NCBI GenBank assembly: GCA_017459675.1
Contig: JAFUCM010000019.1
Span: 1-43,558, forward strand
Length of the DNA stretch: 43,558 nt
Reading direction: 5' to 3'
Source of the DNA: Eubacterium sp.
Lineage (GTDB): Bacteria > Bacillota > Clostridia > Lachnospirales > Lachnospiraceae
Shown here: positions 1 through 43,558 of the stretch, in pieces
Numbering within the stretch: position 1 is the stretch's first letter
Layout of the letters: each line of letters begins with the position of its first letter
Translations under genes and position numbers: made by a program
Notes under the pieces: model-generated
What the model saw: the letters and a program-made list of their open reading frames with translations, nothing else
Told to the model about the DNA's origin: nothing
Databases searched by the model: none

Positions 1-1
1 C

Positions 2-346
2 ATGGCTGCTGTCATTGTTGCAGAAGTTGGCGATTTCCACAGGTTTGCCTCTCCGGATAAGCTTTTGGCATATGCAGGACTTTCCCCGACGACTTATCAA
101 TCAGGGCAGTTGATATCTTCGCACGCAAAAATGGAAAAACGCGGTTCCCGATACCTTCGTTATGCGTTGTTTAATGCAACAATGTATGTCTGTGTCTGGG
201 ATCCAACATTTCGTGCCTATCTGGAGAAAAAGAGAACAGAAGGAAAGCATTATAACGTTGCAGTTTCGCATGCAGCGAAGAAACTCGTTCGCCTGATCTA
301 TCATCTGGAGACGACCGGGGAAACATACGTTTCAAGAGCCTATTAA
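2..346 (+). CDS. IS110-family transposase, C-terminal part (cut by window edge)
   Basis: Only the last 114 residues are visible; the DEDD (RuvC-like) catalytic half lies outside the window. The visible part matches the Transposase_20 domain of IS110-family enzymes: a GDFHRF...KLLAYAGLSP stretch, a QSG motif carrying the candidate nucleophilic serine (about residue 34), then KRGSRYLRYALFNAT. IS110 enzymes move the element as a circular intermediate without classical terminal inverted repeats. The frame is open to the left edge, so the ATG at base 2 is probably internal. The stop is followed by a short hairpin and a long palindrome, so the right end of the element should lie within about 100-250 bases. 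The family call is firm; whether the copy is intact cannot be judged. Confidence 0.9.
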   Translation: MAAVIVAEVGDFHRFASPDKLLAYAGLSPTTYQSGQLISSHAKMEKRGSRYLRYALFNATMYVCVWDPTFRAYLEKKRTEGKHYNVAVSHAAKKLVRLIYHLETTGETYVSRAY

Positions 347-369
347 TGGTAGTCCGATGTCTCGTTCCC

Positions 370-391
370 AGAGCATCTTTTCGGATGCTCT
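370..391 (+). terminator. Hairpin after the transposase
   Basis: Arms AGAGCATC and GATGCTCT (8 bp, perfect) enclose a 6-base loop, followed by GTTTGT on the plus strand. It sits 24 bases after the transposase stop. The weak T-tract makes it a probable, not certain, intrinsic terminator; in an IS110 element it could also be part of a structured end. Confidence 0.5.
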
Positions 392-425
392 GTTTGTCAT
401 GCAGTTTTCAAGGTGCTGACTTACG

Positions 426-447
426 AAGAACTCGCTAGCGAGTTCTT
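426..447. repeat. Perfect 22-bp palindrome near the IS end
   Basis: Half-site AAGAACTCGCT is followed directly by its exact reverse complement with no spacer. It lies 80 bases after the transposase stop. It could be a cruciform-forming target site, a protein-binding site or part of the IS end. Nothing else in the 347-542 stretch looks coding. Confidence 0.7.
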
Positions 448-542
448 ACCGATTTAATTTGTTTTCGACTTGACTTTTAATAGTCAGTCTTTCATTTCAT
501 GCAGGGACTGTATTTTGTCTCCTTTTCAAAAAGCGACTACAG

Positions 543-600
543 CAGGATGCAAATTCCAAAGCAGCGAATTCCATCTGAGCTGCGTGGAATATGCATCCTG
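543..600. repeat. 58-base imperfect inverted repeat downstream of nudC
   Basis: Outer arms CAGGATGCAAATTCCA and TGGAATATGCATCCTG pair with one mismatch, and inner AGCAGC and GCTGCG segments can extend the fold. On the minus strand it follows the NUDIX gene stop by 17 bases, so it may act as a 3' mRNA structure or terminator, although no T-tract follows. Confidence 0.6.
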
Positions 601-616
601 ATCTTATCTCCTCTTT

Positions 617-1450
617 TCAACGAGGATAATTACCTTCCTTAAACATCCGCATCATCTCCCGCGTCAGCGAGATCCCGTCGTCCTCCGGCACTTCCTCTGG
701 TGAAAACCAGTCTGCCATCGCGAGCTCCTCGTGATCCAGCGTCAGGTCCTCATCGTCCCCGTCCAGATCGCAGAAAAATCCCATCAGCAGCGAATTGGAA
801 AACGGCCACGGCTGACTTTTGTAGAAGCGTAGATTCTTTACTTTGATGCCGACCTCCTCCATCACTTCCCGGTGAACCGTCTCCTCGACAGTTTCTCCAA
901 TCTCGGTAAATCCGGCGAGCAGCGCAAACCGGGTATAGCCGCGGCCTGCATACTTACTCATCAGCAGCTTTCCGTTGTGAATGACAGCGATGATGACGCC
1001 CGGACTGATCCGCGGATAATTCATCAGACCACATTTCGGGCACTTGATCATGCGCTCTTTGTGGTCTTTTATGGTTGGCGTCCCGCACTTGCCGCAGAAG
1101 GTATGTCCCTCATACCAGTCGTAAAGCGAGTGTCCGGTAATCCCGGCAAATGCGCGGTTCAGCGGCCGTACCATCCGGAAGTGATCCACCGGTTCATAGG
1201 AAAATCCTTCCGGCGTAAAGTTTTCCTGCAGTTCGCCCAGAAAATACTCCAGATTGTCGACTGAAAACAGATACGTGTATTTGATCTCCACACCGTTGAA
1301 ATCATCAACTGTAGGGAAGATCAGCCTGCCGTCTTCATCATATCCCGTCAGTGCCTGTCCGCCGTCGTAGACCAGCACATGTTCGTGCGCCTGCGGCTGG
1401 CGGTCATGAAATTCATTGTGAAATACATTGGGGGCAATGTCCTGAATCAT
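617..1450 (-). CDS. nudC: NAD+/NADH pyrophosphatase (NUDIX hydrolase, NudC type)
   Basis: Predicted to hydrolyse NADH/NAD+ to NMN(H) and AMP; family members also remove NAD caps from RNA. Visible marks, in order: a zinc ribbon with two CxxC pairs (CGKC, CPKC), a Nudix box of the form GFTEIGETVEE...REVMEEVGI, and the NudC signature SQPWPFSNS just after it. An ATG at 1450 preceded by GGAAAGTGAG gives 277 residues, normal for NudC; a TTG 27 bases further upstream is in frame but has no ribosome site of its own. It lies 36 bases after the mazF stop on the same strand and may be co-transcribed with mazEF. All diagnostic residues are present. Confidence 0.93.
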   Translation of the reverse strand: MIQDIAPNVFHNEFHDRQPQAHEHVLVYDGGQALTGYDEDGRLIFPTVDDFNGVEIKYTYLFSVDNLEYFLGELQENFTPEGFSYEPVDHFRMVRPLNRAFAGITGHSLYDWYEGHTFCGKCGTPTIKDHKERMIKCPKCGLMNYPRISPGVIIAVIHNGKLLMSKYAGRGYTRFALLAGFTEIGETVEETVHREVMEEVGIKVKNLRFYKSQPWPFSNSLLMGFFCDLDGDDEDLTLDHEELAMADWFSPEEVPEDDGISLTREMMRMFKEGNYPR

Positions 1451-1486
1451 TTTGTTTGTCTCACTTTCCGAATTCAATTATAAACT

Positions 1487-1795
1487 TTATGGATAATAAT
1501 CGAAGATACTTTGAACAATATCGGTGATTTCCTGTATACTGGAAAATGATATCCGTCCGATCGTTCTATAATATCGCTTATGCAAATCCATCGTTTTCAA
1601 CTGTTCGCACAGAGCGATCCCGACAGTCTGATCTGTTTCAACCAGTACGTGAAGTGCATCTCTTCCGGCTTTCTGTACTACAGGGCAGACAATCGCCAGT
1701 CCCGACTCGTTAAAAAAATCTTTGCTTAATACAAGAGCCGGAAACTCCTCTCTGCTAAGTTCAATGATATCTCCCTGTTTCACTGAACTGACCAT
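1487..1795 (-). CDS. mazF: MazF/PemK-type endoribonuclease toxin
   Basis: A 102-aa MazF/PemK-fold protein, normal length for the toxin. The N-terminal QGDIIEL...REEFPALVLS segment and the central GLAIVCPVV strand are the usual core, followed by KTMDLHKR and GRIS. Such toxins cleave mRNA at short sequences and are held inactive by a MazE partner. The start codon directly abuts the stop of the upstream AbrB-like gene, with GAGGT inside that gene as ribosome site, so the two are translationally coupled. The active-site arginine/threonine pair of classical MazF is not obvious at this resolution, so activity is inferred from family and context. Confidence 0.87.
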   Translation of the reverse strand: MVSSVKQGDIIELSREEFPALVLSKDFFNESGLAIVCPVVQKAGRDALHVLVETDQTVGIALCEQLKTMDLHKRYYRTIGRISFSSIQEITDIVQSIFDYYP

Positions 1796-2038
1796 TCACC
1801 ATACCTCGCGGCCGACCGGTTCTCCCCAGTCATATTCCTCATAAGGTCCGAGCTTTCCTCCATAGGCTGCCGCCCTTTCTTCAAGCGTCTGATGACGATG
1901 TATTTTTTCCAGCATAATTCTTCCGTTTTCAACTAACACATCAACCTCTTCATTCATCTGCATGCCTGCCAGTTCTAATACTTTTTTTGAAAGCCGGACT
2001 CCCTGACTATTACCCCATCTTGTAATCTGCGCAGTCAT
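1796..2038 (-). CDS. mazE: MazE/AbrB-type antitoxin
   Basis: An 80-aa protein with an N-terminal SpoVT-AbrB/MazE swapped-hairpin domain: TRWGNSQGVRLSKKVLELAG is the textbook MazE start, and VDVLVENGRIML completes the fold. The acidic, aromatic C-terminal tail (PYEEYDWGE) is the type of segment that occupies the toxin groove. It is the first gene of a two-gene cassette with mazF immediately downstream (no intergenic base). Autoregulation through the AbrB domain is usual for the family; no operator was resolved in the 118 bases upstream. Confidence 0.9.
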   Translation of the reverse strand: MTAQITRWGNSQGVRLSKKVLELAGMQMNEEVDVLVENGRIMLEKIHRHQTLEERAAAYGGKLGPYEEYDWGEPVGREVW

Positions 2039-2117
2039 TCAAATTCCTCTTTCTATATCTCTATTGTATTTACTTTGTATATCCATATGCTAACAGCTTT
2101 TTAATATCATGTCAACA

Positions 2118-2150
2118 TAAAAGGAGACAGAGAACTGTCCCCTGTCTCCT
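2118..2150 (-). terminator. Intrinsic terminator after galE
   Basis: Minus-strand stem AGGAGACAG / CTGTCTCCT (9 bp) with an 11-base loop, followed by TTTTA, 5 bases after the galE stop. It closes the galactoside operon. Confidence 0.8.
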
Positions 2151-2155
2151 CCATA

Positions 2156-3172
2156 TTAATCCGCATACCCGTTCGGGTTCTGGCTCTGCCAGCGCCAGGA
2201 ATCCGCACACATTTCCTCAATGCCGAATTCCGCCTCCCAGCCGAGTTCCTCTTTCGCCTTGTCGCATTTTGCATAGCATGCCGCGATATCGCCGGGTCGG
2301 CGCGGCTTGATTTCATATTTCAGCTCATGACCGCACGCCTTTTCGAATGCATGGATGACATCCAGTACGCTGTAGCCGTTGCCTGTACCGAGATTGTATA
2401 CATTGACGCCGCTTCCTGCCGTCAGTTTCGCCAGTGCCTTGACATGTCCGCGCGCCAGATCCACGACATGGATGTAGTCACGCACGCCAGTGCCGTCCGG
2501 TGTGTCATAGTCATTTCCGAAAACGCCAATCTGCGGCAGTTTGCCGATCGCCACCTGCGCGACGTACGGCAGCAGATTGTTCGGAATTCCCTTCGGATCC
2601 TCGCCGATCATGCCGCTCTTATGCGCGCCGATCGGATTAAAGTAGCGTAGCAGCACGACATTCCACTCGTTATCAGAGGTGTGAATATCTGTCAGGATCT
2701 GCTCCAGCATGGATTTCGTCCAGCCGTACGGATTGGTGCAGACACCCTTCGGGCAGCTCTCGGTAATCGGAATCTCCGCCGGATCGCCGTAGACCGTCGC
2801 GGAAGAACTGAAAATGATATTCTTCACGCCGTGCTTCCGCATCTCATCACAAAGTGTCAGCGTCCCGCCGATGTTATTCTCATAATATTCAATCGGCTTC
2901 GCAACCGATTCACCGACAGCCTTCAGGCCTGCGAAATGAATCACCGCGTCAATCTGTTCCTGATCAAACACTGCCTGAATACCGGCCCGATCCCGGATAT
3001 CCGCCTCGTAGAAGGTTACTTTTTTCCCGGTGATCTCTTCGATCCTGTCCACTGCCTTCCGGCTGGAGTTGTACAGGTTATCCAGAATGATCACCTCATG
3101 TCCTTCATTCAACAGTTCCACGCATGTATGGCTGCCGATGTAGCCGGCGCCGCCTGTCACTAAAATTCTCAT
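2156..3172 (-). CDS. galE: UDP-glucose 4-epimerase
   Basis: Interconverts UDP-galactose and UDP-glucose with bound NAD, the last Leloir step. The N-terminal Rossmann motif is GGAGYIGSH; catalytic SSSATVYG and the YxxxK-type segment ([11 protein letters not shown]) are in place, as is the C-terminal GDIAACYA. The 338-aa length is normal for GalE. The ATG at 3172 is preferred over the in-frame GTG just before it because AAGGAAAT lies at proper distance. It is the last gene of the leftward galactoside locus, 72 bases after an AAA ATPase gene and followed by a clear terminator. Confidence 0.96.
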
Positions 3173-3244
3173 CACTCATTTCCTTCCTGCTGGTTTTATT
3201 CATTTATTTTCGTATCAGATTCAAGATCGCTCCGGCAGATTTGC

Positions 3245-4333
3245 TCAGAGACTCTGGTTTTTGATGTATTCTCTGAAAGAAGGAATTGCAATTGTAAATA
3301 CAGCACCCTCCAGTTCCTCGATCACGCCGGCCATAAGCAGTCTTGTTTTGTAAGTAGATACATAACCGGGCGTTTTTCCAATCCGCTTTGCAATGTCTGT
3401 AACAGTACTGTACTCCTGATCCTTCAACATTGCTTCCAGAATTTTTTTGTCGCCTTTAGACAATTCTCGCCATGTACTGTCCAGAACGCCGCGTTTAAAA
3501 TCTTCTTTTGCCTCTTCAATCCCCTGCTTTGCTGCGGGGGTATCAATCAGTTCTTTCTCTCCGCTTTCTTCCCAGACAGCATACCCTACAAGCTGCATCA
3601 TATAGGCAAATCCTCCGGCCGCCTCAACGGCCAGACTTAATGCATCATCTTCGATTCTCTTACCTGCCGATTCAATGGTTTTTCTGAAGGCACTTCGAAT
3701 ATCTCTGTCCGCAATTCTTCCAACATAATGCTGTCTTGCTCTTCTGAGAAATGATACTTCCTTATGACTGATCAGCTGGTTGATATTCACAGGGAGGCCA
3801 GCCATTACCAGTGCTATTTTTGCATGCTCCCTGATAAACAGCTGATACATAGAAGCCAGCTGTATCATTTCCGGAATATCCGCACGTACTTCATCAACTG
3901 TAATCAGCAATCCTGTCTGCGTTTTATTTAATTCATTCAGCAGCGCACTCATTTTGGTGCGCCAGTTCTTCGTTTCCGCCTGGTCAGATTCCCATGTCAG
4001 GCTGACCATCTGTCCGACTCCGATACCTGTCAGCTGCTTCTTTTCATTATTTTTCAGCAATTCTCTGCCTACTACCTGCGTTCTCTGCAAAATATCATCA
4101 AGCATGTTATCTGCCGCAACTGTATCCGCTACAAGCCAGCCCTCCTTCATTGCCTCATCCCCAATGCAGGACAGCAATGCTGTTTTTCCGGATCCGCGCG
4201 GACCGACCAGAACGCTTGACAAATTCGGATCTCCGGGTCCATTCTGAAATGCCCGCCTCATTGATGTTATCAATGATTGTCTGCCTGCCAGATATGGCGG
4301 CACCATTCCAAAAGTTGGTGTGAAAGGATTCAT
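3245..4333 (-). CDS. AAA ATPase with C-terminal winged helix
   Basis: A 362-aa STAND/Orc-like AAA ATPase. Walker A GPRGSGKT is at about 44-51 and Walker B LLITVDEV at about 142-149; the C-terminus (about 290-345) looks like a winged helix (LSKGDKKILEAML...TVTDIAKRIGKTPGYVSTYK). The start is the ATG at 4333, which has AAAGGAGG seven bases upstream; an in-frame upstream start would place that ribosome site inside the gene. It sits between galK and galE, but its own upstream region carries a periodic repeat array, so it may be separately regulated and a later arrival in the operon. Family members bind DNA; the function of this one is unknown. Confidence 0.85.
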   Translation of the reverse strand: MNPFTPTFGMVPPYLAGRQSLITSMRRAFQNGPGDPNLSSVLVGPRGSGKTALLSCIGDEAMKEGWLVADTVAADNMLDDILQRTQVVGRELLKNNEKKQLTGIGVGQMVSLTWESDQAETKNWRTKMSALLNELNKTQTGLLITVDEVRADIPEMIQLASMYQLFIREHAKIALVMAGLPVNINQLISHKEVSFLRRARQHYVGRIADRDIRSAFRKTIESAGKRIEDDALSLAVEAAGGFAYMMQLVGYAVWEESGEKELIDTPAAKQGIEEAKEDFKRGVLDSTWRELSKGDKKILEAMLKDQEYSTVTDIAKRIGKTPGYVSTYKTRLLMAGVIEELEGAVFTIAIPSFREYIKNQSL

Positions 4334-4381
4334 ATGACATTCCTCCTTTATATCCATATCTTTCCTGTTATCAGGATATCA

Positions 4382-4448
4382 CTTTTAGAACTTTTTTGCA
4401 ATTTTAGAACATTTTAGATTTCTTAGAACTTTTTAGAATCTTTAGAAA
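4382..4448. repeat. Periodic TTCTAAA array upstream of the AAA ATPase
   Basis: Six copies of the TTAGA word (TTCTAAA on the minus strand) have TAG at 4386, 4405, 4415, 4424, 4434 and 4443. The spacing of 9-10 bases (one double step of 19) puts all copies on nearly the same face of the helix. The array lies 49 bases upstream of the ATPase start and looks like a multi-site operator or iteron cluster. Confidence 0.7.
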
Positions 4449-4500
4449 TCCCGTCTGTCGGACATTTCAATCTGCCTGCCATTAATCTTAATCTCTTTAC

Positions 4501-5880
4501 CTAAGCAATCACAATCCCGCCGTACGGCCGGATCTGCAGCACGTTGCAACACCCCTTGCCGAGCACACGTTCCATTTCGTGCCGGAATGCTTCCACCTGA
4601 TCTGCCGGAACAAATGCCTGGATCGTTCCGGCGAAACCGCCGCCATGTACGCGGCAGGCACCTTCCCCGCCGAGGATGTGTTCCGCCGTCATCAGTGCGA
4701 CTGCCACGGCCTGCTGCTCCGGGAAGCGGCTGCTGTAGACATTCTGCAAATACATGAAGGAAGAATATCCTGATTCTTTTGCAGTACGCAGATACGCCTG
4801 AAAATCACCCGCCCGAAGTGCCGCACTCTCAGCTTCCACCCGGTCGTTCTCTCTGTAGAAATGTGCCGCGCGCAGGACTGCGCGGTCACCGCATGCCTTC
4901 CGGAGCGATGCAATACTGCCGTGGAACTGTTCTTCCGGCACTTCGCGTAGTACCTCTTTCCCGAAATACTGCGCAACGGACTTCATCTCAGCCGGAACTG
5001 CAGCATAATCTTCGGTCAGATCCGCATGGTCCGCACCGGAGTTAATGATACAGAGCTGATAGCCGCTGTCCGCAAAGGAAAACGGAATTTTTGTGATCTG
5101 CGGCTCCTCCTGCTTTTCAAAATCAATGGCAATGGCGCCGCCGACCGAACATGCCATCTGATCCATAAGCCCGCAGGGTTTTCCGAAATACACATTTTCT
5201 GCATACTGTCCGATCTTTGCAATTTCAACTGCATCCAGCGCATCGCCGCAGAACATGTGGTTGAAGATCACCCCAATCAGCGTCTCAAATGCCGCCGATG
5301 ATGACAGGCCTGAGCCGCCCGGCACATCTGAGGTGACACACGCATTGAAGCCTTCCGGCTGATAGCCGCGCTGCCGGATTGCCGCCGCGATGCCGCGAAT
5401 CAGCGATGCTGTCTGATTGACTTCCTCCGGGTGTACTGTTTCATCAGAGACATCAACACGCAGCACTTCATAACCTTCTGATTCCAGTACAACCATACTG
5501 GTTCCATTCGGTGCCGCTGCTGCCATCAGATCCAGACTGACACTGGCCGCAAGGACACAGCCGCGCTGGTGATCCGTGTGGTTGCCGCCGAGTTCCGTGC
5601 GGCCCGGCGCGCTGAACAATTCAACCGGTCCGCAGGCCGGTGCATTGTCCTGCGCAGCTTTCCCGCCGGCCTCCGTGCCGGCAGAACCGGACGGCACACC
5701 GACCGATCCGGACATTTCAATATCTGCCCCCGCTTCTGCCGCAAACCGCGCGTCATACATATCCAGCACTTTTCCGGCGCGCGCACGCTGCTCGGCCGGG
5801 TCCTCCGTCAGATAAATTTCCTGCAGACGCCCGTCCAGTGCGCCGCTCTCCAACTGCTTCCGCAGCTTCTCTGTTCCCAT
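4501..5880 (-). CDS. galK: Galactokinase (GHMP kinase)
   Basis: Phosphorylates galactose to galactose-1-phosphate with ATP in the cytoplasm. GHMP motifs are all visible: the galactokinase signature APGRTELGGNHTDH (about 91-104), the ATP-binding PGGSGLSSSAAFE (about 187-199), and C-terminal CRVHGGGFAGTIQAF. At 459 aa it is longer than the usual 390-430 because residues about 48-84 form a low-complexity Gly/Ser/Ala segment before the signature. The start is supported by GGAGGGG eight bases upstream. It follows galT by about 100 bases; a short GC-rich repeat lies in that gap. Confidence 0.94.
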   Translation of the reverse strand: MGTEKLRKQLESGALDGRLQEIYLTEDPAEQRARAGKVLDMYDARFAAEAGADIEMSGSVGVPSGSAGTEAGGKAAQDNAPACGPVELFSAPGRTELGGNHTDHQRGCVLAASVSLDLMAAAAPNGTSMVVLESEGYEVLRVDVSDETVHPEEVNQTASLIRGIAAAIRQRGYQPEGFNACVTSDVPGGSGLSSSAAFETLIGVIFNHMFCGDALDAVEIAKIGQYAENVYFGKPCGLMDQMACSVGGAIAIDFEKQEEPQITKIPFSFADSGYQLCIINSGADHADLTEDYAAVPAEMKSVAQYFGKEVLREVPEEQFHGSIASLRKACGDRAVLRAAHFYRENDRVEAESAALRAGDFQAYLRTAKESGYSSFMYLQNVYSSRFPEQQAVAVALMTAEHILGGEGACRVHGGGFAGTIQAFVPADQVEAFRHEMERVLGKGCCNVLQIRPYGGIVIA

Positions 5881-5911
5881 AGTCCCCTCCAGTTATTTTA
5901 AATATAAATAT

Positions 5912-5940
5912 CGATCTCCGACCCCGCACGGGCTGTGCGA
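5912..5940. repeat. GC-rich extragenic repeat, copy 1 (upstream of galK)
   Basis: Begins CGATCTCCGA and continues with a GC-rich inverted segment. It shares 23 of 29 bases with 14610-14638. Both copies lie 30-45 bases upstream of a minus-strand start codon (galK here), so they sit in or near 5' mRNA leaders. Confidence 0.5.
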
Positions 5941-5983
5941 TGTCTGTTCGCCCGTCACATTTTAAAAGCAGTAAAGCAGTTTT

Positions 5984-7561
5984 TCACAGAACCAATCCCG
6001 CCTGCCTGCAGAACCGCAGGAACGCCGCTTTTCCCTCAGGGGTGCGCTTGTACACGCCGGCATCCTCCAAAACCTGCATAAACACTTTGCCGATCTCATC
6101 TCTTAATATCATATCTGCATTTTCTTTGTCAAACCGGTACTGCTTCTGCAATGCCTCCGCCCAGTCTGCATGTGCGGCAATCCGCGCATCGCTGCGGATA
6201 TTCGCACCGGAAACCAGTGCATCCGCCAGAAGACTCATTTCTTCCTTCAGACGCGCCGGCAGAACAGCAAGACCCATCACCTCAATCAGGCCGATGTTTT
6301 CTTTCTTGATGTGATGCAGCTCTGCATGCGGATGATACACGCCCAGCGGATGTTCCTCTGTCGTGATATTGTTGCGCAGCACGAGATCCAGCTCATACAC
6401 CGCGCCCCTTCGACGTGCGATCGGCGTAATCGTATTGTGCGGCACGCCGCCTGTCTCTGCAAAAATAAATGCTTCCGGATCGGAATAACCGCGCCAGTAA
6501 GTCAGAATTTCATCTGCCAGATTGACCAGTGCCGTATCATCCAGTGACCGCAGCCGGATGACGGAGAGCGGCCACTTCACGATGCCGGCCTCCACCTCCG
6601 GGTATCCGCTGCAGACAAGCGGTGTCTCCACAAATGCCTTTTCCATGGCAAATGTATAATGCCCGCCCTGGAAATGATCATGTGAAAGGATTGATCCGCC
6701 GACAATCGGCAGATCCGCATTGGATCCCACAAAATAATGCGGGAACTGCTTCACAAAATCCAGCAGTTTCCGGAACGCTGCCGCATCAATCCGCATCGGC
6801 ACATGATGACTGTTAAATACAATACAGTGCTCATTATAATAGACATAAGGCGAGTACTGAAAATACCAGTCACTTCCATTAATGGTAACCGGAATAATCC
6901 TGTGATTTTCCCTCGCCGGGTGATTCACCCTGCCGGCATATCCTTCATTTTCCGCACACAGCTGACACTTTGGATACGCTGACTGCGGCATATTCCTCGC
7001 GGCCGCGATCGCTTTGGGATCTTTTTCCGGCTTGGACAGATTGATGGTGATATCCAGATCGCCGTACTCTGTACTGGTCACCCATTTCACATCTTTTCTG
7101 ATCCGGTCCCGCCGGATATAGTTGGTATTTCCTGAGAAATCATAAAACCAGCTTGTGGCATTCTCCGGAGAAATGTCATACCGGAGAGAAAACTCCGACC
7201 GGATCTGTGACGGACGCGGCGTCAGCACGCCCATCAGCTTCGTGTCAAACAGGTCATGGCTGACCACACCGTCATCGGTCAGTGCTCCGGTTTTGCGTGC
7301 CAGTGCACAGAGCCGGTCCAGAATCACTGCGATCTCCTCCGGATCCCCATCAATTCGTTCAGAATCCAAACGGTCGCTGACAGCAGCCGGATGTGCTGCC
7401 TGATCGGATGCATCGGAACAATCCGCCGCTGTAAGTGCCTCGTCACTGTCTGCATGCAGAATCATAAGAATCTGGTTGTACGCCCAGATCCTGTCTGCTT
7501 CTTCCAGCAGGTTTTTCCTGATTCCATAATCAATCAGATTTTCAATTCTTCTATCGCTCAT
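5984..7561 (-). CDS. galT: Galactose-1-phosphate uridylyltransferase, class II
   Basis: Exchanges UMP between UDP-glucose and galactose-1-phosphate. The 525-aa length, the CQLCAENEGYAGR segment and the active-site motif HDHFQGG (about 294-300) mark the class II (Firmicutes) GalT rather than the short HPH-type class I enzyme. The ATG at 7561 is preceded by AGAGGG. It follows the phosphoesterase gene by 22 bases and precedes galK, so galT and galK are probably one transcript. An Asp/Ala-rich insert at about 38-72 is unusual but does not touch the catalytic region. Confidence 0.95.
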   Translation of the reverse strand: MSDRRIENLIDYGIRKNLLEEADRIWAYNQILMILHADSDEALTAADCSDASDQAAHPAAVSDRLDSERIDGDPEEIAVILDRLCALARKTGALTDDGVVSHDLFDTKLMGVLTPRPSQIRSEFSLRYDISPENATSWFYDFSGNTNYIRRDRIRKDVKWVTSTEYGDLDITINLSKPEKDPKAIAAARNMPQSAYPKCQLCAENEGYAGRVNHPARENHRIIPVTINGSDWYFQYSPYVYYNEHCIVFNSHHVPMRIDAAAFRKLLDFVKQFPHYFVGSNADLPIVGGSILSHDHFQGGHYTFAMEKAFVETPLVCSGYPEVEAGIVKWPLSVIRLRSLDDTALVNLADEILTYWRGYSDPEAFIFAETGGVPHNTITPIARRRGAVYELDLVLRNNITTEEHPLGVYHPHAELHHIKKENIGLIEVMGLAVLPARLKEEMSLLADALVSGANIRSDARIAAHADWAEALQKQYRFDKENADMILRDEIGKVFMQVLEDAGVYKRTPEGKAAFLRFCRQAGLVL

Positions 7562-7583
7562 ATTTTAACCCTCTGTGCATTGT

Positions 7584-8192
7584 TCATGGTTTGCCGGACT
7601 GCACTTCCAGCAGATATGCCCCACACGCGTTGACAATCGTCGTATCCATGTATTTTCTGGTTACCGGTATTTTGAACCCGTAATTGCGGTGCACATGCCC
7701 GTGCAGCATGTAGCGGGGTCTGTATTTTTCCATCAGTTTCAGAAAACAGCGGAATCCTCTGTGCGGAATCGTGTCGAGATCCCCCTGCCCAAATGCAGGT
7801 GCATGCGTCACCAGCACGTCAACTCCGCCATATTTCCAGAGTTTCCGCCGGAGTTTCAGACATCTCCAACGCATCTGCCGCTCTGTGTACATATTGACGC
7901 CGTCCGGCCGGTACCGGTTTGATCCGCCGAGGCCGGCAAACCGGATTCCCTGATATACAAATACATCGCCGTCAATACAGGTACAGCCTTCCGGCGGCTG
8001 TTCGGCAAAGGCATCATCGTGATTCCCGCGGACATAAAGCAGCGGGCAGTTTCCAAGCGTAACCAGAAACTCCAGATAGGAGCGGTGCAGATCCCCGCAG
8101 GATACAATCAGATCAACCCCGTCCAGCCTTCCCGGCTGATAGTGATCGTAATAATATCTGGATTCTTCATCCGCTACGACTAATATCTTCAT
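7584..8192 (-). CDS. Calcineurin-like metallophosphoesterase
   Basis: A 202-aa one-domain phosphoesterase. Metal-binding motifs run in order: D8 in the first strand, SCGDLH (about 31-36), RGNHDD (about 54-59), THAP, and C-terminal HGHVHRNYG. The fold is close to the small YfcE/MJ0936-type enzymes, which hydrolyse phosphodiesters; the natural substrate here is unknown. The start codon overlaps the stop of the upstream ParB-like/BMP gene as ATGA, which signals translational coupling and a shared role. Both sit in the sugar operon between msmK and galT. Confidence 0.9.
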   Translation of the reverse strand: MKILVVADEESRYYYDHYQPGRLDGVDLIVSCGDLHRSYLEFLVTLGNCPLLYVRGNHDDAFAEQPPEGCTCIDGDVFVYQGIRFAGLGGSNRYRPDGVNMYTERQMRWRCLKLRRKLWKYGGVDVLVTHAPAFGQGDLDTIPHRGFRCFLKLMEKYRPRYMLHGHVHRNYGFKIPVTRKYMDTTIVNACGAYLLEVQSGKP

Positions 8193-10108
8193 CGGTCTGC
8201 TTCTTTCTTCGGCAGTTCCACACCCTGATGATTCACCAGAATCTTCGCCTTCTCTTCGAGTTCCTCGTAAGCCGGAATTTCGCCCTGTACATTGTCTTCC
8301 AGATAGTCCATCCGGATAATATCCTCCATGCTGATCTGCTGTCCGCCTTCTTCCGGAATCACAATTCTTCCGGCTGCCCTTTCAATCCGGTAAAACGGCT
8401 GGCAGCTCCCGTCCCGGATTGCACGGCACAGCACATCCCCCAGATATCTCGCACTGTCAGGAAGCCGGTCCGCATAAATCATATCCACTACGCCGGCGGA
8501 CATACCCCAGTAATAATTTAAAGAGCGGGGATTTCTTCCCTCCTCCGTGCGGAATGTTCCATTCAGAACAGCACGCAGAATCCGCTCATAATAGACGCCC
8601 CAGTTCCAGACCGGAAGCACCAGCGGCGAAGACCTGTCGTCCTGCATCCACTTCAGGCCATGCAGATAGCGTTTCTTCCCTTCTGAAGCAGCAAATTCAC
8701 GGAACGAAACCAGTTCTGCTCCTTTTTCCAGCAGACGGTTCTCAGCTGCGTCCATTCCGCCGACGGACGACCATTCCAGATATACTTCTGCATCCGGATC
8801 CGTAAGCTGTGCACCTCTCGCAAACGCATTGATCTCGGCAATCGCCCCATAGACCGGATACTTGCAGATGTATCCCAGTTTATGACTGCGGCAAAGTGAA
8901 CCTGCGATTGCGCCTGAAACAAACTTTGCCTCATACATCCGCGGATAATACGTTCTTATACTGCGGTGGGACTCATTCAGCGAACAGTTCAGCACGTCAA
9001 TTTCCGGGTGCTCCAGTGCAGCCTTCACAATTCCGGGCAGCAGACGCGGAAATGCCGTAAAGATCACATCCGCACCGTCCCGGATCATCTGCTCCATCAT
9101 GCCGTCAATGGCTTCATCCCGCTCCAGAATATATGCCTTTGTACTGATTTTTTCAGAAAAGACATTCTGTGCATGTCTTCTTCCAAGCTCATGGTAATAA
9201 CTCCAGCTTGAAGAAACCGGTTCTTCATCATACAGAAAGGCTACTTTTTTCCGCGGAGTACCAATTACACGCTGCAGAAGGCCTTTCCCGTCTGCTTCCG
9301 GTTCCGTCCGGATCTCAATCATGCTTTCTTCCTGCTGGATCGCAATCTCTCCCCATGCTTTTGTGAGGATTTTTCTGATCTGACTCTCCCCGCTTCTCCA
9401 GAGGATGTCATATCCATAAATCCGGATGAATGCCAGAAAAGCATCTCCGGTTGTAGATGTCAGCCTGTCACCGCCGCACGCCAGATATACCTTCCGGAAT
9501 GTATAATATGCGGCGCTGAATTTCCGGACCTCTTCGTCCGTCCAGATGGCATCCTCAAGCTTACCCACAGCATTTTGCAGCTGCCTGCAGGAACCGCGTC
9601 TGGAAAACTCGATAAAGTTGATCCCGGAGCGCGCCTGAAAATCGATCAGTTCATAATAGCGCTCCGCCGCTTCATCCCCGTCACGGTCCGGCAGGATTCG
9701 TCTGACATAACCGGAAACCACCGGCGCCTCAAAATATTTGAGAACACTGACGCGCTTATTGCCCTCCAGTACATAAAAACGATTCATGTACTCACAGACA
9801 CGGACCGGCTCCCGGATTCCCTCCTCCAGATGACTGGCACACAGGCGTTTCCACTTCATGGCAAACTCGGACTTCTCATCCGCCGCAGGCATAAAATTGC
9901 CCGCAAACGAAACCGCCCGCGCAGAAGAAACCGTTCCGACAATCCATTCAGACGGAATCTGTACCAGTCCGAGATCCCTGCCCGTCATCTGTTTATTCTC
10001 CGGAAGAATCTCATCCAGCACAGGAAGATTCGGGTATGCACCCTTTGCCAGACGCTGCCGGTTGTATTTCTGTCCGCGTTTTACGGCGTTTTTATAATAA
10101 TTTTCCAT
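8189..10108 (-). CDS. ParB-like domain fused to a BMP/Med periplasmic-binding-like domain
   Basis: A 639-aa protein in two parts. Residues about 45-125 resemble a ParB/Srx-like nuclease fold (RDLGLVQIPSEWIVGT...FYVLEGNKRVSVLKY). From about 287 to 590 it resembles basic membrane protein (BMP/Med) substrate-binding proteins: KKVAFLYDEEPVSSSWSYYHELGRR, GADVIFTAFPR, NWGVYYERI. BMP proteins normally bind nucleosides outside the cell, yet no signal peptide or lipobox is present, so this protein should be cytoplasmic and might sense a ligand. Its 3' end overlaps the phosphoesterase start by four bases. Similar fusions occur in Lachnospiraceae to my knowledge; I know of no established function. Confidence 0.8.
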   Translation of the reverse strand: MENYYKNAVKRGQKYNRQRLAKGAYPNLPVLDEILPENKQMTGRDLGLVQIPSEWIVGTVSSARAVSFAGNFMPAADEKSEFAMKWKRLCASHLEEGIREPVRVCEYMNRFYVLEGNKRVSVLKYFEAPVVSGYVRRILPDRDGDEAAERYYELIDFQARSGINFIEFSRRGSCRQLQNAVGKLEDAIWTDEEVRKFSAAYYTFRKVYLACGGDRLTSTTGDAFLAFIRIYGYDILWRSGESQIRKILTKAWGEIAIQQEESMIEIRTEPEADGKGLLQRVIGTPRKKVAFLYDEEPVSSSWSYYHELGRRHAQNVFSEKISTKAYILERDEAIDGMMEQMIRDGADVIFTAFPRLLPGIVKAALEHPEIDVLNCSLNESHRSIRTYYPRMYEAKFVSGAIAGSLCRSHKLGYICKYPVYGAIAEINAFARGAQLTDPDAEVYLEWSSVGGMDAAENRLLEKGAELVSFREFAASEGKKRYLHGLKWMQDDRSSPLVLPVWNWGVYYERILRAVLNGTFRTEEGRNPRSLNYYWGMSAGVVDMIYADRLPDSARYLGDVLCRAIRDGSCQPFYRIERAAGRIVIPEEGGQQISMEDIIRMDYLEDNVQGEIPAYEELEEKAKILVNHQGVELPKKEADR

Positions 10109-10123
10109 TCATCTCCTGAAAAA

Positions 10124-10295
10124 GGGGGCTGCCGCACTAAGCATCCAATGCATAATGTACATCAAAGGGACATCCGCAGTGCCGCTCCTTAACGAGCACA
10201 GCAGTGCGAGTTTAGTACCGTTGCACGAGGACCGGAGCGGGAGCGGTCCCGGTGATGTATATTTATGCATGAAGGTGCTTAACGCGACAGCCCCC
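10124..10295. repeat. Long hairpin extragenic element A (msmK-BMP gap)
   Basis: Outer arms GGGGGCTG...TAAGCA and TGCTTA...CAGCCCCC enclose second arms TGCATA..GTACATCA and TGATGTA..TATGCA, giving a hairpin of about 170 bases. The middle holds TTAGTACCGTTG at 10212-10223, shared with three other elements in this window. On the minus strand it ends in five T just before the BMP gene ribosome site, so it may also attenuate the operon after msmK. Confidence 0.7.
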
Positions 10296-10316
10296 ATTAT
10301 TTATAAAATCGCAATC

Positions 10317-11471
10317 TTAGAAATCGTAATCCCTGCACTTCGGTGAATGTGCAGCCACAGATTCTGCATCATACCAGATCAGATTGTTGCCGGATTCTTT
10401 ATCAAACAGCTGGATCAATCTCGGCTGCGCTGTAAAATTCACTTCATTGCCCGTGGAAACATCCATTTCCAGATCTGCTGTCTGCAGAACCATTACGACA
10501 TCATCTCCGCCGCAGTTCACATGCAGATCAACCTCTGAACCGAGCATCTCGGATACTTCTATTTCTCCCTTCAGCTCACCTTCTCCGATGCGGATATGCT
10601 GCGGACGGATACCGCAGATCATCTCGCATGGCTTCTGCTGATTTTGCCTGAGCGCTTTTTGCTGGAAATCACTGAGCAGATATTCCACACCCTTTATATT
10701 CGCATAATACTTGCCGTCTTTCACGGTAAGCGAACAATTGTCAAAGAAATTCATAACCGGCATGCCGATAAATCCGGCAACAAACAGGTTAACAGGACGG
10801 TCAAACAGATCCTGCGGCGTCCCGATCTGGTTTACATACCCGTCTTTCATAATGACAATACGGTCGCCGAGCGTCATCGCTTCCGTCTGATCATGCGTTA
10901 CATACATAAAGGTTGTATTGATACGCTTGCGCAGCTTGATAATCTCCGCACGCATCTGGTTGCGCAGCTTCGCGTCCAGATTTGACAGCGGCTCATCCAT
11001 CAGGAATACTTTCGGGTCACGAACCATTGCCCGGCCGATCGCGACACGCTGACGCTGGCCGCCGGAGAGCGCCTTCGGCTTACGCTCCAGATACTGTGTA
11101 ATATCCAGAATTTCCGCAACTTCACGGACTTTTTTGTCAATTTCGCTTTTCGGCGTCTTCTTGAGTTTCAGCGCGAACGCCATATTATCATAAACCGACA
11201 TATGTGGATACAATGCATAGTTCTGGAACACCATCGCGATGTCACGGTCCTTTGCCGCGATATCATTGACCAGTTTTCCGTCGATATACAGTTCTCCGGC
11301 AGAAATGTCCTCCAGCCCTGCTACCATGCGCAGCGATGTAGACTTTCCACAGCCCGACGGTCCGACCAGCACAATAAACTCCTTATCTTTTATATGGAGA
11401 TTGAAATCATGTACTGCCGTAACCTTATTGTCGTAAACCTTTTTCATATCTTTAATCAAAACTTCTGACAT
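10317..11471 (-). CDS. msmK: Sugar ABC transporter ATPase (MsmK/UgpC type)
   Basis: Energises the carbohydrate ABC importer encoded just upstream. Walker [10 protein letters not shown]-loop, signature LSGGQRQR and Walker B VFLMDEP occur in normal order, and the C-terminal half is the TOBE regulatory domain of MalK/UgpC/MsmK ATPases. The ATG at 11471 (384 aa) has AAAGGG upstream; the longer reading frame adds nine unconserved residues. Having a dedicated ATPase inside the sugar operon is notable, since many Firmicutes share one MsmK among several importers. The last residues ([14 protein letters not shown]) go past the usual end of the family. Confidence 0.94.
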
Positions 11472-11505
11472 TTTTTTCCCTTTCTGCTGCCCGTACAAAC
11501 CAGTT

Positions 11506-13839
11506 TTACATTCTTTCTGCAGTCTGAATCAGATACAACTGCGAATCAAAATCACAAGACGGTTTTACTCCATTCCGCAGTTCACCTGCGGCGCTGTCTG
11601 TCGTCACCAGGCCGATCTTCATCAGTTCGTCACCGCCGTATACACTCTCTTTTTTACAATTGTTCTCGAGAACTTCAATGCTGTCCGCTTCCTGTTCCGG
11701 TACATCTGCACTAAAACTCTTCAGCGGTTTGATTTCACCGCATGCCCCGATGACAGAGATCTTATAATTTTCCGCCGGATTAAGTCCCTGCAGCCTGACA
11801 CGGTGAAACGGACCATTTACTTCATTCATGATTTTATACCAGCCGACGATTGCCGTCTTTCTGTCAGCGCTTACCGTCATCCATGCGGCAAACTGCCTGT
11901 TCTCAAACGGACTGATCAGTCTGTAAAATGTGCCAAACTGAAACAAAGCACGGTATTGTTTCATCAGGGTCACCTGGCCACGGATCTGACAGATCTCATC
12001 CTCTGTCAATTCTCCCAGATCCAGTTCATAGCCAAATGTTCCGAAGTATGCGACATTTGCACGTGTACGCAGCGAAGTACTCCGGTATACCTGCTGATTC
12101 GGTGATGCCGAAACATGCGTTCCGAAGCTGCTGACCGGATAACAGAGCGACGTCCCGTACTGCATATAAATGCGCTCAATTGCATCTGTATCGTCACTCA
12201 GCCAGCACTGCGGCGCATAGTAAAGCATTCCGGGATCAAATCTGCCGCCGCCTGACGCACAGGATTCAAACAGAATCCCGGGGAATGTACGGATCAGACG
12301 TTCATATAGCTCATATACGCCCAATATATACCTGTGAAACACCTCTCCCTGCCGGCTCGCTTCCAGCAAGCAGGCGTACGCCCCGGTAATGCTGCGGTTC
12401 ATATCCCACTTGATGTAGGAAATATCCGCATGTTCGATTAACTGTTTCAGCACATCATACAGATAATCCACAACATCTTTCCTTGTGAAATCCAGAACCA
12501 GTTCGTTCCGGCCATGCGAAAGACGTCTGCCAGGTGCCTGCAGCAGCCAGTCGGGATGCTTTCTGTACAGGTTCGAATCTCTGTTGACCATTTCCGGCTC
12601 AATCCAGATTCCAAACTGCAGTCCGGTCTTCTTTATTTTTTCAGCAAGCCCTGAAATCCCGGAAGGAAAGCAGGAACGCACTTCATCCCAGTCGCCCAGC
12701 CCCACTTTGTCACTGGTCCGGTTTCCGAACCATCCGTCATCCAGCACCAGCATCTCGATTCCGCAGTCCTTTGCCTTCCGGGCAAATGCCAGCAGTTTTT
12801 CCTCGCTGAGGTTGTACCCCATGGACTCCCAGCTGTTAATCAGAATGGGTCTTACACGATTGCGCCAGCACCCGCGCACAAGACGATCCCGGAACAGTTT
12901 GTGATAAACCTGACTCATACCGTTAAGGCCGTCCCGTGAGAACACCATAACTGCCTCAGGCAGCTGCAGCGTCTCCTGCGGTTCCAGCTTCCAGGAAAAT
13001 CCAAATGGATTGATTCCGATCATCATCCGCGTAACATCATAGGTATCCACTTCTGCCTGTGCGAGAAAATTTCCGGAATAAATAAGACTGAATCCGATTA
13101 CCTCTCCCGAAAATTCCGTGGTTTCAGGTCTTTTTAAAGCAACGAACGGATTGTGCATATGCGAAGAATTCCCGCGCGTACTTTCGACGCTTTGAATTCC
13201 CTGGCACAGTTTCCGTCTGTAAATATGGCGCTCTCTTCCCCAGGCACCCGAGAGCTGAACCCATTCGTATCCGGCATCCGGAAGATCCAGGCACAGGCTC
13301 ATTGCCTGCTCAACGCTGACTGCCGAACTGCCGCCGTTCCGAATCTTTACGGACCTTGCGATCGCCGGTTCAGCTTCAAAGATCGTATAACATAACACAA
13401 TCTCGACACCGGATACACTGTCCTGCAGAACAAGCTGCAGCGTCTGCGCTTCTGAATCGTGATCGCAGTAGATCGCCGGCAGGCCCTCCAGACCCGGTTT
13501 TCCGTCTGTGATCTCATGCCGCACATATTGAAATTCAGAAATTCTGCTCCCGTTTTTTTCACATATGACAATTGCGGGATGCCGGTAATCACCCGTCCCG
13601 TATACCGGGTACTCCTGACGGACATGTTCCAGTGAAAAGCTGCGGTCTCCCTCAAAAACATAGGAAGACATCGGACGATAAGCAGGTTCCAGAAGGTGAT
13701 CATACCCTCCTTCCCTGCGCACACTTTCTCCGAAATACAGCTGACCGATCTGACCGTCCGGCAGTATTTTCATAATATAGCTGATCGATTGATTTTTCAG
13801 GTGAAACGTCCGTGTCACCTGATCATATTGTATGGTCAT
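11506..13839 (-). CDS. aga: Alpha-galactosidase, GH36
   Basis: Hydrolyses terminal alpha-1,6-galactose from melibiose, raffinose-family sugars and similar oligosaccharides. The nucleophile is Asp479 in YIKWDMNR and the acid/base Asp549 in CWLSDDTDA, at the spacing typical of GH36 tetrameric enzymes; VLDDGWFG and WIEPEMV are also in place. No signal peptide is seen, so it acts in the cytoplasm on imported sugar. At 777 aa it is about 40 residues longer than usual, with a tail after the normal GDELMKIGL end that carries no recognised motif. Its position between permease and ATPase genes supports a role in alpha-galactoside catabolism. Confidence 0.96.
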
Positions 13840-13858
13840 AGAACCTCCGACAGGCTGT

Positions 13859-14566
13859 CTACTGCAGATACTTCATCTCTGCTTCCCATGCCTGCTCATC
13901 TTTTTCCTCTTCTGCAGCAACACTCCCCGCAGGTGCAGCCGGCTTCAGATAAGGAATAAAAATCCCCAGAAGCAAACGTGCATTCAGAAACGCCGTCAGT
14001 GAGAAACCGCACATACACCAGAGAAATGCAAACAGCGGAAGATATGCCGCATAACGGTACGTGAGATACATAGGAATCACATTGATACAGAAAACGGCAG
14101 CTGCAGTCAAAATATTTTTCCCGATAAACAAAAAGCTGTTTCGGATCTGTTCCTTAAGTGTCCCGTAAAAACACGCCATAACCGGAAACAGATACATTGC
14201 TGTTAATAAAATAACCAGTGCCGTGCCTGCAAGTCCGATCCACATTCCGTGTGCCCAGACACCCATAAAAGCCGCAATGCGGAAATCCATAATCAGAATC
14301 ACCGCCAGACATAACAGAACGATCCACACCGGTGTCGCACGTTTAAAGTTATCGCGAAACCCCTTCCAGAAATCTGATGCCGGACGGATTTCACGCTGTC
14401 TCATCAGCTTCATCACCGCATAGTACATAGCAGCGATACCGGCGCCGGCCGTAATGACCGGCACCAGTGTAAGCAAAAAGCAAAGATTTACAATTATTAA
14501 ATTTGCGAGGAAGCCGCATACTCTTCCGAACCTGCTGTCCGGATTCATAAACCCCGAAAATAACAT
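13859..14566 (-). CDS. YesL-like (DUF624) membrane protein
   Basis: A 235-aa integral membrane protein with five to six hydrophobic segments. Its N-terminus (MNPDSRFGRVCGFLANLIIVNLC) matches the DUF624/YesL family, which is repeatedly found inside Msm/Yes-type sugar ABC operons of Firmicutes. The molecular role is not established; assistance to the importer is an inference from linkage. The start is supported by GGGAGGAAT. The C-terminus is Glu-rich and soluble. It lies between malG-like permease and alpha-galactosidase genes. Confidence 0.85.
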   Translation of the reverse strand: MLFSGFMNPDSRFGRVCGFLANLIIVNLCFLLTLVPVITAGAGIAAMYYAVMKLMRQREIRPASDFWKGFRDNFKRATPVWIVLLCLAVILIMDFRIAAFMGVWAHGMWIGLAGTALVILLTAMYLFPVMACFYGTLKEQIRNSFLFIGKNILTAAAVFCINVIPMYLTYRYAAYLPLFAFLWCMCGFSLTAFLNARLLLGIFIPYLKPAAPAGSVAAEEEKDEQAWEAEMKYLQ

Positions 14567-14609
14567 GGTAATTCCTCCCGTTTAACGGCATTTCTCTCAT
14601 ATTCAACCG

Positions 14610-14668
14610 CGATCTCCGATCGCGCGCGAGCTGCGCAAATCCTGTATTATCGCTAAGAAACAGGATTT
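14610..14668. repeat. GC-rich repeat copy 2 plus inverted repeat (permease-YesL gap)
   Basis: Bases 14610-14638 match the element upstream of galK at 23 of 29 positions. Directly beside it, AAATCCTG and CAGGATTT form a hairpin right after the permease stop. No T-tract follows on the minus strand, so the hairpin is more likely an mRNA-processing or stabilising structure than a terminator. Confidence 0.5.
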
Positions 14669-15506
14669 ACAATTTACCGCCGGATGTCGCAATACCTTCC
14701 ACAAACTGTTTCTGGAAAATCAGATAGATCACAATCATCGGAAGAATTGCAAATAGCGCTGCCGCCATCAGCTGTGGGTAATTTGTACTGAACTGGCCCT
14801 GCATTTTTGCCAGCGCAGCCGACAGCGATGTGTTCGCCGTGTTGGTTGCCGCGATCATCGGCCACATCAGTTCTTTAAATGCGATAACCGCTGTAAAGAT
14901 TCCCAGCGAAACCATGCCGGAGCGTGCAAGCGGCGCCATGACAAAGAGGAACCGCTGCCCGATATTGCATCCGTCTATGGCCGCTGCTTCCTCCAGATCT
15001 TTTGGCAGTGCCTGATAGGATGTTTTCAGAAGATACGTGCCGAATGCTGTAACCAGACCCGGAAAGACCAGTGCAAATTCCGTATTCAGCATCTTCATAT
15101 TTGAAACCATCAGGTACTGCGGCAGCAGGAAAATCTGCGGCGGCACCATCATCTGCAGCAGCACCAGGCTGAACAGCAAGTTTTTTCCCGGAAATTTCAG
15201 CCGTCCGAATGCGTATCCGGCCATTGTGGCCGTCAGTACCGCGCACACAACACGGAAAAAAATCATCAGCAGTGTATTCTTATACAGTACGAGAAAATTG
15301 TAGTTTTCCCACACATACGCAAAGTTGTCAAACTTCCAGCTGGAAGGGAATATGACAAACGGATTGATTGAAGTCGATTCCTGTACAGTTTTAAATGCCG
15401 TCAGCGCCATCCACAGGAACGGTACGATCATAATGACCGCCATGACAATCAGAAAAATATGGATGACGACACGTGTGATCCGGTCTTTTGTCCTTGCACT
15501 TTCCAT
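14667..15506 (-). CDS. msmG: Sugar ABC transporter permease (MalG/MsmG type)
   Basis: Inner permease of the carbohydrate importer, 279 aa with six hydrophobic segments. The cytoplasmic EAA loop that docks onto the ATPase reads LPKDLEEAAAIDGCNIGQRF. The ATG at 15506 is chosen because GAGGAGG lies nine bases upstream; in-frame upstream codons overlap that ribosome site. It overlaps the region of the preceding permease stop within 15 bases, so the two permeases are coupled. It pairs with the MsmF-type permease and the MsmK ATPase; the substrate is probably an alpha-galactoside, inferred from the operon. Confidence 0.94.
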   Translation of the reverse strand: MESARTKDRITRVVIHIFLIVMAVIMIVPFLWMALTAFKTVQESTSINPFVIFPSSWKFDNFAYVWENYNFLVLYKNTLLMIFFRVVCAVLTATMAGYAFGRLKFPGKNLLFSLVLLQMMVPPQIFLLPQYLMVSNMKMLNTEFALVFPGLVTAFGTYLLKTSYQALPKDLEEAAAIDGCNIGQRFLFVMAPLARSGMVSLGIFTAVIAFKELMWPMIAATNTANTSLSAALAKMQGQFSTNYPQLMAAALFAILPMIVIYLIFQKQFVEGIATSGGKL

Positions 15507-15520
15507 GTTCACCATCCTCC

Positions 15521-16417
15521 TCAATTGTAAAATACGAATCGTTTTTCCGCGCGCTGCAGAACAACTGTAATCGCCATGATGAAAATCAGCAGCAGCACAA
15601 TCATGGTTGAACCATATCCCTTATTGTCATAAGTAAACACGTATTGGTAGAAGACATATACGACGGATTGTGTCTGCTTGAGTGCCACGTTTGTCTTGTC
15701 GATCATCATGTAGATCAGATCGAACACCTGCAGCGCCGCGATGATTCTGGTCTGTACGATAAAGAACGTCGTCGGACTGACCAGCGGAATTGTAATGTGG
15801 AAAAACTGTCTCAGTCCGGATGCGCCGTCAATCACAGCCGCCTCATAATAGTCGTGCGGAATTTCCTGCAGACCGCCCAGAAACAGGACCATATTATAGC
15901 CGATGATCGACCAGACACCGACCACACCGACAGCAATCCAGGCATGCTTAGGATCAGAAATCCACGAAATATTTCTCCCGAGAACATGATTCAGCAGTCC
16001 GTACTGCTGGTTATACAGCCACTTCCAGACCATCGCGACCGCCGCCGGCGCCGCAACCATCGGCAGGAAGAAAATTGTCCTGTAGCCTGAGCGGAATTTC
16101 ATCTTTCTGTTTAAAAGTACTGCGAGTATCATTGCAATTACGATCGAAAACGGAACTTCTATGACTGCGTACTTAATCGTATTGACCAACGAACCCCAGA
16201 ATTCAGAGCTGGTCAGGACAGCAGAGTAATTCTGCAGTCCGACAAATGTATTGCCCTTCCCGAAATCACCGGTCTTAAAGAATGACATATAAATTGTCCT
16301 GATAATCGGATAAAAATTGAGTACGATCAGACCAATGATTGTCGGCGTTACAAAGGCAAGCCCCCATTTCGCTTCTGTTTTTTCCGCCTTCGTCATCTTT
16401 CGTTTTGCCAAAAACAT
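15521..16417 (-). CDS. msmF: Sugar ABC transporter permease (MalF/MsmF type)
   Basis: Partner permease, 298 aa, with six membrane segments starting at FVTPTIIGLIVLNFYP. The EAA loop is clear: IPHDYYEAAVIDGASGLRQF. The assigned start sits only three bases after AAAGGGGGTGA; this short spacing leaves MTKAEKTEAKWG, seven residues later, as a possible alternative start. A 13-bp perfect hairpin separates it from the binding-protein gene, a layout that usually gives more binding protein than permease. Confidence 0.93.
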   Translation of the reverse strand: MFLAKRKMTKAEKTEAKWGLAFVTPTIIGLIVLNFYPIIRTIYMSFFKTGDFGKGNTFVGLQNYSAVLTSSEFWGSLVNTIKYAVIEVPFSIVIAMILAVLLNRKMKFRSGYRTIFFLPMVAAPAAVAMVWKWLYNQQYGLLNHVLGRNISWISDPKHAWIAVGVVGVWSIIGYNMVLFLGGLQEIPHDYYEAAVIDGASGLRQFFHITIPLVSPTTFFIVQTRIIAALQVFDLIYMMIDKTNVALKQTQSVVYVFYQYVFTYDNKGYGSTMIVLLLIFIMAITVVLQRAEKRFVFYN

Positions 16418-16437
16418 TCACCCCCTTTTTATTATGA

Positions 16438-16489
16438 TTCCGCGGCAGATTTTCTCTGAACACGATGGCTCAGATGATCTGCCGCGGAA
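16438..16489 (-). promoter_or_regulatory. Intercistronic hairpin between binding protein and permease genes
   Basis: Perfect 13-bp arms (TTCCGCGGCAGAT and its complement) around a 26-base loop. It has no T-tract, so it is more likely to stabilise the upstream mRNA segment or attenuate readthrough, like the malE-malF hairpins, than to end transcription fully. Confidence 0.7.
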
Positions 16490-16507
16490 AGAATGCCGGA
16501 GCTGTTC

Positions 16508-17872
16508 TTATTCCTGTGCAAGCTGGGCATTCATGGTTTCAGCAATGGATTTGCAGACGCTCTCCATCTGCGAGGGATCCTGCCATGCCGCAACAAACTG
16601 CTGTTTTGCATCCTCTGCCCATGTTGTGGAACGTGAGTAAGGCATAATTACCAGTGTCGCATCGCCAGTCGCCTCATCAAGATACGGCGCAAGATCAACC
16701 ACATCTGTGCTGCTCTTCCACGCATCAGAAGTTCCTTCGTATGCACTCATTGTAACGCCGAGCTCTGCCTGACGAGTCTGTCCCTCTTTAGAACCAAGGT
16801 AGGAAAGCAGGGAATAAACCGTATCCGGATCTTCTGTATCTGCAGAAGCAGCCCATCCGAGGCCGTTGTAAATGGATACACGTTCTCCCTCATCAGCCTG
16901 TCCGTTGCCGTTTGCATCATGATACGGAAGTTCTGCAATGCCCCAGTTGGATGCGCCTTCATTTTCCTTGAAGGATGCGACATACCAGGAACCGAACATT
17001 CCCATTGCTGCTGTATTGGATGTGAACAGATCTGCATTGCCGGTCTCTGCCATAACGGACTGCGGTGCCATACAGTCTTTGATAATCTGTCCGTACATGT
17101 TCATCGCCTCAATCGTCTTCGGATCATCATAGCCGGACTTGTCGTGCGCATCGTTGATAACATAGCCGCCATAGCTGTAGATAATATTGTAGTAGCCTTC
17201 CTGATTGGCGTCTGTATTTCCGACCAGACCGTACTGGGATCCGTCTTCTTTGTTCAGCTTCTGCCCGACCTCATGCATTTTTTCCCAGGTCCAGGTATTA
17301 TCCGGATAATCGAGTCCTGCATCGTCAAACATTTTCTTGTTGTACCACAGCGCGATCGTGTCGTAATCCTTCGGGATTGCATACTGTGTTCCGTCTTCCT
17401 GCTGATAAAGCTTTACAATATCCTCATAGTAATTTCCGAGATCAATCGCATCATCCTTGTCGATGTAATCATTCAGCTTCAGAAGCAGCTCCGCATCCAT
17501 GTATTTCTGTGCATAATTGGAATGCATCCAGAAAACATCCGGCATTTCTCCGCCTGATGCACCTGCTTCAAGCAGTGTCCAGTAATTATCCCAGTCAACA
17601 ACTTCAACATTTACTTTGACGCCGGACTGTTCTGTCCACTCATCACAAATCGTCTGAATACCGTCTTTCTGTTTCGAATCCCAGATCTTCAGATCAATGG
17701 CATCTGTGCTTCCGCCGCTGTTTTCAGCTGTACTTTCCGCTGCACTTCCTGCTGCACTTCCCGCTGAAGAAGCCTGCGAAGAACTTCCGGAAGAGCTTCC
17801 GCCGCAGCCTGCAAGCAGTCCGGCTGTCATCAGAGTCGCAAGAACACCTGCTGTCAACTGTTTCAATTTCAT
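16508..17872 (-). CDS. msmE: Extracellular sugar-binding lipoprotein (MsmE type)
   Basis: Receptor of the sugar importer, 454 aa. The signal peptide ends in the lipobox LLAGC (Cys23), followed by a Ser/Gly/Ala linker to about residue 55, then a type 1 carbohydrate-binding fold (IDLKIWDSKQKDGIQTICDEWTEQSGVKVNVEVVDWDNYW). It would be anchored outside the membrane. AAGGAGG lies at ideal distance from the ATG. It is the first gene of the operon, divergent from the AraC regulator, the normal place for MsmE/RafE. The sugar specificity is inferred from the downstream alpha-galactosidase and Leloir genes. Confidence 0.95.
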   Translation of the reverse strand: MKLKQLTAGVLATLMTAGLLAGCGGSSSGSSSQASSAGSAAGSAAESTAENSGGSTDAIDLKIWDSKQKDGIQTICDEWTEQSGVKVNVEVVDWDNYWTLLEAGASGGEMPDVFWMHSNYAQKYMDAELLLKLNDYIDKDDAIDLGNYYEDIVKLYQQEDGTQYAIPKDYDTIALWYNKKMFDDAGLDYPDNTWTWEKMHEVGQKLNKEDGSQYGLVGNTDANQEGYYNIIYSYGGYVINDAHDKSGYDDPKTIEAMNMYGQIIKDCMAPQSVMAETGNADLFTSNTAAMGMFGSWYVASFKENEGASNWGIAELPYHDANGNGQADEGERVSIYNGLGWAASADTEDPDTVYSLLSYLGSKEGQTRQAELGVTMSAYEGTSDAWKSSTDVVDLAPYLDEATGDATLVIMPYSRSTTWAEDAKQQFVAAWQDPSQMESVCKSIAETMNAQLAQE

Positions 17873-18218
17873 TGAAAAATCCTCCTTCTTGGTATTGCGA
17901 AAATCGCCTTTCCCTGTTTTCGGTTTTAGTCTAGCACAGCGGGTTTTCCGGCAGTATATCCTGATGCGGTTACTACATGGAAAAATGTGTCCAAGTTTTG
18001 GTGTTTCTATTTCCTTTTCGCCGAAAACAGCATAAGATAATACATGGATATTTGTTATATCTTTGCATATTCCGGCTGTTTTTGCCGAATATGCCTTCGG
18101 AACGGTATCCGGGTCCGGTCATCCACCGGCACATTTTTTCATATCCAGGTGACAGCGCCCCGGATGCACACAACCGTCCCTTTTACAGCAGCCTTTTTAC
18201 AAACTCTGGAGAAAATAC
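17873..18218. promoter_or_regulatory. Divergent control region between msmE and the AraC regulator
   Basis: A 346-base noncoding stretch. An inverted repeat at 18065-18094 (GCATATTCCGGC and GCCGAATATGC around a 7-base loop) and a related TTCGGCGAAAA word about 60 bases nearer msmE are plausible AraC sites. The best -10 for msmE is TAGACT with a TG extension near 17930; no good -35 is present, which suits an activator-dependent promoter. These assignments are inference from layout. Confidence 0.5.
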
Positions 18219-19169
18219 ATGAATACAAAAATTCAAAAGACAAAAGAAGGAATGGTTCTTAAAGTCATTCCGGATGATCTGCAGAAGAATATTGCAAATT
18301 TCCCTACCAGCAACATTGCCGATATTCAGACTGATTATCACGGTCCGTCACCTTATCACCTGAATTACTGCGGCTTCGAGCACTGCGGACCCGGCTACCA
18401 GTTTGGCCCGTCTGTGCGGCGTTCCTTCCTGCTGCATTTGATTACATCCGGAAAAGGGATTTACCGGGTCGGAAAGAAAACATATGGATTAGAAAAAGGG
18501 GATCTTTTTATCATCTACCCGGGTGACGTCACCATTTACCGGGCAGATCAAAAAGACCCCTGGAGTTACTGCTGGATCGGTTTCTCCGGATACCAGTCAG
18601 ACTATATTCTGTCTCAGATGGGATTTTCCGCGGAACAACATGTTATAAAAGTGAAAAATATGCAGGTTTTGACTGAATGTATTCATGAAATGCTGGATAC
18701 ACACAAGATTAATCTCGCAAATGAACTTTACCGCGTTTCCCTTCTGCTCCGTTTTTTTGCATCCGTTATTGAAGAACAGCCGGTAAAAACAAGTGGTCAC
18801 CTGCACGCAAAATCCGCCTATGCAAAGGTCACGATGCAGTATCTGACCAATCATTATATGCAGAAAATAAAAATCTCCGACATAGCAGATTATGTCGGAG
18901 TTGACAGAAGTTATCTAAGCAAAAGTTTTCGCGAGGAATATCACATGTCCCCGCAGGAATATCTTATGAAACTGCGAATGCGGAAAGCTGCAGAACTTCT
19001 GCAGAACACAACTATGCCTGTCTCCTCTGCAGCCGCGCAGTGCGGTTATCCGGATGCACTTGCATTCAGCCGGATCTTCCGCCAGAACTACGGCTGCAGT
19101 CCGACGGAATTCCGCAGTGTCCGCACTACCGCGTCAGCTCCCGCGCCCAGCGGAAGCGATTGCATTTAA
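18219..19169 (+). CDS. AraC-family transcriptional regulator (MsmR/RafR-like)
   Basis: A 316-aa activator type protein. The N-terminal half is a cupin sensor domain (LHLITSGKGIYRVGKKTYGLEKGDLFIIYPGDVTIYRAD). The C-terminal 100 residues hold two helix-turn-helix units: KISDIADYVGVDRSYLSKSFREE and PVSSAAAQCGYPDALAFSRIFRQ, ending CSPTEFR. The start has GGAG seven bases upstream. It is divergent from msmE, the standard place for the activator of an Msm/raffinose operon, so it probably switches on the sugar locus when an alpha-galactoside is bound. Its last 44 bases overlap the 3' end of the convergent MATE gene. Confidence 0.93.
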   Translation: MNTKIQKTKEGMVLKVIPDDLQKNIANFPTSNIADIQTDYHGPSPYHLNYCGFEHCGPGYQFGPSVRRSFLLHLITSGKGIYRVGKKTYGLEKGDLFIIYPGDVTIYRADQKDPWSYCWIGFSGYQSDYILSQMGFSAEQHVIKVKNMQVLTECIHEMLDTHKINLANELYRVSLLLRFFASVIEEQPVKTSGHLHAKSAYAKVTMQYLTNHYMQKIKISDIADYVGVDRSYLSKSFREEYHMSPQEYLMKLRMRKAAELLQNTTMPVSSAAAQCGYPDALAFSRIFRQNYGCSPTEFRSVRTTASAPAPSGSDCI

Positions 19170-20505
19170 TCCCGTTCGGGATACATTTTAAAATCTGATC
19201 ACTTTTCAGCATCAGATACACCCAGGTCGGCGACAGATGCAGGACAAATGCACACAGCGCGGACATCGGCAGCACCCAGAGCCAGTTGAACAGGTTCTCG
19301 ACGATCGCAGGATACTTCGTGTCACCGCCGCCGGCGATGATGCCGGACTGCACCGGATATTCATAACAGCTGAACGGCACGGTAAATGCCAGCACGGTCA
19401 GAAACTGCCAGGTGATGTCCTTCGCCTCCGGCGAGAGTCCCGTCGAATAAATGCCGATGATCAGACCGCGGCACAGATAGATCAGCGTGCCGGAAATCAG
19501 CCCGATGATAATGAAAATCAGCTGCATCGTGATGCTGTATTCCCTGATATTCTTCAGACCATTGGTGCCGATCTCTTTGGAAATCACAACATTTGAGACA
19601 TTCGCGCACGCCATGCCGACGACCGATAATACCGCAAATGTAATCGTCGCAATACTGGTCGCCGCAATCGCCGGCGCCGACATATGACCGAGAATCGCCG
19701 TCTGTACCGTCTGCGCAATTCCCCAGAAAAATCCGCTGATCATCAGCGGCGTGGACACCTTCATGTAATCACCGAAGAAGGAGAAATCCGTCCGGATCAG
19801 CTCCATCGGTTTTGTCTGCAGCTTTTTGTCGATTTTCAGGATGTAAATCAATACGATCAGAAGTTCAATGCACCGGCTGATCAGCGTCGCAATTGCCGCA
19901 CCGGCCACGCCCATTTCCGGAAATCCGAACCGGCCGTAGATCAGCAGGCTGTTCAGGCAGAAATTGATGCAGACGGTCGAGAGCGACATGATCGTCCCGA
20001 TAAATACCGTCTCTACACTCTGCAGCGCGTACATCAAAGAACTGGAAATCGTGTAGATGGGATAGGTAAAACACAAAATCCGGATATAGCGGATCCCCTC
20101 CCGGATAATCGCGTCATCTGAGGTCAGAAGCCGCAGCATCTGTTCCGGCACCGTCATACCCAGAATAAAGAAAACAATACCGACCGTCAGATTCAGCTTG
20201 ACACCCAGCGAAATGATTTTCTTAATCTCCGTTGTCCGGCCCTTGCCCCAGTACTGGCCGGCGAGCACGACAATGCCCATGCCGGCACCCGCGGTCAGAT
20301 TCATGAGAATGTTCTGGTACTGGTTGACCAGCGTCGCGCCGGAGAGCGCGGCCTCCGCGTAGCGGCCGAGCATGATGTTGTCCACCATGTTGACTGCAAA
20401 CGTGGCAAGCTGCTGGAGTGCAACCACTGCCAGCAGCGAGAAAAATGTCTTATAAAATATCTTGTTTCTTGTGAATCCGGGGATCCCTCGTCTGTATACT
20501 TCCAT
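19126..20505 (-). CDS. MATE-family efflux transporter
   Basis: A 459-aa membrane protein with twelve predicted segments in two MatE repeats; the N-terminal AVNMVDNIMLGRY and GIVVLAGQYWGKG motifs are typical. MATE proteins export drugs or metabolites against Na+ or H+. The start is the ATG after GGGGATAAACA. The C-terminus overlaps the convergent regulator gene by 44 bases and ends with an unusual basic tail (KCNRFRWARELTR), encoded in the overlap. The substrate cannot be inferred. Confidence 0.93.
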   Translation of the reverse strand: MEVYRRGIPGFTRNKIFYKTFFSLLAVVALQQLATFAVNMVDNIMLGRYAEAALSGATLVNQYQNILMNLTAGAGMGIVVLAGQYWGKGRTTEIKKIISLGVKLNLTVGIVFFILGMTVPEQMLRLLTSDDAIIREGIRYIRILCFTYPIYTISSSLMYALQSVETVFIGTIMSLSTVCINFCLNSLLIYGRFGFPEMGVAGAAIATLISRCIELLIVLIYILKIDKKLQTKPMELIRTDFSFFGDYMKVSTPLMISGFFWGIAQTVQTAILGHMSAPAIAATSIATITFAVLSVVGMACANVSNVVISKEIGTNGLKNIREYSITMQLIFIIIGLISGTLIYLCRGLIIGIYSTGLSPEAKDITWQFLTVLAFTVPFSCYEYPVQSGIIAGGGDTKYPAIVENLFNWLWVLPMSALCAFVLHLSPTWVYLMLKSDQILKCIPNGIKCNRFRWARELTR

Positions 20506-20533
20506 TGTTTATCCCCAACGCATGCGTTTCTGA

Positions 20534-21067
20534 TTATGAAACAGCTTTGCCCATCTCGTATGCCTGCTGAAATACATCCTTTTCCGTCACGGCACCCTTG
20601 TCATTAATGCCTGCCCCATGGATGATTCCCTTCTCCTGAGATCCCGGCAGGCAGCGCAGGAAGCCGCGCAGTCCCGCGAGCGTTCCGTCGACCGCATCCG
20701 GATTCGGATTCGCCGATGTCATGATGAAATAAAACTGCTTATCCTTCATTTCTGCATATTTCGGACGGCACCGGTCGATCATGACCTTCAGCTGGCCGGA
20801 CATGGAGAAGAAATAAATCGGCGTTGCCAGTACAATCACATCTGCCATCAGCATCTGGTGCTGAATCTTCGCCATATCATCGATGTGGGAACATCTGACA
20901 TTGGTCTTGCAGTAATCACAGGCCTTACACGGCCAGATCATCAGGTTGTCAAAACGGACCTTCTCCGTCGTATGGCCGGCCTCTGCCGCACCTTTTAAGA
21001 ACTGGTCGACGAGAAGATCACTGTTGCCGCCCTTGCGCGGGCTGGAGCTGATTGCAAGTACTTTCAT
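20534..21067 (-). CDS. Flavodoxin-like NAD(P)H-dependent oxidoreductase
   Basis: A 177-aa flavoprotein of the NADPH-dependent FMN reductase/iron-sulfur flavoprotein group. The FMN phosphate loop is SSSPRKGGNSD near the N-terminus, and a CKACDYCKTNVRC cluster of four cysteines at about 48-60 could bind an Fe-S centre. LATPIYFFSMSGQLK is the second flavin loop. The start at 21067 follows AAAGGA; 20 further residues in the open frame are not conserved. It lies 28 bases after the MATE gene start on the same strand. The redox partner is unknown. Confidence 0.9.
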   Translation of the reverse strand: MKVLAISSSPRKGGNSDLLVDQFLKGAAEAGHTTEKVRFDNLMIWPCKACDYCKTNVRCSHIDDMAKIQHQMLMADVIVLATPIYFFSMSGQLKVMIDRCRPKYAEMKDKQFYFIMTSANPNPDAVDGTLAGLRGFLRCLPGSQEKGIIHGAGINDKGAVTEKDVFQQAYEMGKAVS

Positions 21068-21094
21068 AGGGGTTTTCCTTTCTTTCATATGAGC

Positions 21095-21238
21095 GGATTG
21101 TGAGACGTAACATTCCATCGCAGACACGCTCCCGCTCGCTCCGACTCGCAGCGGTGCTAATACTCCCGCTTTCGCGGATCGTAAAGCACCGGCGGTCTCC
21201 GGACGGTCTGCTCACGGAATTGTTACGTCTCACAATCC
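21095..21238. repeat. Hairpin extragenic element B
   Basis: Perfect 18-bp terminal arms (GGATTGTGAGACGTAACA and its complement) enclose about 108 bases with further GC-rich dyads. The shared core TTAGCACCGCTG lies on the minus strand at 21149-21160, followed by CGAG and a GC-rich hairpin, as in element A. The outer arm reaches the flavoprotein 5' leader. Confidence 0.75.
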
Positions 21239-21286
21239 ACGCCAGATTTTATACGTCGCACAACAAACAACTTCGTATTTCATTAT

Positions 21287-21949
21287 CTACAACAATTCAT
21301 CCAGGGTCTTGCCGTAGGACGGGAGGAATTCGCGGACGAAGTCCCGCACCTCAGGGAGTTCTTCCGAGAGTGCATCGATGGCGCTGCGGGTGCTCTCTTC
21401 GGCGGTCCGGAATTCGGTGTTGCCGGCCCGGGATTCTTCGATGCATTTGATGAGCGCGGAGAGTTTGTCAGCCGCTTTGACGAGGCGTCTGGCGTAGGCG
21501 TCCTGTTCATAAAGCTTCTCCATCGCTGCCGCGATCATGGGATTGGCCGCTGCCTCATCGCTCATGTCTTCCGGGTCGGATTCGTACAGAGGATGGAAGA
21601 TTGCTTCGTAAGACGGACGGAGATCGTCCGGCAGCTTGTCCAGAAGCCGCTGCTCTGCTGCATTTTCTACTTCCTTGTATGCTTTTTTCAGGTCGTCATT
21701 GTAGTATTTGACCGGTGTCGGCATGTCGCCGGTGATGATCTCAGATGCGTCGTGGTAGAGGCCGATCAGCGCCGCCCGCTCGGCATTCAGCCCGCGGTTA
21801 TACCGCACATTTCCGATCACACAGAGCGCATGCGCGATCATCGCCACTTCCGCCGCATGTTCACTCAGATTTTCAGGGCGGGAATTGCGCATCAGCGCCC
21901 AGCGCTCGATATATTTCATCCTCGATATCGTTGCAAAGAATGGTGACAT
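21287..21949 (-). CDS. HD-domain 5'-deoxynucleotidase (YfbR type)
   Basis: A 220-aa HD-superfamily phosphohydrolase. The order RWALMRN...NLSEHAAEVAMIAH, LIGLYHDASEIITGDMPTPVKY, and late VKAADKLSALIKC is diagnostic for the YfbR/HD_3 group, which removes phosphate from deoxyribonucleoside 5'-monophosphates with a divalent metal. Metal ligands are the H of SEHAAE, the HD pair and the D of KAADK. AAAGGGGA lies just before the ATG. It is flanked by hairpin elements on both sides and so is probably a single-gene unit. Confidence 0.93.
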   Translation of the reverse strand: MSPFFATISRMKYIERWALMRNSRPENLSEHAAEVAMIAHALCVIGNVRYNRGLNAERAALIGLYHDASEIITGDMPTPVKYYNDDLKKAYKEVENAAEQRLLDKLPDDLRPSYEAIFHPLYESDPEDMSDEAAANPMIAAAMEKLYEQDAYARRLVKAADKLSALIKCIEESRAGNTEFRTAEESTRSAIDALSEELPEVRDFVREFLPSYGKTLDELL

Positions 21950-21966
21950 TTTTCCCCTTTCTTAAA

Positions 21967-22087
21967 GATCGCTGTATTGCAAGTGCTTCGAGGCCCGCCG
22001 GTGCCTGACAATCCGCAAAGCGGGCGTTTAGCACCGATGCGAGGACGAGGCAGCGCAAGCGTGCCTGAGATGGATAATCCGGCGATC
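21967..22087. repeat. Hairpin extragenic element C
   Basis: Short arms GATCGC and GCGATC bound the segment; inside, TTAGCACCGATG at 22028-22039 is followed by CGAGGACGAGG and a GCAGCGCAAGC hairpin, the same order as elements A and B. It lies between the YfbR-like gene and the glucosaminidase gene. Confidence 0.6.
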
Positions 22088-22094
22088 GATTACT

Positions 22095-23129
22095 TCACGC
22101 ATCAAACCGTGTTAAATTCCAGTTGCGGATGATCGCGCAGATTTCCTTCACATAGGAACGTGAAGTCGCGTAGCCGCCTTTCCAGATGATTTTAGCAGCT
22201 TTTTTATAATTCGTGCAGCCTTTCAGGCCTTCATAACGCAGATTTCCGGATTCGTTCCTGGCACCCAGCAGATAGGCACTGTGGTCTTCGATCGACTTCT
22301 CAATGCTGGGATATTTCCGGAAGTCCGCTGTGATGACCGTCTCGACACCCGGTGTATACTCTTCCTTCGTTTTCTTGGTATAAGACGAACTGCCGTTCCA
22401 GGCTGAACCCGGCCAGGTATTGCCGGAGAGATAGGTCTTCATCCCGAAACAGTTATTTGCCATCAGCGCAAGCTCGGAGCGGCCGTACCAGCTCTCCAGG
22501 ATAAACTGGGCCATGCTCAGAGATGCGAGCACACCGGTTTTCTCCTGATCTTCTGTAAAGAGCGGTCCCATTTTTTCTACAATCTCAGCCTCTGACAGGC
22601 CCATGAGCGTCCAGGTCTTGGTTCCCTTGCCCTTCTTTGTGGCTTTCTTTGCCTTGCTGCGCGTCACCTTCTTCGTCAGGACGCCGTCGCTGTCAAACAC
22701 ATAGAGCGTCTTCTTCATGATGTGGTGATCCGTGAGCATGTGCCCGTCTTTGTCATAGTAATATTTCTTGCCTTTGGCCTTGCGCCAGCCGGTTTTCATC
22801 GCGCCGGTCTTTTTGTTGAAGTAGTAATAATACCCCTTGATTTTCTTCGCGCCGGTCACCATCGCACCGGTTTTCTTATCATAGAAAACACGGATTGTTT
22901 TTCCCTTATAAACAATTGTCTGAAATCCTTTTTTCAGTTTCCCGTTCGCAAAAAGATATTTCTTTCCGTCGATTTTTTTCTGGCCGGTGTAAGGTGCGCC
23001 GTTTTTATAATACAGGGTATGATCTTTGTTCCATCCGTTCAGCGGTTCTGCACGGACAACCGAAACAGATGACAGAAATACCGTCAGGGTCAGGATCAGT
23101 ATAAAAGTCTTTTTGATCAAATGTTTCAT
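22095..23129 (-). CDS. Secreted N-acetylglucosaminidase with cell-wall-binding repeats
   Basis: A 344-aa exported peptidoglycan hydrolase. A signal peptide (KKTFILILTLTVFLSSVSVVRA) is followed by four to five aromatic repeats of the choline/wall-binding type (LYYKNGAPYTGQKKIDGKKY, YYYFNKKTGAMKTGWRK), a Lys-rich linker, and a C-terminal glucosaminidase (FlgJ/LytG) domain with QFILESWYGRSELA and NNCFGMK; Glu of ILES is the catalytic candidate. It would cut glycan strands during growth or separation. It directly precedes, in transcription direction, the YfbR region, and its promoter region abuts the tRNA-Leu remnant and its terminator. Confidence 0.93.
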   Translation of the reverse strand: MKHLIKKTFILILTLTVFLSSVSVVRAEPLNGWNKDHTLYYKNGAPYTGQKKIDGKKYLFANGKLKKGFQTIVYKGKTIRVFYDKKTGAMVTGAKKIKGYYYYFNKKTGAMKTGWRKAKGKKYYYDKDGHMLTDHHIMKKTLYVFDSDGVLTKKVTRSKAKKATKKGKGTKTWTLMGLSEAEIVEKMGPLFTEDQEKTGVLASLSMAQFILESWYGRSELALMANNCFGMKTYLSGNTWPGSAWNGSSSYTKKTKEEYTPGVETVITADFRKYPSIEKSIEDHSAYLLGARNESGNLRYEGLKGCTNYKKAAKIIWKGGYATSRSYVKEICAIIRNWNLTRFDA

Positions 23130-23159
23130 GGTATTGCTCCTTGTCTCATATAGAATAAA

Positions 23160-23267
23160 ATAAGCACGCGCAAGATAATACTATCTCAAACGTGCTTACC
23201 TCATGAACCTGCCGCAGGTCGGGGTCGAACCGACACGGGTATCACTACCCACGGGATTTTAAGTCCC
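23160..23267. repeat. Left attachment-site repeat with tRNA-Leu remnant
   Basis: All 108 bases equal 33145-33252. Bases 23210-23267 are the 3' 58 bases of tRNA-Leu(UAA), from the anticodon arm to the discriminator base; the rest holds a terminator stem (AAGCACG and CGTGCTT). Only this copy keeps a T-rich tail after the stem (TTATTTTATT on the minus strand), so it represents the original host tRNA 3' end. The remnant has no 5' half and is not a functional tRNA. Confidence 0.92.
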
Positions 23268-23413
23268 CTAAAAATGCGATAGTTTAAAATGTCCTGTATT
23301 TACGAGGTTTTTCTAGCCTTTTATTTATTGCCAAATGCCTTAAGCCCACTTGATTGTTACACCTTCATTATACTATTCCACAACAATAAACACAACAAAA
23401 TTGTTCTCTACTT
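23268..23413. other. Left-end noncoding DNA with integrase arm-type motif
   Basis: A+T-rich stretch between the left repeat and the first small ORF. TTAAGCCCACTTGAT at 23340-23354 recurs as TTAAGTCCACTTGAC at 33034-33048 inside the right end, in the same orientation; these are likely arm-binding sites for the integrase. No gene is seen. Confidence 0.5.
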
Positions 23414-23617
23414 TCAATTAATATTCCCCACTATAGATTGACGCATTTTCAAAATCAATTTACAATAATTGTTATAAAACACCTTACGCATCTGGGCGCG
23501 TTTTCTGTGATGTGGCGCGTCCGGATGATGCACAAGGCGTTTTAGGAAACTGTAAACCGTGTCTTTTCGTTTACTGTTTCTCGATTTTTCCATTTCATTT
23601 TTCAAAATTCCTTTCAT
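23414..23617 (-). CDS. Small basic protein of unknown function (doubtful)
   Basis: An open frame of 67 codons at the left end of the element, encoding a Lys/Arg/His-rich peptide (KRKDTVYSFLKRLVHHPDAPHHRKR). No ribosome site sits at a convincing distance: AAAGGA overlaps the first codons. It lies downstream of a strong minus-strand terminator, so it would need its own promoter. Position next to the attachment site and basic charge would suit an excisionase-like protein, but no excisionase motif is recognised. It may be a chance frame. Confidence 0.3.
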   Translation of the reverse strand: MKGILKNEMEKSRNSKRKDTVYSFLKRLVHHPDAPHHRKRAQMRKVFYNNYCKLILKMRQSIVGNIN

Positions 23618-23627
23618 TCAAAATCAG

Positions 23628-23658
23628 AGTCTGTTCCGATCGGTCAGGCTCTTTTTTT
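23628..23658 (+). terminator. Plus-strand terminator with no visible gene
   Basis: GAGTCTG and CAGGCTC (7 bp with one G-U) around an 11-base loop, followed by seven T on the plus strand. Any transcript it ends would have to come from 23.27-23.63 kb, where no plus-strand gene is convincing. Confidence 0.5.
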
Positions 23659-23667
23659 GTTGGGCGT

Positions 23668-23700
23668 AAAAAAATCGGGGCAAGCGGTATTGCCTGCCCC
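23668..23700 (-). terminator. Terminator of the leftward satellite operon
   Basis: Minus-strand stem GGGGCAGGC / GCTTGCCCC (9 bp, one G-U pair), 6-base loop, then GA and seven T. It lies 31 bases after the stop of the 336-aa gene and closes the long leftward transcription unit. Confidence 0.85.
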
Positions 23701-23730
23701 TTCAAAAGAAAGAAGTACTTTCGGATATTG

Positions 23731-24741
23731 TCAGCGCATCCGCGCAGATGCGTTATTGCTCTCACTAACTCGGATATCTCTTAGTGTTTGTTCGGTCTTT
23801 TCATGTCGAACCTTCTGTGCAATTTGTCGTGCGTTCTCCATTGCCTGTTTAAGTGCATCCTGTGCGGTTTCCTGTTCCATAAGATGCATTTCCAGTATCT
23901 GTCGCTTTGCGCGATCATATGTCCGTTTATCATAAATACTAAGTCGCGGTTCAAGGTCTGGTTTTGCCAGAATCAGAGTTTTCATTCGCTCCACTTTTGC
24001 AGTATCATCGGAACATCCAGTAAACAGTTCTGCAATTACGGATTCTTCGGTTTTTATCAGCGTAATGGTGTTATCGGTTGCTGTGGTAATGGTTTCTTCA
24101 AATCGTGCCAGTGTGGAGTCATCGCGCTTCAAGAAGTCAATCGCAAGACCTGCCATCATTGGATTATCATATGCTGTATGATTGTTCAGTTCCGTTATCC
24201 AGTTCAACGAACTATCAGTACCTTGGTATGCATTGAGAACCGATTCAACATCTGATTTTGCTGTGTTCATTGCTCGGTTTATCTCGTCCAGTGAAACATG
24301 CGGATAATGCAGTCCCTGTTCTTCTGCCATCTGGTGCAGAATCTTTTGTGCAAAATAGTTTCCGGATGAAAGCTGTGATAACATTTCAATTTCACTCTGT
24401 GTTGCTTTCGCTCCTGCCAACTGCAGTGCAGATGTGATACTGATAAATGATTCCGGTACAGGTTCGGCAATCCATGTTGCAAGCGTACCTGCGATATCAT
24501 CAAATTCAAACTCGATCTGGGCAACTGCTACGGATGCCGATGACGCTACAGATGTTTGCGCATCCCTTCGGATATTGGCGGTTGCTTCCGCCAGTGCCTG
24601 CGGATTATATTTCTGTTCTGCGTTCTCCAGTGATTTTTTTGTCTTATCACAAATGCTGTCAACTTCCGCAATATGATCTCCGACAATTTTTCTGATATTT
24701 GCAAGTGCTGTTTGGATGCGTGTGTAGTAATTGCGTTTCAT
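23731..24741 (-). CDS. 336-aa coiled-coil-rich protein of unknown function
   Basis: Not recognised. The start at 24741 has AAAGGA six bases upstream; the longer open frame adds 39 residues read out of the previous gene. The protein is Ala/Glu/Thr-rich, mostly helical, with no membrane segment or signal peptide. The ends look like coiled coils (ITALANIRKIVGDHIAEVD-like N-terminus; DALKQAMENARQIAQKVRHEK near the C-terminus). It is the last and largest gene of the microprotein cluster. In phage satellites this place often holds capsid-remodelling or packaging-interference genes, and a helical scaffold-like make-up would fit, but that is speculation. Confidence 0.75.
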   Translation of the reverse strand: MKRNYYTRIQTALANIRKIVGDHIAEVDSICDKTKKSLENAEQKYNPQALAEATANIRRDAQTSVASSASVAVAQIEFEFDDIAGTLATWIAEPVPESFISITSALQLAGAKATQSEIEMLSQLSSGNYFAQKILHQMAEEQGLHYPHVSLDEINRAMNTAKSDVESVLNAYQGTDSSLNWITELNNHTAYDNPMMAGLAIDFLKRDDSTLARFEETITTATDNTITLIKTEESVIAELFTGCSDDTAKVERMKTLILAKPDLEPRLSIYDKRTYDRAKRQILEMHLMEQETAQDALKQAMENARQIAQKVRHEKTEQTLRDIRVSESNNASARMR

Positions 24742-24760
24742 GTGTTGTCCTTTCCGTACA

Positions 24761-24943
24761 TTAAATGTACTGTTTGATAATTGAATTGTGTTTTTCGGTC
24801 GTGTCCAAATACTTTTGGATTCGCTCGGATGTCGGTGTAGCTGTCTCCGGAACATCACGGTGCGTTGTCATCATCAAATATTGAATAACAGGACTCGGAT
24901 GTTCATCTGTTAGATATGCGTTAAGGATTTCCTCTTTCGTCAC
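24761..24943 (-). CDS. 60-aa acidic microprotein
   Basis: Start is the GTG at 24943, with AAGGAG nine bases upstream; an upstream ATG in frame lacks a ribosome site. The product begins MTKEEILNAYLTDEHPSP and is helical and acidic, with no known motif. It overlaps the 3' end of the next upstream microgene by 23 bases and lies 19 bases before the 336-aa gene, so the genes are translated from one message. Confidence 0.65.
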   Translation of the reverse strand: MTKEEILNAYLTDEHPSPVIQYLMMTTHRDVPETATPTSERIQKYLDTTEKHNSIIKQYI

Positions 24944-25091
24944 AGTCGTTTTCTCCTTCCTGCAGGCTGTTAAGCGCATGTAGTACGCCACGATAAAAAG
25001 CACGTTCATATGGTGTGGCGCGTAGCTTGTTCTTCCGATTAAGTGTCGCTTCTGCCTGCTGTCGTAGTGCGTTTACGATTTCTCTGTTCAT
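24921..25091 (-). CDS. 56-aa microprotein, AFYRG motif
   Basis: ATG at 25091 with AAGGGG seven bases upstream; stop at 24921. The product reads MNREIVNALRQQAEATLNRK at the N-terminus and contains YERAFYRGVLHAL, which resembles AYYRGIRFAATEIL in the neighbouring 60-aa protein, so the two may be diverged duplicates. The start overlaps that neighbour's stop as ATGA. The gene is shorter than common gene-calling cut-offs. Function unknown. Confidence 0.65.
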   Translation of the reverse strand: MNREIVNALRQQAEATLNRKNKLRATPYERAFYRGVLHALNSLQEGENDCDERGNP

Positions 25092-25270
25092 GCCGTTGCC
25101 CCTTGCAGATGCTTTGCAGTCCTTAAAATCTCCGTTGCGGCAAATCGGATGCCGCGATAATAAGCGGTGGTTTCCGGTGGCAATGATCTCTGTAATTGCA
25201 TCATCGAAAACTCTTTCATTTTCTCAATATCAGAAACAAGCTGTCTTGCTGTGTATGGTGTATCATTCAT
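25088..25270 (-). CDS. 60-aa microprotein, AYYRG motif
   Basis: Begins MNDTPYTARQLVSDIEKM, with GGAAGGAG ten bases before the ATG. Predicted to be all-helical and soluble. AYYRGIRFAATEILR near the C-terminus matches the AFYRG motif of the next gene. The stop is fused to the next start (ATGA), a sign of coupled translation. No known domain. Confidence 0.7.
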   Translation of the reverse strand: MNDTPYTARQLVSDIEKMKEFSMMQLQRSLPPETTAYYRGIRFAATEILRTAKHLQGATA

Positions 25271-25436
25271 TTTTTTTGCGCTCCTTCCTGCCGCTGATAC
25301 TGATATGAAAAGACATATCCTTCAATATTGCGGCAAAATCTTTATCTGCCGGTTGCTCAACTGGTGCAGGCGGTTTCAGTGAAATAATTTCAGCCAAACG
25401 AGCCGCCTTGTCAGATGGTTTGTGTTTTCGTTTCAT
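25263..25436 (-). CDS. 57-aa basic microprotein
   Basis: ATG at 25436 with AAGGA about ten bases upstream; the product starts MKRKHKPSDKAARLAEIISL and ends in a Lys/Arg/Glu tail (GRKERKKNE). It overlaps the next gene by 8 bases and encodes that gene's ribosome site in its own tail. No motif is recognised. Confidence 0.65.
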   Translation of the reverse strand: MKRKHKPSDKAARLAEIISLKPPAPVEQPADKDFAAILKDMSFHISISGRKERKKNE

Positions 25437-25529
25437 TGGTCGCTATTCCTTATATACTGTGCAGATTCTGAACAAGAAAAGATAATACCCTAACATATGT
25501 ACCCTTCTTGCCTGTTCTGCGATCTCTGC

Positions 25530-25712
25530 TTATTCCTGTATAAGCGGAGTCGGCGTAGAATTAACTTCTGCATTGTCGTTTGACGGTGCTTTCATTCTCC
25601 GTAACGATGCGACACTGTTTAACCACTTCGCCAACTGTTCCTGCGATATGATATCTAGACAATACAATTCAAGTAGTGTTGATATGGATAGTTCTTTTTT
25701 ATTTCGCTTCAT
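25530..25712 (-). CDS. 60-aa microprotein with possible HTH
   Basis: Start taken as the ATG at 25712, with AAAGGG nine bases upstream. ISTLLELYCLDIISQEQLAKWL could form a helix-turn-helix; the tail is Pro/Thr-rich and probably disordered. It overlaps the preceding gene by 14 bases. Function unknown; a DNA-binding role is only a guess from the helix pattern. Confidence 0.65.
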   Translation of the reverse strand: MKRNKKELSISTLLELYCLDIISQEQLAKWLNSVASLRRMKAPSNDNAEVNSTPTPLIQE

Positions 25713-25881
25713 GCTGTTTTGCCCTTTCAAATGCATTCCGCATAATCACGTTGTCAATCATGGAAAGCACCATTGACCATGACGGATTCCGCGATAGTTT
25801 CAGTGACCGGAATAATGATTTACGGATTTTTCTGAGTTCTTTGTTTGATAAACTGTTAAAATAATCATTTAATGTATCCAC
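25699..25881 (-). CDS. 60-aa basic helical microprotein
   Basis: Probable GTG start at 25881 with AGAGGT seven bases upstream, giving MDTLNDYFNSLSNKELRKIR; a TTG further upstream is in frame but leads through a poly-Lys run. The protein is basic and helical (SLFRSLKLSRNPSW). It is the first gene of the microprotein cluster after the long noncoding gap. Confidence 0.6.
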   Translation of the reverse strand: MDTLNDYFNSLSNKELRKIRKSLFRSLKLSRNPSWSMVLSMIDNVIMRNAFERAKQHEAK

Positions 25882-26311
25882 GGTTTGTACCTCTTTTTTG
25901 TTTTTTTGTTTTTTCAATTTGTCGCACAACTAACTGCTAACAAGCCTAGGATATATCCATCCTACTACCCCGACTGCCCTCTGCCCACGCTACTGTTGTT
26001 TGAAAATCGCTCGATTTCGGCGTTTTCAGATGTTAGACAAGGATTTGTCCATTGATGCTGATAAAATGGATTCTAGCGCGTTCCTGTCGTTGTACAGACA
26101 TACATCAGGACATCAGGAAAGCTGTTGTGTTGTCTCTTGGTTTCTGTGTCGCTTGCTGTTATACAGAAGCATCAGCACCTGCTTTCATTGGTGTTAATCC
26201 ATGTGATCATCAATCAAGTGGATTCCTGTTTTGCCTGTATTTATGCGGTTTCTTGGCGTTTTCGGATGCATCTGACTCGGTTAAGTCCACTTGATCTCCG
26301 TAAAACAGACA
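25882..26311. other. 430-base gap next to terS, candidate cis-acting packaging or replication site
   Basis: No convincing gene on either strand. The gap holds two copies of GGCGTTTTC[AG]GATG (about 26022 and 26254), and an inverted pair of the integrase-arm-like word: AATCCACTTGAT on the minus strand (26213-26224) and TTAAGTCCACTTGAT on the plus strand (26281-26295). A GTG-started 26-codon frame with GGAG upstream at the terS-proximal edge may be translated. In cos- and pac-type satellites the packaging site lies beside terS, so this is the best place to look. Confidence 0.4.
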
Positions 26312-26920
26312 TCAATTATCATCCATTTGTGGCAGTGTTGGACGTTCCACATTCCGATATTTCATCATTATCTGTTCTGGTGTTTGGGATGCTCCATTGC
26401 TTTCCTGTTCACCTATGGTTAATGGTGCTGTCTCGCGCCAATTATGTGAACATTTCAATGCGAAAATCGAGCCGATGCTGTTTGACATAATAGCTCGATC
26501 CTCTAATGCACCTTCACATTCAGCCTTCCAATCTTTTACCGCTTTAAAGTGTGAAAGTGTTTTATTCCTCGACCGTTCCGCTTGCCAATTACTGAACGTC
26601 ACTGCAGATATTCCAATCATCAGACCAAACTTTGCCAGTGTTGGAACATGACCATATGTATAACAGACATCCGTAAACATATCCCACAAGCTGTTCAGCA
26701 GGTCAACATCTTCTAGGTTGACGGTGGTTCTGGTGTTGTGCAGTTGTGTTCCGGATGCTCGGAATATCTCTTTGTAAACAGTTTTCAACAGTCCACGGAA
26801 ACAAGCGGTTTCTTTGATCATTGTTGGGTCTGGCAATGATTCAACATATTGAGCCGCGATAGCTTCAACCCTGTTCCGATAAACCGTGATCTGTTCGCCG
26901 CTGTCGGTTGTAACATTCAT
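26312..26920 (-). CDS. terS: Phage-type terminase small subunit
   Basis: A 202-aa DNA-packaging initiator. A helix-turn-helix at about 93-115 (PTLAKFGLMIGISAVTFSNWQ) is followed by a helical oligomerisation region and the segment SIFALKCSHNWRE (about 151-163), typical of small terminases of Gram-positive siphophages. TerS recognises the cos/pac site and recruits the large subunit, yet no large subunit is encoded in this element. Satellites use such a gene to redirect a helper phage's packaging motor. The ATG at 26920 overlaps the previous stop as ATGA, and AAAGGAG lies ten bases upstream. The identification rests on motif pattern, not on a search. Confidence 0.75.
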   Translation of the reverse strand: MNVTTDSGEQITVYRNRVEAIAAQYVESLPDPTMIKETACFRGLLKTVYKEIFRASGTQLHNTRTTVNLEDVDLLNSLWDMFTDVCYTYGHVPTLAKFGLMIGISAVTFSNWQAERSRNKTLSHFKAVKDWKAECEGALEDRAIMSNSIGSIFALKCSHNWRETAPLTIGEQESNGASQTPEQIMMKYRNVERPTLPQMDDN

Positions 26921-27288
26921 TCCGGTGTTTCTCCTTTCTGCCTGTCGTGCTGACAAGCTGTTTCGGTTCTGCGTTTTGTAATCTCACGTTGTATTTGCTC
27001 CAGTGCCTGTTCACGGTGCAAACGGTCTTGCTCAATTTGTTCGCGCCATCGCTTTACTTTGCGCTCCTGTGCAGTACCATCACGCAGGTCATCAACTAAA
27101 TATGCTCGGTAACTGGTGCTTTCAATCATCAGGCTTGAAAAAAAATAAAAATCCTTTTCGCATCGCCATGCTTCGGTTGCCTGTCGGCGCGTCAATGTCG
27201 GGCGTTGTCGCGTTGGTCTTTCCTGTAAATCTCCGACATAATCATCATCAAGCGGTGCGGCTCTGGTTTGATAAACTTCACGAGACAT
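26917..27288 (-). CDS. 123-aa charged protein between HNH and terS
   Basis: Not recognised. The N-terminus is Arg/Asp-rich and probably disordered; the C-terminus is a basic coiled coil (KVKRWREQIEQDRLHREQAL). The start overlaps the HNH stop as TGATG and the stop overlaps the terS start as ATGA, so HNH, this gene and terS are tightly coupled and probably work together. An accessory packaging factor is plausible from position alone. Confidence 0.75.
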   Translation of the reverse strand: MSREVYQTRAAPLDDDYVGDLQERPTRQRPTLTRRQATEAWRCEKDFYFFSSLMIESTSYRAYLVDDLRDGTAQERKVKRWREQIEQDRLHREQALEQIQREITKRRTETACQHDRQKGETPE

Positions 27289-27602
27289 CACATTAACCCA
27301 CGTTCTCTAAGTGATATGCGCACGCCAAACGGCAGGCGTGATGCCCATCCGCGCTGATGCGGAGCAGTCAGTCGATTCATCAAAACATGTGTGTTCAAAT
27401 GACATTCCGGACACATGCTTGCAAGGTCTACCCATGGGTCTTCATTTGCCAGTGATTTATATCCGAAATGGTGTACTTCAAGCGCGTTTCCTAACTCTTT
27501 GCCACACATGCAACATCTTCCGGAATCAATCGTGATACGTTGGATGCGTTTCTCTTGCCATTCCGGTGATTTCAAATATTCTGTGTAATAACTGGATGCC
27601 AT
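27288..27602 (-). CDS. HNH endonuclease
   Basis: A 104-aa nuclease with the compact HNH architecture: a CxxC zinc pair at about 30-33, EVHHFGYKS (catalytic His at about 44-45), NEDPWVDLASMCPECH with a second CxxC and the final His at about 64-68. ATG at 27602 with AAAGGA eight bases upstream; the longer frame adds 15 residues from a repeated ATGACCGCTGAC segment. HNH nucleases next to terminase genes assist cos cleavage in HK97-like phages. Here it is coupled to terS by overlapping codons, which supports a packaging role. Confidence 0.85.
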   Translation of the reverse strand: MASSYYTEYLKSPEWQEKRIQRITIDSGRCCMCGKELGNALEVHHFGYKSLANEDPWVDLASMCPECHLNTHVLMNRLTAPHQRGWASRLPFGVRISLRERGLM

Positions 27603-27681
27603 ATATAAAATCCTTTCCACGCCTAGCTGTCTGGCGTCAGCGGTCATGTCTATACATGATCGGTGTCAACGTGTATCTGTT

Positions 27682-27783
27682 TCACGGTAGCGAAACACCA
27701 TCTGCAGGCGTTCCGGTGTCATCATGTAACTTGGTCATGTCAGCGGTCATACCTTCGTGTTGTATGATCGGTTCTGAAATCAT
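27682..27783 (-). CDS. Possible 33-aa peptide overlapping the DnaD-like stop
   Basis: The ATG overlaps the stop of the upstream gene as ATGA and the frame runs 33 codons (MISEPIIQHEGMTADMTKLH). No own ribosome site is seen; coupling would be needed. The word ATGACCGCTGAC in this frame recurs at the in-frame upstream end of the HNH gene, so the gap may come from a partial duplication. Coding is uncertain. Confidence 0.3.
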   Translation of the reverse strand: MISEPIIQHEGMTADMTKLHDDTGTPADGVSLP

Positions 27784-28934
27784 TGCAAATCATCAAATGC
27801 CGTTGGATTCGGTATAAAAGGTTTTGGTTTTGGTGGTTTCTGTGTTGGTTTGTATGAGGCCTGCTGTTTTCGTATCTTCGCAACAAGTGCATCATTCTGG
27901 CATATTGCAATATCTGGTTCGTGAAACAGTTCTACGATGCCGACTTGCATATCAACTGTGATAATGCCAGATTCAAACATCTCAATTAGTTCTGCTTCGG
28001 TGAATGCATTATCATCATGATCAAATTTGAACTCTGTTTCTGTATACTCCGACATCCAATATAAATCGTTTGCAAGGTATTCATCATACTTTGTCCATTT
28101 CCGACCTTTCAGATATTCGACAAAATCCTGTCCGGAAGTAAAGTATGTATCACCTTGCCAGTGCTTGGCTTCTTCCTCTGAACGCAGGCGTTTTTCCTCG
28201 GCTTTGCGCTCGGCTTCTTTCTTTGCTTTGGCTATTCGTGGGGCAAGTGCTTCATCCGTGAATCTCCTGTCTCGGTTTAAAAACTGCCTTAACAATGTTC
28301 CCCACGACATTTTCTTAAGTTTGTTCCAGTTGTATGATTGATTCAGCGAAATAAATGCTTCTGTTTGTTCTCTGGCTTCTGTATCAGTCAAACAAAAATC
28401 ATTCGATGTTAGCAGGTTGTATACCATTTCGGATGTAGGGATATCATGTTCCGTAGAATCAGGGGGAAAAGAATAAGTAAGTGTGTCGTTAGTTATTCCC
28501 TGCTCCGCACTACTCACCTCACTTGTACTCACCTCACCTGAACTCAACTTTACTTTGCGCGTGTCACTCGTGGGTTTAGGTGCTTTTTTGCCTGTATTAT
28601 CAAGCAATTTGATGTTTGGAAAATGTTCTTGTAATGTATCATGGTAGTTCGAGCATCGTGCGTACCTTGTATCAGGGTGGTTGAAATCGTGCCATCCGTT
28701 TGTATAAACAATGTTTTCAGATGGTTCTATGATTGTCACAAAACCGTTTTCAACCAGTTCCTTTAGTGCGGTTTTTCTTGTTTGCGTAACTCTCAAAACA
28801 GTACCTGCTTCTGTTACACCTTCATCATCGGACTCAATGACAATGTGCATGTAAAGTGCCTGCGCAGCTTTTCCCATTTTCAGAAATCGCAAACTGCCTA
28901 TAATTGCCTTATCAATAAATCGCTTGTTTGCCAT
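27780..28934 (-). CDS. DnaD-like/winged-helix replication initiation protein
   Basis: A 384-aa protein. The N-terminal winged helix (RFLKMGKAAQALYMHIVIESDDEGVT...TRKTALKELVENGFVTII, then HDFNHPDTRYARC) is typical of phage replisome organisers. The middle is a variable acidic linker, then a DnaD-like helical part (LTDTEAREQTEAFISLNQSYNWNKLKKMSWGTLLRQFLNRDRRF). Such proteins open an origin and load the host helicase. A Lys/Glu coiled coil (about 230-255) and a Pro-rich tail (TQKPPKPKPFIPNPTAFDD) follow. The start overlaps the previous stop as TAATG. It is the likely replication function of the element. Confidence 0.75.
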   Translation of the reverse strand: MANKRFIDKAIIGSLRFLKMGKAAQALYMHIVIESDDEGVTEAGTVLRVTQTRKTALKELVENGFVTIIEPSENIVYTNGWHDFNHPDTRYARCSNYHDTLQEHFPNIKLLDNTGKKAPKPTSDTRKVKLSSGEVSTSEVSSAEQGITNDTLTYSFPPDSTEHDIPTSEMVYNLLTSNDFCLTDTEAREQTEAFISLNQSYNWNKLKKMSWGTLLRQFLNRDRRFTDEALAPRIAKAKKEAERKAEEKRLRSEEEAKHWQGDTYFTSGQDFVEYLKGRKWTKYDEYLANDLYWMSEYTETEFKFDHDDNAFTEAELIEMFESGIITVDMQVGIVELFHEPDIAICQNDALVAKIRKQQASYKPTQKPPKPKPFIPNPTAFDDLQ

Positions 28935-29311
28935 TATCCGTTATCCCTCACTCGTTCAAGCTGATGTTCCAGAAACGTGTTATAGATTTTCAGAAAATGG
29001 TTTTCATCAACAAGACCTGCAATGTTGGCAACATCTTCCAAAAGAACATCAATCGGTGTGAATTCCGGAACGGATGGTTTTGTGTGTCGTGTCGTTTCAA
29101 TATCCACCAGATGCATGAAATCCAGAAGCGCATCAAATACTGCTCCAGTGTCGCTGATTGGATTCATGTCATCATCATAGTGTGTACAGAGTTCGCCGCC
29201 GGTCATCACCTGTGTCAGTTCTTCGGTGATGTCGGTCAATTCTCCATGCGCTGACGCTGAGTAAACTGCTGATACAAAATTGTCTAGTGCCTTTTGTGTA
29301 GTATGCTTCAT
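28934..29311 (-). CDS. 125-aa acidic protein of unknown function
   Basis: Not recognised. Strongly acidic and helical, with no zinc or nucleotide motif (GELTDITEELTQVM, DVLLEDVANIAGLVDE). GAGGGG lies ten bases before the ATG. It stands between the HTH gene and the replication gene in the first part of the leftward operon and shares the TAATG overlap with the latter, so a role in replication control is possible. Confidence 0.75.
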   Translation of the reverse strand: MKHTTQKALDNFVSAVYSASAHGELTDITEELTQVMTGGELCTHYDDDMNPISDTGAVFDALLDFMHLVDIETTRHTKPSVPEFTPIDVLLEDVANIAGLVDENHFLKIYNTFLEHQLERVRDNG

Positions 29312-29340
29312 GTTTCAAATTCCCCTCATGTGATGTGTGT

Positions 29341-29529
29341 TTACTGGCTCTTGGCTTGCTGAATCGCTTCAATGGCTTGTAAAATTTCCTGTCGAAAACT
29401 TTCTGGCGGTTCTCGCCGCAGTTTCTTTGAAAACAAGGATTCATCCATGCCCAAATACTCGGAAATTTCCCATTGCCTGACTCGAGCCTGCCGTATGATC
29501 GTCTTGATCGGTAGTGTCGATGTCTGCAT
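29341..29529 (-). CDS. Small helix-turn-helix protein
   Basis: A 62-aa one-domain DNA-binding protein: IKTIIRQARVRQWEISEYLG forms helices one and two and MDESLFSKKLRREPPESFRQ the recognition and following helices, similar to small XRE-like proteins common in Clostridia mobile elements. ATG at 29529 with AAAGGGGTG upstream; the longer open frame runs back through the terminator T-tract. It is the first protein gene behind the element's best promoter, operator and leader RNA, so it is a good candidate for the regulator of the element. Confidence 0.8.
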   Translation of the reverse strand: MQTSTLPIKTIIRQARVRQWEISEYLGMDESLFSKKLRREPPESFRQEILQAIEAIQQAKSQ

Positions 29530-29536
29530 TGATAGT

Positions 29537-29617
29537 TCACCCCTTTCTGAAAAAAATAAAAAAAGAGCCGACATCAGGGTTGCAAGAAAAACGCATTTTC
29601 ATGCGCGGTACGTTCAT
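29537..29617 (-). CDS. Possible 26-aa leader peptide
   Basis: ATG at 29617 preceded by AAGGAAGG at a short but usable distance. The frame runs through the terminator hairpin and its T-tract and stops seven bases before the HTH start (N-terminus MNVPRMKMRFSCNPDVG, then a Phe-rich tail). Its ribosome site and start lie inside the fold, so translation would disrupt the terminator. Confidence 0.4.
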   Translation of the reverse strand: MNVPRMKMRFSCNPDVGSFFIFFRKG

Positions 29618-29651
29618 TTACCTTCCTTGTACAACCTTCAAATGTCAGCTC
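29551..29651 (-). ncRNA. Structured leader RNA ending in an intrinsic terminator
   Basis: Minus-strand RNA begins GAGCUGACAU and ends AUGUCGGCUC (10 pairs, one G-U). Inside, GGUUG/CAACC and CAAG/CUUG extend the stem across a two-base bulge, and two hairpins branch off: GGUA/UACC, and CGCAU/AUGCG with a GAAA loop. The outer stem runs straight into U7-A-U6. This is a strong terminator built on a branched fold, placed just before the HTH gene. With the promoter upstream, the terminated transcript would be about 145 bases: a stand-alone small RNA, an attenuator, or both. Confidence 0.7.
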
Positions 29652-29678
29652 TTGTGCTAGTCGCTGATTTGCCATTCA

Positions 29679-29696
29679 TGTCATATCTTTATGACA
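29679..29696. promoter_or_regulatory. Operator dyad at the transcription start
   Basis: TGTCATA and TATGACA (7-bp arms, 4-base spacer). It covers about +1 to +17 of the promoter just upstream, a place where a bound protein would block transcription. The word TATGACAACT on its edge recurs at 30866-30875 upstream of the Spo11-like gene. Confidence 0.65.
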
Positions 29697-29701
29697 ACTA
29701 T

Positions 29702-29730
29702 ATTTTATCACAAAACAAGTGTTCTGTCAA
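29702..29730 (-). promoter_or_regulatory. Strong sigma-A promoter of the leftward satellite operon
   Basis: Minus-strand TTGACA (29730-29725), a 17-base spacer and TAAAAT (29707-29702). It drives the leader RNA, HTH gene and the replication-packaging genes downstream. The region from here to the inverted repeat at 29875 is A+T-rich and has no gene. Confidence 0.8.
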
Positions 29731-29874
29731 CAAAATAATCAAAATATACCAAATTTTATTTCTACCAACAAAATATATTGCCCTGTAGCATCATTTCAGA
29801 ATTGAGTTGGTCAAGTGTTGAGTGTTTCCGTTAAAATGCCTTAAATCGCGTTTCTGCGCGTCTTGTGATGATAT

Positions 29875-29897
29875 AGGGGAGACATTGCATCTCCCCT
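29875..29897. terminator. Hairpin after the Spo11-like gene
   Basis: Perfect 8-bp arms AGGGGAGA and TCTCCCCT with a 7-base loop, 22 bases after the minus-strand stop. There is no T-tract, so it may be a weak terminator or an mRNA 3' structure. Confidence 0.5.
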
Positions 29898-29919
29898 GTG
29901 CATACCATCCTTGTAATAG

Positions 29920-30808
29920 TTATGCCGACTCCAGACTTTCCGCTATGCGGAGCAGGTATTCTTTCTCCTGTTGCATCTGCTCAACCATTTCATCATACAT
30001 CTGTCTATCCATGTACCGTTCGATATGATCATGAATCAGTTCCGTCAGCACCTCTGGCGGCAATGCGTCCAATTCCCAACTATTTTTCCCATACTTTGAC
30101 GTATAGGCTTCATAACGACTGTCAGATTCTTTTGCAGGATTCACTGGAGGTCGGTACTGCTCGATCTGTTCCATATTGAGTGCAATTCGCTCAAACTTGA
30201 CCATGTCCGGTTTTCCTGTAAAGAGTCCCAGTCTTTCCGGAATGTCGCGTCCCATGTCAATTCCGGATGGCATCATGATCGCCAAGATAAAGTAATACAG
30301 GCTTGTGTCCGTCCTTCGCTTCTCGGCTAAACCTTGTTGCCGCCCGATACATTGCAGTGTCACTGCAGTATCCACGACAAGAAAAACTATCAATGTCATA
30401 ATCACGAGCGGCACTGGAGACAATACCTATCAGCGCGTCCTTCTCACACCAGACTTCTATATAGTGTTCCTGACCTTCCCATAAGTTTATACGATATCTG
30501 TCTGCAGTCGATCTCAGTGCGTCAGATGGATTATCGTAATGATTCCATCCCCTTAAATATCTTGTTCGGTCTTCAATGCTCCACCAGTCAACAAGACCTG
30601 CCCTTCGTGCATCTGATAACAGATTAGATAGGTTACTGTATTCCTTTTGCTTATTGGGGATGATATCGCGTGCAACCAACTGATAATACACCTGACGGAG
30701 AGTTAAACTGTATCCGCTTTGGTTGTATTCGTCAATGATCTTATTGATCTGTTCTATGCGTTCAAGACTCTTTGCGCGAAATGTCTTGTCTATAAATTTC
30801 TGTTTCAT
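29920..30808 (-). pseudogene. Spo11/topoisomerase VI-A-like TOPRIM protein, frameshifted
   Basis: Two frames together make one about 295-aa protein. The N-terminal part has TLRQVYYQLVARDII (tyrosines 41-42, like the catalytic YY of Spo11/TopVIA), SDARRAGLVDWWSIEDRTR, and the TOPRIM glutamate in EVWCEKDALIG (Glu122). The DxD motif is broken: frame one reads LGDHDAIRN-stop; removing one G (plus-strand C at about 30271) restores LGDHDPSGIDMGRDIPERL and continues to RIALNMEQIEQY...NPAKESDSRY. The start at 30808 has AAAGGA. The shift is a mutation, a sequence error or, less likely, programmed. The Spo11 relation is from motif reading only. Confidence 0.75.
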
Positions 30809-30865
30809 GATTTGTCCTTTCTGCTCCGGTGTACGGAGCAACTGTTCTATTCTGATTTAAATTTA

Positions 30866-30939
30866 TATGACAACTTGCGCAAGATTATCATTGTGTCAAG
30901 TCCTGTCGCATAAAGCAACTTAAACTTGGTCAAGACCAA
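30866..30939. promoter_or_regulatory. Palindromes upstream of the Spo11-like gene
   Basis: A perfect 10-bp palindrome CTTGCGCAAG (30874-30883) and TTGGTC-AA-GACCAA (30926-30939) lie 60-130 bases upstream of the start. TATGACAACT at 30866-30875 is shared with the operator of the main leftward promoter. A TTGACA and an A+T-rich -10-like stretch are present but with poor spacing. Confidence 0.45.
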
Positions 30940-30974
30940 TTATATTACTGAATTGATGAAAAAAAAACACAAGC

Positions 30975-31000
30975 AAAAAGGGATGCCGTTGTGACATCCC
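30975..31000 (-). terminator. Terminator after the zinc-protein gene
   Basis: Minus-strand GGGATG / CATCCC stem (6 bp), 9-base loop, then five T and, 10 bases on, a second run of T. It lies 11 bases after the stop and separates the integrase unit from the Spo11-like gene. Confidence 0.75.
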
Positions 31001-31010
31001 CTTGTTTCAA

Positions 31011-31655
31011 TTAATAATTGACGGTATATTCTTTAAAATCGTCCATTTTCCCATATCCGAAAACAGTGCCTAATGGGTAACCCATTCCTATATCAATATC
31101 AAAACTCTTTAACAGAAATAATATGTCATGTAGACCGCCAGATTCATATAACTCTGTCTCATTTAGTATATGTGCATGGTTTGTAATAATATCATCAAGT
31201 TCTGGTAGTGAAGTTCTCAGACTCTTATATAATGACCAAAAAACCATATCATGATAGTGCATAGGTAATTCGTTTATAATCCCTTCATGCATATGTATCA
31301 TCTCATGTAATAATGCAGAATCATCATTAATCGAATTACTAGAAATACACAAGACCTGCTCACTGTGATTGTAGTATCCGTTCATCTCGTCAGTATTTTC
31401 GATTTTCAGACGTATCATCTCTGGTGAGAAAAATTCCAGTACCTCTGGTATCGGTGCGCTATCATCTACCCATTCTTGTGCATTAACATCCTTGGATAGT
31501 ATATGTATTAATTCATAAGTATTACTTCCATAGTGGAACAACATATCCCCAAAATACTCTTGTTCAAATCTGATCATCTTTTCAAATAGGGTCTGTTCAT
31601 CCTCTGTTGCTTCTTGCCAGTACCAATTCATAAACCAGTGTGTATCCATATTCAT
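31011..31655 (-). CDS. SprT-like zinc metallopeptidase-like protein
   Basis: A 214-aa protein with HEMIH (about 117-121) as zinc motif and a following YHDMVFW (His about 135) that would supply the third ligand, the spacing seen in SprT/Spartan-like domains. Residues before it (YNHSEQVLCISSNSINDDSALL) fit the strand-helix lead-in of that fold. The start at 31655 has GAGGA seven bases upstream; the longer frame adds 85 residues through a noncoding gap. SprT-like proteins act on DNA-bound proteins in eukaryotes; in phage elements the role is unknown. It lies between the 84-aa gene and a terminator. Confidence 0.7.
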   Translation of the reverse strand: MNMDTHWFMNWYWQEATEDEQTLFEKMIRFEQEYFGDMLFHYGSNTYELIHILSKDVNAQEWVDDSAPIPEVLEFFSPEMIRLKIENTDEMNGYYNHSEQVLCISSNSINDDSALLHEMIHMHEGIINELPMHYHDMVFWSLYKSLRTSLPELDDIITNHAHILNETELYESGGLHDILFLLKSFDIDIGMGYPLGTVFGYGKMDDFKEYTVNY

Positions 31656-31782
31656 ATGCATTTCCTCATTTATAGAAGAAGGGGCAACATTGAAAGCCGC
31701 CCCTGCCACTAGGTTACTATTCCAGACTCCAACATCCAATATCAATGATATAACACAAAAAGAATAATCACAAAAGTTTATT

Positions 31783-32037
31783 TCACTGGTGTTGCTTTCT
31801 TCGTGCGCGTTCTGCTCTTGTGCCGTGGATTCGTCCAAGCTGATATGCGGAGTGCATTGCCAAGAGAATGCTAAAATCCTTTTTGTCGGTGTAGTGCCGT
31901 ACAATCTCAAACAACATATCTATCGTTTCATCGTCCGGAAAATACTGCTGTTCAAGAATCGTCATCATGGGCGTATCGTCAATTCTATAATCGTGCTTTC
32001 CGTCCGGAATCATCATTGTTGTCCTGTACATCATCAT
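31783..32037 (-). CDS. 84-aa protein downstream of the integrase
   Basis: Start taken at the ATG at 32037, with AAAGGA ten bases upstream. N-terminus is Met-rich (MMMYRTTMMIPDGKHDYRID), middle acidic and helical, C-terminus basic (HGTRAERARRKQHQ). No known domain is recognised. It begins 20 bases after the integrase stop and is likely co-transcribed with it; in that place an excisionase or directionality factor would be expected, but no winged-helix or HTH signature is clear. Confidence 0.7.
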   Translation of the reverse strand: MMMYRTTMMIPDGKHDYRIDDTPMMTILEQQYFPDDETIDMLFEIVRHYTDKKDFSILLAMHSAYQLGRIHGTRAERARRKQHQ

Positions 32038-32056
32038 ATAAACCACTTCCTTTCAT

Positions 32057-33019
32057 TCATGCTGTTCTCATGCGTCCACGGCGTTTCTGAGTAGTATTCT
32101 GAGTTCCAAACTGCACCTGCGGATTGAATGCGTCCACCATGCGTTGACCAACATCCGTACATCCAAGCGATCTCAAATAACCTTCTGTCACTGCAATGTT
32201 GCTATGTCCAAGTGCCTGTTTAACCAGATAAACATCATGCGTTGCTCTGTACAGACTTGCGGCAAATGAATGTCGGAACAAGTGCGCACTGGTTTTTTTA
32301 ACTCCACGTTTAATGTTATATGCTCGGATATATTTTTTGATCGTATTTTTCGCGTATTGCGTACCTGCTCCTGTCGCGAACATATAGTCATTATCAGAAA
32401 GATTGAATATTTTGAAATACTTCCGCAGGATTGACGCGCACTCTGCATTGATGGCAATTCGCAACGGAATATTGGATTTTGTCTGATTTACAATCAGAGT
32501 ATTGTCCGGATACAAGTCCGATACTTTTAATTCCACCAATGAACCGATACGCAGTCCGGAGCATATCAGCAAGTTCTCAATGCACCATGTAATGTATTCA
32601 CATTCGGTGCAATCCCTGTCTGGCTTTTTCAATAGAATACTAAGTTCTTCTGGCGTATACAGTTCTTTGATTTTCTTCTGACATCTCGGTAACTGTACTT
32701 TGAATGGAATGCAATAATCATTGTTCGCTAACCAATACAGAATCACTCGGATGTTCCTGCATGCGCTCTGTATGCTGACATCATTCCGCAGTCCACCATT
32801 CTGTAACACGGAGACAAAATTCTGATAATCTGCTTTTGTCAGGGTGTCCGTCAACGTGTTTTCACCTTCTGGCAAGGTTTTTACAAATTTAGTGAACATG
32901 ATTTCATAAGTTTGCAGTGTTTCATCTGAAAGATTGATTGATCGTTTATCACTGAGAAATTCTTGAAATGCCTGTAAAATAGGGACACTGATTAGTTGGA
33001 GAAATGTCTTATTTACCAT
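32057..33019 (-). CDS. int: Tyrosine recombinase (integrase)
   Basis: A 320-aa site-specific recombinase that should integrate and excise the element at the tRNA-Leu anticodon arm. The catalytic set is complete: Arg157 in CSGLRIGSL, HLFRH (His246, Arg249), GH (His272) and the nucleophile Tyr281 in VTEGYLRS. An N-terminal SAM-like arm-binding domain covers about 12-100. The start at 33019 is supported by AAAGGCGG; the open frame upstream runs through a terminator and the attachment repeat. It sits 126 bases inside the right repeat, the standard place. Confidence 0.95.
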   Translation of the reverse strand: MVNKTFLQLISVPILQAFQEFLSDKRSINLSDETLQTYEIMFTKFVKTLPEGENTLTDTLTKADYQNFVSVLQNGGLRNDVSIQSACRNIRVILYWLANNDYCIPFKVQLPRCQKKIKELYTPEELSILLKKPDRDCTECEYITWCIENLLICSGLRIGSLVELKVSDLYPDNTLIVNQTKSNIPLRIAINAECASILRKYFKIFNLSDNDYMFATGAGTQYAKNTIKKYIRAYNIKRGVKKTSAHLFRHSFAASLYRATHDVYLVKQALGHSNIAVTEGYLRSLGCTDVGQRMVDAFNPQVQFGTQNTTQKRRGRMRTA

Positions 33020-33094
33020 AGATACCGCCTTTCTTAAGTCCACTTGACTATTGAGATTTTTGTGACTTTTTCGGGGCATTCGGTAACTGGAAAT

Positions 33095-33134
33095 AAAAAA
33101 GCTACATGCCTCATATAAATACAAGGAATGTAGC
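33095..33134 (-). terminator. Element-borne terminator downstream of tRNA-Leu
   Basis: Minus-strand GCTACAT / ATGTAGC stem with inner CCT/AGG pairs, followed by six T. It lies 60 bases after the tRNA 3' end and just before the integrase leader, and probably replaces the host tRNA terminator that was separated from the gene by insertion. Confidence 0.75.
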
Positions 33135-33144
33135 CATTTTTCGC

Positions 33145-33252
33145 ATAAGCACGCGCAAGATAATACTATCTCAAACGTGCTTACCTCATGAACCTGCCGC
33201 AGGTCGGGGTCGAACCGACACGGGTATCACTACCCACGGGATTTTAAGTCCC
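33145..33252. repeat. Right attachment-site repeat
   Basis: Identical over all 108 bases to 23160-23267. It covers the tRNA-Leu 3' part from the anticodon arm plus the AAGCACG...CGTGCTT stem. Here the stem is followed by ATGCGAAAAATGG on the minus strand, so the T-tract is absent. Identity ends exactly at 33252, inside the anticodon stem. Confidence 0.92.
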
Positions 33253-33280
33253 GGGCGTCTGCCAATTCCGCCACTGCGGC
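33195..33280 (-). tRNA. tRNA-Leu (UAA)
   Basis: 86 bases. The acceptor stem is GCCGCAG / CTGCGGC with discriminator A; a long variable arm (GTGGGTAGTGATACCC) marks a class II tRNA, and the anticodon loop CTTAAAA gives UAA. TTCGACC supplies the T arm. CCA is not encoded. The 3' 58 bases are supplied by the integrated element. It lies 83 bases after the GH13 gene stop on the same strand; no promoter of its own was resolved. Confidence 0.96.
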
Positions 33281-33362
33281 TTTTATCAGAAGAGTCAGGC
33301 TGCTGCGGGAACCATGGATTCAGATCCCTGCCGCAGAACTCCAATGACCAATTAATTCTATC

Positions 33363-35627
33363 TCATTTACGTATTGTTTGCAAGTTCTTTCTCCCGCTCT
33401 GGCGCGGTGCCGCGTACGGACGCCGGCCGCGGTAGTGATAGGCCTCGCGGAGATCCGGCTTGATATTGCCGTCTTTATCGCGCTTGATGTCGGTGTGATA
33501 CAGCACGACCGAGCTCTTCGGTCCCAGCCGCAGACGCAGGATGCCGCCGGATGCGCGCATGGAATGTCTGCGTGTGGAGAAGCCGCTGTTGTCGGTCTCG
33601 AAGACGCAGTGCAGCTTTACTTCTGCCTTGCTTCTGGAAATGCCGGCAAGCCAGACCGGAACATCGACCTGCGCCTCCTGGTCGCGGTTATTCATCGCAA
33701 CGATCACCCGGTCTGTTTCATTGAAGCGGCAGAACACAAGAATGTTCCACTCATGCTGCAGGATCATTGTCGCGCCGTTGCGCAGTACCGGATAATTTCT
33801 GTGGATGGCAATTGCCGCCTTGTAAAACCGCAGCATCTGCCGGTCCTCCCGGCCCCATGGATATGGCCTGCGGTTATCCGGGTCGGTAAATCCACATACG
33901 CCGGCCTCATCGCCATAATAAAGTGTCGGCGCCCCGGGCCATGTCATCTGGAAGACGACCGCCTCGCGCATGACCGCTTTGTCAATATCCTGCTCCGCAC
34001 TCTCCGGACCGCTCATCTCCACGCGGCCGACGCAGTGGTTGGTTCGGGTCAGGAAACGTGAGTGATCATGATTGTCGAGTTCGTTCATTGCCGTCAGCAG
34101 CGACTGTGTGTGCAGATGCGCCATGTTGTAGCGCATGGCCTCGCAGAAGGAATAATCATTGCCCAGCATATCCTCCCGGTAGGCATCGCTGTGTTTTTCC
34201 ATACCGGTCAGGAACCAGGTGATCGGTTCCATGAAGGCGTCGTAGTTCATGACCGTATCCCACTGATCGCCCTGCAGCCAGGAGGCTGCATCGCCGTAGT
34301 GCTCCGCAACAATCAGTGCTTCCGGGTTGGCGTGCTTGACTTCCTGCCGGAAGCCGCGCCAGAACTCGTGGTTGTATTCCTGTGAATGTCCGAGGTCCGC
34401 CGCGACGTCAAGGCGCCAGCCGTCGGCGTTATACGGCGGAGAAACCCATTTCCGGGCAATCCGGTAGATTTCCTCCCTCAGACGCGCCGAATCTTCATAA
34501 TTCAGCTTCGGGAGCGTCTTGTGGTTCCACCAGCCGTCATAATCTTCATTGTAGGGCCACTGATCCGAATAGAAGCGGAAATAATCATGGTACGGGCTCT
34601 CTTTTGCCACAAAGGCCCCCGGCATAAATCCGGGCTTTCCTTCATAAATCCGCTCCCGGTCCATCCATTTGTTAAAGGAACCGCAGTGATTGAATACACC
34701 GTCCAGGATCACTTTGATATTTCTGCGGTGTGCCTCCTCCACCAGCCGGATAAAGAGCTGGTTGCCGGCCTCCAGATTGTCCAGACCGGTCACCCTGCTG
34801 ATATAGCGCGCCGCGTGGGTATTATCCTGATCCCATTCATCCAGAACGCCAGTCTCTTCTGTCAGGATTTTCCCGAAATGCGGGTCGATATGATCATAAT
34901 CCTGAATGTCGTATTTGTGATTTGATGGCGATACAAAGATCGGATTCAGATAAATTGCCTCGATTCCGAGTTCTGCGAGATAATCCATCTTGTCAATGAC
35001 ACCCTGCAGATCGCCGCCGTAGAAATTGCGGACATCCATCCCGGTGATCGGCTGATACCAGTCGTCGACATGCCGGACGTGCTGTTCGATATAGCTGTAC
35101 TCATCCGTGCTGACATCATTATCCGGGTCGCCGTTGCAGAAGCGGTCGACAAAGATCTGATACATGACTGCACCCTTGGCCCAGTCCGGTGTGTGAAATC
35201 CGGGAACGACTGAAAATGCGCGTTCTGTCCGGATATCGCGGGTAATCCCGAAGCGGTCATAAAAACAAATGATGCTGCCGAGCCGCAGCTCGAAATAGTA
35301 CTGCAGCGGACCGTCGCCGATGGTAACGGTCGTCTCGTAATAATCAAATCCGTTCCGGCTGCAGGCAACCGACATTGCAATGCGCTGTGCCGGCGGCACA
35401 TATTCCATGTATCCTTCGTCTTCCCCATAACGGGACTGCTCATCCAGACGCACCATCGTAACGGCATCCAGATTGTCCCTGGCCGTCCGGATCCGGACGC
35501 GCACGCGCTCACCCGGTTCGGGCTCTGACGGTGTTACAAACATTTCCGTCTCATCGGAAAACACCGCTTCTTTGTCCAGGAGCGGCCGCATATGCATGAT
35601 GTAATCGATTCGACGTTCAAAACTCAT
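33363..35627 (-). CDS. GH13 alpha-amylase/neopullulanase-type enzyme
   Basis: A 754-aa cytoplasmic glycoside hydrolase (no signal peptide). Residues about 25-140 form an N-terminal beta-rich domain as in neopullulanases and cyclomaltodextrinases; the catalytic barrel has DGVFNHCG (about 309-316), nucleophile Asp407 in GWRLDVAADL, acid/base Glu442 in IVAEHYGD and Asp521 in LDNHDHSRF. It should cleave alpha-1,4 and perhaps alpha-1,6 bonds of maltodextrins. The last 45 residues are basic and Arg/Lys-rich (YHYRGRRPYAAPRQSGRK), an odd extension after the usual C-domain. GAGGTC precedes the ATG. Confidence 0.94.
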   Translation of the reverse strand: MSFERRIDYIMHMRPLLDKEAVFSDETEMFVTPSEPEPGERVRVRIRTARDNLDAVTMVRLDEQSRYGEDEGYMEYVPPAQRIAMSVACSRNGFDYYETTVTIGDGPLQYYFELRLGSIICFYDRFGITRDIRTERAFSVVPGFHTPDWAKGAVMYQIFVDRFCNGDPDNDVSTDEYSYIEQHVRHVDDWYQPITGMDVRNFYGGDLQGVIDKMDYLAELGIEAIYLNPIFVSPSNHKYDIQDYDHIDPHFGKILTEETGVLDEWDQDNTHAARYISRVTGLDNLEAGNQLFIRLVEEAHRRNIKVILDGVFNHCGSFNKWMDRERIYEGKPGFMPGAFVAKESPYHDYFRFYSDQWPYNEDYDGWWNHKTLPKLNYEDSARLREEIYRIARKWVSPPYNADGWRLDVAADLGHSQEYNHEFWRGFRQEVKHANPEALIVAEHYGDAASWLQGDQWDTVMNYDAFMEPITWFLTGMEKHSDAYREDMLGNDYSFCEAMRYNMAHLHTQSLLTAMNELDNHDHSRFLTRTNHCVGRVEMSGPESAEQDIDKAVMREAVVFQMTWPGAPTLYYGDEAGVCGFTDPDNRRPYPWGREDRQMLRFYKAAIAIHRNYPVLRNGATMILQHEWNILVFCRFNETDRVIVAMNNRDQEAQVDVPVWLAGISRSKAEVKLHCVFETDNSGFSTRRHSMRASGGILRLRLGPKSSVVLYHTDIKRDKDGNIKPDLREAYHYRGRRPYAAPRQSGRKNLQTIRK

Positions 35628-35711
35628 AAAATGACCTCAGAATGTATGTTCGGGTAACGGTACCTTCCAGTCCTGCTCCCCGGAAGCCGGAACTTCCGGT
35701 CTGCACTGAAC

Positions 35712-35743
35712 AAAAAAAGACGGCCGCGAGGCCGTCTTTTTTT
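35712..35743. terminator. Bidirectional terminator between ftsH and the GH13 gene
   Basis: Fourteen-bp perfect arms made of A7-GACGGCC and its complement with a 4-base GCGA loop. It works on both strands and closes the ftsH transcript, 116 bases after its stop. The remaining gap (35744-35858) shows nothing else. Confidence 0.92.
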
Positions 35744-35858
35744 AGAGAAGGTATTTCTTCTTATGGGGTGTAGCAAAAACGATGTGATGTATTGGGGGTT
35801 TTTACGATGTATATATTACCATCGCTTTCAACAAAACGCTACACAATATTCACAAATT

Positions 35859-37724
35859 TCACGCTTCGTTTTTGTGCAAATCGCCCAATTCTGTTTCGTT
35901 CTGTTTTGCTTCCGCCTCGAATATAGCCTCAAATTCGCTGCGATTCAGTTTTTCTTTTGCGATCAGCTGCTTTGCAGTCTCTTCCAGTACATAACGATGC
36001 TCTGTGATGAGATTTGTCGCCTGATCGTGACATTTCTGAATAATCCGGTAAACCTCGTCATCAATCTTGGCAGCGACCTTTTCACTGAAGTTCTTGGTCT
36101 GACCCCAGTCTCTGCCGATGAAGATTTCCTCGGAATCACTTCCGTAATTGACCAGTCCGAGCTCCGCTGACATACCGTACTGCATCACCATCGATCTCGC
36201 GATCTGTGTCGCCTGTTTGATGTCCTGCGACGCACCGGTTGTGATGTCGTCGAAGACCATCTCCTCAGCGACTCTGCCGCCGAGACTGACTGTGATATGC
36301 TGCAGCATCTTACTTCTGGTATTAAAGATCTCATCCTGCTCGGGCTGTGACATCGTGTAGCCGGCAGCTCCGGGACCGGTCGGAATGATTGAAATCGAAT
36401 AGACAGGGTCCATATCCGGAAGCACATGGAACAGGATCGCATGTCCGGCCTCGTGATAGGCCGTGATCCATTTCTCTTTCTCAGAGATGATTTTGCTGCG
36501 CTTCTCTGTACCGATTCCGACCTTGACAAATGCGCCCTTGATATCTGCCTGTGTGAGATAGACGCGGTTCTGCTTTGCAGCAGAGATTGCCGCCTCATTG
36601 AGCAGATTCTCCAGATCCGCACCGGTAAAGCCGGCCGTCGTCTGCGCAATTGCCGCCAGATCCACATCGTCGCCAAGGGGTTTCCCTTTTGCGTGTACTT
36701 TCAGGATTTCTTCACGGCCGCGCACATCCGGTCTGCCCACAGCGACCCGGCGGTCAAAACGGCCCGGGCGCAGAATCGCGGGATCCAGGATGTCCACACG
36801 GTTGGTCGCAGCCATGACAATGATATTCTCGTTCGGTCCGAAACCGTCCATCTCCACAAGCAGCTGGTTCAGCGTCTGTTCACGCTCATCGTGTCCGCCG
36901 CCCATGCCGCTGCCGCGTCTTCTCGCCACGGCATCGATCTCGTCGATGAAAATAATGCACGGTGCGTGGCGCTTGGCATCTTCAAAAAGATCGCGCACGC
37001 GAGATGCGCCGACACCGACAAACATTTCTACAAAATCCGAGCCGGAAATCGAGAAAAACGGAACGCCGGCCTCGCCTGCGACAGCCTTTGCCAGCAGTGT
37101 TTTACCGGTTCCGGGCGGTCCTACCAGCAGGACACCGGTCGGAATCCGGGCGCCGACCTGAACGTATTTCTGCGGATCCCGGAGAAACTCTACGATTTCC
37201 TGCAGATCTTCTTTCTCTTCCTCGAGGCCTGCGACATCGTCAAACCGCATTCTCTTCTCATCTTCGGTCGACATATGTGCGCGGTTCTTGCCGAAATTCA
37301 TCATTTTGGCGTTGGTTCCGCCTGCTGCGCCGCTCTGCCGGTTCATGAAAACAATCACGACCACCGCCAGCAGAAGACACATGAGCACCGGAAGCGCGAC
37401 CGTCTCAAACATTCCCTCCCGGGAAACATTTCTGACTGTGACTTCTGTATCCTGCTCTTCCAGCTGTCTCGCCGCCTCATTGACATCGGTCACGTAGATC
37501 CGCCCCTCTGTGCCGTCTTCCAGTGTGAAAATGACACTTCCGGTCGGCACCTGCGCGTTCTGCAGGATTATGGCAGAACTGATCTTATGACCTGTGAGAT
37601 ATTCCTGATACTGACTGTTGGTTACATTCTCCCCGCGATCTGTCAGGTTCGGAAGATACAGAAACAATATGATGAGCACACCTATTACAAAAATATATGT
37701 GCCGATTCCCCTTCTTCTAGACAC
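35859..37724 (-). CDS. ftsH: ATP-dependent zinc metalloprotease FtsH
   Basis: A 621-aa membrane protease that unfolds and degrades regulatory and misassembled membrane proteins. An N-terminal anchor (about 9-24), an extracytoplasmic domain, a second anchor (about 109-127), AAA module with Walker A GPPGTGKT (about 202-209), IIFIDEIDA, second-region-of-homology [18 protein letters not shown], and zinc site HEAGH (422-426) are all present. The start appears to be a GTG with GGAG about 12 bases upstream. It follows hpt by 41 bases, in the common tilS-hpt-ftsH order of Firmicutes. Confidence 0.97.
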
Positions 37725-37765
37725 GTTATTATCCGACTCCTTTGCTGCTGATAAGGAAGAACCGC

Positions 37766-38302
37766 CTACGCTTCCTCAAATGAAACCGTACCGATGTACG
37801 GCAGATTACGGTATTTCTGGTCATAGTCAAGACCATAGCCTACAACGAACTCATTCGGGATGTTGAATCCCGGATATTTGACTTTAACATCATCCACAAG
37901 CCGCCGCTCCGGCTTGTCCAGAAGCGAACAGATCTCGAGGCTGGCCGGTCTGCGCTGCTTCAGCATCTTGATCAGGTGGCTGAGCGTTCTGCCGGTATCG
38001 ATGATATCCTCGACGATCAGGACATCCTTATTCTCCAGCGTCTCGTCCAGATCTTTTACAATCTTGACAATGCCGCTCGACTCTGTGCCCGAGCCATAGC
38101 TTGACACATACATAAAGTCAAAGGTTACCGGCACGGTAATCCGCTTCGCAAGCTCACACGTGAAGAAAACGCCGCCCTTCATAACGCAGATCAGATGCAG
38201 GGATTTCCCCTCGTAATCGCGGCTGATCATCTCCCCGAGTTCATTGATGCGCTGGTCGATCTCCTCTTCTTTGAGCAGGACACTGATTATTTCTTTTTTC
38301 AT
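37766..38302 (-). CDS. hpt: Hypoxanthine phosphoribosyltransferase
   Basis: Salvages hypoxanthine and guanine with PRPP. The 178-aa length and the PRPP motif VLIVEDIIDTGRTL (about 96-109) are typical; LHLICVMKGGVFFTCELA and YVVGYGLDY-like FVVGYGLDYDQKYRNLPYIG complete the fold. AAGGAG stands upstream of the ATG. It is 60 bases from the tilS stop and 41 from the ftsH start, part of a conserved block. Confidence 0.96.
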   Translation of the reverse strand: MKKEIISVLLKEEEIDQRINELGEMISRDYEGKSLHLICVMKGGVFFTCELAKRITVPVTFDFMYVSSYGSGTESSGIVKIVKDLDETLENKDVLIVEDIIDTGRTLSHLIKMLKQRRPASLEICSLLDKPERRLVDDVKVKYPGFNIPNEFVVGYGLDYDQKYRNLPYIGTVSFEEA

Positions 38303-38361
38303 GGTATGCAGATCTCCTTATTTTGTAAAAAATGTCTTTTCCGGCGTTTGCTGCTCTGGAT

Positions 38362-39879
38362 TCAGCCCGATACGTTTTCTTTCGTCGCTGCGCACAGCTT
38401 CAGCACACGTCTGGTGCCGGCATCTACTCTGGCAGATGCACCGATCCGGCCGCCTACAATCCACAATACCTCGGAACCCTGCTGCCCGGCAGCAGGATTC
38501 TCATGAACAACCAGCGGAATCTGATCCCGCTTCTCCCGCGGGATCTTCTGATTGATCATCCAGGCTTTGATCGATTGCCGTCCGCCCGCTTCGTCCAGCA
38601 GAATATAATCGCCGGGACGCCTGGTACGGATGACAATACTTCCTGTAATTTTATCACAATTCAGCCATTTCGTATATGTTTTTTCAGGGATTGGGTCGGG
38701 AATCTCCTCTGTGAATCCCCCCGTAAAATGGATTCCGGCGACATCAGCCTGCAGCGTGCCGTCTTCCGGGGAGATCTGCACCTTGTACTGCAGATCTGCG
38801 CTCTCCGCCTCTGGACACGTATTCCCGCGCTGCTTTTTCCGCAGCGCCACGCCTTCATATGTACGTACGGCTGTAATGCCGTGCGGCAGATCCTGTCCTC
38901 TTCCCGCCGCACCGGTCAGGAGATCCTGTACCTGGCGTACATGCTGCAGACCGAAATCCGTATACGTCCCGGCCAGACCGGCCAGTGCCCGCATAATCAG
39001 CATGCGCCGGACAAATTCCGGGGACGCAGCAAGCTGTCTGTCGATCTTCACCTCGCCGTCATTCATTTGAACCCATTCTGTAAAATAAGACTCTGTCGTC
39101 TCCCGGATCCACTGGTCCGCCAGCCGGATTGTCTCTGCAGCTTCCGCGATGTGCCGGATGCTTCCGGCATTGATGTCAGACTCCAGGGCAGGCAGAACAT
39201 GATGGCGAAGCCGGTTTCTGGCATAATCATCCGATGCGTTGGATGCGTCATTGCACCATGAAATGCCCTGTTCTGTGAGCCAGTTCTCGATTTCACAGCG
39301 TCGGACTGCCAGAAGCGGACGGATCTTGCTGCCGCTGACCGGCCGGATCCCGGCCAGACCCTGCAGTCCCGCGCCGCGTGCCATATGAAACAGCACGGTC
39401 TCAGCCTGATCATCCATATGGTGTGCAAGCGCAATCTTCGTGGCACCGCATTCCCGGATGCATCTCTCATAAAGATGTTCTCTGGCTTCCCGTCCGGCCG
39501 CCTCGAGGCCTGCCGGATGCTTCGCAGGTGCTTCTGCTTCGGATCCTGTCTGTTCCGAACCATATCTCTGCCCGCGCAGCTCTGCTGCAAGTCCGGCAAC
39601 GTCTTCCCGCGCGACAACCAGCGGAATCTCCAGCTGTTCGCAGTACGCCCTGACAAACGCCTCGTCCGCATCGCTTTCTTCGCCGCGCAGCATATGATTG
39701 AGATGGCAGGCCATCAACGTACAGGACAGTTTTCCTTCTCTGCGCAGCATATCTAAAATGGTCAGAAGGCAGATGGAATCCGCCCCGCCGGAGCAGCCCA
39801 CACAGACACATTCGCCGGGCGCAATCATATGATGTTCCCGGATAAATTGATCAATTCGCTGTTTCATATTGTCATCCAT
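38362..39879 (-). CDS. tilS: tRNA(Ile)-lysidine synthase
   Basis: Converts C34 of tRNA-Ile(CAU) to lysidine so that AUA is read as isoleucine; essential. The N-terminal PP-loop reads VGCSGGADSICLL, with HHMDDQAETVL and later substrate-binding and C-terminal domains (RRPGDYILL, IPREKRDQIPLVV). The start is uncertain: the longest frame (to 39963) runs through hairpin-rich DNA; the ATG at 39879 (505 aa) or 39867 gives the usual distance to the PP-loop, and no candidate has a strong ribosome site. An insert at about 95-130 (GSEQTGSEAEAPAKHP) is non-standard. Confidence 0.93.
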   Translation of the reverse strand: MDDNMKQRIDQFIREHHMIAPGECVCVGCSGGADSICLLTILDMLRREGKLSCTLMACHLNHMLRGEESDADEAFVRAYCEQLEIPLVVAREDVAGLAAELRGQRYGSEQTGSEAEAPAKHPAGLEAAGREAREHLYERCIRECGATKIALAHHMDDQAETVLFHMARGAGLQGLAGIRPVSGSKIRPLLAVRRCEIENWLTEQGISWCNDASNASDDYARNRLRHHVLPALESDINAGSIRHIAEAAETIRLADQWIRETTESYFTEWVQMNDGEVKIDRQLAASPEFVRRMLIMRALAGLAGTYTDFGLQHVRQVQDLLTGAAGRGQDLPHGITAVRTYEGVALRKKQRGNTCPEAESADLQYKVQISPEDGTLQADVAGIHFTGGFTEEIPDPIPEKTYTKWLNCDKITGSIVIRTRRPGDYILLDEAGGRQSIKAWMINQKIPREKRDQIPLVVHENPAAGQQGSEVLWIVGGRIGASARVDAGTRRVLKLCAATKENVSG

Positions 39880-39972
39880 GTTGCCGTCACACCATTTTCT
39901 TTCAAGTTCCGCATCTGCGGCTTTTTGGGTGCCCGCCACTTGCAGAGGCGGGGCATCTTTCATCAGGATATA

Positions 39973-40010
39973 AATATGGCTGCCATACCCCGCGGCATGG
40001 CAGCCATATC
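39973..40010. terminator. Hairpin between the DivIC-like gene and tilS
   Basis: Perfect 13-bp arms (ATATGGCTGCCAT and complement) around about 10 bases, directly after the minus-strand stop at 40012. The following ATTTATATCC is only weakly T-rich; partial termination is likely. Two smaller GC-rich dyads follow before tilS. Confidence 0.6.
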
Positions 40011-40011
40011 A

Positions 40012-40290
40012 TTATTCCGCCTCTTTAAAGATAATCTCATTATCTTTGATCAGACCGAGTTTCTCTTTTGCGGTTTTCTCCTTGTATTCGTCACTCTGCA
40101 TATAGTTCTGCATCTCTTCGATCTCTTCAGTCCGCTGCTCCTCCGCTTCTGTCTGCTGCGTCAGACTGTCAATCTGCTCATTGCCCCTGGCAATCCGTCC
40201 GCGCATCTGATAGCTCTGATATACAATCACTGCAAGAAGCAGAAGAACCGCTGCCAGAATGCCGATCATTGTTCTTCTATTTGAATGCAT
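40012..40290 (-). CDS. Septum formation initiator (DivIC/FtsB-like)
   Basis: A 92-aa bitopic membrane protein: short basic N-terminus, one membrane helix at about 8-25 (MIGILAAVLLLLAVIVYQSY), then a coiled coil (IARGNEQIDSLTQQTEAEEQ) and a KEKLGLIKDNEIIF end, the typical DivIC/FtsB layout. Such proteins join FtsL at the division site. The ribosome site is weak (GTGGTGA). It follows the S4 gene by 40 bases, the usual Firmicutes neighbourhood. Confidence 0.88.
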   Translation of the reverse strand: MHSNRRTMIGILAAVLLLLAVIVYQSYQMRGRIARGNEQIDSLTQQTEAEEQRTEEIEEMQNYMQSDEYKEKTAKEKLGLIKDNEIIFKEAE

Positions 40291-40330
40291 GTATCACCAC
40301 TCACATCTCGAAGTCAGTTCTATCCGCGAT

Positions 40331-40570
40331 TTATAAATATCTGTAGAGGCTCTGTGCCTCTTCTTTCCTGACTGTTTCTCTGACATCCAGCACTTCAACC
40401 TGAACAGAGTTCGTTCCAAAGAGAATTTCCAGCCGGTCGCCGACTTTCACCGGAGATGATGCCCGGGCCGGCTTCCCGTTCTGTAAAACTCTTCCGGCAT
40501 CACATGCCTCATTTGCGACGGTGCGCCGCTTGATCAGACGTGATACCTTCAGAAATTTATCAAGACGCAT
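40331..40570 (-). CDS. S4-domain RNA-binding protein (RqcP/Hsp15-like)
   Basis: A 79-aa protein that is nearly all S4 domain: MRLDKFLKVSRLIKRRTVANEACDAGRVLQNGKPARASSPVKVGD... is the diagnostic start of the RqcP/YabO group, which binds stalled large ribosomal subunits and assists peptide tailing in ribosome rescue. It begins three bases after the HU stop and is co-transcribed with it. Same-strand DivIC follows, the conserved yabO-divIC order. Confidence 0.92.
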   Translation of the reverse strand: MRLDKFLKVSRLIKRRTVANEACDAGRVLQNGKPARASSPVKVGDRLEILFGTNSVQVEVLDVRETVRKEEAQSLYRYL

Positions 40571-40573
40571 AAT

Positions 40574-40846
40574 TTACTTTACCAGATCCTTCAGAGCTTT
40601 GCCTGCTTTGAACTTCGGTGTCTTGGAAGCAGCGATCTCGATGGTCTCGCCTGTCTGCGGATTTCTTCCCTGACGTGCGGAACGCTCGGAAACTTCAAAT
40701 GTGCCGAATCCGACGAGCTGAACCTTCTCGCCTGCCTTAAGCTCTTCAGCAACTACATCAATAAATGCCTTAACAGCTGCCTCGGCGTCCTTCTTGGAAA
40801 GTCCTGCCTTCTCAGCTACAGCAGCAGCAAATTCTGTTTTGTTCAT
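40574..40846 (-). CDS. hup: HU-type nucleoid protein
   Basis: A 90-aa DNA-bending dimer: [20 protein letters not shown], the beta-arm entry [26 protein letters not shown] and the end [14 protein letters not shown] are typical of HU. AGGAGG lies nine bases before the ATG and a consensus promoter is present 40 bases upstream, in line with high expression. Confidence 0.97.
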
Positions 40847-40885
40847 GGTAATACCTCCTGAATTTCTTTTTAAATACTACAATCA

Positions 40886-40914
40886 GTTATATACTCCACT
40901 CCCTGCTTTGTCAA
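40886..40914 (-). promoter_or_regulatory. Sigma-A promoter of hup
   Basis: Minus-strand TTGACA (40914-40909), 17-base spacer, TATAAC (40891-40886), about 40 bases upstream of the HU start. Confidence 0.85.
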
Positions 40915-40986
40915 GGAGAACATAACTTAATATTCTGAATTTTCTGTGTTCTCTTGCGACATAATACAACTGCTGAAAACCCGCAC

Positions 40987-42720
40987 TTATTTCAGCATTT
41001 CATCGATAATTGCGCCGATCTGTTCACCCATAGCAGCAGACTTCTGGTCCGCATCATCAAGAGAGGTTCCCTTGATGCCATAGTAGAATTTGATCTTCGG
41101 CTCGGTGCCGGACGGTCTGACGCAAACCCATGCATCATCTTCCAGCTCATAGTACAGCACGTTGGAGGACGGCAGGCCTGTCGCGGTCTTTTCGCCGGTT
41201 GCCAGATCCACGCGCTCATCTGCCTTGTAGTCACGGGTTGCGAGCACTTTATAACCGCCGATTTCAGCAGGCGGATTCTCGCGGAGAGATGTCATGATGC
41301 CCTGAATCTTCTCGAGACCTTCTTTACCTGCCAGGCCGATGGATTTGATATCATCCTTATAATAGCCGAGGCGCTCATACAGCTCAATCATAACCTCCCA
41401 GAGGGTCTTGCCCTGGGATTTATAATAAGCAGCTGCCTCACACAGTGCCATAACAGCCACGATCGCATCCTTGTCGCGCGCATGTGTGCCGATCAGGCAG
41501 CCGTAGCTCTCCTCAAATCCGAAGAGATAAGTGCCCTTTCCGCTCTCTTCGAACTGCAGAATCTGCTGTCCGATATATTTGAATCCTGTCAGAACCTCGA
41601 TGAAATCAACGCCGTAATATCTGGCAATCGCACCTGCCATGTTGCTGGAAACAATCGTGGAAATCAGTGCGCCGTCATCCGGCAGGCCCTTCACTGCCTT
41701 GCGCTGTCCGATCTCATAATCTGCCAGCAGGCAGCCGGACATGTTGCCGGTCAGATCGTGATAATTGCCCTCTGCGTCCTTTACGCGGACACCAAGACGG
41801 TCTGCATCCGGGTCCGTCGCGAGAACGAGGTCCGCATCAATCTTCTTTGCAAGTTCCAGTCCGAGAACAAACGCATCCTCAGATTCCGGATTCGGATACG
41901 GGCAGGTCGGGAAATCACCGTCCGGCAGACGCTGTTCCGGCACCGGATAAACATGCTCAAATCCAAGCTGGCGCATGATCTTGCGCGCCGGGATATTTCC
42001 GGTTCCGTGCAGCGGTGTGTAGACAATCTTCAGATCCTTTGCCATCTCTTTGATTGCTTCGGGATGAAGCACCTGGCTCTTCAGCGCCTCCATGTACGGA
42101 ACATCAATATCTGCACCGATTACCTGATACAGATCTGCGACAACCGCGTCATCCTTCTCCATGGTCAGAACGTCTGCCCACTCTGTAACAGCCTGAACCT
42201 CGGCCATAATGCCGGTATCGTGAGGCGGTGTAATCTGCGCGCCGTCTTCCCAGTAAACCTTATAACCGTTATAATCAGCCGGATTGTGGCTCGCAGTAAT
42301 ATTAATACCCGCAATACAGTGCAGATAGCGGACCGCGAAAGAAAGCTCCGGCGTCGGCCGCAGAGACTCGAAAACGTATGCCTTAATACCATTTGCTGCG
42401 AGGCAGAGCGCCGCACAGTCAGCAAATTCCGTATTCATATGCCGGGAATCAAAAGCAATCGCAACACCGCGGTCCTGCATGCCCTGCTTCTTAATATAGT
42501 TTGCAAGACCCTGCGTCGCCTTGCGCACAACATAGATATTCATACGGTTCGTGCCCGCGCCGATAATACCGCGCAGTCCGGCCGTACCGAACTCCAGATC
42601 CATATAAAACCGCTCTTCAATCTCCTTCGGATCATCCGCAATCGCACGGAGCTCCTCCTTTGTTGCCTCGTCAAAATACGGATCACTCAGCCATGTCTGA
42701 TACGTTTCCTGATAGCCCAT
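40987..42720 (-). CDS. pgcA: Phosphoglucomutase/phosphomannomutase
   Basis: Interconverts glucose-1-phosphate and glucose-6-phosphate, the step that sends Leloir product into glycolysis. The 577-aa alpha-D-phosphohexomutase has the phosphoserine loop NITASHNPADYNG, metal loop ATDPDADRLGV, sugar-binding FGFEESYGCL and phosphate-binding RPSGTEPKIKFY. GGGAGG lies eight bases upstream of the ATG. It stands alone between hup and a large hairpin element. A long open frame on the opposite strand is a shadow of its codon usage. Confidence 0.96.
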   Translation of the reverse strand: MGYQETYQTWLSDPYFDEATKEELRAIADDPKEIEERFYMDLEFGTAGLRGIIGAGTNRMNIYVVRKATQGLANYIKKQGMQDRGVAIAFDSRHMNTEFADCAALCLAANGIKAYVFESLRPTPELSFAVRYLHCIAGINITASHNPADYNGYKVYWEDGAQITPPHDTGIMAEVQAVTEWADVLTMEKDDAVVADLYQVIGADIDVPYMEALKSQVLHPEAIKEMAKDLKIVYTPLHGTGNIPARKIMRQLGFEHVYPVPEQRLPDGDFPTCPYPNPESEDAFVLGLELAKKIDADLVLATDPDADRLGVRVKDAEGNYHDLTGNMSGCLLADYEIGQRKAVKGLPDDGALISTIVSSNMAGAIARYYGVDFIEVLTGFKYIGQQILQFEESGKGTYLFGFEESYGCLIGTHARDKDAIVAVMALCEAAAYYKSQGKTLWEVMIELYERLGYYKDDIKSIGLAGKEGLEKIQGIMTSLRENPPAEIGGYKVLATRDYKADERVDLATGEKTATGLPSSNVLYYELEDDAWVCVRPSGTEPKIKFYYGIKGTSLDDADQKSAAMGEQIGAIIDEMLK

Positions 42721-42784
42721 TTGTTACCTCCCATACAAAACACCAAACTCTTCAACAGATCTTTACCTGCGGTCAAATGATTCT

Positions 42785-42981
42785 CCTGCGGGGCCGCCCG
42801 CGCTTAGTCTCGGCACAGCGGTACTAAGTTCACACTACGTGTTCACTAAGGACCGGCGCCTGCGAATGCCCCTCCGGAGAAAGCATTTGCCCTTTGAATA
42901 AACCTTCGCGGCGGGAGATCGTTTGATTGTCTCCCCTGCGAATTCCACCTGAGCAGAGAGACAATCAAACGGTCTCCCGCC
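42785..42981. repeat. Hairpin extragenic element D
   Basis: Arms of 24 bases at 42910-42933 and 42958-42981 pair with one mismatch (GGCGGGAGA...TTGTCTC). Beside them, TTAGTACCGCTG on the minus strand at 42816-42827 is followed by a GC-rich dyad, as in elements A-C. It fills the gap between proS and pgcA and could end the proS transcript. Confidence 0.7.
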
Positions 42982-42990
42982 TCACAAACA

Positions 42991-43558
42991 TTAATACGCC
43001 TTCCCCCAGTAAACCATCTTCTTCGCCGGCTTTCCGCAGCAGATGCAGGTATCTGCGAGATGTACCTGCTGTCCCGGAATGCAGCGGCTTGTTACGGACA
43101 GATCTTCTTTGATCTTATTTTCGCACGCCTCGTCGCCGCACCACATTGCACGGATGAAGCCCGGTTTTGTGTCTGCGATCTCTGAGAATTCCTCGTAGGT
43201 TACTGCGTCGTAGGTGTGTGCCTCGCGGTGTGCGAGGGCCTTCTCAAAGAGATCCTTCTGGATACTCTCAAGCAACTCTGCTGTGACGGCTGCCAGATTT
43301 TCGAGCGGGACAATCTGCTTCTCGCGGGTGTCTCTGCGGACCAGAACTGCCTGGCCTGCCTCGATGTCCTTCGGACCGAGCTCGACACGTACCGGAATGC
43401 CGCGCATCTCCTGCTCGGAGAACTTCCAGCCCGGACTCTTGTCACTGTCATCGAGTGCTGCGCGGATCCCTGCTGCCTGCAGTGCCGCTTTCACTTCCAA
43501 CGCCTTATCCATGACGCCTTCTGCACTCTGGCGGATCGGGATCACCATTGCCTGTGTC
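42991..43558 (-). CDS. proS: Prolyl-tRNA synthetase, C-terminal part (cut by window edge)
   Basis: The last 188 codons of a class II synthetase; the catalytic core lies outside the window. The visible part is the anticodon-binding domain (VKAALQAAGIRAALDDSDKSPGWKFSEQEMRGIPVRVELGP, VPLENL) and the C-terminal zinc-containing tail ending GKPAKKMVYWGKAY, which is specific to the type 3 (archaeal/eukaryote-like) ProRS found in many Clostridia. Cysteines in WCGDEAC and CICCGKP are the metal ligands. The first ATG in the window, at 43548, is internal. Confidence 0.95.
   Translation of the reverse strand, partial: TQAMVIPIRQSAEGVMDKALEVKAALQAAGIRAALDDSDKSPGWKFSEQEMRGIPVRVELGPKDIEAGQAVLVRRDTREKQIVPLENLAAVTAELLESIQKDLFEKALAHREAHTYDAVTYEEFSEIADTKPGFIRAMWCGDEACENKIKEDLSVTSRCIPGQQVHLADTCICCGKPAKKMVYWGKAY

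Follow-up and report, generated by a model that had tools for sequence, protein, structure and literature searches.

The window analyzed here, the 43,558-nt contig JAFUCM010000019.1 of Eubacterium sp. assembly GCA_017459675.1, carries a repeat-bounded unit in a tRNA-Leu gene, and the question is what kind of element this unit is. An earlier note on this DNA had read it as a PICI-like phage satellite, with a decayed prophage as the alternative; an integrative element of another kind must also be weighed.

Boundaries, insertion site and integrase

The unit is bounded by two direct repeats identical at 108/108 nt and 9985 bp apart from start to start. ARAGORN and Rfam both place a tRNA-Leu (TAA) at 33195-33280 on the minus strand, and the repeat spans the 3’ part of this tRNA and extends about 50 bp past its end. 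In a genome of the same genus, G081, the orthologous site is unoccupied, and the GH13 gene, tRNA-Leu and glucosaminidase gene are adjacent. The glucosaminidase gene beyond the unit (22095-23129) has an endolysin-like PHROGs entry; because it is also present in the empty-site genome, it is not an island gene. GC content is 41.8% within the unit versus 49.9% and 53.2% in the remaining window. Low-threshold Rfam near-matches within the unit proved to be tRNA pieces in the 108-bp repeats and were discarded. The perfect 108-bp ends of a 9985-bp unit, the tRNA-Leu location and the integrase at one end, all claimed in the earlier note, therefore hold. The features of the two ends are:

33145..33252, attachment repeat, integrase end, inside tRNA-Leu(TAA)
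33034..33047, minus, end-associated palindrome TCAAGTGGACTTAA, 97 bp inward of the repeat and immediately upstream of int
32057..33019, minus, tyrosine integrase at the tRNA end, 320 aa (Pfam Phage_integrase 2.6e-23; PHROG integrase)
26281..26294, minus, third copy of palindrome TCAAGTGGACTTAA, immediately after terS
23340..23353, minus, one-mismatch copy of palindrome TCAAGTGGACTTAA, 72 bp inward of the far repeat
23160..23267, attachment repeat, far end

A second genome of the genus, G299, has a relative at the same tRNA-Leu site with a 97% identical integrase; the codon differences between the two integrases are 27 synonymous and 9 nonsynonymous, indicating that the gene is under selection. 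Another related element in G299 sits at a different gene and has a 45% identical integrase. The integrases of the two G299 elements differ, whereas the sequence right behind them is near-identical; the same-site relative and our unit, conversely, share site and ends and differ right behind the integrase. The interiors of both G299 elements are absent from the bin, where the end sequences strongly match four broken contigs alone. The earlier note had proposed to look for the same gene order in relatives; none with that order was found, and the nearest relative lacks its interior in the bin. At 6/6 ends examined an exact or loose copy of the 14-bp palindrome occurs 72-154 bp inward, and the simplest reading of the copies at both ends is that they are candidate sites bound by the integrase or by a partner. 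An open frame near the far end (23414-23617) was left uncalled although G299 has a 46%-identical stretch, because this likeness may be that of the DNA end, not of a protein.

Gene content and the search for particle genes

All 17 called genes lie on the minus strand, the single direction reported earlier, and 16/17 are single open frames. From the integrase towards the far repeat, the remaining features are:

31783..32037, minus, 84-aa protein, an ORF with ribosome-site-like upstream sequence (by eye) and no convincing Pfam or PHROGs family
31011..31655, minus, 214-aa protein, putative cargo, carrying a single HExxH motif
29920..30808, minus, phage ‘DNA topoisomerase’ family gene split over two frames (30257-30808 and within 29920-30423)
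29702..29730, minus, promoter-like site, 11/12, TG before the second hexamer
29555..29655, minus, leader RNA between promoter-like site and HTH gene, a long branched hairpin then a U run
29341..29529, minus, small HTH-like protein, 62 aa (weak PHROG matches 0.033-0.06, one to a repressor family)
28934..29311, minus, 125-aa protein, no convincing family, no phage record
27780..28934, minus, DnaD-like replication protein/helicase loader, 384 aa
27603..27779, candidate replication origin just 3’ of the replication gene, 12-bp and 9-bp exact direct repeats
27288..27602, minus, HNH endonuclease (start chosen by eye; the ORF opens at 27647)
26917..27288, minus, 123-aa protein between HNH and terS, overlapping both neighbours
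26312..26920, minus, terminase small subunit (TerS), 202 aa
25882..26311, 430-bp stretch after terS, no called gene, possible packaging site (a guess)
25699-25881, 25530-25712, 25263-25436, 25088-25270, 24921-25091 and 24761-24943, minus, six microproteins of 56-60 aa, no convincing family
23731..24741, minus, 336-aa protein, last gene, candidate satellite-associated family
23677..23700, minus, terminator-like hairpin at the apparent operon end; a similar hairpin is seen by eye at the G299 ends

Large terminase, portal, capsid, tail, holin and lysin genes had been noted as missing, and the Pfam and PHROGs scans of the called genes agree; the profile search of the element proteins suggested at that time returned no large terminase or capsid profile within the unit. 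An Rz-spanin match at 0.061 and others equally weak were set aside. Scanning 40 further ORFs (the longer ones on both strands, not every ORF) gave two marginal matches: 29175-29540 on the minus strand, whose frame overlaps the HTH gene, to phrog_11420 ‘DNA binding protein’ (0.0019), and 29372-29788 on the plus strand to phrog_28150, a family with no function given (0.002). Neither the called genes nor these further ORFs contain, by Pfam and PHROGs, the own capsid and packaging gene set of a capsid-forming PICI. P4-like satellites are defined by sid/psu/delta-type genes and a P4-type primase, none of which occurs among the Pfam and PHROGs matches. PADLOC, run on ten unit proteins or pieces, gave weak matches alone (0.0038 to 0.082), which were set aside; PDB sequence searches gave nothing usable, and a Pfam match of the 125-aa protein at 0.039 was dismissed as meaningless.

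The DnaD-like protein proposed earlier matches phrog_8489 at 7.3e-15. It finds matches in 29/50,697 phage records, none covering more than 80% of its length, and at least 8 are named Streptococcus satellite phages (8 of the 20 matches listed, from 29 records). In the repeat cluster directly 3’ of its gene, one of seven stretches tested for repeat excess, the longest repeat was reached in 3/1000 shuffles and the coverage in 0/1000. The HNH nuclease is likewise confirmed (Pfam HNH 3.1e-05; PHROG HNH 2.9e-10), and the run of microproteins is present at 24761..25881, where overlaps or short gaps and ribosome-site-like sequences are seen by eye. What had been called SprT-like rests on the single HExxH motif: no profile supports that name, and Pfam, PHROGs and PDB gave no useful family. 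The ‘Spo11-like’ call was right as to kind, since both pieces match the PHROG topoisomerase family phrog_6247 (1.4e-64 and 3.3e-37), and missed that the gene is split over two frames; relatives at loci L012 and L013 have a single frame. This split, as decay would give, counts against a satellite.

The structured RNA exists as a fold (z -6.30, 0/200 shuffles as good) and has no Rfam family. The 6 kb running from the HTH gene through the 336-aa gene resemble a single operon: one strong promoter-like site and a structured leader with a terminator precede the HTH gene, and a terminator follows the last gene of the block. The leader, ending in a terminator, is plausibly a putative on/off switch.

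The small terminase subunit, the 336-aa protein and the nature of the unit

TerS, also named in the earlier note, is weak by profile (PHROG terminase matches 0.0022 and 0.021). Homologues occur in 4/298 other genomes (E 3.4e-31 to 1.3e-4) and in 1/50,697 phage records, and the assignment is backed by a large terminase behind the homologue in 4/5 loci; a portal is present in 3/3 loci tested for portal. In L007, L008, L009 and L011 the large terminase is phrog_38 or phrog_36964, and their TerS proteins are 26-34% identical to that of the unit, a divergence too great for naming a helper. The contig of L010 (G156) ends right behind terS, and this weak match was excluded from alignment A1, in which no stretch is conserved enough. 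In 0/5 genus genomes did the expected kind of large terminase match, with a query that had no positive control there; no helper was therefore identified, which counts against a satellite. The 430 bp following terS show no repeat excess and an RNA fold z of -1.65, with 5/100 shuffles folding equally well; their putative role as a packaging site is a guess.

The 336-aa protein has one confirmed distant relative, in genome G114 (48.9 bits versus at most 29.3 in 5000 shuffles). It has no match in the phage and plasmid collections, and 21 stretches matched among genome contigs, 0 being confirmed; a G660 match of its profile (E 7e-4), marginal and a fragment at a contig edge, was dropped. The relative itself has no match among phage records. 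Viral contigs searched with the integrase alignment, TerS, the DnaD-like protein, the HExxH protein, the 336-aa protein, its G114 relative and the G114 TerS gave matching stretches, 0 confirmed for each. The G114 island (L089, 384-10210) is about 9.8 kb between 19-bp repeats and encodes a repressor, an excisionase, an ATPase of primase/helicase kind, TerS, the 336-aa relative two genes after terS, and an integrase, with no terL or capsid profile among eight genes scanned. We predict that the 336-aa protein probably has a packaging or head-directing role, given that the gene for its sole confirmed relative likewise follows closely on terS in a capsid-less island of another genome.

The unit is integrated, with integration and replication genes of its own and without recognisable particle genes, as a phage satellite in the broad sense is. 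We consider it likely that it is one, a chromosomal island that travels in particles made by a helper siphophage; this is the best reading, as in the earlier note, because the site is empty in the relative G081, an integrase, a replication protein and TerS are present, and no structural genes are recognised. Helper infection or prophage induction would lead the integrase to excise a circle, and the DnaD-like protein would initiate replication in the cluster of repeats that directly follows its own gene. The island TerS would then take over the helper large terminase, the HNH nuclease perhaps helping to cut, and would direct island DNA into helper heads.

The order DnaD, HNH, TerS would also fit a phage, which counts against a satellite. 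A second explanation is that a siphophage lost the late region behind terS by deletion and kept its integrase, replication genes, HNH and terS, the small genes and the 336-aa gene being leftovers or later insertions. The split topoisomerase-type gene also speaks for such a prophage, as do the TerS relatives, whose loci contain large terminase and head genes. We judge this decay improbable: nearly all called genes are intact frames and the end repeats are identical, the 336-aa gene and a terminator stand between terS and the end, the relative of that gene closely follows terS in a second island without a capsid gene, and the G299 relative keeps site and ends though the sequence right behind its integrase differs.

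Several genes have no assigned function and satellite packaging is predicted, so the unit might instead be a mobilizable element or a cargo island, spread through conjugation or by natural uptake, with an incidental phage-like terS. Replication and packaging genes of phage types argue otherwise, as do the called genes, in which Pfam and PHROGs (with ten proteins or pieces searched further) show neither a relaxase nor a conjugation profile, and we hold this to be very improbable.

For the satellite, then, the kind is known, and the lineage and one protein look new. It is from cocci and Proteobacteria that satellites are best known, and to our knowledge gut Clostridia have been little sampled for them; a literature search of titles and abstract openings found no paper describing satellites in gut Clostridia. 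We suggest tentatively, with less than even confidence, a separate gut-Clostridia satellite lineage: arranged one way with no divergent repressor, controlled by a leader-terminator switch, swapping integrases between tRNA-Leu and another gene site yet retaining the end-specific palindromes, and using a satellite-specific 336-aa protein near TerS to steer helper packaging. Present near terS in islands of two hosts and with no match in the searched phage and plasmid collections, the 336-aa family would give a marker for finding the group, and the protein would be a direct target for learning how such islands take over helper particles.

Comparison with known satellites

PMC6092414 describes a divergent master repressor in Gram-positive PICIs and places int on the repressor’s side. 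No divergent regulator pair was recognised in our unit: its called genes share one strand, and among the 40 further ORFs no plus-strand frame matches a regulator family. It is therefore not a standard Gram-positive PICI, and of the earlier term ‘PICI-like’ the integrase with its att site, the replication gene, terS and the lack of recognised structural genes stand, whereas no divergent repressor was found and the layout is one-way. No excisionase was recognised either, nor was a relative of the same gene order found, and these points count against a satellite.

Shared with Gram-positive PICIs and SaPIs are an integrase with a specific att site, a replication gene with repeats just 3’, terS (present in some Gram-positive PICIs), a length of about 10 kb, and no recognised structural or lytic genes. 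The unit differs in that int is co-directional with all other genes, a one-way layout resembling the Gram-negative PICI type. It also has no credible profile for cpm or ppi, the capsid-remodelling and interference genes of PICIs.

The siphophage-type loci L007, L008, L009 and L011 have a homologous TerS and no match to other unit proteins; they differ in that the large terminase follows, with a portal or major head protein where tested. The Streptococcus satellite phages Javan368 and Javan624 have an integrase at one end, several small genes, and a DnaD-type protein homologous to that of the unit over the N-terminal 127-169 aa. At their start int and a regulator diverge from the remaining genes, unlike in the one-way unit, and they have a helicase loader gene with no terS or HNH annotated, many of their genes being hypothetical. 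The G114 island matches the unit in its size of about 9.8 kb, an integrase, terS with the 336-aa family, and repeated sites inside both ends; it differs in having a divergent repressor and excisionase, a primase/helicase-kind ATPase in place of DnaD, an unrelated or distantly related integrase, and another att site.

Insertion at a tRNA gene and gene content of the unit

The earlier note had placed perfect 108-bp ends in a tRNA-Leu gene, and both points hold: the repeats bounding the unit are identical at 108/108 bases, and tRNA-Leu(TAA) shares its 3' part with the right copy. GC content is 41.8% between the repeats as against 49.9% and 53.2% in the flanks.

Features of the unit and its boundaries (all on the contig's forward-strand numbering)
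23160-23267 and 33145-33252, 108-bp repeats
23731-24741, minus strand, 336-aa protein, last gene of the unit
24921-25091 and 25088-25270, microproteins
26312-26920, minus strand, small terminase subunit (TerS)
27603-27779, candidate origin stretch
27780-28934, DnaD-like protein (PHROG helicase loaders, 7.3e-15 and 1.3e-10)
29341-29529, minus strand, HTH gene
29730-29702, minus strand, promoter-like site
29920-30808, topoisomerase-type gene, in two pieces
33195-33280, minus strand, tRNA-Leu(TAA)

The orthologous site was compared across five genomes of the genus, the unit's own among them. One genome (G081) carries a GH13 gene, tRNA-Leu(TAA) and a glucosaminidase gene without anything else in between, the glucosaminidase protein being 81% identical to the window neighbour. 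Because this site is empty, insertion at tRNA-Leu(TAA) is shown rather than inferred. Two genomes were left out of this comparison, G300, whose contig stops at the tRNA, and G301, whose matches start past the tRNA close to the contig start.

All 17 called genes lie on the minus strand, the single direction originally described. They include a tyrosine integrase (Pfam, 2.6e-23) and an HNH nuclease (Pfam, 3.1e-5). In a search of 50,697 phage records the DnaD-like protein matches 29, in no case over more than 80% of its length, and Streptococcus satellite phages make up 8 of the best 20 of these 29; matches were also found in 16 of 397 family genomes including its own, the other 15 being limited to the N-terminal 153 residues at most. 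The two topoisomerase-type pieces are out of frame with each other and both match phrog_6247 (1.4e-64 and 3.3e-37), and the first matches 74 of the 50,697 phage records. Relatives at two other loci (L012 and L013) are single frames; the unit's copy may be broken by mutation, misassembled or recoded. The 214-aa product proposed to be SprT-like has an HExxH motif without any family match, and we do not retain that name. The two microproteins are adjacent and, by eye, similar around a Y-R-G stretch; they may be old duplicates.

The reported lack of particle and lysis genes was upheld: no called gene gave an acceptable structural or lysis profile match in Pfam or PHROGs, scans that short or highly divergent proteins may evade. 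The closest matches of this type were above 0.05 (e.g. 0.061 to a spanin family, in the frame of one microprotein) and were discounted. An extra scan of 40 ORFs on both strands, with longer ones selected, gave only 2 marginal matches. ORF 29175-29540 (minus strand), in a frame overlapping the HTH gene, had a 0.0019 match to a 'DNA binding protein' family. The other match, 0.002 to a family without function in 29372-29788 (plus strand), is the sole trace of a plus-strand gene in the scans and was discounted.

TerS and the 336-aa protein

TerS has weak PHROG terminase matches (0.0022 and 0.021). Homologues were found in four other family genomes (298 searched, 299 with its own) and in a single phage record out of 50,697. 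Large terminase genes lie downstream on the same strand at L007, L008, L009 and L011, four of the five resulting loci; at the fifth, L010, the contig end is reached behind terS. Portal genes were recognised at L007, L008 and L011, the three loci tested for them, and genes for a major head protein at L008 and L011, the two tested. No protein of the unit other than TerS matched in the five loci. The L007-type large terminase matched none of the five genus genomes, in a query without a positive control there.

The 336-aa protein had no match in the 50,697 phage records, 72,556 plasmids, viral contigs or genome contigs. In the search of 397 family genomes the only other match was in G114, at 48.9 bits and an identity of only 19%, whereas none of 5000 shuffles scored above 29.3; a two-row profile found its own genome and one marginal fragment in 392 genomes of the order. 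The G114 relative lies within a putative island bounded by a perfect pair of 19-bp repeats (L089, positions 384 and 10192). The gene order there is repressor-type gene (1.6e-5), excisionase (2e-5), AAA ATPase of the primase/helicase kind, 133-aa gene, terS (phrog_606, 9.2e-7), 124-aa gene, 336-aa relative and integrase. When all proteins of the unit and the island were compared, the 336-aa pair alone was convincing, the integrase (0.004), terS (0.015) and one further pair (0.061) being marginal; thus the two have in common a protein near terS, and the rest differs. A profile of the window-type TerS detects the G114 TerS at 1e-4. From these two cases, the 336-aa family is a candidate, not a proven, satellite marker.

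A short 'phage' record from human faeces (L094, MT837742.1, 6289 bp) encodes a TerS with homology to the G114 island's TerS and, in a profile search, to the window's (6e-9). By eye, the record has a primase-like ATPase, and no large terminase was seen among its ORFs; it may represent a satellite fragment.

Related elements, end palindromes and putative control sequences

Another genome of the genus, G299, has an element at the same tRNA-Leu with an integrase 97% identical to the window's (27 synonymous and 9 nonsynonymous codon differences) and left-end DNA 85% identical; both contigs break within it. A second G299 element, at another pair of contig ends, has an integrase only 45% identical, lies at the 3' end of a gene that we take, from the protein's end, to be the membrane pyrophosphatase hppA, and is bounded by an 85-bp repeat (L020:503-587 and L021:1344-1428, 98.8% identity). 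The DNA directly behind the two G299 integrases is near-identical (98.7% over 232 bases; 208 bases in a separate comparison), so the two elements share that body sequence and not the integrase, which suggests integrase swapping on a common element body. It is unlike the sequence behind the window integrase, where similarity to the window stops. A search with the end sequences found the remaining interior in none of that bin's contigs.

The palindrome TCAAGTNNACTTAA occurs exactly four times in the five genus genomes, with two copies in the unit and one next to each integrase of G299. This count is not above chance, the reversed control pattern occurring five times (positions not given); the placement is telling, with 4/4 true occurrences within these elements. 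In the window, three sites match with one mismatch or none, counted as 5 strand-wise matches, and 100 shuffles gave a maximum of 3, none reaching 5. All six ends examined have a copy 72-154 bp inward of the repeat, although they are not independent, the window and G299 tRNA-Leu ends being homologous. The copies at the three integrase ends are exact, those at the left ends of the two tRNA-Leu elements (window and G299) have one mismatch each, and the copy at the left end of the second element in G299 is looser. The G114 island has instead its own, different 28-bp repeat (93%) inside both ends. The simplest reading is that the palindromes are putative integrase arm-type sites, which leaves the copy after terS unexplained.

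The structured RNA proposed earlier was confirmed computationally: the leader downstream of the promoter-like site (11 of 12 matches) has a predicted fold much more stable than those of shuffled sequences (z -6.30 over 101 nt, -4.86 over 146 nt) and terminates in a U run about 25 nt upstream of the HTH gene. Across the unit, promoter-like sites are not enriched (28 observed, 24.9 expected) and terminator-like sites are (16 observed, 8.8 expected). Seven stretches were tested for repeats; in the stretch directly on the 3' side of the DnaD gene they exceed shuffles (longest repeat 3/1000, repeat coverage 0/1000). A 12-bp repeat also occurs in 45 of 2000 stretches of 177 bp drawn at random from the unit, some of which may include part of this stretch.

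Comparison with known satellites

A locus near a contig edge in an Eubacteriales MAG (S8M_St_43; L068:1-10489, JAUNWG010000001.1) runs from integrase, repressor and primase-helicase to head scaffold and major head protein, all in about 7.5 kb, and is possibly a capsid-forming satellite or a prophage truncated by the contig end.

We found no description of satellites or PICIs of gut Lachnospiraceae or Clostridia in titles or abstract openings, a search whose coverage takes in little of the subscription literature, and the unit's lineage is apparently new. Gram-positive PICIs have divergent regulators with int on the repressor's side, and Gram-negative PICIs are transcribed one way (PMC6092414); PICIs have a mean size of 9.5 kb and a presence in many Firmicutes (PMC10803314). 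The PICI-like assignment therefore stands in part: the unit is not a standard Gram-positive PICI, and its content and position are best read as those of a predicted phage satellite.
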